A DNA stretch of 64,000 nucleotides from the NCBI GenBank assembly GCA_021108035.1, contig JAIORQ010000084.1:1-64000 (forward strand), written 5' to 3'. The DNA is from Bacteroidales bacterium. GTDB lineage: Bacteria > Bacteroidota > Bacteroidia > Bacteroidales > JAADGE01. Shown one piece after another: positions 1 through 64,000 of this stretch. Position 1 is the first letter of the stretch; each line of letters starts with the position of its first letter. The translations under genes and the position numbers were made by a program. The notes beneath the pieces are model-generated. The model was not told the DNA's origin and made no database searches. It worked only from the letters and a program-made list of their open reading frames with translations.

Positions 1-110
1 TTGAAACTAAATTAAAGCCGGTAAGTGAACTTGACTTTACTAACTAATATTTCCTTATTTGGCATGTATTAGTCAGCTTATACAAGAACTGACCGGACTA
101 TATAAACGAG
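1..110 (+). repeat. Right part of a cassette-separating module (copy 0)
   Basis: This matches the last ~110 bp of the complete modules almost base for base and ends in ACTATATAAACGAG directly before the first cassette. It contains the imperfect hairpin at 18-96 (CCGGT paired with ACCGG at the base, and CTAACTAATA paired with TATTAGTCAG near the top). The rest of this module lies outside the window. Confidence 0.85.
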
Positions 111-121
111 TTATATTTAAT
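111..121 (+). other. Cassette 1 start signal (TTA-N5-AAT)
   Basis: TTA TATTT AAT sits immediately after the module end CGAG. The matching end signal ACT AAATA TAA lies at 1371-1381. The two 5-mers are exact reverse complements, and the complementarity extends over 13 bp with a single mismatch at position 10. Confidence 0.7.
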
Positions 122-150
122 ACAAATAATTAACCATAAAATATCATAAT

Positions 151-1353
151 ATGAAGTTTATTTTTTTAATTCCTTTAGTTGCATTTTGTGTTCCTGTCTT
201 TGCACAATGGCATTCTATTGAATCCGGCACCTCCGGAAAACTTTATGAGGTAGAATTCATAAATGAAAGTATTGGATTTATTGCAGGAACCACAGGTATT
301 CTCAAAACAATTAATCAAGGAGATTCATGGAATACAACTAGTCAAACGGTAAGTACATATGACATTAGTTTCTCGTCAGATTTAATAGGGTATTGTATTC
401 AAAACAATAATATTCTCAAAACAATTAATCAAGGAGATTCATGGAGTGTGGTAAGTTCTTTTAATAATCTTTCTTTAAATTCTGTTCATTTTGTTTCGGA
501 TAACATTGGTTATATAGCTGCTCATGTATCCGGACCGGCAGAAAGTTATATTATGAAGACAATAGATGGTGGCATTAGTTGGGATATAGATTCATTTCCT
601 AACATCATAACTCTCCAAGACATTCAATTTATTGATACTGATACAGGATTTGTATGTGGGTATGGTGGCAAAGTTATCAAAACATATAATGGAGGAGCTT
701 CATGGGAAATTGTCCAAAGTGAAAATTTTGAAACACTAATCTCAATCCACTTTTATAATAATCAAATTGGTTGTGCAGTCGGCTATTCAAGTTATAGTGG
801 GCATGAAGTTGTAATAACTTCTAATTTGGGTATTGATTGGTTGAGAATTAATTCCGGCGGAACCATGAATAATGCTTTGCGTTCAGTTTATTTCACATCT
901 GTTGACATTGGCTATGCAGTGGGTGAGAATGGTAGAATTATCTTTACAACAGATGCCGGTAACACCTGGGCTGTATCAAATTCCGGAATTACGAATGATT
1001 TATATTCGGTATTTTTCATCTCTTCTGATATCGGGATTGCCGTTGGAAGTGATGGGAAAATAATCAAAACCACGAATGGTGTTGTTAATACAGAAAATCA
1101 TATACAGGTTTCAAAAGAACTCAAAATATTTCCAAATCCTTATGATTTATCAACAGATTTAACCATATCAAGTCACATCAATATAAGAAAAATCCGAATT
1201 ATAGATGAATTGGGTAAAGTAGTTTACTATATTGATCATCCTTTTAGTGATAATATCGTAATACCGGATAAAACTTTGAAAAATGGAATATACTTTATTT
1301 CAATTACCGATAATCAAGGATTACAACATGTTGAAAAGTTAATTGTAAAATAG
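151..1353 (+). CDS. Secreted YCF48/BNR-like repeat protein with T9SS sorting domain
   Basis: A 400-residue exported protein with a clean signal peptide (about residues 1-19, ending VFAQ). The body is seven or so repeats of about 40-50 residues built around G-(Y/F)-x-(A/V)-G...(I/V)-x-K-T-x-(D/N)-x-G-x-S-W, the pattern of YCF48/BNR-type beta-propeller blades. The last ~75 residues start with LKIFPNPYD and end with a KLIVK tail, typical of type A T9SS C-terminal sorting domains, so the protein should be secreted and attached at the cell surface through a T9SS encoded elsewhere. It is the only gene of cassette 1, starting 40 bp after the repeat module. The ligand or activity cannot be told; propellers of this type are usually binding or scaffold modules. 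Confidence 0.8.
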   Translation: MKFIFLIPLVAFCVPVFAQWHSIESGTSGKLYEVEFINESIGFIAGTTGILKTINQGDSWNTTSQTVSTYDISFSSDLIGYCIQNNNILKTINQGDSWSVVSSFNNLSLNSVHFVSDNIGYIAAHVSGPAESYIMKTIDGGISWDIDSFPNIITLQDIQFIDTDTGFVCGYGGKVIKTYNGGASWEIVQSENFETLISIHFYNNQIGCAVGYSSYSGHEVVITSNLGIDWLRINSGGTMNNALRSVYFTSVDIGYAVGENGRIIFTTDAGNTWAVSNSGITNDLYSVFFISSDIGIAVGSDGKIIKTTNGVVNTENHIQVSKELKIFPNPYDLSTDLTISSHINIRKIRIIDELGKVVYYIDHPFSDNIVIPDKTLKNGIYFISITDNQGLQHVEKLIVK

Positions 1354-1370
1354 AGAAGTATTGTAAAAGT

Positions 1371-1381
1371 ACTAAATATAA
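1371..1381 (+). other. Cassette 1 end signal (ACT-N5'-TAA)
   Basis: ACT AAATA TAA, followed by TCGAG that opens the next module. AAATA is the exact reverse complement of TATTT at 114-118. Confidence 0.7.
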
Positions 1382-1393
1382 TCGAGTAGATGG

Positions 1394-1460
1394 CCGACTA
1401 CCATAAAGTAGCCGGTACACCTCTCACACCACCGAACGTACGGTTCTCGTATTCGGCGGT
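1394..1460 (-). ncRNA. Group II intron domain V and VI-like 3' end (remnant)
   Basis: On the minus strand, 1460-1428 folds into a 33-nt hairpin: a 9-bp lower stem (ACCGCCGAA with TTCGGTGGT), a 2-nt CG bulge on the 3' side, a 4-bp upper stem and a 5-nt loop. A CGC triad with a central G-U pair sits in the lower stem. These are the hallmarks of group II intron domain V. It is followed by a second 8-bp stem (1415-1394, CCGGCTAC with GTAGTCGG), in the position of domain VI, and then an AC-ending junction near 1384. No reverse transcriptase gene is nearby, so this is a remnant or a trans-acting leftover. The assignment rests on hand folding only. Confidence 0.5.
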
Positions 1461-1669
1461 TCATCAGATAAAAGAAAGTTTGAGCTGTGTTTCATTTGAT
1501 ACAGTTCGGTAAGATTTCCGGTATTGCTCTGAAAATGAAAGATAATCTTTTCTTTTCAGCCTGTCAAGAGTTACGGTTGTTCTCATCATTGGACTTTACT
1601 CATTTTTATTATTATTTTTCAAAGGTATTCATAAGCTCGCTATCGCTTGATTCCAATGTTTCCAAATGC

Positions 1670-1813
1670 AATTTCCTGAGACCGATGGCCCGGACGGTTA
1701 TCTTCGGTCTGAGCTTTGCAACATTCCTCACATTGGTTATGGTTCCGGTTATGTATTTGATTGGTAACAGGATTAAATTAAGGGTGAGTGATAAAGAGAA
1801 AATAAGAATTTGA
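1670..1813 (+). pseudogene. RND efflux permease 3'-end fragment (module copy 1)
   Basis: The last 47 codons of an AcrB/CusA-type efflux permease, with stop codon. Recognisable features are PMARTVIFGLSFATFLTLV and VPVMYLIGNR, the final transmembrane segment of the family, followed by a short basic tail. Relative to copy 3, the FRKPMAWTV stretch reads FLRPMARTV. A complete RND permease is about 1000 residues or more, so about 95 percent is missing. Confidence 0.7.
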
Positions 1814-1870
1814 ATATTTAATAATTTGGATATTTAACGCTTTTTATATACATTTGAAATGAAATAAATA

Positions 1871-1949
1871 CCGGCAAGTAAACTTGACTTTATTAACTAA
1901 TATTTCCTTATTTGGCATGTATAAGTCAGCTTATATAAAAACTGACCGG
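1871..1949 (+). repeat. Imperfect hairpin upstream of cassette 2
   Basis: The same ~79-nt inverted repeat as at 18-96, here with CCGGC at the left base. Two paired blocks separated by unpaired internal segments flank a ~17-nt apical loop. The architecture resembles attC sites without the GTTRRRY core. Confidence 0.6.
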
Positions 1950-1987
1950 ACTATATAAATAAATGTTAAAATTATAAAAACCGTATT

Positions 1988-3103
1988 ATGAAAATTAATT
2001 TAAGTAAAACGAGAATCTTTAAAATTCTTTTGATTGTATGCCTGACAGGGTTCACATTTTTAACTTTCTCATGCAAGGAAAAATCTTCTGTAAAAATTAT
2101 AGACCAGGAAATAATGATTAATGTGCCTGAATCCGAGCTTTATGTTAGAATTCGCGGAAATGCAGAGAAACCATTAATTATTAATTTACATGGGGGACCT
2201 GGCGGCTATTCCGGAATAGATATAAAATTGATGGGGCCGGCATTGGAAGATAAATACCTGATTGCATACCTTGACCAGCGAGGTTGCGGTAAATCTTTAA
2301 CTAGTTCTGATTCTTTAAGACTTACCGTTGAACAATATATTGAAGATTTAGATATTGTTGTAGATAGTTTAAAGAGTCGATACAATAAGAAATCGGTTAA
2401 TTTGATGGGGACATCGTGGGGAGGAATGTATGGCTTTTTATACATGCTTTCACATCAGGAAAAGGTTAATTCTTACGCTTGTGTAGATGGAAAAGTGAAC
2501 AGTTATTACCAGAACCAATCACTTATAGATTTTGAAATAAAAAAATCACAGGAGATTATAGATACAACTAATTCAGCATCAAAAAGAATAGAACTGGAGT
2601 TCATTATAAAGGAATTAAAACGCATTAAAAATAGTGATTTTGCTAATTTCCATACGGATGTAAATTGGATGAAGCACGAAGTGCCATCGAAATTAGGGTT
2701 TAATGCTTACTTTGCAGACACATCAAAGATTATTTCATTCAACGATGTGCTACAGGATTCCGCATTAATGAATTTAATGAAATACACTAAAGAAGAATAT
2801 GCCCAAGTTGGTGAAAAGGCAGAAATTGTGAACCGTGCATTTCGTAATAATCCTGAATATAATAACATCAATATAGAACCTGAACTTGCGAAAATTAAAA
2901 CTCCAACTATTGTCATTCAAGGAGACCAAGACTATGTTGTTGGTACAGAACATGCTGAACTTATCTACAATGCGCTATCGAGTCTATCCATAGAAAATAA
3001 AGAGCTTCATATTTTGCCAAATACGGGGCATTGCCCGGCAATTGAAAGCCCTGAAAAATTATTTGATATTTTAATTTTGTTTTTCTCTAAACACACCAAT
3101 TAA
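1988..3103 (+). CDS. Lipoprotein alpha/beta hydrolase, proline iminopeptidase-like
   Basis: A 371-residue protein with a lipoprotein signal (LTFSC, lipidated Cys about residue 29). The alpha/beta hydrolase fold is marked by the oxyanion motif HGGPG (68-72), DQRGCGKS (96-103), the nucleophile elbow GTSWGG with Ser about 143, the acid in GDQDYVVG (Asp about 315) and the catalytic His in NTGHCP (about 348). HGGPG with DQRGxGxS is the signature of the S33 proline iminopeptidase group, so a peptidase or related amidase/esterase acting at the membrane surface is likely, but the substrate is unproven. It is the sole gene of cassette 2, whose ends do not follow the complementary pattern of the other cassettes. 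Confidence 0.8.
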   Translation: MKINLSKTRIFKILLIVCLTGFTFLTFSCKEKSSVKIIDQEIMINVPESELYVRIRGNAEKPLIINLHGGPGGYSGIDIKLMGPALEDKYLIAYLDQRGCGKSLTSSDSLRLTVEQYIEDLDIVVDSLKSRYNKKSVNLMGTSWGGMYGFLYMLSHQEKVNSYACVDGKVNSYYQNQSLIDFEIKKSQEIIDTTNSASKRIELEFIIKELKRIKNSDFANFHTDVNWMKHEVPSKLGFNAYFADTSKIISFNDVLQDSALMNLMKYTKEEYAQVGEKAEIVNRAFRNNPEYNNINIEPELAKIKTPTIVIQGDQDYVVGTEHAELIYNALSSLSIENKELHILPNTGHCPAIESPEKLFDILILFFSKHTN

Positions 3104-3466
3104 GATTTTGCGAAAAACAAAAATTACATTAAAGATTAAAGCACGAAACGCTAATTGAGACGGCTGACTACCAAACGGTAGCCGGTACGCCTCTCACACC
3201 GATATTGCCAGTTACAGGTCTTTCCGAAATACTTCGGAACAGGCTGTATGCGGCGGTTCATCAGACAAAAGAAAGTTTGAGCTGTGTTTCATTTGAAACG
3301 ATTCGATAAAATTTATGGTATTGCTCTGAAAATGAAAGATAATCTTTTCTTTTCAGCCTGTCAAGAGTTACGGTTGTTCTCATCATTGGACTTTACTCAT
3401 TTTTATTATTATTTTTCAAAGGTATTCATAAGCTCGCTATCGCTTGATTCCAATGTTTCCAAATGC

Positions 3467-3610
3467 AATTTCCTGAGACCGATGGCCCGGACGGTTATCT
3501 TCGGTCTGAGCTTTGCAACATTCCTCACATTGGTTATGGTTCCGGTTATGTATTTGATTGGTAACAGGATTAAATTGAGGGTGAGTGATAAAGAAAAAAT
3601 GAAAATTTGA
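3467..3610 (+). pseudogene. RND efflux permease 3'-end fragment (module copy 2)
   Basis: The same 47-codon tail of an RND permease as in the other modules, ending KEKMKI and stop. It shares the RPMARTV variant with copy 1, so copies 1 and 2 share a lineage for this part. No other part of the gene is present. Confidence 0.7.
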
Positions 3611-3651
3611 TTTTTTAACACTTTTTATATACATTTGAAACTAAATTAAAG

Positions 3652-3730
3652 CCGGTAAGTGAACTTGACTTTACTAACTAATATTTCCTATCTTGGCATG
3701 TATTAGTCAGCTTATACAAAGATTGACCGG
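3652..3730 (+). repeat. Imperfect hairpin upstream of cassette 3
   Basis: CCGGT at 3652 pairs with ACCGG at 3726-3730, and inner arms around CTAACTAATA pair with TATTAGTCAG. This copy carries CCTATCTTGG in the loop where the others have CCTTATTTGG. Confidence 0.6.
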
Positions 3731-3744
3731 ACTATATAAACGAG

Positions 3745-3755
3745 TTAACAATAAT
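3745..3755 (+). other. Cassette 3 start signal (TTA-N5-AAT)
   Basis: TTA ACAAT AAT directly after CGAG. The partner ACT ATTGT TAA lies at 4273-4283, and the 5-mers are exact reverse complements. Confidence 0.7.
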
Positions 3756-3760
3756 AAAAA

Positions 3761-4273
3761 ATGAAAAAACTTCTACTTATTAGTCTATTAATGACATTTT
3801 TTCTGTCGAGTTTTTCACAATCTGAATCATATTCAATCATATCAAGGGAAGGAATTACTATTGAATATCCTTCAAATTGGTATGAAATGGAAATTCCGAG
3901 TTGTCTAATCTTGGTCAAGGAAAGAGCACCGACTGACCATATTTCAGTTATTACAAATTTTGTTGTTGAAATTGATGAAAACTATAGTAGTATCGAAAAG
4001 TATACAGAAGCTTGGAAAGAAAAAATGTTTAATAATGAACACTCATCAAATTTTAAACTCATTTCTGAAAGAGATATTATATATAAAGGATTTGATGCAA
4101 GAGAATTTATTTGCACTTATGAATTTAGTACTTTTAAAGCGAAGACAAAAGTTATTATTTTTGTTTTTAAAGATAAAATCATAAATTTAAATACGACATC
4201 ATCTGAAGACAGCTTTAGTCGTAAAAATGAGATAACAGAAAAAATTTATAATTCTGTAAAGATTTTTGAATAA
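3761..4273 (+). CDS. Secreted PsbP/Mog1-fold-like small protein
   Basis: A 170-residue protein with a signal peptide (about residues 1-20, ending SSFSQ). The mature part follows the pattern of PsbP/DUF1795-like domains: an early YPSNWYEM strand, a central region with charged helices, and a late strand with a conserved FDAREF-like turn and a terminal I-YNSVKIF helix. Such domains occur as exported accessory or stress proteins of unknown binding role. The gene begins 16 bp after the repeat module, and its TAA stop overlaps the cassette end signal (ACT at 4273), so the cassette is cut very close to the gene at both ends. No enzymatic motif is visible. The family call is from sequence pattern alone. 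Confidence 0.6.
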   Translation: MKKLLLISLLMTFFLSSFSQSESYSIISREGITIEYPSNWYEMEIPSCLILVKERAPTDHISVITNFVVEIDENYSSIEKYTEAWKEKMFNNEHSSNFKLISERDIIYKGFDAREFICTYEFSTFKAKTKVIIFVFKDKIINLNTTSSEDSFSRKNEITEKIYNSVKIFE

Positions 4274-4283
4274 CTATTGTTAA
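4273..4283 (+). other. Cassette 3 end signal (ACT-N5'-TAA)
   Basis: ACT ATTGT TAA, followed by ATCGAG. It is the reverse complement of the cassette start over 11 positions with one mismatch at position 10, the same position as in cassettes 1 and 4. Confidence 0.7.
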
Positions 4284-4599
4284 ATCGAGTAGACGGCTGA
4301 CTACCAATTGGTAGCCGGTACGCCTCTCACACCGATATTGCCAATTACAGGTCTTTCCGAAATACTTCGGAACAGGCTGTATACGGAGGTTCTTCAGACA
4401 AAAAAAGTTTGAACTGTGTTTCATTTGATACAATTCGATAAGATTTACGGTATTGCTCTGAAAATGAAAGATAATCTTTTTTTTTCAGCCTGTCAAGAGT
4501 TACGGTTGTTCTCATTATTGGACTTTACTCATTTTTTATTATTATTTTTCAAAGGGTTTCGTAAGCTCGCTATCGCTTGATTCCAATGTTTCCAACTGC

Positions 4600-4743
4600 A
4601 ATTTCCGGAAACCAATGGCTTGGACGGTTATCTTCGGTTTAACATTCGCTACCTTTTTAACTTTGGTTATGGTTCCGGTTATGTATTTGATTGGTAACAG
4701 GATTAAATTGAGGGTGAGTGATAAAGAAAAAATGAAAATTTGA
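4600..4743 (+). pseudogene. RND efflux permease 3'-end fragment (module copy 3)
   Basis: 47 codons reading NFRKPMAWTVIFGLTFATF and onward to VPVMYLIGNR, then a basic tail and stop. This copy is closest to the normal RND permease C-terminus and is probably nearest the ancestral sequence captured in the module. Confidence 0.75.
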
Positions 4744-4784
4744 TTTTTTAACACTTTTTATATACATTTGAAACTAAATTAAAG

Positions 4785-4863
4785 CCGGTAAGTGAACTTG
4801 ACTTTACTAACTAATATTTCCTTATTTGGCATGTATTAGTCAGCTTATACAAGAACTGACCGG
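4785..4863 (+). repeat. Imperfect hairpin upstream of cassette 4
   Basis: CCGGT at 4785-4789 pairs with ACCGG at 4859-4863, with the same internal loops and apical loop as the other copies. Confidence 0.6.
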
Positions 4864-4877
4864 ACTATATAAACGAG

Positions 4878-4896
4878 TTATAAGAAATGTTCGGCT
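4878..4896 (+). other. Cassette 4 start signal, 19-bp complementary end
   Basis: TTA TAAGA AAT then GTTCGGCT. The 19 bases pair with AGCCGAACACTTCTTATAA at 6111-6129 with one mismatch, again at position 10. This is the longest end-to-end complementarity in the array. Confidence 0.75.
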
Positions 4897-4961
4897 TTGA
4901 ATAGCTTGAAATACTCACCATCCATGGTTCGAAGATTTTTATAAATTGAAAGGAAAATAAG

Positions 4962-6041
4962 ATGAAAAAAGTTCTTATAATATTAGGAATAGTAGCAGGC
5001 ATTGTTTTAAGTCTTATCATATTTGGATTATTTTTTTATGATAATGGTTATTCCGGCTTTAATTATATGAAACCATCTCCAATACCTGATGAAAAGAGAA
5101 ATTATGGTACTAAAAGTACTATCTATTTTCCCGCTGTTGATGAGAACAAAATTGAAGGATGGTTATATAAATCTAAAATCAAGAATTCTCCATTAATTAT
5201 AATGGCGCCTGGTCTTTCCAGCACAAAGGAAGATTTGCTGGAACCGTTTGCCTGGAAATTTGTAGAGAACGGATTTTCGGTCTTACTTTTTGATTATAGA
5301 TGTTTTGGCGGATCTGAGGGTCTTCCTCGTCATTGGGTTGATATCGGAAGACATGCTCAGGATTATGAATCAGCAATAACATACGCTAAAAAATCATTAG
5401 CCCAATATTGTAATACAAATAAAATCATCTTATGGGGAAGTAGTTTTTCAGGAGGAACAGTAATTATCACCGCTACAAGGTTGGGAGATGAAATCAGTGC
5501 TGTAATAGCCCAAGTTCCATTTATTGATACTGCAGAAGAACAAGCCCCCTTGAGTTCTCATATGTGGAGGTATATTCCTTGGACGACATTAGATATGTTT
5601 AGATCATCTTTAAATTTAGAGCCAATATATACACCAATTTTTGGAAAACCCGGCGAATTTGCATTTACGAGAAGTAAAGAAAATCCTACTGTTAAAAACT
5701 ATCTCAAAAAGGATGATGAACAGTCACAATTTTGGAGTTTGATTCCTGAAAAACATAGGGGTGGATGGGAAAATAAAATGTTAGCAAGAATATTTGCAGA
5801 CATTGACAAGTATATTCCGATAAATTTTATCAATAAAATTAAGAGCCCCATTTATTTCGTTGCCGCAGAAAAAGATGAAATGACACCGGTAAGATACATA
5901 AGAAAAGCATATGACAATGTTCTACATTCACAAAAAGAAATAAAAACATATGGTTGCGGACATTATGAAGTCTATTTTGGTACTATATTTAAAGAAAATA
6001 TTAATAGCCAAATAATGTTTCTAAAAAAATATGTTAAGTAG
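4962..6041 (+). CDS. Membrane-anchored alpha/beta hydrolase
   Basis: A 359-residue protein with an N-terminal hydrophobic anchor or uncleaved signal (about residues 4-26) and no lipobox. The alpha/beta hydrolase core includes MAPGLSSTKED (81-91), FDYRCFGGSEG (110-120), the nucleophile elbow WGSSFSGG with Ser about 161, Asp in AAEKDEMTP (about 305) and His in GCGHYE (about 334). The pattern is that of bacterial esterase/peptidase relatives of the S15 and YqkD groups, with a lid of about 100 residues between elbow and acid. The substrate is unknown. It is the only gene of cassette 4, 84 bp after the module, the longest leader in the array. It is distinct in sequence from the cassette 2 hydrolase. 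Confidence 0.75.
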   Translation: MKKVLIILGIVAGIVLSLIIFGLFFYDNGYSGFNYMKPSPIPDEKRNYGTKSTIYFPAVDENKIEGWLYKSKIKNSPLIIMAPGLSSTKEDLLEPFAWKFVENGFSVLLFDYRCFGGSEGLPRHWVDIGRHAQDYESAITYAKKSLAQYCNTNKIILWGSSFSGGTVIITATRLGDEISAVIAQVPFIDTAEEQAPLSSHMWRYIPWTTLDMFRSSLNLEPIYTPIFGKPGEFAFTRSKENPTVKNYLKKDDEQSQFWSLIPEKHRGGWENKMLARIFADIDKYIPINFINKIKSPIYFVAAEKDEMTPVRYIRKAYDNVLHSQKEIKTYGCGHYEVYFGTIFKENINSQIMFLKKYVK

Positions 6042-6063
6042 AAAATGTAATTTAAAATAATTA

Positions 6064-6097
6064 TTTCGCAAAAGTACGTCCATGTACTTTTGCGAAA
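6064..6097. terminator. 14-bp perfect inverted repeat after cassette 4 gene
   Basis: TTTCGCAAAAGTAC and GTACTTTTGCGAAA are separated by 6 nt. It lies 22 bp after the hydrolase stop, inside the cassette. It lacks a following T run on the + strand, so it may be a 3' stabilising hairpin rather than an intrinsic terminator. Confidence 0.5.
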
Positions 6098-6110
6098 ATT
6101 CAAATAGAGC

Positions 6111-6129
6111 AGCCGAACACTTCTTATAA
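6111..6129 (+). other. Cassette 4 end signal (contains ACT-N5'-TAA)
   Basis: The core ACT TCTTA TAA lies at 6119-6129 and is followed by TCAAG (TCGAG in the other copies). It is complementary to 4878-4896. Confidence 0.75.
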
Positions 6130-6351
6130 TCAAGTAGACGGCTGACTACCAATTGGTAGCCGGTGCGCCTCTCACACCGATATTGCCGGTTACGGGTCTT
6201 TCCGAAATGCTTCGGAACAGGCTGTATACGGCGGTTCATCAGACAAAAGAAAGTTTGAGCTGTGTTTCATTTGACACAATTCGATAAGATTTCCGGTATT
6301 GCTCTGAAAATGAAAGATAATCTTTTCTTTTCAGCCTGTCAAGAATTACGG
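6130..6351 (+). repeat. Truncated cassette-separating module, copy 4
   Basis: It matches the left ~220 bp of copies 2 and 3 (D6-like stem, replaced D5 position, GGCGGTTCATCAGAC, and the stretch up to CAAGAATTACGG) and then stops abruptly at 6351. The RND tail and hairpin are missing. This marks the right boundary of the array; beyond it the sequence is unrelated. Confidence 0.8.
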
Positions 6352-6436
6352 CAGAGCATTTTCCAAAAGAGCTGTTTCTGCCGATCCACACTCTGATACA
6401 ACACCGTGGCACGGTCATTCCGGCATAAGATTTACA

Positions 6437-7132
6437 TCAAAATTCTTTATACCACATTCCGGTAAATTCCTTAACAATATTATTATTTAATTTTGAAAGA
6501 CTTTCAGCCATCTTTTCACCAAAAAAGAAACCCATCACTCTAACAGCTTCATCTGCAGTTTTAAAACGATAATCGGTATCAATTACAACACGTTTAAATT
6601 TATGTTTATCTTCTAAATATGAATAGAATGATTTAAGTGCTTTAGTCGGAGCCGTCGGTGTTTTTGTATTTGTACCAAGCGTTTCAAAAATGATAATTTT
6701 ACCGTTCTTGTTTAAAAGAGATTTGCAATTTTCAACTAAATTATCAGTTACAGAAAAAATATTACAGTCAATATCATTAACAGCATGGCCAAAACTCCAT
6801 CCTTCTATTACAAAATCAGCTTTCTCTTTTATTTTATTGATTTCATTATTATCACAAACAGAAAATAATAACTTCTCTTGGTATTCTTTTAAATTAATTC
6901 TTGCTTTATTAAGCATATGATTAGAATTATCATAACAATAAGCCTTCTTTACTTTCTGAATATATAATTGAGTTAACCTACCCGTACCTGTACCTAATTC
7001 AATCACAGATTTTTCATTAAAATTAAAAATTGCATGAAGTGTTTTGTGCAGATTCCCCAAATAATCTTCATGAGTAACAAGTTCATCATATTCAAATGAA
7101 TTGTTTTGATATATTTCTGTCATTGTAGGCAT
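6437..7132 (-). CDS. Class I SAM-dependent methyltransferase
   Basis: A 231-residue protein with a Rossmann-type SAM-binding site: motif I VIELGTGTGRL (about 43-53), an acidic end of strand 2 in CYDNSNHML, and a post-I region with DNNE. The C-terminal half carries a GKIIIFETLG strand and no obvious partner domain, as in small-molecule methyltransferases; the acceptor cannot be told. Upstream of the ATG is AAGGAG followed by ATATTAT, a near-perfect Shine-Dalgarno, which is rare among genes of this window and could indicate transfer from a lineage that relies on such sites. It lies directly beyond the broken edge of the cassette array and faces it. Confidence 0.75.
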   Translation of the reverse strand: MPTMTEIYQNNSFEYDELVTHEDYLGNLHKTLHAIFNFNEKSVIELGTGTGRLTQLYIQKVKKAYCYDNSNHMLNKARINLKEYQEKLLFSVCDNNEINKIKEKADFVIEGWSFGHAVNDIDCNIFSVTDNLVENCKSLLNKNGKIIIFETLGTNTKTPTAPTKALKSFYSYLEDKHKFKRVVIDTDYRFKTADEAVRVMGFFFGEKMAESLSKLNNNIVKEFTGMWYKEF

Positions 7133-7511
7133 ATAATATCTCCTTTTTTGGCTCTATGTTGTTTATAGTGGGTAAAATATTACAATAGCCGTTTTATAGT
7201 GTTTCGCTGATGTTTTAAACACTATTTTTTTTATAAAATCCGTAGGATTGTTCTCTTTGTAACACTGTACGGCAGTGCCGTGACAAATAAACGATTAAGA
7301 TTTTGAGTTCCGTAGGAACGGTCTGTAATAACAGCAAGCAAAAATACAAATTACACTTCGAATACCAAAGATAATAAAACAGTAACATATTAACAGTACT
7401 CCTGCCGATTTAGGTTTTAAAGAAACAACAATTTTTGTATTTATTTTATGCACATTATGATTCAAATCCGATTTATTATTAAATTTGAGAAAAATAACAA
7501 ATTCTATATTT
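7133..7511. other. Intergenic region with small palindromes and a promoter element
   Basis: No gene is seen. It contains the inverted repeat ATAGTGTTT/AAACACTAT (7196-7225) followed by a T run, and two short palindromes, AATCCGTAGGATT (about 7237-7249) and GTTCCGTAGGAAC (about 7303-7315), which belong to a family scattered through the window. A promoter element for the TorF-like gene lies at 7480-7487. A 106-residue minus-strand open frame (7295-7615) is judged a shadow of the TorF-like gene. Confidence 0.6.
7480..7487 (+). promoter_or_regulatory. -7 promoter element TAAATTTG of the TorF-like gene
   Basis: It matches the Bacteroidota TAnnTTTG -7 element and lies 25 bp before the ATG at 7512. 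The same element is conserved at 14682-14689 ahead of the decayed paralogue. No clear -33 TTTG is seen at the right distance. Confidence 0.5.
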
Positions 7512-8324
7512 ATGAAACACTCAATTATAATAATATTAATCGCATTATTTACGTGCAGTCTTTCCGTAAATACATTTGCACAAGAGAAAGAAAAAGAAAG
7601 CCCGGCAGAAATCAATATTGGTGTAGATTTAATGAGCAGGTTTGTATGGAGAGGTATGAATCTCGGAGGTTCTTCACCAAGTATTCAACCTTATGTCGGA
7701 TTAGTGATCAACAATTTTGAGATTGGTGCATGGGGTGCATATTCCGGTGGCGGTATAAATAAAAATCAAGAATTCGATCTTTATGCAAGTTATACTTTTG
7801 CAAATGATATGTTCACCTTAACGGTAACAGATTATTATTCGACTTCCGAAATTTCAGATTACAATTATTTTGATTATTCTGAAGAAAACACCGGTCATTT
7901 TTATGAAGGAACTTTATCTTTTAACAGTACTGAAAACATCCCGATCTCATTCCTTGCTTCAATGATATTTTTCGGTGCTGATGCATTAAAAATAAATGAT
8001 GATGCTACAAGTATTGATTTTAATTTGCAAGCAGGAATTCAATATTCAAATTATTTTGAATTAGCTTATAATACCGAAATTAAAAATGTATCATTGAATG
8101 CTTTTTTGGGTTTTACATTAAGCAATCCTAAAAAATCTGATCTTACAACCGGTTATATCGGTGAAACAGGTTTTTACGGAAACAGTCCGGGAGTAATAAA
8201 TATTGGTATAACTACTTCAAAAGAAATTCAGATCACAGAAAAATTTGCTTTACCAATTACAGCATCGCTTATTACAAATCCGCAGGCAGAAAAAGTGTTT
8301 TTTACAGTTGGATTTTCATTCTGA
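7512..8324 (+). CDS. TorF-like putative outer-membrane protein
   Basis: About 270 residues from the start chosen at MKHSIII, which gives a clean signal peptide ending NTFAQ; the TTG 27 bp upstream lies inside the -7 promoter element and is unlikely. The mature protein begins INIGVDLMSRFVWRGMNLGG, the SRFVWRG motif typical of the TorF/Gcw_chp family of putative beta-barrel proteins, and ends with an aromatic strand VFFTVGFSF suited to a barrel C-terminus. Alternating aromatic strands run through the protein. In the family some members sit with transporters, but the transported substrate is not known here. A second, broken copy lies at 14714-15527, with similar upstream sequence, so the gene was duplicated together with its promoter. 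Confidence 0.75.
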   Translation: MKHSIIIILIALFTCSLSVNTFAQEKEKESPAEINIGVDLMSRFVWRGMNLGGSSPSIQPYVGLVINNFEIGAWGAYSGGGINKNQEFDLYASYTFANDMFTLTVTDYYSTSEISDYNYFDYSEENTGHFYEGTLSFNSTENIPISFLASMIFFGADALKINDDATSIDFNLQAGIQYSNYFELAYNTEIKNVSLNAFLGFTLSNPKKSDLTTGYIGETGFYGNSPGVINIGITTSKEIQITEKFALPITASLITNPQAEKVFFTVGFSF

Positions 8325-8682
8325 AAAATATTCTTTTTAACATTGCTGTTTTTACATTTGTTTAATTCCCTGACAAACAGGACATCCCTACGGGACTTTT
8401 ATTCACAAATTATTCACATCACCCCCAACTTCCGAGATTGTGTGAAAACATACTGAAAAATTCAAAACCGTTAAAACGGTTAAAATTAATGTGTTGATTG
8501 TCAACGCCCCACGACTGAAGTCATGGGCTAATCTAAATTCAATTTTACGTTTTCACACAGTCTCTTCCGTTGAAAGCTACAAATAGACCGTCTCTCTGCA
8601 ACTTATACCTAAATTTGATACAGAAAACATAATTGTTTTAAACTACAGCTGCAAATATTAATGGTGACAATATATTTTTACT
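8325..8682. other. Intergenic region with inverted-repeat-bounded element
   Basis: No gene is seen. The palindrome TCCCTACGGGA lies at about 8386-8396. An element at 8434-8564 is bounded by AGATTGTGTGAAAAC and GTTTTCACACAGTCT (14 of 15 match in inverted orientation). It contains CCGTTAAAACGGTTAAAAT and CCCACGACTGAAGTCATGGG, a near-palindrome of a kind common in REP-like repeats. Confidence 0.6.
8434..8564. repeat. 131-bp element with 15-bp terminal inverted repeats
   Basis: The terminal arms are 8435-8449 and 8549-8563. It has no coding capacity. Two internal palindromes (CCGTTAAAACGG and CCCACGACT/AGTCATGGG) suggest a MITE- or REP-like element. Confidence 0.5.
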
Positions 8683-9324
8683 TTATCTTTTACATTTAAT
8701 AATCATTTCTTCAGCATATTCTTTTCCCCAATCCGGATAAATTAAGTTCACCGGTATAAATGAATTATACTTTTCAATTGCTTTTTCCAATAACGGCAGT
8801 GCCTTATCCTTTCCTCCGCCAAAAAATGACGGAGTATTATATAAATTAACTCCGTGCCATAAATAACTTCTGGGATTATCAGGATTAAATTCTTTTGCTT
8901 TTTCGAACATTCCCAAGCATTTCTTATTGTATTTCATACCTCTAATCATAGGATCAATATTCATTCTTGCTTGTAAAATGAATCCTTTCATTACATATAT
9001 TTCAGAATTTTCCGGATTTATTATATCAGCTTTGCCAATAAATTCTTCGGCTTTATCTATATATAAATCTTTCTTTTTATCTTCTTTTTCTTTATAACTT
9101 ATTTGTACATAACAATATGCACAATAGTAAAAAGGTAACCATTGGTTTTGCATTACATCCCCGATTCTTTTAAATTGGTTTGCAGCTTGTTGTAAAGTCT
9201 CTGTTCGTTTTGCAGTATCCATTGAAAAAATAGTTTTTTCCATCAAGTTTACATATTTCTCATTTTGACCATATGAAACAATGGATGCGATAATTATTAA
9301 ATTAAGAATAAATATTCTCTTCAT
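8683..9324 (-). CDS. Exported TPR-type protein
   Basis: A 213-residue protein with signal peptide (about 1-19, ending SYGQ). Helical repeats of about 34 residues with A/G at the conserved turn positions (YCAYCYVQIS, DKAEEFIGKADIINPENSEIY, FEKAKEFNPDNPRSYLWHGV, LPLLEKAIEKYNS) mark a tetratricopeptide-like superhelix. It starts 17 bp after the stop of the TonB-dependent receptor gene on the same strand, so the two form an operon with the receptor first. Such pairs are common in Bacteroidota. The partner is probably a periplasmic helper of the receptor, but nothing in the sequence states the ligand. Confidence 0.65.
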   Translation of the reverse strand: MKRIFILNLIIIASIVSYGQNEKYVNLMEKTIFSMDTAKRTETLQQAANQFKRIGDVMQNQWLPFYYCAYCYVQISYKEKEDKKKDLYIDKAEEFIGKADIINPENSEIYVMKGFILQARMNIDPMIRGMKYNKKCLGMFEKAKEFNPDNPRSYLWHGVNLYNTPSFFGGGKDKALPLLEKAIEKYNSFIPVNLIYPDWGKEYAEEMIIKCKR

Positions 9325-9341
9325 AACACTAAAATTTTAAA

Positions 9342-11459
9342 TTAATAAGTAGAAATAAAACATCCGATAAAAAATGAACGTATGCTTGAAGGTTTTATCG
9401 GTATTCTTCCCGAACCGTCAGGAAGATAACGGTATCCAAATATATGTTCCTGTCCGAGTACATTTCGTATTGAAGCATAAACAACTGTTTTTTTGCCAAA
9501 TATTTTTGTCATTTTACTAATATTGATATCTATATTATGATAATCTTCTGTATAGTCGTTATGAAATTCGTTTTCCGGCCTGCTCGGATTAAAATACGGC
9601 CTGCCGGAAGAATATAAATAACTAAAGCCCGGCATTGAATTTATTCTGCTTACCCAGTGTTTATAAATAAAAGATACTTTATGTTTTGCTGCAAAAGCAG
9701 GAGTGGCAGCAATTGGAAAATCATGATAATCTCTTTCGGTATCAAGTAATGAATAAGATATCCAATAATCAGCATTAGGAATAGATTTCTTATCTCTATA
9801 GAATAATTCTATTCCCCTTGCATAACCTGTTCCTAAATTATTAAAACTATTGTCCCGGTTAGCAATGTTCTTTATTAAATTATCATATTCTTTATTGAAT
9901 AATTCAATTCTGAATGTCCTTTTGTTTCTCATCCATTGGTAATTGGTAATATAATGAGTTGCATTTTCGAAATTCAAAATGTTATCATAGTATAAAAAAT
10001 TATTTTCAGGAGTTTGATAGAATTTTCCGTACGCAAGTGATATTTGACTATTCTTCCCGGTTTTATATGATAATGAAGTTCGCGGAGCAATATTATTTTT
10101 CTTCAGAAGCTCTGAGTATTCGCTCCTCATGCCTATTCGTGCAGCAAGATTATTAGTTATGTACCAATTTGCTTCTAAGAATCCGGCAAAATATACTTCA
10201 TCTATATTTCCTGTTAACAGGTCATTTTTTCCAATTATGTTACGGCCTTGAATTTCTGCACCAAAATGAAATGTTGCTTTTAATAATGTGTGATTAGTAA
10301 TAATCACTTTCCCCTGAACTAATTTCTCATCCTCTGACATATTAATATCATCCCAAAAAGCATCATCTTTATCCTTTGAATATGATGTTCCTAAAAATAC
10401 GGACCACTCTTCATCATTAAAATATTTTTTGTATGACGAATTTATATATAGATTGTTATTGTTCAATGTAAATAAACTCTTCTTACTCACATCATTAACA
10501 TTATCATAATTAATTGCCAAATTAACGGAAGAATGATTACAGTAAAATTTAAAAATATCTGTTTTTGAAAATTTATGTCGGAATATTAATTTTCCGCTTA
10601 GATTTTCAGGTGATTTTTCCCAGTCAGTTATTTGTGTGAAAATGTTATGATACGGAGCCATGTTATTATATTCTCCTCTAAAATAAATTGAAGTTTTATT
10701 CCAACGATGAGCATGAAACAAATTTGCTCCGTAAGCATATAATCCTCCTCCGGTATTTGTAGAATCGGCTAAACCTCTACTTTTTAATACAAGTGTTGAA
10801 GAAAGTGCTTGACCGTATAAAGCCGAGTATCCGCCGGAGCTGAAAACAGTGCCTGAAAACATAAACGGGTCAAAACGCCCTCTTTGTTTAATATCCGGAA
10901 CCGGACTGTAAAAGGGATTTTGTATTGGCATTTCATCAATAATAATTTTGCTTTCAGTTCCTGAACCGCCTCTTACAAATAATCCGGTTGATTCGCCAAT
11001 CGTTTGTACCCCCGGTAAAGTCTCAATTGCTCCGGTAATATCTCCCAAAGCTCCTGCTGTTGTCCCAATATCTGACGAACGCATAATTACGGTTCTCTTT
11101 TCGTCACTTGCTTCGAAAGTTCCGGCTGTGATGGTTACAGCTTCCAATTCATAAAATATTGGTTTCAAAACAAAATCAACATTTATATTATCATCCTTAA
11201 TAATAATTTCTTTTTCACAAGGCTCGAATCCCATAAATGAGGCTATTATTATTTGTTTTCCTTTTTCACCGGTATTAAAAGAAAACTTACCAAGTTCATC
11301 TGTTGTTGTTCCGTCGAAACAACCTTGTAATGTAACATTTGCATAAATTAAAGCTTCCCCTTTCTTATTTGTAAGCTTTCCGTATATTTCGATTTCCTGA
11401 CAATAAATTGAGAAGGAATAATAAACCGTTAAAAATGAAATAATAATTAATGATTTCAT
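9342..11459 (-). CDS. TonB-dependent receptor with CarboxypepD-like N-terminal domain
   Basis: A 705-residue outer-membrane receptor. It has a signal peptide (about 1-20), a carboxypeptidase regulatory-like domain (about 22-95: IYGKLTNKKGEALIYANVTL), then a plug domain (about 120-225) with GVQTIGESTGLFVRGG and IIIDEMPIQNP, then a beta-barrel with alternating aromatic strands ending ...SFFIGCFISTY. It is shorter than SusC proteins and has no SusD next door, so it belongs to the general TonB receptor group (siderophore, metal, cobalamin or peptide uptake) rather than a glycan system. It is co-transcribed with the TPR protein downstream. The substrate cannot be inferred. Confidence 0.85.
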   Translation of the reverse strand: MKSLIIISFLTVYYSFSIYCQEIEIYGKLTNKKGEALIYANVTLQGCFDGTTTDELGKFSFNTGEKGKQIIIASFMGFEPCEKEIIIKDDNINVDFVLKPIFYELEAVTITAGTFEASDEKRTVIMRSSDIGTTAGALGDITGAIETLPGVQTIGESTGLFVRGGSGTESKIIIDEMPIQNPFYSPVPDIKQRGRFDPFMFSGTVFSSGGYSALYGQALSSTLVLKSRGLADSTNTGGGLYAYGANLFHAHRWNKTSIYFRGEYNNMAPYHNIFTQITDWEKSPENLSGKLIFRHKFSKTDIFKFYCNHSSVNLAINYDNVNDVSKKSLFTLNNNNLYINSSYKKYFNDEEWSVFLGTSYSKDKDDAFWDDINMSEDEKLVQGKVIITNHTLLKATFHFGAEIQGRNIIGKNDLLTGNIDEVYFAGFLEANWYITNNLAARIGMRSEYSELLKKNNIAPRTSLSYKTGKNSQISLAYGKFYQTPENNFLYYDNILNFENATHYITNYQWMRNKRTFRIELFNKEYDNLIKNIANRDNSFNNLGTGYARGIELFYRDKKSIPNADYWISYSLLDTERDYHDFPIAATPAFAAKHKVSFIYKHWVSRINSMPGFSYLYSSGRPYFNPSRPENEFHNDYTEDYHNIDINISKMTKIFGKKTVVYASIRNVLGQEHIFGYRYLPDGSGRIPIKPSSIRSFFIGCFISTY

Positions 11460-11728
11460 CTGTTTATATTTATTATTTTAAAAAATCAGCCTGAACATCC
11501 ACAACACGCAAGGTTTATGTTATCTGTAACTTTTGCTGTATAATCATGCTCGTGTGTGTTTAAAATCAATCATGGATGTTTCATTTGAAAATATTTTAGA
11601 ATTGATTGACCAAATAATTTAAATCTGTTTCAAATTTATGTGCAGTTTGCCCAAAATAAAATAAATACTTGCCGGACAAGGAAAATACTATGCTGAAATA
11701 GGAGTATTAAATGTTGAAAAAAAAGTGA

Positions 11729-12031
11729 TTGAATAAAAAAAGAAGATTTTGTAAAGCAAATAAAATTGTAACCGGATTTGTGAGAAAGGGTCGGGCAAGC
11801 AAACATGAAGATAATTTAAAGAAAGTTCGTAAAGTTATTAATATTAAACGAGCTACAGAAATGGAGGGAGCTTTCGGGAAACATAAAAATCATTATTCAT
11901 TGAGTCGTATCAGAGCTCGCACAAAAAACACAGAACTTCTTTGGATATTTTTCGGTATTCATACGGCTAATGCCGTTGAAATCGGAAAGCGTATTAAACA
12001 AGCTGAAAACAAAGTAAAAAAACGAGCATAA
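11729..12031 (+). pseudogene. IS1182-type transposase C-terminal fragment
   Basis: About 100 codons resembling the C-terminal end of DDE transposases of the IS1182 type: ATEMEGAFGKHKNHYSLSRI, then RARTKNTELLWIFFGIHTAN and a basic helix. The DDE catalytic Glu region is only partly represented, and the N-terminal two thirds of the gene is absent. The frame opens with TTG-like codons without a plausible start. It is a relic, with no recognisable terminal repeats. It sits between the TonB receptor and the foreign-looking repeat protein, so transposition may have shaped this region. Confidence 0.65.
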
Positions 12032-12444
12032 AATTTTAAATAAATGATTTTGCAGGAAAGTTATGTATTATTTTGTAAAGTGTACATTACATTTATCATT
12101 TTTCTCATAAATCTCACAATTTTATTCCTTTGAACAAAATAATCAGTCAAAATTTCAGACTGATTTTTTAAATTTCTCATATTTCCCGAATGTCCCAAGG
12201 TAGTGCACGGGCAAAAACACAACACTCTGTATCCATAATATTTAACTATTTAAACTGTCAAACTCAAGAGTTGGTTTTTCATTCTGAAAAGGTGCAAAGC
12301 AACTAATTCTGCAAAAATCCAATAATCCACCAGGCTTATTGTCAGCCAATTAAAAAAGTTGCTATGCACTTTTTTTGCAAGATATTACTTTTCGGAGTGG
12401 ACTCAATATTTTAACTTTAATAATCTGCTTTATACTTTTCGCTC
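12032..12444. other. Intergenic region between transposase relic and repeat-protein gene
   Basis: No gene is seen. At 12385-12408 it holds TTTTCGGAGTGGACTCAATA-type sequence, which recurs at 45.8 and 61.2 kb as the end of a MITE-like element. A likely opposite end (CATTCTGAAAAGGTGCAAAG, about 12279-12298) is degenerate. Confidence 0.6.
12278..12410. repeat. MITE-like palindromic element, decayed copy
   Basis: The right end TTTTTTGCAAGATATTACTTTTCGGAGTGGACTCAATATT matches the right end of the element at 45662-45813 apart from a short gap. The left end is recognisable only weakly (CATTCTGAAAAGGTG against CCACTCCGAAAAGTG). Confidence 0.4.
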
Positions 12445-13989
12445 CTATCGCAAATACAACATTTTCTTTGTATCAATCTGCTTTCCTACCTTTAGCTTGT
12501 AGGAATAAACACCATTTGCCAGCCCGCGCCCGTCAAACTTTACACTGTATTCTCCCGCTTTCTGTTTTTTGTTTACTAATGTTTTTATTCTTTGTCCCTG
12601 CGTATTGTAAATAATTAATTCAACGAAAGCGTTCTCCGGTAAGCGGTAGCTGATCACTGTCTCAGGGTTAAAGGGATTAGGGTAGTTCTTTAAATTGTAT
12701 ATGAGAAGCTTAGTTTCATCCTTTTCAACAATTCCGGTTTCATCGGAAGCGATACGAATCAAGTAAACATCCGCTTTACCTATACCTGAAGTGTCAGCTA
12801 AACCTGTAACAATATATCCTCCGTCAGAGCACTGCTCCGCGAAATAGGCTCTGTTAAAATCTCCGCTGATCGTCTTTGTCCAGATTGAATTACCAATGTC
12901 GTCTGTTTTAATAAGAGTAGCGTTAGAGCCAGTACACCCTGCGATAAGGTATCCTCCGCTGAAAGTCTGTTGAACCGAATATCCCGCATCACCGCTGTAG
13001 TTATGTATGAACGTCTTTGCCCATAGACTATCGCCATTTATATCTGTTTTCAATAAATATATATCATAATCACCCGAGCTGTACGAGCTACTCCTACCTG
13101 CAATGATGTATCCGTTATCAGACGTCTGCTGAACACAATAGCCTACATCTCCATAGGCCCCTCCATAGGTTTTAGTCCAGAGCATATCGCCATCGGTACT
13201 GACTTTTATTAAATAGATATCGCCATAACCCGACTCTCCACCAACAATGATGTATGCTCCATCATTCGTTTCCCGGACGGAATAACCTGAAACCCATTGG
13301 GGAGAAGCATAAGTCTTGCTCCATAAACTATCTCCGACCGTATTTGTCTTGATAAGATAAATTTCACTAGTGCCATCGCCAAACGAATTTGTTTCTCCGA
13401 CTAATATATAACCGCCATCGGAAATTTCCTGAACAGAATAGCCATAATCCCAATGCAAGCCGCCAAAAGTTTTTGTCCATAAAGTATCGCCGTAATCGTC
13501 TGTTTTTATTAAATAAACATCGCCGTCACCCACACCAAATGAGTAGGTGCCTCCAACAACAATATAGCCGCCATCGGTAGTCTGACGAACGAATTGTCCG
13601 TAATCTGCACCGGAACCGCCATAGGTTTTTGTCCACAAGGTGTCGCCATTCCGGTCTGTTTTTATTAAATAAACGTCACCGCCGCCGGCACCAAATGAAG
13701 ATGAATACCCGGCAATGATATAGCCTCCGTCTGTAGTCTGTTGAACTGATTTTCCTTCATCGTGACTTATACCGCCATAGGTCTTTGTCCAGAGGGTATC
13801 AGGCGCCTGCGCCTTTGCTGATATATTAAACAGCAACATTGCAAATAGCGTAGCCATCACCCACAATGGCAAATCGATCTTCTTGTTAACGGATAATTTA
13901 AATAAGCGCATTTTGCCCACTATGAAAAATACTTTGCTTTTGATAATCTTATTCTGTATTAAAATTGTAATTGTTTTCATAATTTTCAT
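12445..13989 (-). CDS. Secreted seven-repeat protein with FlgD-like/T9SS sorting tail
   Basis: 514 residues. Seven repeats of about 50-57 residues follow the pattern LWTKTYGG...D-G-x-x-V-x-x-T-x-DGGYI-x-x-G...VYLIKTD-x-x-GD, a delta-60/BNR-like propeller pattern. The C-terminus (NPFNPETVISYRLPE, then VYSYKLKVGKQIDTKKMLYLR) is the FlgD-Ig-like sorting domain common in Ignavibacteria and related phyla rather than typical Bacteroidales tails. A long N-terminus precedes the hydrophobic signal; initiation at the internal MRLFKLSVNKK (13911) would give a more usual signal sequence. The gene is visibly richer in GC than its neighbours, with many CCG/GCC codons. It is flanked by a transposase relic on one side and a long empty region with inverted repeats on the other. 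All this suggests horizontal acquisition. The function is probably surface binding. Confidence 0.75.
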   Translation of the reverse strand: MKIMKTITILIQNKIIKSKVFFIVGKMRLFKLSVNKKIDLPLWVMATLFAMLLFNISAKAQAPDTLWTKTYGGISHDEGKSVQQTTDGGYIIAGYSSSFGAGGGDVYLIKTDRNGDTLWTKTYGGSGADYGQFVRQTTDGGYIVVGGTYSFGVGDGDVYLIKTDDYGDTLWTKTFGGLHWDYGYSVQEISDGGYILVGETNSFGDGTSEIYLIKTNTVGDSLWSKTYASPQWVSGYSVRETNDGAYIIVGGESGYGDIYLIKVSTDGDMLWTKTYGGAYGDVGYCVQQTSDNGYIIAGRSSSYSSGDYDIYLLKTDINGDSLWAKTFIHNYSGDAGYSVQQTFSGGYLIAGCTGSNATLIKTDDIGNSIWTKTISGDFNRAYFAEQCSDGGYIVTGLADTSGIGKADVYLIRIASDETGIVEKDETKLLIYNLKNYPNPFNPETVISYRLPENAFVELIIYNTQGQRIKTLVNKKQKAGEYSVKFDGRGLANGVYSYKLKVGKQIDTKKMLYLR

Positions 13990-14686
13990 CTTATTTTTAA
14001 ATTTGATAATACTTTTAACTCTAATACTTAAATTGAGCGATTAGTAAAAAAAAAACAAAGGGATGCTTGCTCAAATAACTAATAATAAATATATTAGTGG
14101 TGTGTAAACAAAATATTAACGAATCACTAATTAAGTGAACAAGACATTCTTTTATGGGTTCTACCACGAATATAATGGAATTTTTTAGATTTGCAAAAAA
14201 GACTTAAAATGTTTACACATCAATTTTTTGATATTTTATTAAATTTTAAATAATAAAATTAATGAAAAAGGTTATAAGAATAAGCCTTTGACAGAAAAGC
14301 AAAAGGATAGCAATGTCTAAAAATTAATAAAAAAACAACGTATGCGTCTGATATTTAGCCTGATATAAAGCTTGTCGGTTTTGATAGAATTTAACTGAAA
14401 TTTCAAAAACCACAGGTGTGAAATTAAAATTTTTGAAAAACTAATTTTTAGAGGTTACCTATTATATAGCATAACATCGTTTACAGTAAGTGTAAAATCA
14501 TGCTATTTTTTTGTAAACGATGTTATGCTATTTATCAGTTACCTTTTGTATTATGAGTAATTTTAAAAATGAAATAAATATTTTTACTGAAAAAAGTAAT
14601 CTCTGACATGTAACATTAAACTACAGTAACATTTTTTGAATTTATTTTATATGCACCATTATTAAAATCCGATTAATTATTTAAAT
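13990..14686. other. Long AT-rich intergenic region with inverted repeats
   Basis: No gene is seen. It contains TGTGTAAACA (14101-14110) and TGTTTACACA (14210-14219) as inverted partners, and a perfect 20-bp inverted repeat at 14466-14531. The promoter element of the decayed TorF-like copy lies at the right end. Confidence 0.6.
14466..14531. repeat. Perfect 20-bp inverted repeat with 26-nt loop
   Basis: The arms ATAGCATAACATCGTTTACA (14466-14485) and its exact reverse complement (14512-14531) are separated by 26 nt. Weaker symmetry continues outside: AGGTTACCTA on the left against the reverse complement of TCAGTTACCT on the right. No T run follows. It may be a mobile-element remnant or a binding or recombination site. 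Confidence 0.65.
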
Positions 14687-14689
14687 TTG
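14682..14689 (+). promoter_or_regulatory. -7 promoter element of the decayed TorF-like copy
   Basis: TAAATTTG, at the same position relative to the ATG (14714) as the element at 7480-7487 in the intact copy. The surrounding ~70 bp is also similar between the two loci. Confidence 0.45.
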
Positions 14690-14713
14690 GAAGAAATAAC
14701 AAACTCTATTTTT

Positions 14714-15527
14714 ATGAAACAAACTGTTTATATATTATTAATCGCACTGTTTACATGCTGTTCTTCCTTTAATACATTCGCTCAAGAAGATGAAAATAAT
14801 CAATCGGCTAAATTTAATATTGGTACTGACCTAATGAGCCGATTTGTTTGGAGAGGAATGCAATTAGGCGGAACATCTCCCTGTATTTAACCAAATATGA
14901 GTTTTGGAATCAGCAACTTTGAAAATCGGCGTTTTCGGTTCATATTCAATCGGCGGTGAAAATCAGAATCAAGAATTTGACCTCTACACAAGCTATACTT
15001 TTTATAAGAACTTGTTCACCGTTAGTTTTACTGATTATTTTTCACCCGCGGAAAACAGAGATTATGAATATTTTGATTTTGACGATGGAACTACCGGGCA
15101 TTTTTTTGAAGGCTCTTTATCATTTAACGGAACCGATAATATTCCTGTTACTTTTCTAACAACCGTTATTTTTTACGGTGCTGATGCAATTACACTAAAT
15201 AATAATCCCGGCAGTCCGAATTTTAATACAAGATCAGGCATTCAATATTCAAATTATTTTGAACTTGGATATAATTTGGAATTGAAAGATGTATCATTTA
15301 GCCCTTTTTTGGGTATAACTTTAAATAATCCGGCTGATCCTGTCAGCTCAACCGGGTTCATTGGTGAAACAGGTTTTTACGGAACAGGGCCGGGAATAAT
15401 AAATTTTGGTTTCTCGGCGATAAAAGATATTAAAATAACAGATAAATTTTCAATACCTTTAACTGTATCACTCATTACAAATCCTCAAGCTGAAAAAGTA
15501 TTTCTCGTTGTCGGGTTTTCGTTCTGA
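14714..15527 (+). pseudogene. TorF-like outer-membrane protein, broken paralogue
   Basis: A paralogue of the gene at 7512-8324: signal MKQTVYILLIALFTC, then NIGTDLMSRFVWRGMQLGG. After SPCI the next codon is TAA where the intact copy has CAA (Gln), at 14888-14890. About 30 bp later one extra A in GAAAATCGGC shifts the frame; after that the reading continues as IGVFGSYSIGG through to the aromatic C-terminus LVVGFSF. Two independent lesions in an otherwise well-kept sequence point to a recent loss of function, or, less likely, assembly error. The second half would need an internal start to be made at all and would lack a signal peptide. Confidence 0.75.
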
Positions 15528-15681
15528 CAAAAATTCAGAATTTAAAAAAACTGTATATTTGAAAATATTTTAACTGTTGACAATAATGGCAGTGCAAACT
15601 TAAAAGATGTTTCAAGTACAAAATCAGTTTAACTTTACTCAAAACCCGCATTTTATTAGTTGTGTGTTAGTAAATATTTTA

Positions 15682-17142
15682 TTAGTCACTATACATAATT
15701 AAAATGTCTTCAGTTCTATAACCATAAATTCTTAAGATGGGTAACATAAACTCATGAACACTTTTGCATTTTTCCTTCATATTCATACTATTTATAAAAT
15801 TCTGTATTTCCATATTCTGAAAATCTTTCATGCTTACAACAAATACATTTCGTGTGTTGTTATCAATAGTTGGAATATTAATTTGTGTAGAAAAATCTAT
15901 TTCCTTAAACTCCGGATTTTGTTGAGTATAGAAATTTGCAGTTAAACCCCATGGTGAAAATGGATTACTATTGTTAACAAAAAAAACATTTAGCCGTTTC
16001 TTTGTATCCATTTCATAAATTGTTTGTATAATACTTACCCTGCCTACACCGGCAGGTTTAATGCTCGCAACTATAATACCAACCATATTTCCAATTAAAA
16101 AAAGTATTAATAATCCTTTAATTAATTTACTTGATGAATTAATCCGCCTAATAGGTGGAACTTCCTGAATTGCCAAAATAATAATGACCGGAACAAAATT
16201 AATAACCGGAAAAAGAAATCGGAGTTCTTTATGAGAAATGTAAGAATGAACAATTAAAAATGGTAAAACTGTCCAGATAAAAATGCTGTTATATCTTCTA
16301 AATACCAGTAATAAAAACGAAATAAGTATTAAAATTCCAATTGGAAAAAAGGAGTAACGAAATACATAGTAGAAATAATAATACCATGGTGAAGTCCCAA
16401 ATTCGGCAGCCTTTCCTTCAATTATGTTTACCTCAAAATAATTCCATAAAGTAAATGTAAAATCACCATAAAACCGGGAGTCAATTAAAATGCCAATCAT
16501 AACTATTACCAACCCGGAGGCGAAAATCAAAACAATTTTAGATTTTGATTCTTTTTTCATAAATATCAGCCAGAGCACAAGGCCAAAAGCGGCAAAGGCA
16601 ATTTGATATCTAAATAAAAAACTCATCCCAAGCAAACAACCTAAAACCAAGTATGTTTGATAAGTCCTTTTATTCCTGATTACTAAAGCTAATGCTAATA
16701 ATAAAGTTATTCCTGACCATGTTTCTGAAGAAAAACGCACATTGATAAAAGGCAAGAACCAAATAAAATAAGATAAGATTAAAAACAACTTCCGGTATTT
16801 ATTAAAAATCATGTTTTTGCATGAATTTGTAAAAAAGTATATAGCCAGAACTGAAAGTAAACCGGTTATCAGACGAATTACAAAAGCTTTATCATAAGGG
16901 TTAGTAATTGAAAAAAAATCACACACCTTAAAAATCAAATAACAAATTGCCGGTTGCGTTGCCGGCCTGATTTGTGCATTATATTCCCAAGCAAGATCTT
17001 TAGCTGTATTTTTACCGTCAATAATTCCTGCGAATTCAATTATTTGATATTGCTCATCAGCATGAAAATAACCAATGCTTGAATAAGCAGTTAAAGCATA
17101 CCAAATTATTGCAATTATGAAAATTATCTGATGAAACTTCAT
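15682..17142 (-). CDS. GT22-type membrane mannosyltransferase-like protein
   Basis: A 486-residue integral membrane protein with about ten hydrophobic segments. The first loop carries GYFHADEQYQ (about 24-33), the acidic motif of GT-C glycosyltransferases, and a late loop contains SHKELRFLFP (about 305-315), close to the HKExRFL motif that marks the GT22 (ALG9/PIG-B) family. Such enzymes use lipid-linked sugar donors and act on the outer face of the cytoplasmic membrane. The C-terminal ~110 residues are soluble and may bind acceptor. Family members in bacteria are poorly characterised, so acceptor and sugar are not known. It follows the orphan SusD gene on the same strand, 187 bp away. Confidence 0.7.
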   Translation of the reverse strand: MKFHQIIFIIAIIWYALTAYSSIGYFHADEQYQIIEFAGIIDGKNTAKDLAWEYNAQIRPATQPAICYLIFKVCDFFSITNPYDKAFVIRLITGLLSVLAIYFFTNSCKNMIFNKYRKLFLILSYFIWFLPFINVRFSSETWSGITLLLALALVIRNKRTYQTYLVLGCLLGMSFLFRYQIAFAAFGLVLWLIFMKKESKSKIVLIFASGLVIVMIGILIDSRFYGDFTFTLWNYFEVNIIEGKAAEFGTSPWYYYFYYVFRYSFFPIGILILISFLLLVFRRYNSIFIWTVLPFLIVHSYISHKELRFLFPVINFVPVIIILAIQEVPPIRRINSSSKLIKGLLILFLIGNMVGIIVASIKPAGVGRVSIIQTIYEMDTKKRLNVFFVNNSNPFSPWGLTANFYTQQNPEFKEIDFSTQINIPTIDNNTRNVFVVSMKDFQNMEIQNFINSMNMKEKCKSVHEFMLPILRIYGYRTEDILIMYSD

Positions 17143-17329
17143 TTATATTTATATTACTCCGTCATTGTCAATTTTACAAACAATTTGTCGGAATTTCTTG
17201 TATGTTTAACATCTTATATTTACGCAACTCAAATATTTTATTCATTATACAGTTTGTTTTTTATCAGAATTAAAACTCTGCCTGCTAAAATTAATATTTT
17301 TTTTAAAAATTTCAAAAATCTTAAAGGGA

Positions 17330-18682
17330 TTATTGAAATATCCATAAACTTGTAAAAGGTGAAATATTAAGGGGTGTGTTCTCATTATATAAAATCTCGC
17401 TTTCAGGATAAGGGAAACGTAAGGGCGGAGATGCATATAAAGCATTTTCAACTTCTTGCAATATCGGAAACCCTGTTCTTCTGTAATCATCATATGGTAT
17501 TACGGTAGAATACATTGCTTTGTATTTTTCTTTAATAATATCTTGTAATGTAAGGTTGCCGGGATCAATATTATTAATATTCGCATCTAACCATGCTTGA
17601 TTTACACTACCCGTAACATCCGATATTGATGCTGCTACACCTTCTTGGAATGCCGTTACTGATGAATTTGCATCTGAAGACAGTAATATTTCAGCTTCGA
17701 TAAACTTCATTTCGGAATAAGAACTGAATAATACAGGAGATGTTTCAGATGCATTGTATGAACCGGGATGAGATGTAAGTGAATTTCCTGATCCGGGGTA
17801 ACTGCCGGAATAAAGTCCGAAATCATCTTGTGTTGCATAATACGGAAGCCTCGGATCATTATTCGCAATTAACATATCAATAAATGTTGAAGCCATTCTA
17901 ATATCAGTTCTGTCTCTCATAAACTGATATATCGGATTTTGATTGTTTCCGCTTTCAAAGGCAAGGCTGAAATTTTCACCGGTATCGAATGAACCGGCAA
18001 TATAGTTTAATGCATCAGAATTCTCACCTTTATAAAATGCATGTCTTGCTCTTAATGCATAAGCAGCTTTGATCCACATACTAATATCTCCGTCATATAT
18101 TAGATCTTGCTTAATATCAACTGCATTTTCTTCCTGTCCGAGTTCTGAAATCGCTTGATTTAATAAGTCGTCTATAGCAGCATAAACGGATTCTTGAGAA
18201 TCATACGCAGGTTGCAATACAGAATTAGAGCCGGAAAAAGCATCAGAATAAGGCATATCACCAAACAAATTGGTTAATACACCTATGTTTAAAGCTAACA
18301 TAATTTTAGCAATTCCTGCATAATGAGGAGAATTTACTTCATCTGCTTTTTCAATCATTTTTTTACAATCCATCATAGATTGTGCATAAGCTGTACTCCA
18401 AAGATTATTGATATCTTCCGGATACAACTGATATTTGCTCACATGTATTAATCCTGAGCGATTAAGTTCATCAAAAAATTGCATCCATATATTTGTGATT
18501 CTTACTGAATTATTTCCGCCTAAATTGTACGCTGAAGATACTTGAACATTAGGTAATAAAAACTCAACAGGAACATCAGCCGGAGAATCCGGGTCAATAT
18601 TTAAGTCGGTATCTATCCAATTACATCCCGAAAAGGCTACTATAGTTATTAACAGTATATTTGTTTTTAAGATGTTTATCAT
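17330..18682 (-). CDS. SusD/RagB-family lipoprotein (orphan)
   Basis: About 450 residues; the ATG at 18682 (MINILKTN) is preferred over an upstream GTG. Lipobox AFSGC near residue 19-20 predicts an outer-membrane lipoprotein. TPR-like helical pairs (IWMQFFDEL, LWSTAYAQSMMDCKKMIEKAD, GIAKIMLALNIGVLTNLFGDMPYSDAF) and the late SYSEMKFIEAEILL block match SusD-like proteins, especially the SusD-like group paired with smaller SusC proteins. Normally it would sit beside a SusC TonB receptor and bind nutrients at the surface. Here no susC adjoins it: the neighbours are a GT22-like gene downstream and a divergent transporter upstream. A well-matched promoter lies at 18740-18770. Confidence 0.8.
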   Translation of the reverse strand: MINILKTNILLITIVAFSGCNWIDTDLNIDPDSPADVPVEFLLPNVQVSSAYNLGGNNSVRITNIWMQFFDELNRSGLIHVSKYQLYPEDINNLWSTAYAQSMMDCKKMIEKADEVNSPHYAGIAKIMLALNIGVLTNLFGDMPYSDAFSGSNSVLQPAYDSQESVYAAIDDLLNQAISELGQEENAVDIKQDLIYDGDISMWIKAAYALRARHAFYKGENSDALNYIAGSFDTGENFSLAFESGNNQNPIYQFMRDRTDIRMASTFIDMLIANNDPRLPYYATQDDFGLYSGSYPGSGNSLTSHPGSYNASETSPVLFSSYSEMKFIEAEILLSSDANSSVTAFQEGVAASISDVTGSVNQAWLDANINNIDPGNLTLQDIIKEKYKAMYSTVIPYDDYRRTGFPILQEVENALYASPPLRFPYPESEILYNENTPLNISPFTSLWIFQ

Positions 18683-18739
18683 AATCACAACATTTTTTAC
18701 AGATACTTATTATTGAGAAAAACTTACTTTCAATATTAA

Positions 18740-18770
18740 CAAAGATAGATAATTGTAACTTTTTTCCAAA
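18740..18770 (-). promoter_or_regulatory. Bacteroidota-type promoter of the orphan susD-like gene
   Basis: On the minus strand TTTG (18770-18767), a 19-nt spacer and TATCTTTG (18747-18740) match the -33/-7 consensus. It lies about 58 bp before the ATG at 18682. Confidence 0.65.
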
Positions 18771-18941
18771 TTAGATTTGGTTTTTCTATCACTTTAAATT
18801 CACAAGTCATCCTGTGCCTATCAATGTTTTGAATAAAAACTTGCGGATTTAAGTTATCATTCTTTCATACAAGTTTTTTATTTGCCGGCATAATTATTAA
18901 TTTTGAAATGTCAATAACTAAAGATTCAAATCTTTTTAATT

Positions 18942-21155
18942 ATGAACAAAAATAAAAAATTCGGAACAGCACCGGTTTTCTTTACGGCAATTTCTACCAT
19001 ACTCGGTGCTATTTTATTTTTACGATTTGGGTTTGCAGTAGGAACACTCGGTTTTTGGGGTGTTATTTTAATAATTCTTCTCGGACATATCGTTACAATT
19101 CCTACAGCATTAGCAATATCAGAAATTGCAACAAATAAACGTGTTGAAGGAGGTGGTGAATACTTTATAATTTCTCGTTCTTTCGGCTTAAATATCGGTG
19201 CAACCATCGGCATGGCATTATTCATGTCTCAAGCTATTAGTGTAGCCTTTTATGTTATTGCTTTTACAGAAGCATTTGAATTCTTTTTTAATTACATGAA
19301 AGATGCACATGATATCTTTTTACCGAGACAAGTTATTAGTATTCCTGTTATGCTTCTGTTATCTTTTCTGATTCTGAAAAAAGGTGCCAATCTTGGTGTT
19401 AAAGCATTATATTTTGTAGTTGCAATTCTCGCAATTTCATTAGTACTGTTCTTTGTCGGAACAACTTCTTATGCCCAAGAATCAGGTTTTAGTTTGGCAA
19501 ATGCAGAATTTCGTAATTTTGATAACTTTTTTGTCGTATTTGCAATAATTTTTCCGGCATTTACAGGTATGACTGCCGGTGTAGGTTTGTCCGGAGATCT
19601 GAAAAATCCGGGAAAATCTATTCCGATAGGAACAACTGTTGCAACCATTTCCGGAATGATATTATACTTTTTTATAGCATACAAACTGGCTTCATCGGCA
19701 AGTCCTGACGATCTTGTTAATAATCAGTTTGTTATGGGGGATATTGCCAAATGGGGAATAATTGTTGTCCCTCTTGGTCTTGCAGCATCCACTATTTCAT
19801 CAGCTTTGGGCTCTGTTATGGTTGCACCGCGAACTTTGCAGGCATTGGCAAGTGATAAATCTTTTCCTCTTTCCGGAATTAATCGTTGGTTATCTAAGGG
19901 AAGAAAAAAAGATAATGAACCGATAAAAGCATCTCTGATTACTTGTATTATTGCAATGATGTTTGTTGCACTCGGAGATGTTAACGCTGTTGCGGAGATC
20001 ATTTCAATGTTCTTTATGGTTACATACGGTTCTTTAAGTTTAATATCTTTTTTGAATCATTTCGGTTCATCTCCTTCTTACAGGCCTTCTTTCAGGTCAA
20101 GATGGTATATATCCTTAATCGGATTTATTGCATCAGTTTGGATTATGTTCAAAATTAATACTCCTTATGCTGTTGCAGCAATTATTTTAATGACTTTATT
20201 ATATGTATATATTAATTCATATCATAAAAACAGAAAAGGATTAGTATCAATCTTTGCAAATGCTATATTTCAAATAAATCGTAATCTCCAAGTTTTTCTG
20301 CAAAAGCAAAGCAATAAAGAAAATCATGCAGAATGGCGTCCCAGTGCTATTTGTATATCAAAAAATTCATTTAAAAGAGATAATGCATTTCGTTTATTAA
20401 ATTGGATATCCTACAAATACGGATTCGGCACATATTTACATCGTATTGAAGGATATTATTCAAAAAGTACTCATGAACAATCGGAACAAGAACTTAAAAA
20501 ACTGCTTAAAAATGTAGGAACAAATAACTACGTTTATATTGATACAATAATTTCACCCTCATATACTTCGGCTATTGCACAAGCAATTCAAATTCCGGGG
20601 ATTGCCGGCATGGAAAACAATATGGTTATTTTTGAATTTGATAAAAAAGAAGAGGACGGATTAAAAAATATTATTGACAACTTTAAATTAGTAAATGCAG
20701 GCAACTTTGATGTTTGTATTTTGGCTTCCGACAGAAAACCAATTTATTATAAAAACGGTATTCATGTTTGGATAAGAAATGCCGATGATGAAAACGGAAA
20801 TTTAATGATACTGTTAAGTTTTATAATTCTGGGACATCCCGATTGGAAAAAAGCAAATATAAAGATTTTCGATATATGCAAAAAAGAAGAAGTTTATGAT
20901 GTTCGCAGACACATGAAAGAATTGGTTAAAAGCGGAAGATTGCCTATAACTTCTCAAAATATTGAAATCATAATTCAAGAAGAAAATGTGTCTCCTAAAA
21001 CCATAATTAATGAATATTCTTCCGATGCCGGATTAACAATCATAGGTTTCAGAGAAGAGATGTTAACACATGAAGAAAGTAAACATTTTCAAGATTATGG
21101 TAATATCGGAAATATTTTATTCGTTAATTCAAATAGTAAAAAAGCTATTGAATAG
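18942..21155 (+). CDS. Cation-chloride cotransporter (SLC12-like) / APC-family carrier
   Basis: 737 residues. The N-terminal ~430 residues hold about 12 membrane segments of APC fold, beginning GTAPVFFTAISTILGAILFLRFG, with LARE-like AISEIATNKRVEGGGEYFII and the sequence AFTGMTAGVGLSGDLKNPGKSIPIGT, very close to the SGDL-(K/R)-(N/D)P-x-(K/R)-SIP-GT signature of Na-K-Cl and K-Cl cotransporters. The last ~300 residues form a soluble domain, as in that family, with alternating strands and helices (including two stretches ending in IIGF/VNS). It is likely to move K+, Na+ and/or Cl- across the inner membrane. It is followed by a strong bidirectional terminator. Confidence 0.8.
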   Translation: MNKNKKFGTAPVFFTAISTILGAILFLRFGFAVGTLGFWGVILIILLGHIVTIPTALAISEIATNKRVEGGGEYFIISRSFGLNIGATIGMALFMSQAISVAFYVIAFTEAFEFFFNYMKDAHDIFLPRQVISIPVMLLLSFLILKKGANLGVKALYFVVAILAISLVLFFVGTTSYAQESGFSLANAEFRNFDNFFVVFAIIFPAFTGMTAGVGLSGDLKNPGKSIPIGTTVATISGMILYFFIAYKLASSASPDDLVNNQFVMGDIAKWGIIVVPLGLAASTISSALGSVMVAPRTLQALASDKSFPLSGINRWLSKGRKKDNEPIKASLITCIIAMMFVALGDVNAVAEIISMFFMVTYGSLSLISFLNHFGSSPSYRPSFRSRWYISLIGFIASVWIMFKINTPYAVAAIILMTLLYVYINSYHKNRKGLVSIFANAIFQINRNLQVFLQKQSNKENHAEWRPSAICISKNSFKRDNAFRLLNWISYKYGFGTYLHRIEGYYSKSTHEQSEQELKKLLKNVGTNNYVYIDTIISPSYTSAIAQAIQIPGIAGMENNMVIFEFDKKEEDGLKNIIDNFKLVNAGNFDVCILASDRKPIYYKNGIHVWIRNADDENGNLMILLSFIILGHPDWKKANIKIFDICKKEEVYDVRRHMKELVKSGRLPITSQNIEIIIQEENVSPKTIINEYSSDAGLTIIGFREEMLTHEESKHFQDYGNIGNILFVNSNSKKAIE

Positions 21156-21157
21156 AA

Positions 21158-21191
21158 AAAACCGCAACTTTATTAATTTAGTTGCGGTTTT
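21158..21191. terminator. Bidirectional intrinsic terminator
   Basis: AAAACCGCAACT and AGTTGCGGTTTT are separated by 10 nt, with A and T runs at the outer ends. It sits between two convergent genes (carrier stop at 21155, secreted protein stop at 21211). Confidence 0.85.
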
Positions 21192-21210
21192 GAATATATA
21201 TTAATTAATT

Positions 21211-24200
21211 TTAATATTTAACAAATTTTTGTATTGTTGTTTTTCTTCCGTCATCAATACTTATTATATAAATCCCGGCAGGTAAAGAAGTGATATTAAT
21301 TGAATTTTCTCGGTTAAGATTAATTATTTTAACTTCTTTTCCGTCGATATTCGTAATCCTTGCTTCAATCACACTATTTTCGGGCAATCTGATGTTAATA
21401 ATATCAGATGAAGGATTCGGATATATTGCATACATATTTTCTTCATTTCCAATTTCAAATCCTGATTCATATACAACAGAATTTTTCGATCGTGCCGTTG
21501 GAGTTAAATAAACAAGATAGTCTTCAACTTCACCGTAAGTGAACGTTTCGCAAGAAGTTGCAGAAGCATTATATTTCATGCTTACTCTCATTCTTGTATA
21601 TCCTGTACTCGGATTAGAAGGAACGGTAAAAGTCCCGGCTAAAGTACCGCTGCTGCTTGAAGAACCTGCAACAACTTCTTCTCCGGCATCATCAAAATCT
21701 CCGTCACGATTATAGTCAATAAATATATGCCAGTATTCTGTATAAGACGAACTTGAAAATCCGCAACTGAAATTTATTGTATATTCGTTTCCAAATATAA
21801 GATCTGTTGACATTGAGGTATAATCTTCATATCCGCCGTCATTTCCGGATGTGTTATTGATTGTACCGAGTTGTACAAGATCAATCCACTCATAGCTTGA
21901 GTTATTACCTTTTGATGCACAGTATCCGGTAGGCGGATCAGTATCTCCCCCTGATCCGGCTGAAACACTGATGTCATCAAATGCCATCCCGTCAGTTGCA
22001 ATTACATAATTATCATACTGTTGGAATTTAACTACGAAAGTGCTTGTGAGGCTTAAGCCATTCGCTGAAGCTAATTGATCAACATCTAAATCGAATTCAT
22101 TCCAGACATTATTTGTATAACTTGCACCGTTTAAATCCAGAACTTTTACAAAAGAAGATCCTCCGTTATCAGAAAAATAAACACCGTCAGATGAATGAGT
22201 TTCATCGCTGAAATCTTTCCACCAAAAACTTAAATCAACTTGAGTTTCCCCTGTAAGATCAAGACCCATCCATGCTTCGTTTGTACAATAATGGCCATTA
22301 CTTGTAACATCCATTGTAAGATGATAACTGCCGCTGTGAGGCGTATTGGATGTGGTGAGTTGAATTCTTGAGTAACTGTTTGACCCTTGAGTTGACCAGT
22401 TGTCATCATATCCGCTTTCAAAACCTGTTGAATACGGAATAGTTGCATAATCACCGCCGCTTGCAGGATTAATTGTAACAGTTGCATTGTCAGAATCAGT
22501 TAATCCTCCGTTATCTGTTACGGTTAAAACAGCGGTATAAGAATCGGCAGTTGAATAGATATGAGAAGGATTCGCACTTGTACTTGTTCCTCCGTCACCA
22601 AATTCCCAATAATAATCTGTAATAGTACCGTCACTATCAGATGAACCGGTACTGCTGAATGAAACGGATACGCCTTCGGTTCCGCTGTACGGCCCGTTTG
22701 CTTCTGCAACAGGAGGTACATTTACGGGTCCGGTAAAACTTACCGTATAATCTTCTACTTCACCGTATGCAAATGCTTCACAAGATGATTGCTCTCCGTT
22801 ATATTTCATAGAAACTCTCATTCGGGTTGACCCTGAAGCACCTGAAGGAACAGCAATTGAACCGGTTACAGTTGTTTTACTCATACTTCCTGCATCAAAA
22901 GCTAATTCACCTGAATCAGTAAAGTCTCCGTCATTATTATAATCAATCCAAATTTTCCAGTATTCGTTATAAGTTGTACTTTTAAACCCCGGGGTTAAAC
23001 TGATATCATACGAAGTTCCGGGTGCAAGTTCAACAGTTGTACCTGTGAAATCAGTATAATTTGCAGCACCTGAGTTATTAACAAAGGTTCCGATTTCTAC
23101 ACCTGCAATCCATTCATAGGTAGAATTATTTCCTTGTGAAGTACAATATGATACACCTGTTGTAGTTGCATTTCCTGTTAATTCAGTTAAATTATAGCAA
23201 TTATCTGCAGAATTATATTCATAAACTGCAAAATGATAGCTTGTTGCTAAATTTAACCCTGATATACTTACAGAACTTCCTGTTCCTCTGTATAATACAT
23301 AATTTCCTGTTCCAATTTGACTTCCCGAACCGAATACAGAATTTGCAGTATAAGAGGTTTCGGGAACAGGATCTGCATTAACGGCAGAACCTTCATGTGC
23401 AACCAACATAACAGCAGTTCCGTTACCGCGAGTCCAAGAAATTGTCATTGAATTATCACCTATTGAACTTGCAGAGAAATTACTTGCTTGAGTTGAAGGA
23501 GGTGTGCAGCTTGTCGATTCATCAATTGTAAATGCTGCAATACGTGTTCCGTGAGATGATGAACTCTTATATTCAGATGAAAACCAAAATGTTTCACCGT
23601 CTGACGGATCAATTGAAATATTTGCATAATCTCCCCATCTGTTATAGGACGATTGAGAATATTGGCCTGTATAAATATTGGTTTCAGCAATATCCATAGT
23701 GTTTGCCGGAGCATTAGAAGTTTGACCGCAATATCTGATGCCGGGATAAGTTGAAGTTCCGTCTGATACGGAATATCCCATTCCTATTTGTCCCAGATCA
23801 TTCATAGCAATACTTGCATTCCAACGACTGACATTGTCGGGATTATATGTTCCTTGTTGAGCAATTGACCAACTTGAACCTGTATTTTCCAACTCATACC
23901 ATCTGATGGCTGATTCTGTGGATGATTCAGCAATTGTGTGAGTACAAACAATTTTTTGAGTTCCGCTGAAGTTTCTGTATTGTGCTCTGTACATTAAAAC
24001 CGTAGATATTCCGTCTAACTTTTGGGTAGTTCCGGGTTGGTGAATGTTATTCCAATCACCTGTGAAATTACCGCTGAATGAATTAACATTTATTGTTTGA
24101 GTTCGTGCAAATGTAGAATTAGAAGGTATAGTCCAGTTAACATCTAATTCATATATATAAAGTGCATCTGCAGGATTGCTTTGACCCCCGTCTGCAATCG

Positions 24201-25095
24201 TTATGAATTGTCCCGGAGTACCACTTGGAGCCCATGCACCATCATTATCTAAAGGCATAATGCAATGAAATCCGTCAAAAGTAGCCGGTCTGTTAGGATT
24301 ATCAAAACCAATCATTTGAGGATTTGGATCTCCTGCAATCATTTTATCACGTTCAAATACATAAACATCATTACCGCCGCTTGTATTTGTTGCCATATAA
24401 TATCCGTCTTGCCAAATACCGAATTTCATATAATCCGGTGTATCATCAACATCATAAGACCAAGAATACCATGTTCCGGTAGGATCAGCACTTGTTGAAA
24501 CTGCAATTAACATATAGTCATTAGAACCTCCGAGAGAGAATTCTGCAAAGAACCATCTGTTAGCATGTTCATCCCACAATACAATAGGATCGCCATCGTT
24601 ATAACCTGTTCCGGGAAGAGAACTGTCAAATATTGAATTTAAAGCAGAAGGGCCTGCTACTCTTACTCCGTCAGATTTATTATAAATGGCATATGTTGTA
24701 TTAACTACTTGAAAATAATGGTTCGGACCGACTGTTCCGTTACAATCCGGAGGGTATGAACCGCTGTATTGGCCTGCATAATTTTTATTTAATGCTTTAG
24801 AGCTGTTATTTATCCAACCTTGTTCAGTTTGCTCATTTGGATCTACAGGCATTTTATTAAAATCCGGTGGTTTTATGTTTGGATTTATTACTCTGCTTCT
24901 GTGTTTATTCATATAGAATTCTTCATGTTGATTTTCAAAACCTGTAATAATCGGATTATCTTTTAATGGTTTCGAAATTGAAAAACCAATTGGTTTTTTT
25001 ACAAGGTTCGGTGAAATTTTTTCTTGAGCAAATGCCTCATTAAATATCGCAAATGCAGGAATTAAAATCAAAAGTAGTAATCTAATTTTTCTCAT
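21211..25095 (-). CDS. Large secreted multidomain protein with two GEVED domains, PKD and T9SS tail
   Basis: 1294 residues with signal peptide (about 1-23). Domains in order: an N-terminal propeller-like region (about 100-540) with repeated aromatic strands; a fibronectin-III-like domain (about 540-650, ending ATSYHFAVYEYNSA); a GEVED domain (about 655-790, WKIWIDYNNDGDFTDSGE and GEVEDYTV); a PKD domain (about 795-885, YYWEFGDGGTST); a jelly-roll-like carbohydrate-binding or MAM-like region (about 890-1060); a second GEVED domain (about 1070-1205); and a T9SS type A tail (YAIYPNPSSDIINI... IQKFVKY). No catalytic residues are recognisable. This is a surface or extracellular adhesin-like or scaffold protein. 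Codon use is like the surroundings. Confidence 0.8.
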   Translation of the reverse strand: MRKIRLLLLILIPAFAIFNEAFAQEKISPNLVKKPIGFSISKPLKDNPIITGFENQHEEFYMNKHRSRVINPNIKPPDFNKMPVDPNEQTEQGWINNSSKALNKNYAGQYSGSYPPDCNGTVGPNHYFQVVNTTYAIYNKSDGVRVAGPSALNSIFDSSLPGTGYNDGDPIVLWDEHANRWFFAEFSLGGSNDYMLIAVSTSADPTGTWYSWSYDVDDTPDYMKFGIWQDGYYMATNTSGGNDVYVFERDKMIAGDPNPQMIGFDNPNRPATFDGFHCIMPLDNDGAWAPSGTPGQFITIADGGQSNPADALYIYELDVNWTIPSNSTFARTQTINVNSFSGNFTGDWNNIHQPGTTQKLDGISTVLMYRAQYRNFSGTQKIVCTHTIAESSTESAIRWYELENTGSSWSIAQQGTYNPDNVSRWNASIAMNDLGQIGMGYSVSDGTSTYPGIRYCGQTSNAPANTMDIAETNIYTGQYSQSSYNRWGDYANISIDPSDGETFWFSSEYKSSSSHGTRIAAFTIDESTSCTPPSTQASNFSASSIGDNSMTISWTRGNGTAVMLVAHEGSAVNADPVPETSYTANSVFGSGSQIGTGNYVLYRGTGSSVSISGLNLATSYHFAVYEYNSADNCYNLTELTGNATTTGVSYCTSQGNNSTYEWIAGVEIGTFVNNSGAANYTDFTGTTVELAPGTSYDISLTPGFKSTTYNEYWKIWIDYNNDGDFTDSGELAFDAGSMSKTTVTGSIAVPSGASGSTRMRVSMKYNGEQSSCEAFAYGEVEDYTVSFTGPVNVPPVAEANGPYSGTEGVSVSFSSTGSSDSDGTITDYYWEFGDGGTSTSANPSHIYSTADSYTAVLTVTDNGGLTDSDNATVTINPASGGDYATIPYSTGFESGYDDNWSTQGSNSYSRIQLTTSNTPHSGSYHLTMDVTSNGHYCTNEAWMGLDLTGETQVDLSFWWKDFSDETHSSDGVYFSDNGGSSFVKVLDLNGASYTNNVWNEFDLDVDQLASANGLSLTSTFVVKFQQYDNYVIATDGMAFDDISVSAGSGGDTDPPTGYCASKGNNSSYEWIDLVQLGTINNTSGNDGGYEDYTSMSTDLIFGNEYTINFSCGFSSSSYTEYWHIFIDYNRDGDFDDAGEEVVAGSSSSSGTLAGTFTVPSNPSTGYTRMRVSMKYNASATSCETFTYGEVEDYLVYLTPTARSKNSVVYESGFEIGNEENMYAIYPNPSSDIINIRLPENSVIEARITNIDGKEVKIINLNRENSINITSLPAGIYIISIDDGRKTTIQKFVKY

Positions 25096-25403
25096 TATAA
25101 AAGTATTTAGTAAATAAATAATAACTGATAATTTTCAGTGATTGATGAATAATTGATTGGTTTATTTGCATAACTCTCCCGGAACAGCAAATAATGAAGT
25201 TCGGAATTAATGCAATAATATTGGTTACGAAAATTTTAGAAGTTTAAATTTATTATATTAAACTTCTAAAAAAACAGGATTTTCATACACTTATCTGATT
25301 GTAAAAGGAATTTTAAAATAACAATCAGAAAAGAAAAGTTTTTAATAAGTAATGATTTTCTCATAATAAATTTCGAAATAAATACAAATGTAAAAAATAA
25401 AAT
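25096..25403. other. Intergenic region, nothing recognised
   Basis: About 300 bp, AT-rich. TTAGAAGTTTAAATTTATTATATTAAACTTCTAA (about 25237-25270) forms an inverted repeat of about 12 bp that could act as a hairpin after the M43 protease gene or before the large secreted protein gene. No gene is seen. Confidence 0.5.
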
Positions 25404-26747
25404 TTATTTTACAACATTAATTTTATATCCCGTAAGTTCTTCTTTTGTAGTAACTTGTTCAATTCTTATGAAGTATTTGCCTGATTTGATGTTATTTAAT
25501 TTAATAATTTTAAGTTTAGAATCAGAAGAAATATTTAATTCTGATATTATTCCTGAATTGCTGAAAACAGAAATTTTAATATCAGTAAGAGGATATTTTG
25601 ATTCAGAAATTGAAATTGTAATATCTTGTTTTTTTATTGTATTCAGATTAAAGTATAACCAATCAATATAATCAATTAAGTCTGCTTTCTTTTTTCCTGT
25701 ACATATTAAATGAAATGTATGAGTTTGAGGTGTATTGAAGAAAATTTCAGAAGCAATTTCCCGAGCATCATCAGGTTCATAATAATCAAAGTCAAAATTC
25801 TTTGCATTATCAGATCGTGTACTCCATATGTTATTATATTTATTTCTTGAAGCAGTCTCCAACATAACAGCAATTTGTCCGTTTGTAAAATTATTTCTGC
25901 ATTCACGATTTTTTGGATAGGACATTATATTATTTGTAGCAGGTTTATATACTTCTCCGTATTTATCTTTAACATTCCAACCGGTATAATGACATTTATC
26001 GTCAGTATATCTTGATAAATTTGGTTCGGCAGGAGTATCACAAAGACCGTCACCTTTTCTTTCACACATTTTTATATTTGAAGCTCTTATTGTTCTTGTT
26101 CTGCTGACAGGTTCTTGTTTAAATTTTATTTTCCAGTATTTATGCGGATGATCCAATCCGAAGTAATGTCCTATTTCATGGGTGAGAGTTGAACTTGATA
26201 CACCTTTTGCAATTATTACACCTTTAGTTAATGAATTGAAAGTACCCGAATAATTACGATTTAATGAAAAAGTTTTATTCCATTTTAATTTCTCGGCTAC
26301 ATGTACATTTACACAAGCTTTTGAACGTCTTATAAGTGTTTGAAAAGGTGCTTGAGAAATATAATTTAATTTAAAAAGTCTGTTCTTATCAATATATTCA
26401 TAATCAGGCCTTAAATAAAATCTAAAACCGGTATTATTAATTGAATGATAATAATTCAAATGTCTGATATGATCTTTCACAGCGGTGAGAGATATTCCGT
26501 CTTTTCCGTTACTTCTTCTGTAAATCCAAAATTTTACCGGAACTCTGTACAGTATATTGTTTATACTCGAATCACATTTACAAGAATCAAGAAAATTATT
26601 CAGATATTTATTATTATTAATCCGCGGTTTCCTTTTTAAATTAATAATATTATCGTCAAAACCGCATAATTCATCTTGAATTATTTGTGAATTTGATAAT
26701 AACGGAATACAAAAAAAAATCAGTAATAAGTATTTTTTAAACAGCAT
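25404..26747 (-). CDS. Secreted M43 (pappalysin-like) zinc metalloprotease
   Basis: 447 residues with signal peptide (about 1-20, ending SNSQ). The catalytic site is LTHEIGHYFGLDHPHK, the HExxHxxGxxH zinc motif; downstream come GDGLCDTPAEPN, characteristic of the M43 family, and the Met-turn NIMSYPKNRECR. The enzyme should be exported and cleave proteins or peptides outside the cell. The C-terminal ~120 residues form a beta-rich PPC-like domain (FHLICTGKKKADLIDYIDWLYFNL ...GKYFIRIEQV), without a typical T9SS tail, so retention in the periplasm or release by another route is possible. A good promoter lies at 26789-26821. Confidence 0.85.
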   Translation of the reverse strand: MLFKKYLLLIFFCIPLLSNSQIIQDELCGFDDNIINLKRKPRINNNKYLNNFLDSCKCDSSINNILYRVPVKFWIYRRSNGKDGISLTAVKDHIRHLNYYHSINNTGFRFYLRPDYEYIDKNRLFKLNYISQAPFQTLIRRSKACVNVHVAEKLKWNKTFSLNRNYSGTFNSLTKGVIIAKGVSSSTLTHEIGHYFGLDHPHKYWKIKFKQEPVSRTRTIRASNIKMCERKGDGLCDTPAEPNLSRYTDDKCHYTGWNVKDKYGEVYKPATNNIMSYPKNRECRNNFTNGQIAVMLETASRNKYNNIWSTRSDNAKNFDFDYYEPDDAREIASEIFFNTPQTHTFHLICTGKKKADLIDYIDWLYFNLNTIKKQDITISISESKYPLTDIKISVFSNSGIISELNISSDSKLKIIKLNNIKSGKYFIRIEQVTTKEELTGYKINVVK

Positions 26748-26788
26748 ATATTAGATTAACAAATAAAAAATAAAATGCCCTAATAAGG

Positions 26789-26821
26789 CAAAGATAAAAA
26801 ATTTAAGGTTTAAAGTTCAAA
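26789..26821 (-). promoter_or_regulatory. Bacteroidota-type promoter of the M43 protease gene
   Basis: On the minus strand TTTG (26821-26818), a 21-nt spacer and TATCTTTG (26796-26789). It lies about 42 bp before the ATG. Confidence 0.6.
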
Positions 26822-26948
26822 GTTTAAAGTTTTCTGCCGGCAGACAGAAAAATTTAAGATTTATAAAAATTGAAAAACAAATTTTGAATTCATCTGAATT
26901 TTTTGCAATTTTACTTTTTTTAAAAAATAATCTATAAAATTATTAATT

Positions 26949-27698
26949 ATGAAAAGAATTACAATAATATTTTTACTGACACTATCAATCGGATTTTCAT
27001 CTTGTGATATTCTTCAACAAATTGTTGATGATGCAGGCGGCGGAACCGGATTAACTGATTCGGAAATTATTGCCGGTTTAAAAGAAGCATTAATTGAAGG
27101 AACAGTCTCTTCCGTAAAGGTATTAAATGCTACCGACGGCTATTTTAAAGATAATGCAGTTAAGATATTATTACCGCCAGAAGCAAATGTAATTGTTGAA
27201 AATATTCAAAAAGTTCCCGGAATAGGTCAAAAAACAATTGATGATCTTGTATTTAAAATAAATCGTGCTGCCGAAGATGCAGCATCAGAAGCAAAACCCA
27301 TTTTCATTGATGCCGTTAAATCAATGACTATTCAAGACGGAATGACCATCTTAAAAGGGAGTAACACAGCAGCAACGAACTATTTAAAAAGTAAAACATA
27401 TAATAAACTTGTTTCGAAATTTGCGCCGAAAATTAACACATCATTAAATAAAAAATTGGTAGGTAATGTATCTGCCGGCAGTGCTTGGACAAAAACTACT
27501 TCTTTATATAACAAAGTTGCCCCGATTATAGGAAAACCTAAAGTAACTACTGACCTTGGAGCCTATGTAACCAAAAAAGCATTAAACGGTTTATTCTTAA
27601 AAGTAGGAGAAGAGGAAAAAAAGATAAGAGCAAATCCTTATGCATATGTAAGCGAAATTATTAAAAAAGTATTCGGATATGCTAAAAAGAATTTTTAA
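26949..27698 (+). CDS. DUF4197 lipoprotein
   Basis: 249 residues with lipobox FSSC (Cys about 19). The mature sequence (LTDSEIIAGLKEALIEGTVSSV, ATDGYFKDNAVKILLPPEA, DAVKSMTIQDGMTILKG, ATNYLKSKT) matches the DUF4197 family, an all-helical envelope protein of unknown function found widely in Proteobacteria and Bacteroidota. It is monocistronic and followed at once by an intrinsic terminator. No catalytic motif is visible. Confidence 0.8.
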   Translation: MKRITIIFLLTLSIGFSSCDILQQIVDDAGGGTGLTDSEIIAGLKEALIEGTVSSVKVLNATDGYFKDNAVKILLPPEANVIVENIQKVPGIGQKTIDDLVFKINRAAEDAASEAKPIFIDAVKSMTIQDGMTILKGSNTAATNYLKSKTYNKLVSKFAPKINTSLNKKLVGNVSAGSAWTKTTSLYNKVAPIIGKPKVTTDLGAYVTKKALNGLFLKVGEEEKKIRANPYAYVSEIIKKVFGYAKKNF

Positions 27699-27705
27699 AC
27701 ACTTT

Positions 27706-27732
27706 ACCGAGGATTTTATTCTCGGTTTTTTA
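27706..27732 (+). terminator. Intrinsic terminator after the DUF4197 gene
   Basis: The stem ACCGAG/CTCGGT with a 9-nt loop is followed by TTTTTT. It begins 8 bp after the stop codon. Confidence 0.8.
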
Positions 27733-27767
27733 TTTAAATAAAAGCCGCGAATACACGAATAAACCTG

Positions 27768-27790
27768 CCTACAGGCAGGCAGGCAGGCAA
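27768..27790. repeat. CAGGCAGG short repeat with palindrome
   Basis: CCTGCCTACAGGCAGG followed by two more AGGC-type units. It is a short GC-rich palindrome in an AT-rich context, of a type often scattered in Bacteroidota genomes. Confidence 0.5.
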
Positions 27791-27858
27791 TTAAGCACTA
27801 AACACTCTTTGTTTCAGTAAAAGACTGACATATAACAATATAACTAAATTATTTTCGA

Positions 27859-29175
27859 ATGAAAAAAGATACACCAATTGATTCAAATGTAGTAAAAAGA
27901 ATTTTAAGTGAAATGCCTTTTGATGATATAGGGGATGCTTCTATAAGAGAAATTGTCAGATTAGCCGGTATGATAGAAGAAGAAACCGGAGAGAAATATA
28001 TCAGAATGGAAATGGGTGTTCCGGGCATTGATGTGAGGGAGATAGCACTTGAAGCGGAGATTAAAGCTTTTAAAGCAGGTTATGCATCGAAATATGCACC
28101 AATTATTGGTATAGCTCCCTTAAAAAATGAGATATCAAGATTTGTTAAATTGTATTTAGATATTGATATTGATCCTGAATATTGTTTTACATCTGTTGGT
28201 TCGGCTCAAGGAAGTATTGCTTTATTTATGGTAGCAAACAGGACATATACTAATCGCAGAGGAGTATTATTTATTGATCCGGGGTTTCCTGTTCAAAAAC
28301 TGCAAATTAAAGTTTTGGGATATGAATATGATACTTTTGATGTTTTTAATTACAGAGGCAAAAAACTTAAAGCAAAATTGGAAGAATTCATTGTTGAAAA
28401 AAAAATCAGTTCCATTTTATATTCAAATCCAAACAATCCTGCATGGATAAGTTTTACTGAAGAAGAATTGCAAATTGTCGGAGAACTTGCTACAAAACAT
28501 AATCTTGTAATAATAGAAGATTTGGCATATTTCGGTATGGATTTCAGAAAAGATTATTCAATTCCGGGCAAAGCTCCATATCAGCCTACAGTAGCAAGAT
28601 ACACAGATAATTGGACGATGCTTATCTCAAGCTCAAAGGCTTTTAGTTATGCAGGACAAAGAGTTGGTATGTTGGTTGTTTCAGAAAAACTTTATAAAAG
28701 TAAATTTCCTGATTTAAAACGTTTCTTTTCAACTGAACAATTCGGACATTCATTAATTTATAATGCATTATATACACTTTCTGCAGGAGTCTCTCATACA
28801 CCGCAATACGGCTTAACAGCATTACTGAAAGCAGTTAATGACGGAGATTATAATTATCGTGATGATGTAAAGATATACGGAGAACGTGCAAAAGTTATGA
28901 AAAAGATGTTTTTAAAATACGGGTTTAAATTTGTTTATGATAATGATTTGGGAGAGCCTATTGCTGACGGATTTTATTTTACATTTTCGTATCCCGGAAT
29001 GACCGGAAGTGAGTTGTTAGAAAATTTAATATATCACGGTATTAGTGCTATTGCATTGCAAACAACCGGAAGTGAAAGACATGAAGGCTTACGTGCCTGT
29101 GTGTCGCAAGTTGGTAAAGAACTGTTTCCTTTATTAGAGGAGAGACTTAAGAAGTTTCATGAGAACTTTGGGTAA
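27859..29175 (+). CDS. PLP-dependent aminotransferase, class I/II
   Basis: 438 residues of fold type I. The region SNPNNPAWISFTEEEL (around residue 195) is the substrate- and cofactor-contacting N-P pair, VIIEDLAYFGMDFR (about 217-230) holds the Asp and Tyr that contact the pyridine ring and its oxygen, and SSSKAFSYAGQRVGML (about 255-270) contains the Schiff-base Lys. A late Arg in GLRACVS would bind the substrate carboxylate. The N-terminal extension (about 40 residues before EMGVPGID) is longer than in AspC. The specificity (aspartate, aromatic or other) cannot be fixed. The gene stands alone between a terminator and a convergent flavin reductase gene. Confidence 0.8.
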   Translation: MKKDTPIDSNVVKRILSEMPFDDIGDASIREIVRLAGMIEEETGEKYIRMEMGVPGIDVREIALEAEIKAFKAGYASKYAPIIGIAPLKNEISRFVKLYLDIDIDPEYCFTSVGSAQGSIALFMVANRTYTNRRGVLFIDPGFPVQKLQIKVLGYEYDTFDVFNYRGKKLKAKLEEFIVEKKISSILYSNPNNPAWISFTEEELQIVGELATKHNLVIIEDLAYFGMDFRKDYSIPGKAPYQPTVARYTDNWTMLISSSKAFSYAGQRVGMLVVSEKLYKSKFPDLKRFFSTEQFGHSLIYNALYTLSAGVSHTPQYGLTALLKAVNDGDYNYRDDVKIYGERAKVMKKMFLKYGFKFVYDNDLGEPIADGFYFTFSYPGMTGSELLENLIYHGISAIALQTTGSERHEGLRACVSQVGKELFPLLEERLKKFHENFG

Positions 29176-29293
29176 GGTTAGGGTTAAAGTCTGTTTAATA
29201 AGTTAAGTTGGCTCTACTGTTATTTTAACGGGTAATTGATAAATGCGATAATGCTTAAATGCTATTAGTGTTCTGTGATCTTTTAGATTAACC

Positions 29294-29315
29294 TTTAAGC
29301 GGTTACAACCGCTAA
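29294..29315. repeat. Short palindrome AGCGGTTACAACCGCT
   Basis: AGCGGTT-AC-AACCGCT in the 180-bp gap between two convergent genes. It could serve as a bidirectional hairpin and is of the scattered-palindrome type seen elsewhere in the window. Confidence 0.5.
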
Positions 29316-29355
29316 AAGGTGGAGTGAAAATGTTTGCTTTTTAGCTAAACTGTAA

Positions 29356-29937
29356 TTATGACTTATCTTTCTTGACCGAATATCCGAAATGACCGATTCT
29401 TTTTCCTAATATATAATAATAACTGTGAGAATAAGCTAACAAATTTGCCTTATCCAATCTTAATTTATTTGTTCTCGGATCAAGAAGTTTTTCATCAATA
29501 TTAACATTTACAACATCGGCAATAAACATATCATGTGAACCGAGCGGAATGATTTGTTTTACTTTGCACTCAATATTTACAGGGGATTCTCCAATTAAAA
29601 CTGTATTTATTTTTCTTGCCGGAACAGGAGTTAAACGGCTTTCTTTGAATTTATCTATATTTTTTCCTGATTTAACACCATTGAAATCAGTTGCATAAGC
29701 TAATTTGTCAGTTGTTAGATTTACTACAAATTCCATATTTTTTTTTATGATATTATATGAATGTCTTTCCGGACGAACTGATATATACAACATCGGCGGA
29801 TTTGTGTTAATAGTACCTGTCCATGAAATAGTAATGATGTTATATTCATCAGGTGTAGAACCGCAACTTACCATAACGGCAGGTAAAGGGTAAAGCATAT
29901 TTCCGGGGTTCCATTCTATTTTGTTTATTTGTTTCAT
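29356..29937 (-). CDS. Flavin reductase-like (flavoredoxin) protein
   Basis: 193 residues of the split-barrel FMN-binding flavin reductase family. Visible features are the N-terminal MLYPLPAVMVSC strand, NIITISWTGTINTNPP (substrate and FMN contact loop), YISVRPERHSYNIIKKN and EFVVNLTTDKLA, in the order usual for flavoredoxin and related reductases of about 190 residues. It probably binds FMN and reduces flavin or another acceptor with NAD(P)H or a protein donor, in the cytoplasm. It is a single gene, with a pseudogene fragment upstream. The partner oxygenase or reductase is not evident. Confidence 0.8.
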   Translation of the reverse strand: MKQINKIEWNPGNMLYPLPAVMVSCGSTPDEYNIITISWTGTINTNPPMLYISVRPERHSYNIIKKNMEFVVNLTTDKLAYATDFNGVKSGKNIDKFKESRLTPVPARKINTVLIGESPVNIECKVKQIIPLGSHDMFIADVVNVNIDEKLLDPRTNKLRLDKANLLAYSHSYYYILGKRIGHFGYSVKKDKS

Positions 29938-29942
29938 CTGTT

Positions 29943-30172
29943 TTACATTGTTACATTGTTGAATTGTTTCATTGCTTTTTTGATAAAGGAAATCCTCCTC
30001 TTAACTTGTGAGTTTCCAAACTTACTTTTGAATTCTTTTGCAAGTTGTTTTGCCAATGTAGTTTTTCCGCATTGCCGAGGAACTGTAATTCCGACAACAG
30101 GAAAATAATTGGTTAATAGTGATTTTATTTTTTTTGAGTGTATCTTATAATCTGTCTGTGAATATCTGTCCG
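29943..30172 (-). pseudogene. AAA/DUF4143-type ATPase N-terminal fragment
   Basis: On the minus strand a frame without a start codon reads ...KSLLTNYFPVVGITVPRQ then CGKTTLAKQLAKEF, the Walker A region of AAA_14/DUF4143 ATPases, and then a short tail to a stop at 29943-29945. It resembles the start of the complete ATPase gene next upstream (NPVTAILGARQTGKTTLAK) but is a different lineage. About 300 codons are missing. The rest, up to 30466, is AT-rich without recognisable content. Confidence 0.6.
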
Positions 30173-30466
30173 GTTAGAACCTAAATTTCACGCTAAAATT
30201 ATAAACATTTTATAAAATTTAAATATATTGAGTTGGTATTTTGTAATTTTACTAAGCATATTGCCTTTGTTTTTTGTCATATTATGATGATTATTGGCTT
30301 GGTTTTTTTGTAAAATATTATAATATTAATATATATCCTTTATATTCGGTTGATAATATTGTAAGTTTATGATTTTTAAATAAAAACAGAGGTTTAACAA
30401 ATAAATATATATAGTCTTTTCTAAATTTGAATATTATACTATTTCTTTCATCTTCACTCCCAAAGT

Positions 30467-31633
30467 TTACCAAACTCTTTTTGATAGATTTTTCAGGCAT
30501 AGAAATTCATTAATCGGATATACCCACACATTATTTTTATATGGATAGGCTGTTTTTATCGGAGCAATAATAAATGCTTTGTCTGTTTTTAAATCTTCAA
30601 GAGCATTCCAAAAGCCTTTTGAAACAGACGGACTTGACGATGTTTTAAATTCTATTGCTATTTTTTCATTTGCTTTTGTTAATACCAAATCTATTTCGTT
30701 GCCGTTTGAAGTTCTGTAATAAAAGGCTTCCCAATTTTTGAATGTATTAATAATATTTTCAATGCACAGCACTTCCCATGAACTGCCGAAAACAGGGTGT
30801 GTAAATAATTCGTTATAATTATTTATATTTAATAATGAATTTAATATTCCCGTATCTCTAATGTATATTTTCGGACTTTTAATAAGTCTTTTTTTTATAT
30901 TGATATGAAACGGTTGTAATATTCTCAACATATATGTACCGGAAAGTATGTCAATGTATTTTCTTATAGTAGTGTCGCTATATCCCATAGAATTAGATAA
31001 TTGAGAATAATTTAGCGTTTGTCCGTTAAGATGTGCAATCATTTTCCAAAGCCTGTTTAAGGTTTCCGGCGGAATGTTAAACCCGAAATTACGTAAATCT
31101 CTTTCAAGGAAAGTCAAAATAAAGTTCTTTCTCCAATTATTACTTAACTCATCATCTGCGGCTAAAAGACTTAAAGGAAAACCGCCTTTTTGCCAATAAT
31201 TTTCTAAGCTGTATTTATCTGATATTTCGGAAAGTAAAAACGGAGATAATTCAAAATAGGCAATTCGTCCTGCTAAACTTTCCGATGATTGTCTTAGCAA
31301 ATCCGGAGATGCTGAACCTGTAATTAAGAATTTATTATTATACTCATTGTCGTCAATTATACTTCTTAGAACGGGAAATAAATTAGGCATTAGTTGAATT
31401 TCGTCAAGACAAATTAGTTTATTATTATTTATTTTGAAAAAACTTTCAGCATCAATCAGCATATTTTTATCCGATGGCTTTTCTAAATCAAGATAAAGAG
31501 CAGTTTTATAGCTTTGTAATATTTCCTTTGCAAGAGTTGTTTTGCCTGTTTGCCTTGCTCCGAGAATTGCTGTAACCGGGTTTGAATTCAGGCTTTTCTC
31601 AATATTTATTGTTATTTGTCTTTTATAAAACAT
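30467..31633 (-). CDS. AAA_14/DUF4143 family ATPase
   Basis: 388 residues. Walker A is GARQTGKTTLAKE (about 25-37), Walker B is LICLDEIQ (about 72-79), the sensor is FLITGSAS, and there is a C-terminal DUF4143 region (about 200-330) ending in a nuclease-like EIDLVLTKANEKIAIEFKTS block, where E, D and E-x-K resemble a PD-(D/E)XK core. The family is very common in Bacteroidota and of unclear function; ideas include defence or a toxin-like role. It is a single gene with its own promoter. A decayed relative lies downstream, suggesting turnover of this family at the locus. Confidence 0.8.
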   Translation of the reverse strand: MFYKRQITINIEKSLNSNPVTAILGARQTGKTTLAKEILQSYKTALYLDLEKPSDKNMLIDAESFFKINNNKLICLDEIQLMPNLFPVLRSIIDDNEYNNKFLITGSASPDLLRQSSESLAGRIAYFELSPFLLSEISDKYSLENYWQKGGFPLSLLAADDELSNNWRKNFILTFLERDLRNFGFNIPPETLNRLWKMIAHLNGQTLNYSQLSNSMGYSDTTIRKYIDILSGTYMLRILQPFHINIKKRLIKSPKIYIRDTGILNSLLNINNYNELFTHPVFGSSWEVLCIENIINTFKNWEAFYYRTSNGNEIDLVLTKANEKIAIEFKTSSSPSVSKGFWNALEDLKTDKAFIIAPIKTAYPYKNNVWVYPINEFLCLKNLSKRVW

Positions 31634-31647
31634 ATTGTAAATTTTAA

Positions 31648-31678
31648 CAAAGATAAGAATAAACTATGTAATTTCAAA
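31648..31678 (-). promoter_or_regulatory. Promoter of the AAA/DUF4143 ATPase gene
   Basis: On the minus strand TTTG (31678-31675), a 19-nt spacer and TATCTTTG (31655-31648). It lies 15 bp before the ATG, so the leader is very short or absent. It overlaps the inverted repeat at 31660-31704. Confidence 0.6.
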
Positions 31679-31704
31679 TCTTAAGTTTGGAATTACATAG
31701 TTTA
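31660..31704. repeat. 14-bp perfect inverted repeat overlapping a promoter
   Basis: TAAACTATGTAATT and AATTACATAGTTTA are separated by 17 nt. It covers the -33 to -7 spacer of the ATPase promoter, so it could be an operator, or a terminator of the upstream SpoIIE gene's surroundings. Confidence 0.5.
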
Positions 31705-31827
31705 TGTTCGACAATATATTCTTAAGCTAACAGAAATAACAGCATGTATTGACGATGGTTTTTATGGTAACCGGGTTTAAAATTGATTCCGGCACCTTCC
31801 GAAATATATTAATCTGTCTTAAATATT

Positions 31828-33396
31828 TTATATCCTTATCCCAACAACTATAACATCATCAATTTGATCTATGTTGCCTCGCCAATCTTCAAAATGTTTA
31901 TTGAGGATTTGTTTTTGTTCAGGCATTGGTTTTTCAGATATTGTGAGCAACAGGTTTTTAAAATTTTTGGTTTTGAATTTACCGCCTTTTTCTCCTCCGA
32001 ATTGATCAGCATATCCATCAGAGAAAGTATATAAACAATCACCTTTTTGAAGTTGAAAATGTTGAGTTTCAAATTCTTTTTCAATCAAGTGAATAGCAAT
32101 TGGTTGGCGGTCGGCTTTTATCTCAATAATTGAATTTTCGGATGAATGAATGTCAGAATAAATTTTAATTTTTTCTGTCTCTCTTAACTTATCATTTTTT
32201 ATTCCTGAATCTTCATTTCTGATAATATAAAGCGGATTGTAAGCTCCTGAGAATTGTAACTCAAGTGTTTCATCATCAATTATGTAGAATGCAATGTCCA
32301 TGCCGTCTTTTTGTTCACCGTCTTTGCCTTCTTGTTTAAGTGATTTTTTTATTTTTGCCCTTAATCTATTTAGCATTTCGCCTGAATTATCAAGGCTTCT
32401 GCGAGTAACGACTTCGTTTAAGAATGAACTTCCGAGCATACTCATAAATGCTCCGGGTACACCATGTCCGGTACAATCGGCAACAGCAACAATTGTAAAA
32501 TTTTTGATTTGTTTTATCCAATAAAAATCACCACTTACAATATCACGAGGTTTGAACAGTATAAAATGTTCAGGCAGAACTTCATTGATAAACTCTTCTG
32601 AAGGTAACACTGCTTTTTGGATGCGTTTGGCGTAGTTTATACTTGAAATTATTTCTTCTTTTTGTTCATTGGCATGGTCACGTTGAATTTCAATTTCTTC
32701 TTTTTGGGTATTTACTTCTTCAATAAGCTGATGTAATTCTTCATTTTTCTCTTCAATTTCATGTTTTTGATAATTGACTTTAACAAGAGTATCTTTTAAT
32801 TTATCTTCGGCACGTTTTCTTAAAACAACTTCTTTTTGAAATTCTCGACTCCAAATAAGATAGCTTAAAACAAAAAAGATACTTCCTGTGAACAGCAGTT
32901 CATTTGCCCCGGGGTATTGCATTAATTTAAATAAGATGCCGATAATTAATCCAATTTTCCCGATTAAATCCGAAAGACTTAATATGACTGCATTTCTTGA
33001 ATCGCGAGCATAATATTTCCATTTTTCGAACTTGTTGATAAATGCCAAAGGCCCGACCAAAAAAGCCAACATAAAACTTCCTGATACAATAAAAATACCA
33101 GCTCCGGGTAAATGAAATATTTTGAAAAATATTCCAAAACCAATAATTGAAAAACTTAATATATTAAAAATTGTGATTGTCTTTTTCCGTGATTTATCAG
33201 GTTTATTAAAAAACATAAACGGAATTCCTATAGTAGCAAAAAATAAAATCAAAAGCGAAGACGGAATAATAATTGAATCATCATTTTTTTCAGTTGTAAA
33301 TAAGTACAGCATTAATAAAATGATTAAGATAATGCTAATTCCAAATGATATAAGTCCGGCTTTTTTTGTATGTTTATAATTTTGTATTTTCTTCAT
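31828..33396 (-). CDS. Membrane SpoIIE/PP2C-type protein phosphatase
   Basis: 522 residues. Six or seven membrane segments occupy about residues 12-195, then a coiled coil rich in E and K (about 195-255, including IEEVNTQKEEIEIQRDHANE), then a SpoIIE-type phosphatase domain (about 265-522). Metal-binding acids are visible in IVSGDFYWIK and in VAVADCTGHGVPGAFMSMLG, and also in FSDGYADQFGG and DDVIVV near the end. These enzymes dephosphorylate Ser/Thr of partner proteins such as anti-sigma antagonists. The sensor is the membrane part, ligand unknown. No partner kinase or STAS protein is adjacent. Confidence 0.85.
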   Translation of the reverse strand: MKKIQNYKHTKKAGLISFGISIILIILLMLYLFTTEKNDDSIIIPSSLLILFFATIGIPFMFFNKPDKSRKKTITIFNILSFSIIGFGIFFKIFHLPGAGIFIVSGSFMLAFLVGPLAFINKFEKWKYYARDSRNAVILSLSDLIGKIGLIIGILFKLMQYPGANELLFTGSIFFVLSYLIWSREFQKEVVLRKRAEDKLKDTLVKVNYQKHEIEEKNEELHQLIEEVNTQKEEIEIQRDHANEQKEEIISSINYAKRIQKAVLPSEEFINEVLPEHFILFKPRDIVSGDFYWIKQIKNFTIVAVADCTGHGVPGAFMSMLGSSFLNEVVTRRSLDNSGEMLNRLRAKIKKSLKQEGKDGEQKDGMDIAFYIIDDETLELQFSGAYNPLYIIRNEDSGIKNDKLRETEKIKIYSDIHSSENSIIEIKADRQPIAIHLIEKEFETQHFQLQKGDCLYTFSDGYADQFGGEKGGKFKTKNFKNLLLTISEKPMPEQKQILNKHFEDWRGNIDQIDDVIVVGIRI

Positions 33397-33495
33397 AAAT
33401 TTTGTTTTGTATTAAAATTTACCAACTGTTTCTTTTGAATTGAATATCCAAAAATGTTAAATCCCGGTGCTAAAACTTTTTAATTCATAAATTCT

Positions 33496-33933
33496 TTATA
33501 TTCCTTCCATCACCTCCCAAAGCTTATCAAATTCCCTGCCGTATGCTTTTGCAACATCTTTACTGTCGGTTATTAAGATGTTTTCATAGTTTTTTGTTTC
33601 AGCACTGCGAGTCCAATTGTAACTTCCGGTAATTGTTATTGTATCGTCAATTACTGCAAATTTATGGTGCATGTGGGCAGAAGTAGTATCCAATTTAACA
33701 TCTATTCCCAACTTAGCAATATAATCAATATCGTTGCCCATATCATAGCGCTTATCGTTATCGGAAATAATCTTTATGTTTACTCCGTTTAATTGCATCT
33801 CTTTTACAGCATCCACAATTCGATTATCACTGATAGTAAAAACGCAGATTTTTGCTTTTCTCTTTGCATTTCTTAATGTGTCAACAATAGCGTTTAAGCA
33901 ATCGGTTCCGGGGCTGAAATATATTTTTGTCAT
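33496..33933 (-). CDS. Single-HKD phospholipase D-like nuclease
   Basis: 145 residues with one HKD motif: His 89, Lys 91 and Asp 96 in HMHHKFAVIDD, followed by the usual GSYNWT(R)SA block and a Glu/Asn tail (KNYENILI). A single motif and small size match Nuc-type endonucleases, which act as dimers. There is no clear signal peptide, so it is probably cytoplasmic, unlike Nuc. It stands alone between the phosphatase and the GlmU-like gene. Its target could be DNA, RNA or phospholipid. Confidence 0.8.
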   Translation of the reverse strand: MTKIYFSPGTDCLNAIVDTLRNAKRKAKICVFTISDNRIVDAVKEMQLNGVNIKIISDNDKRYDMGNDIDYIAKLGIDVKLDTTSAHMHHKFAVIDDTITITGSYNWTRSAETKNYENILITDSKDVAKAYGREFDKLWEVMEGI

Positions 33934-34018
33934 TGCCTTTTAGTAAAATAGTAATTTAGTAAAATAGTGAATTAGGGTGTTTGGATTTTGAAAATAATTA
34001 TCCGATTTACAATCGGCT

Positions 34019-35206
34019 TTATTTGGTTCTGAATTCTTTAGTTTGTTTGAAAATTTCTTCCAAAACAGCTTGTTCAATTTCATCTAATTCCAAACCGCGT
34101 CGTTCCATAACCAATCTCGCTGTTTCAAATGCTTTATTTAATTTATATGTTGCAAAACCGGATGATCCGCCCCATGAAAATGACGGTATAAAATTTCGCG
34201 GGAATCCGGAACCGAAGATATTTGCACTGACGCCAACTACTGTTCCGGTATTAAACATGGTATTAATTCCGCATTTTGAATGGTCGCCCATAATTAAACC
34301 GCAAAATTGCAGTCCTGAATTAATGAAACCTTTCTTTCCGTAATTCCAAAGTTTAACATCAGCATAATTATTTTTTAAATTTGAGTTATTAGTATCTGCT
34401 CCCAAGTTGCACCACTCTCCTATTACTGAATTTCCGAGAAAACCGTCATGCCCTTTATTTGAATAACCTAAAATTACAGAATTATTCACCTCCCCTCCTA
34501 CTTTGGAATAAGGTCCTATCGTAGTAGGTCCGTATATTTTTGCTCCTATTTTTAATACCGAATCTTCGCATAATGCCATAGAACCTCTGACAATTGAACC
34601 TTCCATAATTTCAGCATTTTTACCGATATAAATATAACCTCCTTTCGGATTTAAAGTTGCAAATTCAACTTTTGCACCTTCTTCCAAAAAGATGTTATTT
34701 ATTTCAACAGCATTTACTGTTTTGCTTAACTTTTCAGATGTTTTTCCTTTTGTAAGTATTTTAAAATCTTTCTCAATTTCCTCTCCGTTCATCCTGAAGA
34801 TATCCCAGGGATATTGTATTTGTTTAAAATCAGTTTCAGATTCAATCAGTTCAAAATCTTTAATAATATTAAAGTCAACGGTATCTACTCTGAAACCTTT
34901 TATAACAGCTGCAACAGGGACAGAATCCTTTATTAATAATTGTCCTGTTTCTAATTGTTTTATTTCTTTAATCAATTCTTTATTCGGAAGAATTGACCCG
35001 TTTATCAATAAATTATCATTTTCAACCTTTACAGGAAACTTTGCTCTGATATAATCTTCAGATAAACATGAAACAATTTTATTCAAATGATGTTCCCATT
35101 TTTCTTTAATTTTTAAGATGCCGATTCTTATATGACTTACAGGCCTTGTAAATGTAACGGGTAAAAGGTTCTCCCTGCTGAATTGTCCGAAAAGTATAGT
35201 GTTCAT
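34019..35206 (-). CDS. GlmU-like bifunctional UDP-GlcNAc pathway protein, Bacteroidota type
   Basis: 395 residues. The N-terminal half (MNTILFGQFSRENLLPVTFTRPVSHIRIG) is a diverged nucleotidyltransferase-like domain with the conserved FTRPVSxIRxG start of the Bacteroidota GlmU-like group. From about residue 180 on, a left-handed beta-helix of hexapeptide repeats follows (VEFATLNPKGGYIYIGKNAEI, SMALCEDSVLKIGAKIYGPTTIGPYSKVGGEV, NSVILGYSNKGHDGFLGNSVIGEWCNLGADTNNSNL), as in acetyltransferases. It likely makes UDP-N-acetylglucosamine from glucosamine-1-phosphate for peptidoglycan and lipopolysaccharide. The start is preceded by AT-rich sequence without Shine-Dalgarno. Confidence 0.75.
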   Translation of the reverse strand: MNTILFGQFSRENLLPVTFTRPVSHIRIGILKIKEKWEHHLNKIVSCLSEDYIRAKFPVKVENDNLLINGSILPNKELIKEIKQLETGQLLIKDSVPVAAVIKGFRVDTVDFNIIKDFELIESETDFKQIQYPWDIFRMNGEEIEKDFKILTKGKTSEKLSKTVNAVEINNIFLEEGAKVEFATLNPKGGYIYIGKNAEIMEGSIVRGSMALCEDSVLKIGAKIYGPTTIGPYSKVGGEVNNSVILGYSNKGHDGFLGNSVIGEWCNLGADTNNSNLKNNYADVKLWNYGKKGFINSGLQFCGLIMGDHSKCGINTMFNTGTVVGVSANIFGSGFPRNFIPSFSWGGSSGFATYKLNKAFETARLVMERRGLELDEIEQAVLEEIFKQTKEFRTK

Positions 35207-35267
35207 TATCTGATTTTTTTGGAATTTATAATCCTGCTAATTTACTTTAAAAATACAAAAAATAAAA

Positions 35268-35297
35268 AATAAAAAAAGCCCTGCATGTGCAGAGCTT
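35268..35297 (-). terminator. rpmE2: Intrinsic terminator of rpmE2
   Basis: On the minus strand AGCTCTGCACATGCAGGGCT (35296-35277) folds into a hairpin and is followed by a run of T. It begins 28 bp after the L31 stop. Confidence 0.8.
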
Positions 35298-35323
35298 CAT
35301 AATTATTTATAAACCGATAAAAT

Positions 35324-35575
35324 TTACTTTGTTTTCTTTTTATAACGTTGATTAAATTTATCAACACGTCCTGCAGAATCAACAAATTTCATTTGACCTG
35401 TGTAGAAAGGATGTGAACTGCTTGATATCTCCATTTTAATAAGCGGAAATTCAACACCTTCAACTTCTATAGTTTCTGAAGTATTAACTGTAGATTTTGT
35501 AATTGTAATTTGTTCATTCGACATGTCCTTAAATACAACGTCTCTGTAATTACCGGGATGTATCTCTTTTTTCAT
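35324..35575 (-). CDS. rpmE2: Type B 50S ribosomal protein L31
   Basis: 83 residues from MKKEIHPGNYRDVVFKDMS. The sequence SSHPFYTGQMKFVDSAGRVDKFNQRY is the signature of the Cys-less type B L31. The start at 35575 is chosen over 35605 because the -7 element at 35610-35603 puts transcription initiation near 35597, downstream of that codon. The protein is a component of the large ribosomal subunit at the inter-subunit bridge. Type B forms lack the zinc ribbon and often serve under zinc limitation. The gene is monocistronic with its own promoter and terminator. Confidence 0.93.
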   Translation of the reverse strand: MKKEIHPGNYRDVVFKDMSNEQITITKSTVNTSETIEVEGVEFPLIKMEISSSSHPFYTGQMKFVDSAGRVDKFNQRYKKKTK

Positions 35576-35602
35576 TTGAATAATTTTTCTGATTTCGGCT
35601 TG

Positions 35603-35633
35603 CAAAGTTAGAAATCTTTATTTATAGGGCAAA
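35603..35633 (-). promoter_or_regulatory. rpmE2: Promoter of rpmE2
   Basis: On the minus strand TTTG (35633-35630), a 19-nt spacer and TAACTTTG (35610-35603), an excellent match to the Bacteroidota housekeeping promoter. It decides the L31 start codon. Confidence 0.75.
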
Positions 35634-35770
35634 AATATTTTAATCTTTTTCTTTAAATATTTACTTTTACAGAAATTAATAACTTAAGTTTGTTAAATCC
35701 TTAAATTCGCAAGCGTGGCACGATACTTTGATTATTAGTGATTTAAGATAAAAAACATAAAATTATCATA

Positions 35771-36598
35771 ATGATACAAAATTATAAAGCTGCAACAGAT
35801 AATATTCAAAATGAATTAAAACAATATTTGATAAACAGTAAACTCAAATCATTGATATTAGGAGTTTCGGGAGGAATTGACAGTGCATTAACGGCAGCAT
35901 TGGCTCGCCCTGTCTGCGATGAACTTGGAGTTACTTTATTTTGCAGAAGTATAACTATTTCAACCAATAAACAGGATGAGATTTATAGAGCAAAAAATGT
36001 TGGTGAAACTTTCGGACATGATTTTAAAGAAGTTGATCTTTCAGAAACATTTGATAACATTATTCCCGAAATTGTTGAAGATTTTGATATTATTGATAAA
36101 GAAGATTTCGGATTTAAAATCAGGCAAGGAAATGTAAAAGCCAGAATGCGAATGATGTATTTGTATGAATTAGCTGCAAAACATAAAGGTATGGTTTTAT
36201 CAACAGATAACTATACGGAGTTATTGTTAGGTTTTTGGACCTTACACGGAGATGTGGGTGATTACGGTATGCTTCAAAATATTTGGAAAACAGAAGTTTA
36301 TGCTATGTCTGAATACTTGGTAATGAACACAGAAGACCCGAAAATGTCAATTGCTTTAGACGAATGTATTGATGCCATACCGACTGACGGTTTAGGGATT
36401 ACAAACAGTGATTTAGATCAAATAGGTGCTTCTTCTTATCAAGAAGTAGATCAAATATTGATTAAGTATTTAAAGAATCCTAATAATAAAGATGTATTAA
36501 ATCATAAAGTTGTTCAACGAAAAATTGCTTCCGAATTTAAGCGTAATAATCCTTTTAATATTCCGAGAGAGAAGATTACTGATGTGGCTTATTTTTAG
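35771..36598 (+). CDS. nadE: NH3-dependent NAD+ synthetase
   Basis: 275 residues, the size of the ammonia-dependent form without the glutaminase domain. The PP-loop LGVSGGIDSALTAAL (about 30-44) binds ATP, and LSTDNYTELLLGFWTLHGDVGDYG (about 145-168) matches the deamido-NAD and second metal region. The enzyme amidates nicotinic acid adenine dinucleotide to NAD+, the last step of NAD synthesis, in the cytoplasm. It is a single gene followed directly by a bidirectional terminator. Confidence 0.92.
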   Translation: MIQNYKAATDNIQNELKQYLINSKLKSLILGVSGGIDSALTAALARPVCDELGVTLFCRSITISTNKQDEIYRAKNVGETFGHDFKEVDLSETFDNIIPEIVEDFDIIDKEDFGFKIRQGNVKARMRMMYLYELAAKHKGMVLSTDNYTELLLGFWTLHGDVGDYGMLQNIWKTEVYAMSEYLVMNTEDPKMSIALDECIDAIPTDGLGITNSDLDQIGASSYQEVDQILIKYLKNPNNKDVLNHKVVQRKIASEFKRNNPFNIPREKITDVAYF

Positions 36599-36607
36599 AC
36601 TTTTTCA

Positions 36608-36639
36608 AGACTTGCCAAGTTTTAAAACTTGGCAAGTCT
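36608..36639. terminator. Bidirectional terminator between nadE and maf
   Basis: A perfect 32-bp palindrome, AGACTTGCCAAGTTTT and its reverse complement with no loop. It serves convergent nadE (stop 36598) and maf (stop 36645). Confidence 0.8.
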
Positions 36640-36644
36640 GAAAA

Positions 36645-37223
36645 TCAGAATTCTTTCAAAGCTTCACAGACTTTTTGGATTGGTAAGCCCATGACATTGA
36701 AATAGGAGCCTTTAATCTTTTCTATACATGTGAGGCCTATCCATTCTTGGATGCCGTATGCTCCGGCTTTATCAAAAGGTTTATAATTGTTGATGTAGTA
36801 ATTTATCTCTTCATCAGACATTTCTTTGAAATATACATCTGTTGATGAAGAAAAAGATATTGATTTATCGGCAGATATAATTGTTACTCCGGTGATGACT
36901 TTATGTTTTTTTCCGGATAATGATCGAATCATTTGAAATGCTTCTTCATGATCTTTTGGTTTGCCGAGTATTTTATTGTTTAAACAAACAATGGTATCCG
37001 CAGTAATAAGAACGGTATTTTCGGATATTTGATCTTTGTATGCATTTGCTTTATATTCAGCGAGATAAACGGCAGCTTCTTCATTTGAAATATGTTTGGG
37101 AATCTTTTCAGTCAGTTTTTTTGAATTGATAATTTCAAATTCAAAACCTGCATCTTCCATTAATTGTTTTCTGCGAGGTGATTTTGATGCGAGCAATAAT
37201 TTTTTATTTGATATATTTTTCAT
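36645..37223 (-). CDS. maf: Maf-like nucleotide pyrophosphatase
   Basis: 192 residues beginning MKNISNKKLLLASKSPRRKQ. ASKSPRR is the conserved substrate-binding start of Maf proteins; later TADTIVCLNNKILGKPKD and DKAGAYGIQEWIG carry the catalytic Asp and the terminal conserved block. The family hydrolyses noncanonical or excess dTTP/UTP-type nucleotides and is linked to septum control. Its start overlaps the end of the vapC-like gene by 20 bp, an overlap created where the toxin pair meets the gene. Confidence 0.88.
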   Translation of the reverse strand: MKNISNKKLLLASKSPRRKQLMEDAGFEFEIINSKKLTEKIPKHISNEEAAVYLAEYKANAYKDQISENTVLITADTIVCLNNKILGKPKDHEEAFQMIRSLSGKKHKVITGVTIISADKSISFSSSTDVYFKEMSDEEINYYINNYKPFDKAGAYGIQEWIGLTCIEKIKGSYFNVMGLPIQKVCEALKEF

Positions 37224-37629
37224 CTATCCAATTCTCTGTCTTATTTCCTGATAAACGTTCAAAGTGTTTTATGTTTCGGGTTACAATTATCATATTGTTT
37301 GCTATTGCCGAACATCCAATCAGCATATCAAATTCAGCAATTAATTTTCCAATTTTCTTTAATCTGACTTTTTCAATTGCATAAGTTTCAAAACTACTGT
37401 TTATCAACACAATATTTTGTTCTATCAGTTTATAAAAATGCTTAAATACCTGTCTGTTTAGTTCTTTTTTTGTTTCAACACTATTTTCAACACCAAATAA
37501 TAATTCAAGTATAGTAATTTCAGAAACAAAGCAATTCTCAAAACCAATATCCCGAATTTTTTTGTCTAAATTGTATTCTCCCTTTAAAAAGTGAATACAG
37601 ATGTTAGTATCAAGTAAATACTTTTTCAT
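37204..37629 (-). CDS. PIN-domain toxin, VapC-like
   Basis: 141 residues with MKKYLLDTNICIHFLKG at the start (catalytic Asp 7), Glu at about 42 in SEITILELLFG, and a C-terminal acidic pair around EFDMLIGCSAIANNMIIVTRN. These four acids form the PIN ribonuclease site. VapC toxins cleave tRNA or rRNA and are neutralised by the upstream partner. The gene overlaps that partner by 4 bp (ATGA type) and overlaps the downstream maf start by 20 bp. Catalytic acids look intact, so it should be active. Confidence 0.85.
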   Translation of the reverse strand: MKKYLLDTNICIHFLKGEYNLDKKIRDIGFENCFVSEITILELLFGVENSVETKKELNRQVFKHFYKLIEQNIVLINSSFETYAIEKVRLKKIGKLIAEFDMLIGCSAIANNMIIVTRNIKHFERLSGNKTENWIDEKYIK

Positions 37630-37928
37630 AATTCAATTTCTCGTGGTTTGTCATTACGAGCAGAATATATTTCATTTATTATTTCTTCACCGGTTTTATC
37701 AGATTGCCAACTGCCAAAAAGAGAAAAAAAGTCATCTGTTTTTTCTTTTTGATTATCTTTAAGATCAAGCTTTAACAGAATGTTGCTGTATTTAGCAAGG
37801 AAATAATTTTCCTTTTTAAGAAGAGAATTAAGGTCAAATCGTTTTAACAAATCATTCCAAAATTCAATAGGAATAATTACTGCTTCTTCTTTTCCTTTTT
37901 CTTTGTATATGTATTTTATATCCATCAT
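37626..37928 (-). CDS. Antitoxin of the VapBC-like pair
   Basis: 100 residues (start could also be the second Met). The N-terminal part (IKYIYKEKGKEEAVIIPIEFWNDLL) resembles a small DNA-binding or prevent-host-death-like element. The C-terminal tail FFSLFGSWQSDKTGEEIINEIYSARN matches the FGSWKxDRSAEEIIxxIxxSR motif found in antitoxins paired with PIN toxins. It binds and blocks the toxin and probably represses the operon. The stop overlaps the vapC start. Confidence 0.75.
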   Translation of the reverse strand: MMDIKYIYKEKGKEEAVIIPIEFWNDLLKRFDLNSLLKKENYFLAKYSNILLKLDLKDNQKEKTDDFFSLFGSWQSDKTGEEIINEIYSARNDKPREIEL

Positions 37929-38007
37929 GATTTCTTTTTCCTATAAATATACGAAATAATAGTGTAATATTATATTTTTTATATTATTTTATTCAGATAT
38001 TAATGTG

Positions 38008-38970
38008 TTAATAATAAAAGTTATACCAAACAACCAATGCGTACAGTACTCCAAACAGCATGATTAATTTGGATAAATTTCCGGCTGATTTCCAATCATT
38101 TTTTTCTTTGGCTTTATATATCTTATAAACCAAGTATAAATTAGGAATAATCAATAAAATAAATATATATATCATAGAAATATAATCTATTACTTCCGGA
38201 ATAAAAACATACTTAAAGTAAGAAAAAATAATCAAAATAATAATAATAAAACTGACAGAGATTGTAACTGCCTTTGTGGTTTTCAGACCTGCAACAACAG
38301 GAAGAGAGCGGCTTCCGTATGCATTATCTCCTTCAAAATCTTCAGCGTCTTTTATAATCTCTCGGTTCAAGGTTGTTATAAATGCAAATACTGAAAATCC
38401 CATAATCCAAAAGAAGACATCATAAAAATTTTCACCAATCCTTAAAAGGACTTCAGTGTATTTTGCATTTAACGGCGGAATTTCATATAATACTGTCATT
38501 AGCGGAACAAGAGCAGTTAGTATTGCTACTATAATGTTACCGATTAAAAACATTTTTTTGTATGAAGAAGAATAAAACCACAGTAATCCTGTGATTAGCA
38601 CGTATATATAAACCAATTTCCAAAGATTAATTTGCAGGGAGATATAAAATCCGAGAACAATACCCACAATGTTAAGTACAATATGTAATGTCATTGCAGA
38701 ACGTCTTTTGATATGTTTTCCGACAACAACTGTTTTTGGGCGATTTAACAAATCTGTTTTTGTATCAAAATAATCATTGATAACATATCCCGCAGCAGCT
38801 AATATTACAGTTGTTAACACTAATAAGAAAAAATTAAAATCACTGAATTGCGATTCAAAACCTTTGGATTCAAGCATCGGAAAAATTACTGCGTATCTCA
38901 TTAAATACTGGGTAAATGCTATAATCAATAAATTTTTAGCTCTTATTAATTTAAGAATATTTAATAACAT
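38008..38970 (-). CDS. UbiA-family prenyltransferase (GGGP synthase-coupled type)
   Basis: 320 residues with about nine membrane segments. First aspartate-rich motif NDYFDTKTD (65-73) and second REIIKDAEDFEGD (about 203-215) bind the prenyl diphosphate with Mg2+. In Bacteroidota this branch, usually annotated as geranylgeranylglycerol-phosphate geranylgeranyltransferase, is often next to maf. Here the gene is separated from maf only by the VapBC-like pair. Its product would attach an isoprenoid to a polar acceptor in the inner membrane. Menaquinone-type acceptors cannot be excluded. Confidence 0.78.
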   Translation of the reverse strand: MLLNILKLIRAKNLLIIAFTQYLMRYAVIFPMLESKGFESQFSDFNFFLLVLTTVILAAAGYVINDYFDTKTDLLNRPKTVVVGKHIKRRSAMTLHIVLNIVGIVLGFYISLQINLWKLVYIYVLITGLLWFYSSSYKKMFLIGNIIVAILTALVPLMTVLYEIPPLNAKYTEVLLRIGENFYDVFFWIMGFSVFAFITTLNREIIKDAEDFEGDNAYGSRSLPVVAGLKTTKAVTISVSFIIIILIIFSYFKYVFIPEVIDYISMIYIFILLIIPNLYLVYKIYKAKEKNDWKSAGNLSKLIMLFGVLYALVVWYNFYY

Positions 38971-39013
38971 AATAACTATTTTTTAATTCATCAATTTACA
39001 AATATAAATAAAA

Positions 39014-39042
39014 TTTGATACTTGTTATTTTTTATATATTTG
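39014..39042 (+). promoter_or_regulatory. Promoter of the FnIII lipoprotein gene
   Basis: TTTG (39014-39017), a 17-nt spacer and TATATTTG (39035-39042). It lies 24 bp before the ATG. The spacer is slightly short. Confidence 0.55.
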
Positions 39043-39065
39043 CAGTTTAATTTAAATTTCAGAAT

Positions 39066-39449
39066 ATGAAAAGAGCATTATTATCAGTTTTAATAATTTT
39101 AAGCATAAGTTTTCAAGCATGTGAAAAGAAAACTGTTGAAGAAGAAAAACCTACAGTTAAAGAAATTAAAGTTACAGCTATTTCAGGCAGTCCGGATGTA
39201 ATTGGATTACAATGGGATAATATTGAAGGTGTTTTTTGGTATTTTGTTTCTTATGCAAAAACAGGTGAAGAATTAGTGGAACAAGCAGGATTTCAAGATA
39301 CTGAAAACTCATCAATAAATTATTTAATTGAAAATTTAGAAGCTGAAACAGAATATGATATTATTGTAAAAGGTAAAGATTATTTATCAGGGGGTGAATT
39401 GATAGCAGAAAGCAGATTGATTACAATATCAACTCAAGCTGAATTGTAA
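39066..39449 (+). CDS. Small lipoprotein with one fibronectin-III-like domain
   Basis: 127 residues. Lipobox SFQAC (Cys about 19). The rest is a single FnIII-like domain: KEIKVTAISGSPDVIGLQWD, WYFVSYAKTG and NLEAETEYDIIVKGKD, with the Leu-Tyr turn typical of the fold. It is likely anchored in the outer membrane, facing the periplasm or the surface. No enzyme motif is seen. It ends 6 bp before the mutS2 fragment on the other strand. Confidence 0.7.
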   Translation: MKRALLSVLIILSISFQACEKKTVEEEKPTVKEIKVTAISGSPDVIGLQWDNIEGVFWYFVSYAKTGEELVEQAGFQDTENSSINYLIENLEAETEYDIIVKGKDYLSGGELIAESRLITISTQAEL

Positions 39450-39454
39450 GTTAT

Positions 39455-39709
39455 TTATATATCCAACTCAATCAACGTAATCCCGGTTCCGCCAGCTTCA
39501 ATTCTTTCATCTTTGTATTTCTTAACTATTGGTTGTGTTCGAAGGTAATCTCTGATTACTTCTCTTAAAACCCCGGTTCCTGTACCGTGAAGTATTTTTA
39601 AATGACTGTTTTGATTGACAATTGCATCATCAATATATCTTGAAACTGCATGCAAAGCATCTTCTGCACGCTTGCCTCTTACATCAAGTTGTTCAAAAAT
39701 ATTTTTACT
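39455..39709 (-). pseudogene. Duplicated 3' end of mutS2 (Smr domain fragment)
   Basis: About 85 codons nearly identical in protein sequence to the last part of MutS2 at 51453-53912: QLDVRGKRAEDALHAVSRYI, then LKILHGTGTGVLREVIRDYL, then EAGGTGITLIELDI. The frame begins around YDSKNIFEQ without a start codon and has an in-frame stop just upstream, so a normal start is absent. The fragment carries the Smr nuclease motifs HGTGxG. It starts directly upstream of the EndoQ-UvrD gene on the opposite strand. It is a decayed copy made by partial duplication. Confidence 0.8.
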
Positions 39710-39745
39710 GTCATAAAAAGGAGATAATTTTTATACATTTACCAA

Positions 39746-42700
39746 ATGAAATTTATAGGTGATTTCCATATTCACTCGCATTATTCACGTGCAACAAGCA
39801 AGCAACTTATTCCCGAATATTTAGACTTTTGGGCAAGAATAAAAGGTATAACGATTGTAGGTACCGGAGATTTTACTCACCCCGGATGGCTCAATGAATT
39901 GAAAGAAAAACTTGAACCCGCCGAACAGGGACTTTTTAAACTTAAAGATGAATTAAAAATAAATGATTTTATAAGTAACAAAAAAATAATTAATTCACAA
40001 GTTCGATTTATTTTAACTTCCGAAATAAGTAATATTTATAAAAAAACCGGCAAAGTAAGAAAAGTACATAACCTTATTTTTGCTCCTGATTTTGAAACTG
40101 TTGAAAAAATACAAAACAAACTCATAAATCTGAATTTTAACATAAAATCAGACGGACGGCCTATTCTCGGTTTAGATTCACGCGATTTGTTAGACATGGT
40201 TCTGAATATATCAGACGATTGTTTTTTTGTTCCTGCTCATATTTGGACACCGTGGTTCTCGGCACTCGGCTCAAAATCGGGATTCGACAGTATTGACGAA
40301 TGTTTCGGCGATTTATCGAAATATATTTATGCCGTTGAAACAGGATTATCGACGGACCCGCCAATGAATTGGATGTGCAGTTTTCTTGATAAATATACTC
40401 TTATTTCAAATTCCGATGCTCATTCGCCCGAAAAACTCGGCAGAAATGCGAATTTATTTAACACCGAACTTTCATACAACAATATTATTGATGCTTTGAA
40501 AACCGGTAATCCTAATTCTTTTCTCGGAACAATTGATATGTATCCGCAAGAGGGAAAATATCATTACGACGGACATCGTAAATGCAATGTTTGTTGGAAT
40601 CCGGTTGAAACTCTTAAACATAATAATATTTGTACTGTTTGCAATAAAAAAGTTACGGTAGGCGTAACAAACAGAATAGTTCAACTCTCTGACAGAACCG
40701 ATATTAACGAAAGAAAAAACAAATTACCGTTTTATTCGATTATTCCTTTGAAAGAAATTTTATCGGAAATTGCAGGTGTAGGACCAAACTCAAAAAAGGT
40801 TGCTGAAAATTATAATTCATTAATAAATAAATCGGGAGCTGAATTAGATATTTTGCTTAATCTTTCGCTTGAAGAAATTAAAAAATCAGCAGGTGAGTTA
40901 CCGGCAACAGCAATAAAACGAATGAGAACCGGCAGAGTGATTATTCAAGAAGGTTTCGATGGTGAATACGGAAAAATTAAAGTATTTAAAGAAAATGAAA
41001 TAAAAAATTTCGGCTCACAAGGTTTATTTCCGGACAATTATAATGAACAAAATATTATTAAACGAAAATTATTGAATTTTGATTTGAATGAATATAAATT
41101 ATTGAGACAAAGCCTTGATAATAAGCAGAGTAAAAGCCTGATTGAAAATGATTCAACAAATAAAAATATTGAAAATTTTATTGAGACATTAAGCCTTAAC
41201 CAACTTTCAGCAGTTGAGCATTTTAACGGACCGGCATTAATAGTTGCCGGACCCGGAACCGGAAAAACAAGAGTGCTTACAAGCAGAATTGCAAATCTTA
41301 TTTTGAATAAATCTGTCGATGCCGAAAATATTTTTGCGGTTACGTTTACAAATAAGGCTGCAAGCGAAATGCAAAATCGTGTAAAAGAATTATTGACCGG
41401 TAAAATTGATATTTCAAAACTCATAATTTCTACATTTCACGAATTTGGTTTGTCGGTATTGAAAAAATATTATAATCTGACAGGCAGAGAAAAAAAATTC
41501 GCTTTGATTGACGAAGACGATAAAATATTAATTCTGAAAAATGAATTAAAATTCAAAGCAACTCAACTAAAAAAAATCTCAAAGGCAATTACAGTTGTAA
41601 AACAACAACTTCAGACAACGGATGATATTAATGATGAGTTGATGTCCGAAATTTTTAATAAATATCAAGAAACATTAGAAAAATTAAATGTTTTCGACCT
41701 TGACGATTTGAATTATTATCCGTTTTTATTGTTTGATAAATATCCGGAAACGGCTGATTATTATAAAGCAAAATTTAAGTTTATTATGATTGATGAATAT
41801 CAGGACATTAATTTTGCTCAATACGGTATGATAAAAAAAATAATTACCGGAGATAATCCGAATTTATATGTAATAGGCGACCGGAATCAAGCAATTTACA
41901 GTTTTCGCGGCTCCGACATAAAATTTATAACAGAATTTACAGATGATTTTCCGCCGGCAAAAATTTTTAAACTTGAAAAAAGTTATCGCTGTTCCGATAA
42001 TATTATTAAAGCCTCGAAAAATGTAATAAAAGATGACGGAAAACTAATCTCGTTTCTTGAGGGTGTCGGTAAAGGCGTAAAAATCAGGATTAATGAGCAT
42101 CAAACCGATAAAAGCGAAGCTGAATTTGTTGCACGAACCGTTGAAAACATACTCGGCGGTTTACGCTTTTTTTCAATCGACAGCGGCATTACAAGCGGAA
42201 ATGAAGACAGCGAAATATCTCTTTCCGATTTTGTAGTTCTTTGCAGAATGAAAAGCCAAATGTCTGAAATTCAAAAGGCTTTTGAAAATCACGGAATTCC
42301 TTATCAAGTTGTCGGGGAAGAACCGTTTTTTAAAACCGAACCGGTAAAATCAATTATTGATATTCTGAATTTTTGTTATAATGAAAATAATATCTTTCTG
42401 AAAAATAAAATAATTGAAAAAAATAAAATTTTTGCCGGAAATCCTAAATCAGCAAAATCATTGATAAAAAATAAATCGCTCAAAAAAGCAATTGAAATAA
42501 TTGCGGAAAACTTTTTAAGTGATAAAGAAAATGATTTTCAAGCCAATATTACACGGCTTATAAATTTGAGCTTGGATTTTGAGAATGATTTTGAAAAATT
42601 TTTAAAATACATATCTCTCGGCATAAGTGCAGACACATACACTCCTAACATTGAGAATGTTACGATTATGACTTTACATGCGTCAAAAGGCCTTGAGTTT

Positions 42701-42991
42701 AAGTGTGTTTTTATTATCGGTTGCGAAGACGGCTTACTGCCTTATTCTCTGTTTCCGAATATAAAAGCTGATGTAAACGAAGAAAAACGTTTACTTTATG
42801 TAGGTATGACAAGGGCCGAAAAATATCTGTTTCTTTCAAACTCAAAAAAAAGATTTATACGAGGTCGTGAATATTCTTTGCAAAGAAGTCCTTTCTTAAG
42901 CAAAATTGAAAAAGAATTAATTGATTTTTCAAAAATTAAATTTAAAAGAAAAACCAAAGCGGATGATACTCAACTTAATTTGGATTTTTAG
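39746..42991 (+). CDS. EndoQ-like PHP endonuclease fused to UvrD/Rep helicase
   Basis: 1081 residues. The N-terminal ~420 residues match archaeal/bacterial endonuclease Q: PHP metal site DFHIHSHYS (6-14) and GTGDFTHPGW (about 39-48), a zinc-finger pair (CNVC about 279-282, CTVC about 298-301) and a helix-hairpin-helix-like segment around 340-385. The C-terminal part (about 480-1081) is a complete SF1A helicase: Walker A GPGTGKT (about 501-507), IDEYQDI (about 681), GDRNQAIYSFRGSD, and late LHASKGLEFKCVF and RLLYVGMTRA motifs. EndoQ nicks DNA 5' of deaminated bases; a fused helicase could unwind the nicked strand, making a one-protein repair machine. The start follows a short spacer after the mutS2 relic. 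Confidence 0.88.
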   Translation: MKFIGDFHIHSHYSRATSKQLIPEYLDFWARIKGITIVGTGDFTHPGWLNELKEKLEPAEQGLFKLKDELKINDFISNKKIINSQVRFILTSEISNIYKKTGKVRKVHNLIFAPDFETVEKIQNKLINLNFNIKSDGRPILGLDSRDLLDMVLNISDDCFFVPAHIWTPWFSALGSKSGFDSIDECFGDLSKYIYAVETGLSTDPPMNWMCSFLDKYTLISNSDAHSPEKLGRNANLFNTELSYNNIIDALKTGNPNSFLGTIDMYPQEGKYHYDGHRKCNVCWNPVETLKHNNICTVCNKKVTVGVTNRIVQLSDRTDINERKNKLPFYSIIPLKEILSEIAGVGPNSKKVAENYNSLINKSGAELDILLNLSLEEIKKSAGELPATAIKRMRTGRVIIQEGFDGEYGKIKVFKENEIKNFGSQGLFPDNYNEQNIIKRKLLNFDLNEYKLLRQSLDNKQSKSLIENDSTNKNIENFIETLSLNQLSAVEHFNGPALIVAGPGTGKTRVLTSRIANLILNKSVDAENIFAVTFTNKAASEMQNRVKELLTGKIDISKLIISTFHEFGLSVLKKYYNLTGREKKFALIDEDDKILILKNELKFKATQLKKISKAITVVKQQLQTTDDINDELMSEIFNKYQETLEKLNVFDLDDLNYYPFLLFDKYPETADYYKAKFKFIMIDEYQDINFAQYGMIKKIITGDNPNLYVIGDRNQAIYSFRGSDIKFITEFTDDFPPAKIFKLEKSYRCSDNIIKASKNVIKDDGKLISFLEGVGKGVKIRINEHQTDKSEAEFVARTVENILGGLRFFSIDSGITSGNEDSEISLSDFVVLCRMKSQMSEIQKAFENHGIPYQVVGEEPFFKTEPVKSIIDILNFCYNENNIFLKNKIIEKNKIFAGNPKSAKSLIKNKSLKKAIEIIAENFLSDKENDFQANITRLINLSLDFENDFEKFLKYISLGISADTYTPNIENVTIMTLHASKGLEFKCVFIIGCEDGLLPYSLFPNIKADVNEEKRLLYVGMTRAEKYLFLSNSKKRFIRGREYSLQRSPFLSKIEKELIDFSKIKFKRKTKADDTQLNLDF

Positions 42992-43130
42992 TGAAAAATT
43001 GAAAAACTCTTCCGACTTTGCACTAATCTGTTAATGAACTCAAATTTATCCTGTAATAAAATGTATCAGAGCAAATATTAATATTAAAAAACACATTTCA
43101 GTACCGTTAGATTAATTGCAACAGCAATTA

Positions 43131-43299
43131 CCATATTGGTAAAAAAGTTTGCTCTTGATTGGTTGTCGTGCCGTTAGGTACGAAATATGGATTTCAAAAA
43201 AATATCTTTTGTCTTGAAATATGGTTTTGTAGGTGTTTGTTATATACCGTACCTAACGGCACGGACGGTAAACGAATTGTTTTTTTACCAATATTTAGT
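43131..43299. repeat. Long imperfect inverted repeat (about 45-bp arms)
   Basis: The inner arms are centred on GTGCCGTTAGGTACG and its complement. The outer arms are ATTGGTAAAAAA and TTTTTTACCAAT. It is MITE-like with no coding capacity. Confidence 0.5.
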
Positions 43300-43429
43300 C
43301 CCTAACGGGACAGTTTTGCATAAAATTAAAATTTTAAATTGATTTTCAGGTTCTTTTTATTATGAAAAACATGCATTATACAGTCCCCCTAAAAAATCGT
43401 TTTTTCATTTAAAAAGAATACATTTAATC

Positions 43430-43502
43430 TATCACACAGATTTCACAAATTTTCACAGAAATTTTTTCTGTGTTATTCTGCGTAATCTGTGTGAAATTAT
43501 CC
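43430..43502. repeat. Inverted repeat TCACACAGATTT/AATCTGTGTGA
   Basis: The arms surround CACAAATTTTCACAGAAA and TTTCTGTGTTATTCTG, which themselves pair. It is a near-perfect ~70-bp hairpin of a type common as a dispersed repeat in Bacteroidota. Confidence 0.5.
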
Positions 43503-43562
43503 TTTTCAGCATGGTATGTAAAAAACGCTGTGTATAAAGGAGATGAATCTTATATATTCATT

Positions 43563-43796
43563 CTATTTCAAAGCATACCAATGTTTTTTTCCTTTAATAA
43601 ATTCTTCAATGCCTTTCTTTTTTAATGTTTTAAAAAATGAATAAGAGGACAATAATTCTGCTGTTTTATCAAAACGATATGTTCTTAATTCTTTTCTTAA
43701 ATCTCTTGCTAAATCGGCAATTATTCCTTTACGATTCGGACAATCGGCACAATACAGTCCGCAATATGCAATATTTTCAATGTTTATATTTTCCAT
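43563..43796 (-). CDS. DUF3795-like small protein, probably truncated
   Basis: 77 residues. The start ENIAYCGLYCADCPNRKG is the CGLYCxxCP metal-binding motif of DUF3795 proteins, which are usually longer and have further Cys residues toward the C-terminus; only the first four Cys are present here. The remaining helix-rich tail (DLARDLRKELRTYRFDKTAELLSSYS) ends KKHWYALK. Either a short family member or a 3'-truncated gene. The ligand is not known. The gene's start codon lies beside the 41-bp tandem array. Confidence 0.55.
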   Translation of the reverse strand: MENINIENIAYCGLYCADCPNRKGIIADLARDLRKELRTYRFDKTAELLSSYSFFKTLKKKGIEEFIKGKKHWYALK

Positions 43797-43808
43797 TTGT
43801 TATAATAG

Positions 43809-44054
43809 ATTGAATTAGATTGGTTTAGATTGATGAGAGATTGAATTAGATTGAATTAGATTGGTTTAGATTGATGAGAGATTGAATTAGATTGAATTAG
43901 ATTGGTTTAGATTGATGAGAGATTGAATTAGATTGAATTAGATTGGTTTAGATTGATGAGAGATTGAATTAGATTGAATTAGATTGGTTTAGATTGATGA
44001 GAGATTGAATTAGATTGAATTAGATTGAGTTAGATTGAAACAGATTGTGTTAGA
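43809..44054. repeat. 41-bp tandem array built of 10-11-bp subunits
   Basis: The unit is ATTGAATTAG twice, then ATTGGTTTAG, then ATTGATGAGAG. One partial, four complete (43840-44003) and a degenerate copy follow one another with no mismatch in the complete units. Every subunit starts with ATTG at 10- or 11-bp spacing, matching the helical repeat of DNA. Confidence 0.9.
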
Positions 44055-44079
44055 TTTATATTTATAAAAACACTATAAG

Positions 44080-44154
44080 CTCATCAATTTCTCAACAATC
44101 TTTCATCAATCTTTCATCAATCTTTCATCAATCTTATTCAATCTTATTCAATCT
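44080..44154. repeat. Inverted partner of the ATTGATG array
   Basis: CTCATCAATTTCTCAACAATC, then three TTTCATCAATC units, then ATTCAATCTT units. Read on the minus strand this is GATTGAATAA and GATTGATGAAA repeats, the same subunits as 43809-44054 in opposite orientation, so the whole 43.8-44.15 kb region can fold back on itself. Confidence 0.7.
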
Positions 44155-44228
44155 GTTTATTCAGTTACAAAAACAATGCTGAAAAAACAAAGTTTAAGTT
44201 TATGCTGTTCACAGGATAATAACATATT

Positions 44229-45611
44229 CTAAAAACTGTATTTAACTTTAAACATAAACATATTATAGTCTGATAAATTTGCAAACATATTAGTTCCTTT
44301 TCCGTCAAAAATTACTGTGGATAAGGATATTTCAGTATTATCGGTTGCCATATAGGATATTTCGGGAATATAAATTAGAGAATAGTTGTTTTTAATATCA
44401 TCCCAATCAGAAATAATAAATCCTCCGCCAATCGGCCTTATCTTTAACTTGCTTTCAAAGAATTTGATATCATAATTCAAAAAGAAATAATCATTTAAGT
44501 TTTCATTTCCTCTTTCATGTATAAATCCGTGCATATATTGAAAGTTTAGATATGAACCGTTTGCAAAATTATAATCGGCACCGATAACAAATTTTGTGTA
44601 AAGTTCGGTCTTTAATAATACCGAATCTTGTGTAACAGGGACAGGCGACATCGGATATAATGCAGTTAAGTCATTCGTCATTATGACTTTAGTATCAGGC
44701 AAAAATCCGGCAGCTTCGGCCCATATACCGACACCGCCAATACTTCCCGCTAAATCAATACCGAAGATATGTGTTCTTGCAAACGATAATTGTGAGTTGA
44801 TTTTGATTCCGCCTGTCATATCAACCGGAATAAAGGTATTATATGTCGGAATCGGTAAACCGTCTCTTCCCCAAACATAACTTAATGAGAAGTCAAAACC
44901 GGCTGCCAAGCCTTTGAATTTAAAACCGGCTGTTGAGCTTTCAGCTAAATTATATTCCGGAATCAATAAAGTGTCGGACATTCCCATAAGAGTTAAACCG
45001 GTCGGTAATTCGGGAGTTTCGTTTAGGATGTCAGAGAAAATTCCCACCGGTAAATTAGCAGGTTGAAAGAACGGTATAAAAACGCCTTGAACAGAAAATT
45101 CATTATTCAGATAATAAGTCATATTAATTGCATCTGAACCTCTGTGTCGTCCGAAATCTAAAATATCTTCCAAGTCATACGGATTAAGGTTATCGGTCGG
45201 ATTAAGTTTATCGGCTGTTCCCCACGCAATTCTTTGTCGACCAATTTTTATGTCAAGATTTTTGAATAAAAACCCGTAAAGTTCAACATAAGCTTCTCTC
45301 AATTCAAGATTATAAGGGTCGATAATGCCTTTGTTGTATAGGTCTGCGGAACTTGAATATTGAGGCAATCCAAAATTTCTTAACCAAACTTCGCCGTAAA
45401 ATTTAGAATTGTCTGTAATCTTTTTGTTTAGCTCAAAAGTCAGGCGATTTTCATTCCAAGCCCAATCATTAGGTTCATTAAGTAAAAATCGTTGGTCGGT
45501 TAATAATTCACCGGACAATTTTAACTTGCTGTCGTCTTGTGCATTTGCAAAATTAGTGCTTAATATCAGCACAATTAATCCGGATAAGATTACTTTTATT
45601 TGCTTTTTCAT
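44229..45611 (-). CDS. DUF1302-like outer-membrane beta-barrel protein
   Basis: 460 residues with signal peptide (about 1-24, ending ANAQ). Most of the chain is amphipathic strands with aromatic girdles; the block NLDIKIGRQRIAWGTADKLN followed by PTDNLNPYDLEDIL is the conserved GRQ-x-(I/V)-x-WG...NP-x-D motif of DUF1302 and alginate-export-like porins. C-terminal FMFKVKYSF fits a barrel end. In other bacteria such barrels are genetically linked with MMPL/RND lipid exporters. It is the last gene of the lipid-related minus-strand cluster (TetR to here), separated from the START gene by a MITE-like insertion. Confidence 0.7.
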   Translation of the reverse strand: MKKQIKVILSGLIVLILSTNFANAQDDSKLKLSGELLTDQRFLLNEPNDWAWNENRLTFELNKKITDNSKFYGEVWLRNFGLPQYSSSADLYNKGIIDPYNLELREAYVELYGFLFKNLDIKIGRQRIAWGTADKLNPTDNLNPYDLEDILDFGRHRGSDAINMTYYLNNEFSVQGVFIPFFQPANLPVGIFSDILNETPELPTGLTLMGMSDTLLIPEYNLAESSTAGFKFKGLAAGFDFSLSYVWGRDGLPIPTYNTFIPVDMTGGIKINSQLSFARTHIFGIDLAGSIGGVGIWAEAAGFLPDTKVIMTNDLTALYPMSPVPVTQDSVLLKTELYTKFVIGADYNFANGSYLNFQYMHGFIHERGNENLNDYFFLNYDIKFFESKLKIRPIGGGFIISDWDDIKNNYSLIYIPEISYMATDNTEISLSTVIFDGKGTNMFANLSDYNMFMFKVKYSF

Positions 45612-45661
45612 AACATTATTTATTTTTAAGGAATTTGTGAATACTTTGTATTTCTTTTTTA

Positions 45662-45813
45662 AAATTGAGACTACTCCGAAAAGTCTAAAAAGCTCAATTT
45701 TATGTGTTTTAGTGTCAGCGTGAATTTGTTAATTAACTGATTATAAGCCAATAATGTTTTTGGCTTTTTGCAAAGATATTCACACCGACACTTTTCGGAG
45801 TGGACTCAATATT
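45662..45813. repeat. MITE-like palindromic element, intact copy
   Basis: The left end GAGACTACTCCGAAAAGTCT (45667-45686) is the inverse of the right end ACTTTTCGGAGTGGACTC (45790-45807) with few mismatches. The inner arms GTGTCAGCGTGAAT and ATTCACACCGACAC also pair. It is about 150 bp with no coding capacity. The right end overlaps the stop codon of the START gene. Related copies lie at 12278-12410 and 61110-61277. Confidence 0.6.
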
Positions 45814-46421
45814 TAATGTTCAACAATTGCTTTTAAATTTATTAGTGTTTTATATGGCCCGTCAACAATAAATAAGTTAATAATCCATTTTGGAATATTT
45901 AGCCCGGGGTCACATAAAAATTGATATTTAACTATTATTTTATTATTCGGCACCGGAATAAATATCCATGAACCTGTTGCTTTTTCTATGCGAGTAATTC
46001 CTTTTTTGCAGGGTATGTAATCAGGTATTCCTGTTAAAGAAATTTTTATGCCTTTGTTAGTTTTAATGGTTTTTTGATATACAGGCATATCTCGATTTTC
46101 TAAAGGCCAAGGTACTTGGGCTTCTAAATAAATATAACTTTCAGTTTCATTAACTTTTTTGAGTGTTTTTGAAACTTTAGTATCTGCCATCCATTTCTTA
46201 TAGTCCTCAACATTATTAAACACATTTAATAATTTATCAATATCTGTATTAAGTGTTATACTTGCCTTAAATTCAATATTTCCGGTTGCTTCATCTTCTC
46301 TTGTATGAATTATGATTCCGTTTTTATTTTTTTTCAGAATCCATTTATTATCTTGTGCTGAAATGATGCTTATATCAAATACAAGCACAATTATCAGGAA
46401 TATAATATTTGTATATTTCAT
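45813..46421 (-). CDS. Exported START/SRPBCC-domain lipid-binding protein
   Basis: 202 residues with signal peptide (about 1-22, ending IISAQ). Helix-grip fold sequence: WILKKNKNGIIIHTREDEAT, FKASITLNTDIDKLLNVFNN, DYKKWMADTKVSKTLKKV, IYLEAQVPWPLENRDMPVYQ and YQFLCDPGLNIPKWIINLFI are all typical of bacterial START domains. They hold a lipid or other hydrophobic ligand in a cavity. With a signal peptide it would act in the periplasm, between the MMPL exporter and the beta-barrel gene products of the same cluster. Its stop lies in the end of a MITE-like element. Confidence 0.78.
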   Translation of the reverse strand: MKYTNIIFLIIVLVFDISIISAQDNKWILKKNKNGIIIHTREDEATGNIEFKASITLNTDIDKLLNVFNNVEDYKKWMADTKVSKTLKKVNETESYIYLEAQVPWPLENRDMPVYQKTIKTNKGIKISLTGIPDYIPCKKGITRIEKATGSWIFIPVPNNKIIVKYQFLCDPGLNIPKWIINLFIVDGPYKTLINLKAIVEH

Positions 46422-46444
46422 ATGTTTTTTGAAATTATATTCTT

Positions 46445-46565
46445 GGTAATCTCTAAAAATGCAAATTTCTTCGTTGCTTCAAAATTTCAAAATCCTCATT
46501 TACAGAGGTAAACTGCGGTTTTGAAATTCCTTGCGCCTTGAACTTTACTATTTTTAGAGATTACC
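46445..46565. repeat. 121-bp palindromic element with perfect 16-bp ends
   Basis: GGTAATCTCTAAAAAT (46445-46460) and its exact reverse complement (46550-46565). The interior is also symmetric (TTTCAAAATCCTC against GCGGTTTTGAAA, around a TTTACAGAGGTAAA centre). It lies in the gap between the patatin gene and the START gene. MITE- or REP-like, no coding capacity. Confidence 0.65.
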
Positions 46566-46605
46566 TTATTTTTTACTACATGTTTTATTGCTGTTGTTTT
46601 CAATT

Positions 46606-47481
46606 TTAATTTTCATATCGGTTAATACTTTTTACAGCTGCTTCTCTGCCAATTTCAATCAATTCTTCTGCCCTGTAAAAATCAAAAGTATTGCCTGCAT
46701 CTTTCGATATATTTACAAGAATATCAGGATTGTATCTTTCCAAAGTCATTTTTGAAATTTGGTGAATCATTGCTGTTGTTGATGCATCTATGAGTTTAAA
46801 ATAGCCTAATTTTGGTTTATCACTCTTTGGTAATATTTCATTTAGTTTTTCTCTGAATTTCTTTATGTTTTTTTCATAAATAAGTTGGACTTTTTTTTGC
46901 TTTTCTGTATGCTTTTTTTTCTTTTCATAAGGAATATCCGCATAAACATTAACTGCAACAAGAATATCTCCTTTGGTTCTTTTTACTATGCTTATGGGTA
47001 TAGGATTCAGAACTCCTCCGTCAACCAATAAAATATTTTCTTTTTTCACAGGTGTAAAAACTGTAGGAATTGCAATTGAAGCTCGTACAGCATCATACAC
47101 ACTGCCTTTTGAAAAAATAACTTCTTTTTCGTTTGTAATGTCTGTTGCAACCGCTGTAAAAGGTATTTTAAGGTCTTCAATGTTTTTATCGGCAATAAAG
47201 GTTTTCATTTTCTTAAAAATTCGGTCACCTTTTATTAAACCTTGTGAACTGAAAGTGAAATCTATAAGTCTGAAAATATCTAATTTATCTAATGTCAAAA
47301 CCCACTCTTTATATTCTTGCAATTTATCCATAGCATACAGGCCTGCTATTAATGCTCCCATTGAAGTTCCGGCAATTGATTTTATTTCAAAACCTTGCTT
47401 TTCAAGTTCTTCAATAACTCCTATATGAGCCAAGCCTCTTGCTCCTCCGCTTGATAAAACTAAAGATATTGGTTTTTTCAT
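46606..47481 (-). CDS. Patatin-like phospholipase, RssA/NTE type
   Basis: 291 residues. The oxyanion motif SSGGARGLAHIG (10-21), the nucleophile elbow GTSMG with Ser about 40, and the catalytic Asp in LLVDGGVLNPIP (about 154) are intact. There is no signal peptide, so it acts in the cytoplasm or at the inner-membrane face, hydrolysing acyl chains from phospholipids or lysophospholipids. It is in the middle of the TetR-MMPL-LolA-patatin-START-barrel cluster, where it could supply or remodel a lipid handled by the exporter. Confidence 0.85.
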   Translation of the reverse strand: MKKPISLVLSSGGARGLAHIGVIEELEKQGFEIKSIAGTSMGALIAGLYAMDKLQEYKEWVLTLDKLDIFRLIDFTFSSQGLIKGDRIFKKMKTFIADKNIEDLKIPFTAVATDITNEKEVIFSKGSVYDAVRASIAIPTVFTPVKKENILLVDGGVLNPIPISIVKRTKGDILVAVNVYADIPYEKKKKHTEKQKKVQLIYEKNIKKFREKLNEILPKSDKPKLGYFKLIDASTTAMIHQISKMTLERYNPDILVNISKDAGNTFDFYRAEELIEIGREAAVKSINRYEN

Positions 47482-47523
47482 AATAAACAGATTTTAAAAA
47501 AAGCCGAAATGAAACAATGTAAT

Positions 47524-48264
47524 TTATTGTTTAAGTTTTCTGACAGTGAAATCATCATCAGTTAATCCGGTGTCATATTGCACTGAAGAAGATATCATTT
47601 TTGTTATATGTCCATTTTTTATGTCTTTCATTACAATCTCATAAGGGTTCCAATATTTTCCGTTCTTTTTGAATGAGTATGTTGCCGATTTTATTTTCTT
47701 ATTGCCTTTATCATAAAATTCCATAAAAGTTGGGTAGTAATTTGTTTTATGAATCTTTACGATAATCTTTGAATATTGTGATTTTGGAGATTTTGGTTTT
47801 AATTCCAGAACAAAAGTATTTCCTTCAGTTTTTATATATTTTGGTGTATACTTTTTAGTATAGGAAATTGCTTCCATATCGTCATAGGTAAAATCGGTGC
47901 CGGCAAATTTCTGACTTTTTACCGAAGATGATATTCTTCGTTCTTTACCGAATGACGGCAGATATAAATACATGATGTCATTCGGCAGCGATAAAGTTGC
48001 TATACCTGCTTGCGATGCCGGAGCCGTGAATCTGAATAAACGTTTATCATTCCCTTTTTGTATAATTACAGCTTCTCTTGTACTTTGTTTTCCCGCTTTA
48101 TTGATTAATATAATCTTTGTTTTTCCTTTCATATCTTTGGCTGAAAACATTACAGCATCTACTTTCTTTAGGATTGCATCGGCGTCTTGTGCTTTTAATG
48201 TAAAGATACTTGACAGAATAATCAAGCCGGTTAAGGCGAATAGTTTCATTTTAAAGTTTTTCAT
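47524..48264 (-). CDS. LolA-like outer-membrane lipoprotein-sorting protein
   Basis: 246 residues with signal peptide (about 1-25, ending LKAQ). The mature protein has alternating strands of the LolA/LppX half-barrel fold: DADAILKKVDAVMFSAKDMK, FRFTAPASQAGIATLSLPND, MYLYLPSFGKERRISSSVKS, QKFAGTDFTYDDMEAIS. This group (COG2834-like) carries lipid across the periplasm. It lies between the MMPL exporter and the patatin, 42 bp from the latter, and probably takes the lipid from the exporter. Confidence 0.8.
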   Translation of the reverse strand: MKNFKMKLFALTGLIILSSIFTLKAQDADAILKKVDAVMFSAKDMKGKTKIILINKAGKQSTREAVIIQKGNDKRLFRFTAPASQAGIATLSLPNDIMYLYLPSFGKERRISSSVKSQKFAGTDFTYDDMEAISYTKKYTPKYIKTEGNTFVLELKPKSPKSQYSKIIVKIHKTNYYPTFMEFYDKGNKKIKSATYSFKKNGKYWNPYEIVMKDIKNGHITKMISSSVQYDTGLTDDDFTVRKLKQ

Positions 48265-48340
48265 TTTTATTTAATTTTAAGGTTATTATTGAAATCTTTT
48301 TATTTACGTTATTTGTTTGTGTTTTACTTCTCTTTTTATT

Positions 48341-48405
48341 TTCAGTCTTCAGTACGCAGTCTTCAGTCTTCAGTCCACAGTCTTCAGTCCGCAGTCTTTA
48401 GTTTT
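48341..48405. repeat. Low-complexity CAGTCTT repeats
   Basis: About eight copies of TCTTCAGTC or close variants (CAGTACG, CAGTCCA, CAGTCCG) between the LolA-like and MMPL genes. Simple sequence, slippage-prone. Confidence 0.7.
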
Positions 48406-48473
48406 CTGTTTGTCAGTGCATTAATAATGTCAGCCTTACAAAATCTTCGTTTTTATATCGGACTCATGCATTA

Positions 48474-50714
48474 TTAGTTATTTATTTTTTTCCGAGTTGT
48501 TAATATTAAAATGACCGGAAGCAATGTTAATGAACCCATTCCGGAACCTATCATACTTATGGCTACTAAAAGCCCGAAATTTTGAAGTGGTACCATTTGT
48601 GAGAACAGTAAAACCAAAAATCCTCCGGTAACAGATAAAACATTTATCAAAATAGCTTTACCGCTTATCATTATGGTATCTTCCAATGCTTTATTAATAT
48701 TATTTGTTTCCTTGAAAGAATGATTAAAATGTGTGATTACATGAATGGAGTAATCAATACCGATGCCCAGTGCAACACTCGCAACAAGAACCGTTGCAAT
48801 GTCTAATGATATTCCGGTGTAGCCCATAAAACCGAATAATATAATAATTGTACTTATGATAGGGATTACGGCATAAATACCTTTAGAGAATGACTTAAGC
48901 ATAATTCCGATAATAATCAATACCATAATAATAGCAATAGCAAGACTGCTGAACTGGCTGTTTATTAGGCTGTTGTTCATCGTTGTATAGACAGACGGCA
49001 TACCGGTTAATTCTATTTTACAATTTTCGCTTGAATTTTTATTGATAAAAACATTCATGTAAGCGATGAATTTTTCCATATCTTCTGAATCTGAAGATGC
49101 AAATTTTGATTGTATAATACCTTCATCTAATTCATATGTAACCAATTGCGACATGATATCTTGTCCTTCAAGTAAGAACCAGAGTTGTTCGATTTTTTCT
49201 TTTTCATCAGGAATTCGTTTGCCCTCTTCCATTGCATCGTTCATATCTTCAATTAAGTCTGCTACAGATTGTGTCATGCTTATCTGCGGATTTGCTTTCA
49301 TGTAATTTTGAGTCTTCTTCATCATTTTTAAGACTTCCGGGCTTTGCATATCTCCTTTAAAAACAACAAATACAGGTTGCGATCCTCCAAAATCTTTTTG
49401 CAATATATCTTCCGTTAATCGAGATGAATTATTCTTTTTAAAGTATAACTGCATATTTACACTTGTTTTGATGAGGAAAATGCCTCCTATACTGATCAAT
49501 AGTAAAATGATCCATGTATTAAGTGTATATTTGGGATGTTTAAACAGTAAGTTAACTAAAGGTTTTAATATCCTTTTGGACATAAATCTGTTATCATTGT
49601 TAATTTCTTTTTTCTTAATTTTCGATAAGAATATTGATGTAAGTGCCGGCACAAAGAATATTGATAAAAGCAATGCCAAGAATGTTCCGAGAGCAGTAAA
49701 TAAACCAAAATCACGAATCATTATCAAATATGCTCCGAATATAAATGATACGAATCCGATTACAGTTGTCAATGCTGCAAGTATGACCGGAATCATAACA
49801 TAAGACAGGCCTTTTATAATTGCTTTTTTCGGATCATTTTGCATTTCTTTATCAATGCGGTTCAAAACATGAATTGTATATGCTGTTCCGACTGCCAACA
49901 GTATGATAGGCATATTATTAGTGATCAAAGTCAGATCATAGTTGAGTAAAACCATTATTCCGAGAGTCCAAATTACTGAAATACCTGCAGACAGGAGAGG
50001 CAGAAGTACACCTCTGAATGATCTGAAACTGAGAAAAAGGATAATGATCATTAATAAGATTACAACAGGAATTAATCTTATAATGTCGGTAGCAATTAAA
50101 TCTTCAATGTCGTTGATCATCATAGGGATACCTCCGAAATATAATTTCTCTTGCAAACCAATTTTAAGAATTTTATATTTTATATTTTTAGCAACTGTTT
50201 GTTTATCAACATCATTTAATAAGGTAAACATTATAAGAGTTGCTTTCCCGTCTTCAGAAACAATATTTCCTTTATACATTTCTTTTGACATTACTCTGTC
50301 TTTAAGACTTTTCAGTTCATCCTCTGTAACAGGCAAATCGTATTCGTCAACCAATTTACCGATCTCAATACCAAATTCGCTGCTCTTAATATCAATGATA
50401 TTCGTTAAACTTGTAACTGTTGAGACACCTTCTGAAACCAAAAGAGAATCTGTAATTTGCTTAACGTGTTCCAATGTTTTGGTTTGAAATACGTCTTCTG
50501 TTTCGAGTATTATCATACCCATATAATTACCGCCGAATTTTTCTCCGATATCTTTATAGAGTGATGCTGCCGGGTCGTCATCGGGCAAAGAACTGACAAC
50601 ATCAGAATTTATGTGCATGTCTTTGATTTGATATGCCAAGTATGTTGTTAATCCGACCACGAGGATCAATATGAGCCATCTTAATTTAATTGTTGCTTTT
50701 GCAATTGATTTCAT
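48474..50714 (-). CDS. MMPL/RND-family lipid exporter
   Basis: 746 residues with the duplicated RND architecture: each half has one membrane helix, a large periplasmic loop, and five more helices. Characteristic blocks are NMPIILLAVGTAYTIHVLNR in the first half and VLVASVALGIGIDYSIHVIT in the second, with the G-x-x-x-D-Y proton-relay region. It lacks the third-domain features of drug RND pumps and is the size of COG1033 exporters, which move lipids, hopanoids or siderophores. It starts downstream of a TetR gene and is followed by a LolA-like carrier, patatin, START protein and beta-barrel. The pathway is probably inner membrane to outer membrane lipid transport. Confidence 0.85.
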   Translation of the reverse strand: MKSIAKATIKLRWLILILVVGLTTYLAYQIKDMHINSDVVSSLPDDDPAASLYKDIGEKFGGNYMGMIILETEDVFQTKTLEHVKQITDSLLVSEGVSTVTSLTNIIDIKSSEFGIEIGKLVDEYDLPVTEDELKSLKDRVMSKEMYKGNIVSEDGKATLIMFTLLNDVDKQTVAKNIKYKILKIGLQEKLYFGGIPMMINDIEDLIATDIIRLIPVVILLMIIILFLSFRSFRGVLLPLLSAGISVIWTLGIMVLLNYDLTLITNNMPIILLAVGTAYTIHVLNRIDKEMQNDPKKAIIKGLSYVMIPVILAALTTVIGFVSFIFGAYLIMIRDFGLFTALGTFLALLLSIFFVPALTSIFLSKIKKKEINNDNRFMSKRILKPLVNLLFKHPKYTLNTWIILLLISIGGIFLIKTSVNMQLYFKKNNSSRLTEDILQKDFGGSQPVFVVFKGDMQSPEVLKMMKKTQNYMKANPQISMTQSVADLIEDMNDAMEEGKRIPDEKEKIEQLWFLLEGQDIMSQLVTYELDEGIIQSKFASSDSEDMEKFIAYMNVFINKNSSENCKIELTGMPSVYTTMNNSLINSQFSSLAIAIIMVLIIIGIMLKSFSKGIYAVIPIISTIIILFGFMGYTGISLDIATVLVASVALGIGIDYSIHVITHFNHSFKETNNINKALEDTIMISGKAILINVLSVTGGFLVLLFSQMVPLQNFGLLVAISMIGSGMGSLTLLPVILILTTRKKINN

Positions 50715-50776
50715 TCTTTAATATATGTTTGATTCGTACTGTATTTGTTTTTCAGTCAGTTTTAAGTCAAAAAAAA

Positions 50777-51370
50777 TTATTTTGAAATCCCTTTTATCAA
50801 AATATTAAGCATATCTCCCAAATAAGGTGAATATTTTTGATAATTCCCTTGTATAAAAAAAGGAATTTCTAATCCTTTTAAAACCATGAGGAATACATCA
50901 ATAATTGCATCAATCTCTTCAATTTTTACATCAAATTCATTTGTATTGATGCCTGCTTCAATTGATTCCTTTATTTTTTGCTTTTCCCAATTATCGAAAC
51001 TTGCCCTGATGTCATCAATAAATTCAAAATGTTCATAAAGATCAGCTTTAATTGTTTCGTGATAATTTGAAGCTTCACTTAAAACTTCCATTCTCTTTAA
51101 CAGGTATTGTTTGATTTTTTGCTTTGAATTTAATGATTCATTATTAATTATACTTGATAATTCATTTTTTAAATGTCGGATTTCTTTTGCAACTACTTCT
51201 TTAAATAACTCTTCTTTACTTGAAAAATGATAATATAAAGAACCTTTTGCTTTTCGAGCTATTTTTGCAATTTCATCCATGGATGTTTTATAAAACCCAA
51301 ATCGCCCGAATAGTTTTTCAGCTACTTGTATGATTTTCTCGCGGGTTTTATCAATTTTCAATTCCGACAT
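50777..51370 (-). CDS. TetR/AcrR-family transcriptional regulator
   Basis: 197 residues. The N-terminal helix-turn-helix IIQVAEKLFGRFGFYKTSMD and KARKAKGSLYYHFSSKEELF, with the YYHF-xx-KEEL signature, is typical. The C-terminal ~130 residues form a ligand-binding and dimerisation bundle without close family marks. It is first in the gene order before the MMPL exporter and likely represses the cluster until a lipid-like ligand binds. It has its own promoter. Confidence 0.88.
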   Translation of the reverse strand: MSELKIDKTREKIIQVAEKLFGRFGFYKTSMDEIAKIARKAKGSLYYHFSSKEELFKEVVAKEIRHLKNELSSIINNESLNSKQKIKQYLLKRMEVLSEASNYHETIKADLYEHFEFIDDIRASFDNWEKQKIKESIEAGINTNEFDVKIEEIDAIIDVFLMVLKGLEIPFFIQGNYQKYSPYLGDMLNILIKGISK

Positions 51371-51395
51371 AACTGACTAAATTCGTTTTTCAGTA

Positions 51396-51426
51396 CAAAT
51401 GTAAGATGGTTTTTTTATTTTTCAAA
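51396..51426 (-). promoter_or_regulatory. Promoter of the tetR-MMPL cluster
   Basis: On the minus strand TTTG (51426-51423), a 19-nt spacer and TACATTTG (51403-51396). It lies 26 bp before the TetR ATG. Confidence 0.65.
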
Positions 51427-51452
51427 ATTATTTTGAGATTATTTTGAAAAAT

Positions 51453-53912
51453 TTACAAATCCAACTCAATTAAAGTAATTCCGGTTCCGCCTGCTTCGAT
51501 TTTTTCGTCTTTGTAGTTTTTAACTAATTGGTGTGTTCTTAAATAGTCTCTGATGACTTCCCTTAAAATTCCGCTGCCTGTTCCGTGAAGTATTTTTAAA
51601 TGTCTGTTTTGATTCACAACGGCATCATCAATATATCTTGAAACTTTATGCAAGGCTTCTTCAGCACGTTTACCTCTGACATCCAATTGGAAAGAGAAGT
51701 TTTCATCTCCGGATGAGGTGTTTCTGATTACTTTTACAATTGTCTTTTTTTCTTTTTTTATCTTTTGAGTTGAAATCTCTAATTTATCCTTATCAACAGT
51801 CAGCTGAATATTATTACTTATAACTGTAGCCTTATTCTTTTCAATTGCAAGCACTTCCGCTATTGTATTCATACCGATGATTTTAACATGATCTCCAATC
51901 TGAATTTCTTTTTTCTTCGGAGCAGATGTTGTCGGTATTGATTGTTTCTTTTTTCGTCTTTCTTTTTTTTGCTTTATTTTCTCTATTTTTCGGGTGATCT
52001 TTTCGTTATCGGCTTTTTGTTTTTCCTTTTCTGTCCTGATATAATCGTTTAATTCTTTACGAAGTTCCTTTGTTTCTTCTTTTTCGGCATTTTTCTTTTT
52101 GATCTCCAATATGGTTTTTTCGATCTTTTTATTTGCCGAATTTAAGATATCTTCAGCCTCTTGATTTGCGTCTTTTAATATTTGCTTTTTACTCAGCAAA
52201 AGTTTTTCTAATTCGGTTTCATAATTTTCAAGCGTTGCTCTCAGTTTGCTCTCAGTAGTTCTAATATTTCGTTTGCTCTGCTTTAATTTCCTTTTTTCGC
52301 TTTGTGTTTGTTTGAGAACTTTTTCAAAATCAATTTGATTTTTATCTGTCTTTGATTTTGCATTATCTAAAATACTGTGTTTTAAACCTGTTTTTTCAGC
52401 AATTTCAAATGCAAAAGAACTTCCCGGTTTACCGATTTCCATTTGGTACAGCGGGCGCATATTTTCATTATCATACAGCATGGCTGCATTAATTATTCCT
52501 TCATTATTATCTGCAAAATGTTTCAGATTAGTATAATGTGTAGTAATAATTCCTTTTGCATTGCTTTTATGAATGTTTTCCAAAACAGCTTCTGCAATTG
52601 CACCACCGAGCATCGGCTCAGTACCTGTTCCGAATTCATCAATTAATATTAAGGTTTGCGGATCGGAATTTTCAGTAAAAAACTTCATGTTTTTTAAATG
52701 AGAACTGTATGTACTCAAATCATTCTCAATGGATTGCTCATCTCCTATGTCTATGAAAATATTATTAAAAATTCCGGTTACTGATATGTCCTTAACAGGA
52801 ATTAACAAGCCGCATTGCAACATATATTGTATAGTTGCAACCGTTTTCAGGCTAACCGATTTACCGCCGGCATTAGGTCCTGAAATAATCAAAATTCTTT
52901 GTTCTTCAGTTAGTTTAAAATCGGAAGGAATAACCTTTTTTTCTGTTTTTTTATAGGATAAATACAGTAAAGGGTGCTTGACATTCAGGAATTCAATTTC
53001 GGTTTTACTTATCAGCTTAGGTTTCGTTGCATTTATATCATGTGCAAATAAAGCTTTTGCTCTTATAAAATCAATCTTTGCCATGAATTCATACGATAAT
53101 TTAAGTTCATCAAAATAAGGCCGTAATTCATCAGTAATTTCTGTTAAAATTTTGCGAATTTCACGAACTTCTGCAAATTCAAGTTCTCTGATTTCATTAT
53201 TAAGTGTAACAACTTCAATAGGTTCAATGTAAGATGTTTTGCCGGTTGCAGATTCTCCGTAGATTATTCCTTTTATTTTTCGCTTATTCTTTGCTTCAAC
53301 AGGAATCAACAATTTATTATCTCTTACCGTTACTTCAGAATCGCTTTCAACATTTCCGTTTGCGATTTCTTTTTTAATGATCTTATGAATAGTTTGAGAA
53401 ACACTTGATTGTTTTTTGGACAAGTCATTTCTTATTTTTGCAAGATCAGGTGATGCATTATTTTTTATTTCGCCGTATTTATCAATTACAGAATTAATTC
53501 TTTGAATAACATAAGGAAAAATTTTAACTTCTTGTGTAAGTTTTTTTAAAGTGGGATATTTATTTTCTTCATCATTTTTAAAGAAATTAATAATTGATTT
53601 TATTGTTGTGAGCGAACGAACTATATCAAAGAGTTCTTTTGGAGTAAAATATGTAGCAATATCCTGTGTTTTCTCAAAGTATGCATTTGTATCAATAAAA
53701 TAACTTGTTGGAAAGTTATCTGCATATTGGATTATATGCTTAAATTCAAAGCATAGATCTAATTGATGTTGAATGATCTCAATTTCTGTTTGAAAGTGCA
53801 TTTTATCAACCTTCTCTTTGCCGGAATTACTCAAACAATGATTTTTGATCAGTTCACGTATCTTTGTAAACTCGGTTTTTATTTCAAAATCTTTAGGATA
53901 TATCTTGCTCAT
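51453..53912 (-). CDS. mutS2: Endonuclease MutS2
   Basis: 819 residues. MutS-type ATPase core with Walker A ISGPNAGGKSVSLKT (about 341-355) and LILIDEFGTGTEP (about 415-427), a long coiled-coil insertion (about 520-660, very rich in K/E), a KOW-like segment, and the C-terminal Smr domain (about 740-819) with LDVRGKRAEEAL and HGTGSGIL. It lacks the mismatch-recognition domain of MutS. MutS2 proteins suppress homologous recombination by cutting branched DNA, or act on collided ribosomes. The Smr end is duplicated as a relic at 39455-39709. A promoter-like element lies at 53932-53939. Confidence 0.92.
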   Translation of the reverse strand: MSKIYPKDFEIKTEFTKIRELIKNHCLSNSGKEKVDKMHFQTEIEIIQHQLDLCFEFKHIIQYADNFPTSYFIDTNAYFEKTQDIATYFTPKELFDIVRSLTTIKSIINFFKNDEENKYPTLKKLTQEVKIFPYVIQRINSVIDKYGEIKNNASPDLAKIRNDLSKKQSSVSQTIHKIIKKEIANGNVESDSEVTVRDNKLLIPVEAKNKRKIKGIIYGESATGKTSYIEPIEVVTLNNEIRELEFAEVREIRKILTEITDELRPYFDELKLSYEFMAKIDFIRAKALFAHDINATKPKLISKTEIEFLNVKHPLLYLSYKKTEKKVIPSDFKLTEEQRILIISGPNAGGKSVSLKTVATIQYMLQCGLLIPVKDISVTGIFNNIFIDIGDEQSIENDLSTYSSHLKNMKFFTENSDPQTLILIDEFGTGTEPMLGGAIAEAVLENIHKSNAKGIITTHYTNLKHFADNNEGIINAAMLYDNENMRPLYQMEIGKPGSSFAFEIAEKTGLKHSILDNAKSKTDKNQIDFEKVLKQTQSEKRKLKQSKRNIRTTESKLRATLENYETELEKLLLSKKQILKDANQEAEDILNSANKKIEKTILEIKKKNAEKEETKELRKELNDYIRTEKEKQKADNEKITRKIEKIKQKKERRKKKQSIPTTSAPKKKEIQIGDHVKIIGMNTIAEVLAIEKNKATVISNNIQLTVDKDKLEISTQKIKKEKKTIVKVIRNTSSGDENFSFQLDVRGKRAEEALHKVSRYIDDAVVNQNRHLKILHGTGSGILREVIRDYLRTHQLVKNYKDEKIEAGGTGITLIELDL

Positions 53913-53931
53913 TATAACTTGATAATTTGTT

Positions 53932-53939
53932 GCAAATTT
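53932..53939 (-). promoter_or_regulatory. mutS2: -7 element of mutS2
   Basis: TAAATTTG on the minus strand, 19 bp before the mutS2 ATG. TTTG lies 22 nt further upstream, a slightly long spacer. Confidence 0.45.
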
Positions 53940-54177
53940 ATAACTATCAAGTAAATTTAAGCAAAAAAGATATAATAAACGTTATATACAACGAATCCGA
54001 ATAAAACAACTACAGAAGTTTTTAATGCTCTTTTTACTTCCTTTACCAAAATTGTTGTTTCTGCAATAAGTTTAAATATTTTTTTTGATTTAAACCTTAT
54101 GTATTGAAAATAAGACTTATAAAACAATAACTGATTTACAAAATTTCAATTAATCTTATTTTTTTTTATTAGTTTAG

Positions 54178-54208
54178 TTTGATAAGAATACAATTGTTTA
54201 TATATTTG
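54178..54208 (+). promoter_or_regulatory. Promoter of the susC-susD operon
   Basis: TTTG (54178-54181), a 19-nt spacer and TATATTTG (54201-54208), an exact fit to the consensus. It lies 38 bp before the ATG at 54247. Confidence 0.75.
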
Positions 54209-54246
54209 AGGATATAAAATTTATTGTTAATTAAAATTGTTTGTTT

Positions 54247-57200
54247 ATGAAAAAACTAATGCTACTATTTGCAATTTTCTCAATTTTGGGATTGCAAGTT
54301 TACGCTCAAAACACGGTAACGGGTACTGTTACTGATGATGCCGGGGAATCATTACCCGGAGTCAGTGTACTCGTGAAAGGAACAACGATTGGCACTATGA
54401 CTCTTGCAGACGGTGCTTATTCGATTGAAGTTCCTGACGGATCTAACACTCTGGTGTTTTCATACATAGGAATGGAAACTCAAGAAGTTGTTATTTCCGG
54501 AAATGTTGTTAATGCTTCTATGAAGCCTTCCAGTGAGGATATCGGAGAGGTTATTGTTACAGCTCTCGGTATTTCAAGAGAGAAGAAATCGTTGGGATAT
54601 GCTGTTACAGAAGTTGGAGGAGATGAGTTGAATCGTACGAAAAACGAAAACGTAATTAACTCACTTTCCGGTAAAGTTTCCGGACTTCAAATTCGTAATA
54701 ACACTAATATGGGCGGATCCTCAAATATTTTAATGAGAGGTTCTTCTTCATTAACCCAAGATAACCAAGTGCTTTTTGTTATTGACGGAATTCCGATGAA
54801 TAACTATAACTCTAACAACAGAGGGCAAAAAGATGGAAGAAGCGGTTTTGACTACGGTAATCCTGTATCTGACTTAAATCCGAATGATATTGAAAGTGTC
54901 AGTGTATTGAAAGGTGCAGCTGCAACTGCATTATACGGATCAAGAGCTGCTAACGGAGTTATTATTGTAACTACTAAGAAAGGTAAGAAAAGTATCGGGG
55001 AAAAATCTAATGTAGTTGTTGGTGTAAACCACAGTTCTATGTTTCATATGATGGATAAATCTACATTCCCTACTTACCAAAGTAATTACGGTCAAGGTTA
55101 CGGACCATATGGTAGTGGAGAGGAAAGTGATTACCCTTCAATTGAACATTGGGACCTTGACGGAGACGGTGTGGATGATTGGATAGAACCAACATATGAT
55201 GACGCATCAATGGGTTCTCATTTTGATCCTAATTTAATGATTTATAACTGGGCTTCTTTTTTTCCTGAGTCACCGACTTATATGCAAAAAGTTCCCTATG
55301 AATTAGGTGCAAACGGTCCTGAATATTTCTTCAGCACAGGAAGAACACTTACTAACAGTTTTGATATCAGCGGCGGTACAAATTCTTCAACTTTCCGTTT
55401 GGGATATACAAATACTGACATAAAAGGAATGTTACCTAACAGTTCAATGAAGAAAAACAATATTCTTTTTAATGCATCTTTTGATGTATATGATGATCTT
55501 GTAATTTCTGCTTCGGCAAACTTTGTAAATACCAATACTATAGGACGTAACAACACAGGATATTCAACTAATATTATGTCGATGTTCCGTCAATGGTATA
55601 ATCTTGGAGTTGATATGGCATTGCAGGATGAATACTATGAGCTTACAGGTACTAATATTACTTGGAATCCTAACGGGCCGGGTGATACAAAACCTGCCTA
55701 CTGGGATAACCCTTATTGGGCAAGATATGAAAATTATCAATCGGATGTCAGAAATCGTATAATCGGATACACTCAAGCAGATTGGAAATTCACAGATTAT
55801 CTCAGCTTTATGGGCAGGGTTTCCGTAGATAATTACAGTTTTATTCAAGAAGAAAGAAAAGCAGTAGGATCTACAGCAGGAGAATTAGGAGTGGATCGTC
55901 CGGAAGTAACATCAGGTTATGCTCGAAGAGAGTTATTTTTCCTTGAAACAAACTTTGATGCTATGTTAAAGTTTAACAAAAATCTTTCCGATGATATAAG
56001 TTTAAATGCTTTGCTCGGTACAAATATCAGAAAAACAACATTTGAACAAGTTTTTGCTTCTACAAACGGCGGATTAGCTGTTCCGGAAGTGTTTGCTTTA
56101 AGCAACAGTGCAACTTCTATGTTACCTCCTGAAGAAGATTATGAACAAACCGGTGTTAACGGATATTTTGTCAGTGCATCTCTCGGTATAATAAATATGT
56201 TATTTGTTGACGGTACTTACAGATATGATATTTCTTCTACATTACCGGAAGATAATTGGGCTTACGGATATCCTTCAGTTTCTGCCAGTTTCTTATTCTC
56301 GGAAGTATTAAGTCAACCATGGTTAAATCTCGGTAAATTAAGACTCGGATATGCATCGGTTGGTAATGATGCTCCTTGGGGCCGTGTAGATGATTCATTT
56401 GTAATTGTTGCTCCTTTCGGCGGAAATACAATGGTCAGATTTAATTCATATAAAAATAATCCTGAATTATTGCCTGAGATTTCAGGAAGTATTGAAGCCG
56501 GTCTTGAATTCTCTTTATTCGATAATAGAGTAGGTCTTGATATTGCTGCATATAAAACTAATACTGTTAACCAAGTAGTGCCTTTAAGTGTTTCATTTGC
56601 TACAGGATTTGACTCCAAATATGTTAATATCGGAGAAGTTGAAAATAAAGGTATTGAGTTGTTAGTAAGAGGAACTGTGGTAAAATCGAAAGATTTGTCA
56701 TGGGATATTTCTTTGAATTGGGCTAAGAATATAAACGAAGTTATTTCATTAGGAGATGACATTGATAACTTACAATTAGCAAGTCTTCAAGGTGGTGTTA
56801 CAATTAATGCACGAGAAGGTGAACCTTACGGTGTAATTCAAGGTACTGATTATGTTTATGATCCTGACGGTAATAAAGTAGTAGGATCAAACGGTTATTA
56901 TGAAAGAAGTGAAACTTCTGATATTGTTCTCGGTAGTGTACAACCTGATTATAACGCCGGAATCACCAATACAATAACATATAAAGGTATTTCTTTAAGT
57001 TTCTTAGTTGATATGCAAATGGGAGGAAGTATTTTCTCTCTTGACCAATGGTACGGAATGGGAACAGGACTTTATGAAGAAACTGATTATATAAATGATC
57101 TTGGAAATCCTGTAAGAAATCCTATTTATGATGCTGACGGGAATGAATTATTTATTTATGACGTTCTTGAGGGTTATGATCCTGCCGACGGATACGGAGC

Positions 57201-57600
57201 AAACAGCGGAGGTATGATATTAGAGGGTGTTGTAGGTACAGATACTGACGGAGACGGAGAATATGACGAATATGCACCGAACACACGCAGAACTTCAGCT
57301 CTTGATTATCGAGTATGGGGTTGGTCAAGAAATCCGAATGCCGGATTTATTTATGACGCAACTTATGTAAAACTTAGAGAAGTTTCTTTAAGCTATCAAT
57401 TACCGAAATCTATGTTGGATAATCTTTTCTTGAATGGTGTTACTGTCAGTGTATTAGGTTCTAATCTTTGGATATTATACAAAGAACTTCCTCATGCTGA
57501 TCCTGAAGCATCACAAGGTGCAGGTAATGTTCAAGGATGGCAAAGCGGTGTATTCCCGACTGCCAGGAATATAGGATTCAGTATTAATTTAACATTTTAA
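54247..57600 (+). CDS. SusC/RagA-family TonB-linked outer-membrane protein
   Basis: 1117 residues from the ATG at 54247 (an upstream TTG is less likely). Signal peptide ends VYAQ. An N-terminal CarboxypepD-like domain (about 22-105, VTGTVTDDAGESLPGVSVLV) is followed by a plug (about 110-225) with ALGISREKKSLGYAV, VLFVIDGIPMNN, DIESVSVLKGAAATALYG and SRAANGVIIVTTKKG, all hallmark SusC/RagA motifs, then a large barrel. It takes up oligosaccharide, peptide or other nutrient with the SusD protein encoded immediately downstream (18 bp gap). The substrate is not deducible; no glycoside hydrolase or sensor adjoins, so it is not a full polysaccharide utilisation locus. Confidence 0.92.
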   Translation: MKKLMLLFAIFSILGLQVYAQNTVTGTVTDDAGESLPGVSVLVKGTTIGTMTLADGAYSIEVPDGSNTLVFSYIGMETQEVVISGNVVNASMKPSSEDIGEVIVTALGISREKKSLGYAVTEVGGDELNRTKNENVINSLSGKVSGLQIRNNTNMGGSSNILMRGSSSLTQDNQVLFVIDGIPMNNYNSNNRGQKDGRSGFDYGNPVSDLNPNDIESVSVLKGAAATALYGSRAANGVIIVTTKKGKKSIGEKSNVVVGVNHSSMFHMMDKSTFPTYQSNYGQGYGPYGSGEESDYPSIEHWDLDGDGVDDWIEPTYDDASMGSHFDPNLMIYNWASFFPESPTYMQKVPYELGANGPEYFFSTGRTLTNSFDISGGTNSSTFRLGYTNTDIKGMLPNSSMKKNNILFNASFDVYDDLVISASANFVNTNTIGRNNTGYSTNIMSMFRQWYNLGVDMALQDEYYELTGTNITWNPNGPGDTKPAYWDNPYWARYENYQSDVRNRIIGYTQADWKFTDYLSFMGRVSVDNYSFIQEERKAVGSTAGELGVDRPEVTSGYARRELFFLETNFDAMLKFNKNLSDDISLNALLGTNIRKTTFEQVFASTNGGLAVPEVFALSNSATSMLPPEEDYEQTGVNGYFVSASLGIINMLFVDGTYRYDISSTLPEDNWAYGYPSVSASFLFSEVLSQPWLNLGKLRLGYASVGNDAPWGRVDDSFVIVAPFGGNTMVRFNSYKNNPELLPEISGSIEAGLEFSLFDNRVGLDIAAYKTNTVNQVVPLSVSFATGFDSKYVNIGEVENKGIELLVRGTVVKSKDLSWDISLNWAKNINEVISLGDDIDNLQLASLQGGVTINAREGEPYGVIQGTDYVYDPDGNKVVGSNGYYERSETSDIVLGSVQPDYNAGITNTITYKGISLSFLVDMQMGGSIFSLDQWYGMGTGLYEETDYINDLGNPVRNPIYDADGNELFIYDVLEGYDPADGYGANSGGMILEGVVGTDTDGDGEYDEYAPNTRRTSALDYRVWGWSRNPNAGFIYDATYVKLREVSLSYQLPKSMLDNLFLNGVTVSVLGSNLWILYKELPHADPEASQGAGNVQGWQSGVFPTARNIGFSINLTF

Positions 57601-57618
57601 TTTAAAAGAAATAATAAT

Positions 57619-59061
57619 ATGAAAAGATTATATATAATTGTATTGGTCTTACTGGTTTTTTCAACATCATGTACAAAGAACTTTTTAGATTTTAATACAG
57701 ACAGTAAAAGCCCAAGTGCAGTTGAAGGAGAATTCTTCGTTACACAGGCTGAAAAGGAACTGATGGATCAGATTTCCAGTACCAATGTGAACTGGAATAT
57801 TTGGAAATTGGTTGCCCAATATTGGACAGAATGTCAATATACAGATGAATCTAATTATGATATACTAAACAGAAATATACCTGAACAAATTTTCAGAGCA
57901 TATTACAGAAATGTTTTGAAGCCTCTTAATGAAGCCAGAAAATTAATAACTGAGGATGAACTGGTAGGAGCTGAAACTGAAGCACAAAAACAAAATAAGT
58001 TATTTATTATTGATATACTTGAAGTATATTGTTATCATAATCTTGTTAATATCTTTGGTGATGTTCCTTATTCAGAAGCTCTTGATTTTGAGAATATAAG
58101 CCCGGTATATGATGATGCGGCAACGATATATTCAGATCTTCTTGCAAGACTTAATACTGTAATTGCAGGATTAGATGTAAACAGTAACAGCTATGTTCAT
58201 GCAGACCATATTTATAACGGTAATGTTTCTGCATGGTTAAAATTTGCAAACTCACTAAAATTGAAAATTGCAATTAACTTAGCTGATGTTAATGCCTCTG
58301 TAGCTCTAACTAATGTTGAAGCAGCCGTAACAGCCGGTGTATTTACTTCTGCTGCAGATAATGCATTATTTGCATATGAAGGTGCATCTCCTAATGCTAA
58401 TCCATTGTATGATGACTTAATTGCAAGCGGTCGTCATGATTTTGTTGCTGCAAATACGATCATAGATGCTATGAATGCTTTAAATGATCCGCGTATGGAT
58501 TATTACTTTAAAAATCAAATTGGTGGAGTTTGGATTGGCGGTCCTTATGGATTCTCAAATGTATTTTCAAATTACGCACAAGTTAACTCAACAATTTCCG
58601 ATGCTGTATTCCCGGGAATTTTAATGACTTATTCTGAAATACAGTTTTATATTGCTGAAGCTGCTGCCAGAGGATGGAGTGTTGGTCAAACTGCCGAAGA
58701 TGCATATAATGTTGCTGTACAAGCTTCATTTGACTTCTGGGGAGCAGGAGATGCTGCAACATATTTGGCTGATGATGCTCCTTATACAGGATACGCATCA
58801 TGGCAAGAAGCTATCGGAGAACAAGCATGGATATCGTATTATACACGAGGTTTAGTTGCATTTAATACTTACAGAAGACTTGATTATCCTGCAATGAATG
58901 AAGCACCAAATGCTGAAACCGACGGACCTGTACCTACAAGGTTTACATATCCGATTAATGAACAAACTTTGAATGCTGATAATTATTATTCAGCTGCATC
59001 TGCAATAGGTGGTGATAATTTGTTAACAAGATTATTTTGGGATTTAGCTGATCCTGAATAA
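57619..59061 (+). CDS. SusD/RagB-family nutrient-binding lipoprotein
   Basis: 480 residues with lipobox STSC (Cys about 18). Starts KNFLDFNTDSKSPSAV, the typical mature start of SusD-like proteins. TPR-like helical pairs (NLVNIFGDVPYSEALDFEN; NVSAWLKFANSLKLKIAIN) and the late ITYSEIQFYIAEAAARGW and TRFTYPINEQTLNADNY blocks match the SusD_2-like group. It caps the SusC barrel outside the cell. It ends in an intrinsic terminator shared with the converging channel gene. Confidence 0.9.
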   Translation: MKRLYIIVLVLLVFSTSCTKNFLDFNTDSKSPSAVEGEFFVTQAEKELMDQISSTNVNWNIWKLVAQYWTECQYTDESNYDILNRNIPEQIFRAYYRNVLKPLNEARKLITEDELVGAETEAQKQNKLFIIDILEVYCYHNLVNIFGDVPYSEALDFENISPVYDDAATIYSDLLARLNTVIAGLDVNSNSYVHADHIYNGNVSAWLKFANSLKLKIAINLADVNASVALTNVEAAVTAGVFTSAADNALFAYEGASPNANPLYDDLIASGRHDFVAANTIIDAMNALNDPRMDYYFKNQIGGVWIGGPYGFSNVFSNYAQVNSTISDAVFPGILMTYSEIQFYIAEAAARGWSVGQTAEDAYNVAVQASFDFWGAGDAATYLADDAPYTGYASWQEAIGEQAWISYYTRGLVAFNTYRRLDYPAMNEAPNAETDGPVPTRFTYPINEQTLNADNYYSAASAIGGDNLLTRLFWDLADPE

Positions 59062-59085
59062 TTAATTCATTTTGCAGATTTTTTA

Positions 59086-59111
59086 ACCCTCGTATTTACG
59101 AGGGTTTTTTT
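59086..59111. terminator. Terminator of the susC-susD operon
   Basis: The stem ACCCTCGTA/TACGAGGGT with a 2-nt loop is followed by TTTTTT on the + strand. It is 24 bp after the susD stop, and 23 bp before the stop of the converging gene. Confidence 0.85.
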
Positions 59112-59133
59112 GTAAAACCGAATAATACAGTTT

Positions 59134-61101
59134 TTAAAGTTCATCCTCAGATAAAACTACAAGAAAATCTTCTTTTTCCAGTATAACTTTTTCATCTTTA
59201 GGAATATTTAAATAAACCCCGAAGTTTATATCCGGTTTATTTTCATCTTTTTTGTGTCTTACTCCTAAGCATATTTCATCTCTTTTTTGAGCAATGTCTA
59301 TTAAATCAACAAAATTAACTTCAATCGGAAATTTATCATAATACAGATGAATCGGTTTTAGATATATTTCGCTGCCGTCTTCTTGGAAAATGTCATCATA
59401 GAAAGCTTTGATATTCGGTTCCTCGCTTAATTGAGCCAAAATCATTGTTATCATTCGGTTACTGATTAAAAAGTCATTAACTCTTGTTTGATTCATCAAT
59501 TGTTGATTTGCTGAATTCAGGATTTGAGTGATAATTTTTGTTTGTTGAGGGTTGCCGTCTTCAGATTCGATTTTTTGAAGCATTAATAAAGCAAGAAATG
59601 TATTAGAATCTGCTCTGTCTTCCGACATTTCACGTACGTCTGTAGCGAGAATTAAAATTGTTTCATAACTGAACGGCTTTAATTCTTTTAAATTTTCTAA
59701 CAGCATCGGATTTTTATCAATAATATTTACTTTAATATTTTGATATTCTACATCAATTTCTTCTATTATTTGACGCAATTCTTCTGTCGGATTGTTAATA
59801 ATGACATCAAATACAGAACCTTTTAACAGATATTCATCAGATTCTCGTATGAAAATTTCACCAATAGAATGCCATCCTAATATAAGAATTTTTTTAGTTA
59901 CTTTATCAAGCCTTTTCAAATTGAAACTTTGTTCTTTTGGCTTGTATATTTGATTAACTGAAAAATCTATTGTTGAGTCATCTTCAGCAAGAATTACGAT
60001 TTCATCATCTGCAAGCATTTTATAATCTTTCTCCGGCCTTAATGTCATTCCGTTACTATTGTTAATACCCAAAGGTATTCCGTCAGGAAAATGGTAAGGC
60101 AGATTTTTGAATTTAATACCTTCCCACTTCGGATTATTATAAAAATAGATTTCACTTAAATCAAAAGATAAAATTTCATTATAAACCACTTGTAAACCAC
60201 CGGTTAAGGATGTTTGAACAAGTAATTTGCCCATTATATCCCAATTATCCAGTGCAATAATATTGTCATTATTCATCATTTTTATTAAATCTCTGTTTTC
60301 ATCATGTAATATTTCAGCAATAACAGGAATTTCAATTTTCTTTTTAAAGTATGCATTCAAAGCAAGAATTGATTTAATAGCTTTAATATCAGAATCTGTT
60401 TTTTCATGTTTGGAAGCCATATCACCGGAACTTGCCATAATAATAATTGATTTTGCAGCATTTATATTTATACGAGAAAATTCATTTAAACTTGCTGTAT
60501 TTCCATTCGTTGTGAAAATAGTTGTAGTATAAGTTTCTGTTATGTTTTTTTGAATATGATCGTCCATTACTTCTTTATCTTCAGAAGATAAAATGACGAC
60601 AGTTGCTTTTTTTTCGCTTTCATTTGCCATAATCAACTCCTCAAGTACTCCTAAAACACGATGATTCCAACCAAGAATGATTGTATGGTTTTCTTCGAGA
60701 ACCGGACCTGCACCTTTTCTGAATTTATAAAGTAGTTTTTCAAGTTCAGTAGTAATAAAGGCAATTAATGCAGAAAGAATTATAATGCCGACAAAACCAC
60801 CTAAAACAGTGGTTATTCTAATCCATCCTGCCCCTTGAAAAGAATCTTGGAACATATTTCCGGGATCTGTCATTTGTAAAAATACATACCAAATATGATC
60901 CCAAAATGAATTGATTGTATTGTATTCTGCTGTATTATATCCAAACCCAAAAACGATTAATGCTCTGATACCTACAATTAATATAAAAGCAACAATAAAA
61001 ATAACAAGTAAGCTCAGAAAAATTGAACTGCCGCCTTTATTCATAAACAGTTCAAAGCGATATCTAAGTTTATTTTTAAAAGTGTATTTATTATTTTTCA
61101 T
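59134..61101 (-). CDS. CASTOR/POLLUX-type ion channel with RCK-like domains
   Basis: 655 residues. Two membrane helices (about 24-52 and 90-118) flank a pore segment HIWYVFLQMTDPGN (about 70-84), in which TDPGN stands where K+ channels have TVGYG; CASTOR/POLLUX proteins carry similarly altered filters. Next come two nucleotide-binding RCK/TrkA-N-like domains (about 140-290 with ENHTIILGWNHRVLGVLEEL, and about 390-540 with KKILILGWHSIGEIFI) and their C-terminal extensions. Probably a ligand-gated cation channel in the inner membrane. In plants the family moves Ca2+ or K+; the bacterial role is little known. Confidence 0.8.
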   Translation of the reverse strand: MKNNKYTFKNKLRYRFELFMNKGGSSIFLSLLVIFIVAFILIVGIRALIVFGFGYNTAEYNTINSFWDHIWYVFLQMTDPGNMFQDSFQGAGWIRITTVLGGFVGIIILSALIAFITTELEKLLYKFRKGAGPVLEENHTIILGWNHRVLGVLEELIMANESEKKATVVILSSEDKEVMDDHIQKNITETYTTTIFTTNGNTASLNEFSRININAAKSIIIMASSGDMASKHEKTDSDIKAIKSILALNAYFKKKIEIPVIAEILHDENRDLIKMMNNDNIIALDNWDIMGKLLVQTSLTGGLQVVYNEILSFDLSEIYFYNNPKWEGIKFKNLPYHFPDGIPLGINNSNGMTLRPEKDYKMLADDEIVILAEDDSTIDFSVNQIYKPKEQSFNLKRLDKVTKKILILGWHSIGEIFIRESDEYLLKGSVFDVIINNPTEELRQIIEEIDVEYQNIKVNIIDKNPMLLENLKELKPFSYETILILATDVREMSEDRADSNTFLALLMLQKIESEDGNPQQTKIITQILNSANQQLMNQTRVNDFLISNRMITMILAQLSEEPNIKAFYDDIFQEDGSEIYLKPIHLYYDKFPIEVNFVDLIDIAQKRDEICLGVRHKKDENKPDINFGVYLNIPKDEKVILEKEDFLVVLSEDEL

Positions 61102-61109
61102 CTTGCAAT

Positions 61110-61277
61110 AATTTAAGTTTTAGTCCGCTCCGAAAAATCTTTTTTTGCCACAAAGTCACGAAAACACAAAAACTCACAAAAAATAAAATGCTGATAACAA
61201 GCTCTTTGTGGATTTTAGTGATTTGGTGTTTTAGTGGCATCTTCATCTTTTTACCTTTTCGGAGTGGTCTCAAGTTT
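61110..61277. repeat. MITE-like palindromic element, third copy
   Basis: The left end AAGTTTTAGTCCGCTCCGAAAA (61113-61134) is the inverse of the right end TTTTCGGAGTGGTCTCAAGTTT (about 61256-61277). The interior (GCCACAAAGTCACGAAAACAC... against ...TTTGTGGATTTTAGTGATTTGGTGTTTTAGTGGC) is also a long imperfect palindrome. It shares the CTCCGAAAAG ends with the copies at 12.3 and 45.7 kb. It starts 9 bp before the start codon side of the channel gene, so it could hold or disturb that gene's promoter. Confidence 0.6.
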
Positions 61278-61397
61278 GATTTAATTGATTTATATTTGGA
61301 AGCCAAAAATAATAAAAAACATTGTTTATCAGAGAGTTCATTATATTACTTTTTAATTATAAAGCAAAAAACATGATTTATAATTAAAAAATACAAT

Positions 61398-61636
61398 ATG
61401 ATTGATTTCATATCAGATACTGTAACCAAACCAACTCCGAAAATGAGAAAGGCAATGTTTAATGCAGAAGTTGGAGATGATGTTTTACAGGAAGTCCCCT
61501 ACCTTTAATGAATTAGAACGATTATCCGCCGAGAAACGGAAAAATTAGATTAGTAACACATCTTGATATAAAAGAATGTGATGTTGATAAGTTTATTAAG
61601 ATTTTACTTGGGATTGTTGATGATGTTGATTGTTAA
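61398..61636 (+). pseudogene. Threonine aldolase remnant (internal deletion and frameshift)
   Basis: It starts normally with [20 protein letters not shown] and EVGDDVLQ, the N-terminus of low-specificity L-threonine aldolase. A frameshift follows at GAAGTCCCC (expected E-D-P), then [12 protein letters not shown] in the next frame. After that about 270 codons are missing, including the PLP lysine, and the tail GKIRLVTHLDIKECDVDKFI ends in TAA at 61634. Two lesions, one a large deletion, make it dead. It sits directly beside the restriction-modification pair. Confidence 0.8.
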
Positions 61637-61678
61637 CGGATATGTGCTGGTGGCGTTTTGTTTTTGGTATTTTTCCAT

Positions 61679-62656
61679 TTACATATTAATTATCCAATTG
61701 CAAACAGATGTTAATTGTTTATCTTCTGTTAAATTTCCTGCATTTAGTAGCATTCTCTTTTCCAGTTGACTAAATATTTCTTTCGACATACTATTTTCTA
61801 TTGCTGCACCAATGAAAAATATAGCAGGTGAAAGGTTTTGTTTAGCAAAACTTGTTCTTATACGATTTAATGCTGAATTTGCAGTTTTCCAGTGTTCATC
61901 AGCTCCCGCAGGGTCAATACCACCTTTCAACTCTCCTAATCCGATATACTTTTTCGATATTTTATGAATTGAATTTTTAGTTTTACCTTTCAGTATAACT
62001 TCTGCCGGTTCTCCTTCCAATAAACACAAATCAATATTTTTACTTACAATTGGAACATTAATATTCATTAACAATAGTCTGTTCTTTTTATTTTTAACCC
62101 AATATAGACCTTTTATTCTTTTTTCAATATCATTGTCAGTTTTCGGTTTGTCTTTCCATAAATAATCTTCATTGTCAAGCCATTGGTATTTGATCTTGTA
62201 AATATTTAGAACAGATAACAAAGAACGTAAAAATTTTCTTTCTCCTAATGTGCCTGCGAGATTTCGTGCTTTACCACCTAACGAATCCCCTTTTATCAAT
62301 AAATATCGGTAAACAAGTTCATTTATAAAATCATTACCTGCAGGTTCTAAAAAATTGTCAATTAAACCCTTAATTGCTTCTTTTTTATCTTCATCGTTCA
62401 AATAATTTATCGCTTTATCCGAAAGTCCCGAAGCTGTTAGTAAACTAATTCTCAAATCTATAATGTCCAGTAAGTCAATAGGATACTTTGCTTTACTTGC
62501 AAGTGATTTAAGAGCTTTTGCTTCTTCTACGTAAGGAACAGCAATGTAATTTTTTTCAAGTGCTAATGATATAAAACCGGCTCTTGTTTTTTGCCTTGAT
62601 GTTACTAAATCATCAGCTTTTTGCAGATGATTTTTATAAGTTATTTTTTTTGCCAT
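61679..62656 (-). CDS. AvaI/BsoBI-family type II restriction endonuclease
   Basis: About 325 residues from MAKKITYKNHLQ (62656; a start 12 bp upstream is possible). The block GELKGGIDPAGADEHW then KTANSALNRI is nearly identical to the catalytic core of BsoBI and AvaI, where the acidic and Lys residues coordinate Mg2+. Relatives recognise CYCGRG. The gene overlaps the end of the methyltransferase gene by 16 bp, so it follows the protective gene in one operon with coupled translation. The complete length and intact core suggest an active enzyme. Confidence 0.88.
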   Translation of the reverse strand: MAKKITYKNHLQKADDLVTSRQKTRAGFISLALEKNYIAVPYVEEAKALKSLASKAKYPIDLLDIIDLRISLLTASGLSDKAINYLNDEDKKEAIKGLIDNFLEPAGNDFINELVYRYLLIKGDSLGGKARNLAGTLGERKFLRSLLSVLNIYKIKYQWLDNEDYLWKDKPKTDNDIEKRIKGLYWVKNKKNRLLLMNINVPIVSKNIDLCLLEGEPAEVILKGKTKNSIHKISKKYIGLGELKGGIDPAGADEHWKTANSALNRIRTSFAKQNLSPAIFFIGAAIENSMSKEIFSQLEKRMLLNAGNLTEDKQLTSVCNWIINM

Positions 62657-64000
62657 AAATAAACACATTTTCGTAATGGTGTTCTTCCATGCACACCCAT
62701 TTGTTGGCTACTATTTCCTTTTTTCTGTGATAATACAAATATATTTTCAACTGACAATCCAAATTTTTCAGCAAAGTCAGAAAGGATTAAATCAACAGGA
62801 ATTTCTTCTCCTGCATATTTAACATTATCATTCACCATTATAATTTTTCCGTTTTTGTCTAAAACTCTTGCCATTTCAAAGATAGTAAAACACATTTCAA
62901 GGAAATAATTTTGCACTAATCGCAAAACTCCATTATTATTTAATTTTTTTTCTTGTTTATATTTCTCTAATATTGTTAATATCTCAATTAACGCTTTATT
63001 ACTTTCATAAGTAGATATAATTTTATTATAATCATCTAATCTGTTTTGTTCAGTATAAAATCTATGTAGTTCTTCAATTTTACTTTTGTTTTCAACAGTG
63101 CAAGAAAGCATATCCTGTCTTAATTTTTTAACATTGTTATTATCATTCCCCAAGAATATAAGTTCTAAGGCATATGTTCTTGTATAATCGTATCTGTTTG
63201 CATAAGGTGGTGACGTTATAATAAAATCATGTGAATTACTCGCAATTTCAGGCAATTTATATAAACAACTTCCTTCAATCACTGAAATATCACCTTTCTC
63301 ATATTTTTTTTCAGAGGGAAATAAAGTTTGTTCTTGTTTAGATAAGTCGGCAATTATATCATTAAATTTTGAATTTATTGCTGTTTTAAAATCTTCTATT
63401 TTACCTTTATTGAATTTTTGTCTTAATGTTCTATTTGAACGATAATCCCAACGTAGATACTGCCCGTCTTTCCTTGTGTAGCTAATATCTTCTAATACTG
63501 AAAAAGCCACAAAATTTAAAAGTGAACTTACTCCGTTATTTAAATTATTTGTATATGTTAAATATTTGTTTAACAATATTTCGGTTGTTTCAGGAAAAGC
63601 TTCTTTTGTTATAGGTATGTGTTTAATATAGTTTTTATATTCTTTAATATTTTCAACTTTGTCCCAAATATCTATTGCTGTTTGTTTAAATTCATTTATG
63701 TTTATTTTATCTAATTTTGCTTTTTGCTGCATTACATAAACACCTACCGGAAGTAATTCTATTCCTGTTGATTTACAACCATAATCTGACGAAGCAAATA
63801 AGCTTGTTCCCACTCCCGCAAATGGGTCTAAAATTCTTTTCTTTTGTAAATTAAATTTTTCGATGTAATAATTAATTAAATTAGCTGAAAATCCTTCTTT
63901 ATATTTGAACCAACGATATTTAGGACTTGTCTTGTTTGCCTGAAAACTAACAAGTTGTCTGCTTAGATATTTATCTTCACTTAATTTATGTTTGAATTTT
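62641..64000 (-). CDS. DNA methyltransferase of the AvaI/BsoBI-type system (partial)
   Basis: It runs off the right edge; about 453 codons are present and the 5' end is missing. Motif I is ILDPFAGVGTSLFASSDYG (SAM binding), and the catalytic motif FIITSPPYANRYDYTR has TSPPY, characteristic of N4-cytosine methyltransferases (DPPY-type N6 enzymes differ). Motif I comes before the catalytic motif, about 150 residues apart. It protects the host at the endonuclease's site. A start near 63813 would cut off motif I, so the gene is read as open to the window edge. Confidence 0.85.
   Translation of the reverse strand, partial: KFKHKLSEDKYLSRQLVSFQANKTSPKYRWFKYKEGFSANLINYYIEKFNLQKKRILDPFAGVGTSLFASSDYGCKSTGIELLPVGVYVMQQKAKLDKININEFKQTAIDIWDKVENIKEYKNYIKHIPITKEAFPETTEILLNKYLTYTNNLNNGVSSLLNFVAFSVLEDISYTRKDGQYLRWDYRSNRTLRQKFNKGKIEDFKTAINSKFNDIIADLSKQEQTLFPSEKKYEKGDISVIEGSCLYKLPEIASNSHDFIITSPPYANRYDYTRTYALELIFLGNDNNNVKKLRQDMLSCTVENKSKIEELHRFYTEQNRLDDYNKIISTYESNKALIEILTILEKYKQEKKLNNNGVLRLVQNYFLEMCFTIFEMARVLDKNGKIIMVNDNVKYAGEEIPVDLILSDFAEKFGLSVENIFVLSQKKGNSSQQMGVHGRTPLRKCVYLWQKK

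Follow-up and report, generated by a model that had tools for sequence, protein, structure and literature searches.

A conserved TetR, MMPL pump, LolA-like carrier and outer-membrane barrel locus in Bacteroidota and its possible role in lipid export

The question raised by this locus of a Bacteroidales bacterium is whether six neighbouring genes, for a regulator, an inner-membrane pump, two proteins of lipid-binding fold, a lipid hydrolase and an outer-membrane barrel, form a path that takes a specific lipid from the inner to the outer membrane, as the original prediction had it for the window (i.e., the whole stretch of 64,000 nucleotides analysed, from contig JAIORQ010000084.1 of assembly GCA_021108035.1). 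The six ORFs (44229-51370) are read from the minus strand in the order TetR, MMPL pump, LolA-like carrier, patatin, START and DUF1302-like barrel, and the features on which the argument turns are these, in window coordinates:

51376-51394, minus strand: candidate TetR operator ACTGAAAAACGAATTTAGT, before tetR, directly after the Bacteroidota -7 element TACATTTG
50777-51370, minus strand: TetR-family regulator (TetR_N, E 4.8e-16)
50738-50756, minus strand: candidate TetR operator ACTGAAAAACAAATACAGT, in the tetR-MMPL gap; the motif recurs before MMPL
48474-50714, minus strand: MMPL/RND (HAE3-like) inner-membrane pump, 746 aa (MMPL, E 4.6e-48)
47524-48264, minus strand: LolA-fold periplasmic carrier, 246 aa, signal peptide (PF17131, E 5.7e-49)
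46606-47481, minus strand: patatin-like hydrolase, cytosolic by sequence, with intact Ser40/Asp154 dyad (PF01734, E 2.2e-31)
45813-46421, minus strand: START-domain protein, signal peptide (PF01852, E 6.4e-5)
44229-45611, minus strand: outer-membrane beta-barrel, DUF1302-like, 460 aa, signal peptide (PF06980, E 4.5e-5)

With somewhat better than even confidence, we read the locus as a TetR-controlled module for inner-to-outer-membrane lipid export which, to judge from its genes, probably brings some fatty compound to the surface of the cell. The predicted path stands as the best-supported idea, but without START as a member and without the patatin along its periplasmic part.

The six genes and a candidate operator

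Six genes of the types originally claimed do lie on one strand, each with Pfam support, if weak for the barrel, which at 23.1 bits is 0.1 bit under the gathering cut-off of DUF1302 (23.2). The pump belongs to the MMPL/RND superfamily (PF03176, 164 bits against a cut-off of 20.5, in two stretches), with HAE3 as its nearest subfamily, although its 276.9 bits on TIGR00921 fall below the 351.9 that mark membership. Its solved relatives are MmpL3/4/5 and HpnN, and its D654-Y655 pair is invariant across 25 homologues; in MmpL3, the DY pair belongs to the proton relay. The carrier is a LolA_like protein both by PF17131 (166.7 bits against a cut-off of 30) and by the LolA fold of its model, whilst START passes its profile narrowly (22.8 bits against 22), further backed by a phmmer match to the solved STAR-related protein 3qsz (E 1e-30). 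The patatin is nearest to RssA by Pfam and NCBIfam profiles and its catalytic dyad is invariant in 23 homologues. Signal peptides, recognised as hydrophobic N-termini, are present in the carrier, START and the barrel and absent from the patatin, which would therefore act in the cytosol and not, as had been proposed, along the periplasmic path.

The gaps between tetR, MMPL, the LolA-like gene and the patatin gene are short. The candidate operator is a 19-bp imperfect palindrome, whose tetR copy sits just past the TTTG of the -7 element. In homologous loci its motif exceeds the 99th percentile of mononucleotide shuffles before tetR in 46 of 58 cases and before MMPL in 55 of 67, both counts being inflated by self-training, as the motif models were built on the same related-locus sequences that they later scored. 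A genome-wide search returned two exact sites, both at the window locus, from which the pattern had been built, and no wider regulon was found across the genome (73 matches with up to three mismatches versus 61 in a reversed control); the tetR site of a paralogous locus is among the matches with two mismatches. The simplest reading of these sequences would be a local control, by TetR, of its own gene and of the operon.

Other features surround these genes. MutS2 is encoded upstream, also on the minus strand, and repeat elements occupy the patatin-START and START-barrel gaps. In the first of these gaps, a 121-bp element with terminal inverted repeats GGTAATCTCTAAAAAT (46445-46565) has a same-length copy at C12 and further genomic copies, is absent from the sister genome G013, and looks like a recent MITE insertion. 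In the second (45658-45816) there is a 27-nt inverted repeat, 85% complementary with 105 nt between its arms, in a region also found in G013 and possibly another small mobile element. A 41-bp direct-repeat array rich in AATCTAATTCAATCT (43806-44080) stands just downstream of the barrel. Elsewhere, the window encodes a protein with a UvrD helicase C-terminus and, by eye, a PHP-like N-terminus (39746-42991), a BsoBI-type restriction endonuclease (61679-62668; PF09194, E 7.5e-137) and a Castor/Pollux-type ion channel (59134-61101; PF06241). Channels of the last type are usually discussed in plants.

Linkage, full versions and a change of engine

Linkage proved conserved across genomes for five of the six genes, START being the exception. 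A profile scan of genome contigs with the LolA-like alignment gave 80 loci, nearly all from Bacteroidota (a few carry Neomarinimicrobiota or Chlorobiota labels in their MAG titles), with Marinilabilia salmonicolor and Prolixibacter denitrificans among the named isolates. Counted as the number of loci with a family in the operon run, the paralogous locus L039 included, the LolA-like gene by which they were chosen is in 80, MMPL in 69 (plus 6 cut), the barrel in 64, TetR in 59 and the patatin in 48, in a sample of genomes biased toward the window's order and with many loci cut by MAG contig ends. Where enough flanking sequence remains, MMPL is just upstream of the LolA-like gene in 46/47 loci, TetR is upstream in 39/47 (and farther upstream in others), and downstream come the barrel in 36/38 and the patatin in 25/38. 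TetR and MMPL lie ahead and the barrel after in 20 of the 23 loci open on both sides, and two of the three exceptions (L103 and L131) have tetR farther upstream, past biosynthetic genes. Because the loci were chosen by the LolA-like gene, a reverse test was run from the barrel in 60 related genomes, where 34 of 50 matches have a LolA-like match on their own strand within 9 kb (11 others are near contig starts and 5 have no LolA-like match), compared to a chance proximity roughly estimated at about 1 percent per match. The linkage of TetR, MMPL, LolA-like carrier and barrel is near-universal in the family, and that of the patatin is common.

START, in contrast, occurs in 0/80 related operons, and its homologues elsewhere stand beside unrelated neighbours that do not stay constant, so we rejected it as a conserved part of the locus. 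At the locus it is found only in the window genome and in G013, where the patatin gene is cut by a deletion (possibly an assembly error). Between these two genomes dS is 0.038 for START and 0.44 for the barrel, and the dN/dS of START is 0.76 on few changes, pointing to a recent exchange and to weak constraint. Judged by this distribution, START is a local, lineage-specific addition. The idea of two periplasmic lipid-carrier folds thereby reduces to one conserved carrier, the LolA-like protein.

Full operons embed genes for KAS III, methyltransferase, GNAT, SDR, PlsC-type and GlsA acyltransferases and GT2, occasionally with an ACP, and in many operons such lipid-biosynthetic genes sit between carrier and barrel. 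Among the 80 loci, GT2 is counted in 37, a 182-aa PlsC-type acyltransferase in 33, SDR in 16, GlsA in 14, KAS III and GNAT in 13 each, and methyltransferase in 12; the minimal TetR-MMPL-LolA-barrel form devoid of biosynthetic genes is also common. A full version exists in the window genome itself, about 24 kb from the window locus (contig C84, 68939 to about 81000), in the order tetR, KAS III, methyltransferase, GNAT, SDR, tetR, MMPL, GlsA-type acyltransferase, LolA-like, patatin, GT2 and barrel. Its methyltransferase is nearest to phthiotriol dimycocerosate and fatty-acid O-methyltransferases, and its acyltransferase passes the GlsA equivalog of glycine-lipid synthesis (269 bits against a cut-off of 260), of which the window locus has none; the KAS of full operons scores as FabH-type. 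A recent tandem duplication giving rise to these two neighbouring loci is not supported, as their MMPLs fall apart in the tree, which does not settle the placement of the window's own MMPL. Three more MMPL-LolA-barrel sets are present in the genome. In the window copy the patatin is the only biosynthetic gene, and the positional counterpart of this copy in the same-genus genome G003, recognised by having UbiA, Maf and NadE as neighbours in common, has methyltransferase, GNAT, SDR and GlsA inside; probably the window copy lost these four, or G003 gained them.

Two rearrangements bear on whether the parts act as a unit. G027 has pump and carrier fused into one protein of 1026 aa (MMPL 5-744, LolA 771-1009) adjoining a weak barrel match. 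In the window genome (once) and in three relatives, FtsX/MacB permeases and an ABC ATPase replace MMPL next to a LolA-like gene and a barrel; the locus L164 (7390-16939 of contig C100), with TetR, LolA-like, four FtsX/MacB permeases, ABC ATPase and DUF1302-like barrel, is by its gene content an ABC-driven version of the module. A modular export route would be expected to retain its carrier and barrel when the engine is exchanged, and fusion and swap would be two independent signs that the parts cooperate.

A putative route and the direction of transport

In the proposed export route, the proton gradient would drive the MMPL/HAE3-like pump to extrude an amphiphilic lipid out of the inner membrane, the LolA-fold protein would accept it in a hydrophobic cleft and ferry it across the periplasm, and the barrel, as an outer-membrane receptor or channel, would insert or release it. 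TetR would bind both copies of the palindrome, one in the promoter of its own gene and one ahead of the pump gene, with the cargo or a precursor lifting repression, and the patatin would work on precursors (e.g., by releasing or transferring acyl groups). Biosynthetic enzymes would come from the same operon in full relatives and, in the window genome, from the paralogous locus. We favour this reading because of the conserved linkage, the embedded biosynthetic genes, the fusion, the ABC swap, the operator-like motif and the carrier fold. Counting against it are a barrel nearer to OprD/OccK diffusion porins than to known lipid-insertion barrels, a window copy with no biosynthetic gene except the patatin, and a pump below the HAE3 cut-off.

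The model of the carrier (mean pLDDT 88.5) has its best solved matches in 3bk5 (TM 0.84), P. gingivalis LolA3 (9tp6), 3buu (NE2245) and the DUF1329 structure 4z48, and although the fold matches that of LolA3, its 31.4 bits on the LolA3 model NF053579 fall short of the cut-off of 83. A LolA/LolB fold, together with the name that Pfam gives to PF17131, could also mean a dedicated lipoprotein-sorting branch, with the carrier loaded with lipoproteins, and LolA paralogues do coexist in Bacteroidota (PMC11885536). However, the partner in most loci is an MMPL pump and not LolCDE, no lipoprotein gene recurs in the 80 operons, and P. gingivalis LolA3, with the same fold, binds LolB very weakly (PMC13103446). 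Such a branch appears to us highly improbable.

As to the barrel, its sequence matches no solved structure at E up to 1. Its AlphaFold model is a beta-barrel (mean pLDDT 76, several loops under 50) that aligns best with porins of the OprD/OccK (Z 20, rmsd 3.6 over 299) and MOMP (Z about 20) kinds, and also with AlgE (about 18); this porin-like modelled fold says little on the cargo. The resemblance of the model to OprD/OccK substrate-specific uptake porins would nonetheless fit a retrograde path, in which a hydrophobic compound would enter through the barrel and be passed inward by the carrier. Against this, all RND/MMPL pumps of established function that we know of move their substrate outward, and the presence of cargo-making genes in the operon argues for export. 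Uptake would agree with the DUF1302/DUF1329 proteins PP_0765/0766, which P. putida requires to grow on Tween 20 (PMC10866462), and with Thalassolituus oleivorans TOL_3187/3188, induced on n-C28 alkane (PMC6304351). On the whole we take an inward direction to be quite unlikely.

Known systems and a possible envelope lipid

The nearest tested system is AmeABCD, the monoterpene efflux system of Castellaniella defragrans, for which its authors proposed export and whose deletion lowers monoterpene tolerance (PMC6394551). It has an HAE3-type RND pump, a LolA-superfamily periplasmic protein and a DUF1302 outer-membrane barrel in one cassette; parts of the same functional types are linked in the present loci, with the pump below and the barrel 0.1 bit under the cut-offs of these family models. 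Its AmeB carrier is a DUF1329 protein and the present one PF17131, of the same fold; its YCF48-like AmeC has no such family among the recurring genes of the 80 operons; and TetR and lipid enzymes set the present module apart from it. With the same three functional parts, the module could serve, like AmeABCD, in tolerance to or efflux of environmental hydrophobes (terpenes, hydrocarbons) sensed by TetR. Regulators of the TetR family often control efflux pumps, and the frequent minimal form agrees with such a role, but lipid-biosynthetic genes are found inside many operons and no catabolic genes recur there, which makes it unlikely in our judgement. Even so, relatives such as AmeABCD and PP_0765/0766 are tied to hydrophobe tolerance or growth, so that there are readings other than the export of a lipid made by the cell itself.

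Aryl polyene clusters, in their ApeL/ApeM/ApeN export arm, likewise pair an RND pump with a LolA-like carrier, together with a LolB-like protein and similar biosynthetic enzymes (PMC8253772), and the LolA2/LolB2 pair of the flexirubin operon (PMC11885536) compares alongside. Shared with both are KAS, methyltransferase, acyltransferase, glycosyltransferase and reductase genes, as well as an outer-membrane lipid product, which is here predicted from the genes. The outer-membrane partner differs, being a barrel here and a LolB-like lipoprotein there, as does the FabH-type KAS, and the recurring families of the 80 operons include no polyene dehydratase, AMP ligase, LolB-like partner or ammonia lyase, placing the module outside both groups. 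The same pump-carrier-barrel pairing is seen in the MMPL-LolA fusion TOL_3187 beside the porin TOL_3188, which differ in their induction by a long-chain alkane, in being gammaproteobacterial and, as far as the available part of the report goes, in having no lipid-synthesis genes reported alongside (PMC6304351). P. gingivalis PG1175-PG1181 shares TetR, MMPL and an outer membrane lipoprotein-sorting protein, with ABC genes also in the operon and strong iron regulation (PMC10434189). The HpnN hopanoid transporter shares the HAE3-type RND lipid-pump type, but needs no co-transcribed partner in the periplasm or outer membrane (PMC6394551). The best reading of these comparisons would be a module related to AmeABCD and the aryl polyene export arm yet distinct in its parts. 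Among the open-licence full texts searched, none was found to describe a PF17131 carrier together with an OprD-like barrel, TetR and embedded lipid enzymes.

A more tentative idea, which we hold at clearly less than even confidence, is that full operons make an undescribed Bacteroidota envelope lipid by means of KAS III, O-methyltransferase-like, GNAT, SDR, PlsC-type, GlsA-type and GT2 enzymes, and give it a pump-carrier-barrel route of its own, in which the carrier would hand over to a porin-like barrel, not to LolB, and the engine may be of RND or FtsX-type ABC kind.

The delivery to the outer membrane of lipids other than LPS and lipoproteins is poorly understood in Bacteroidota, where PF17131 and DUF1302 proteins are widespread with no assigned function. 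Joining engine, carrier, outer-membrane partner, regulator and, often, cargo-making enzymes in one unit, the locus makes this question testable, and it suggests what a LolA-type protein may pair with where LolB is not its partner.
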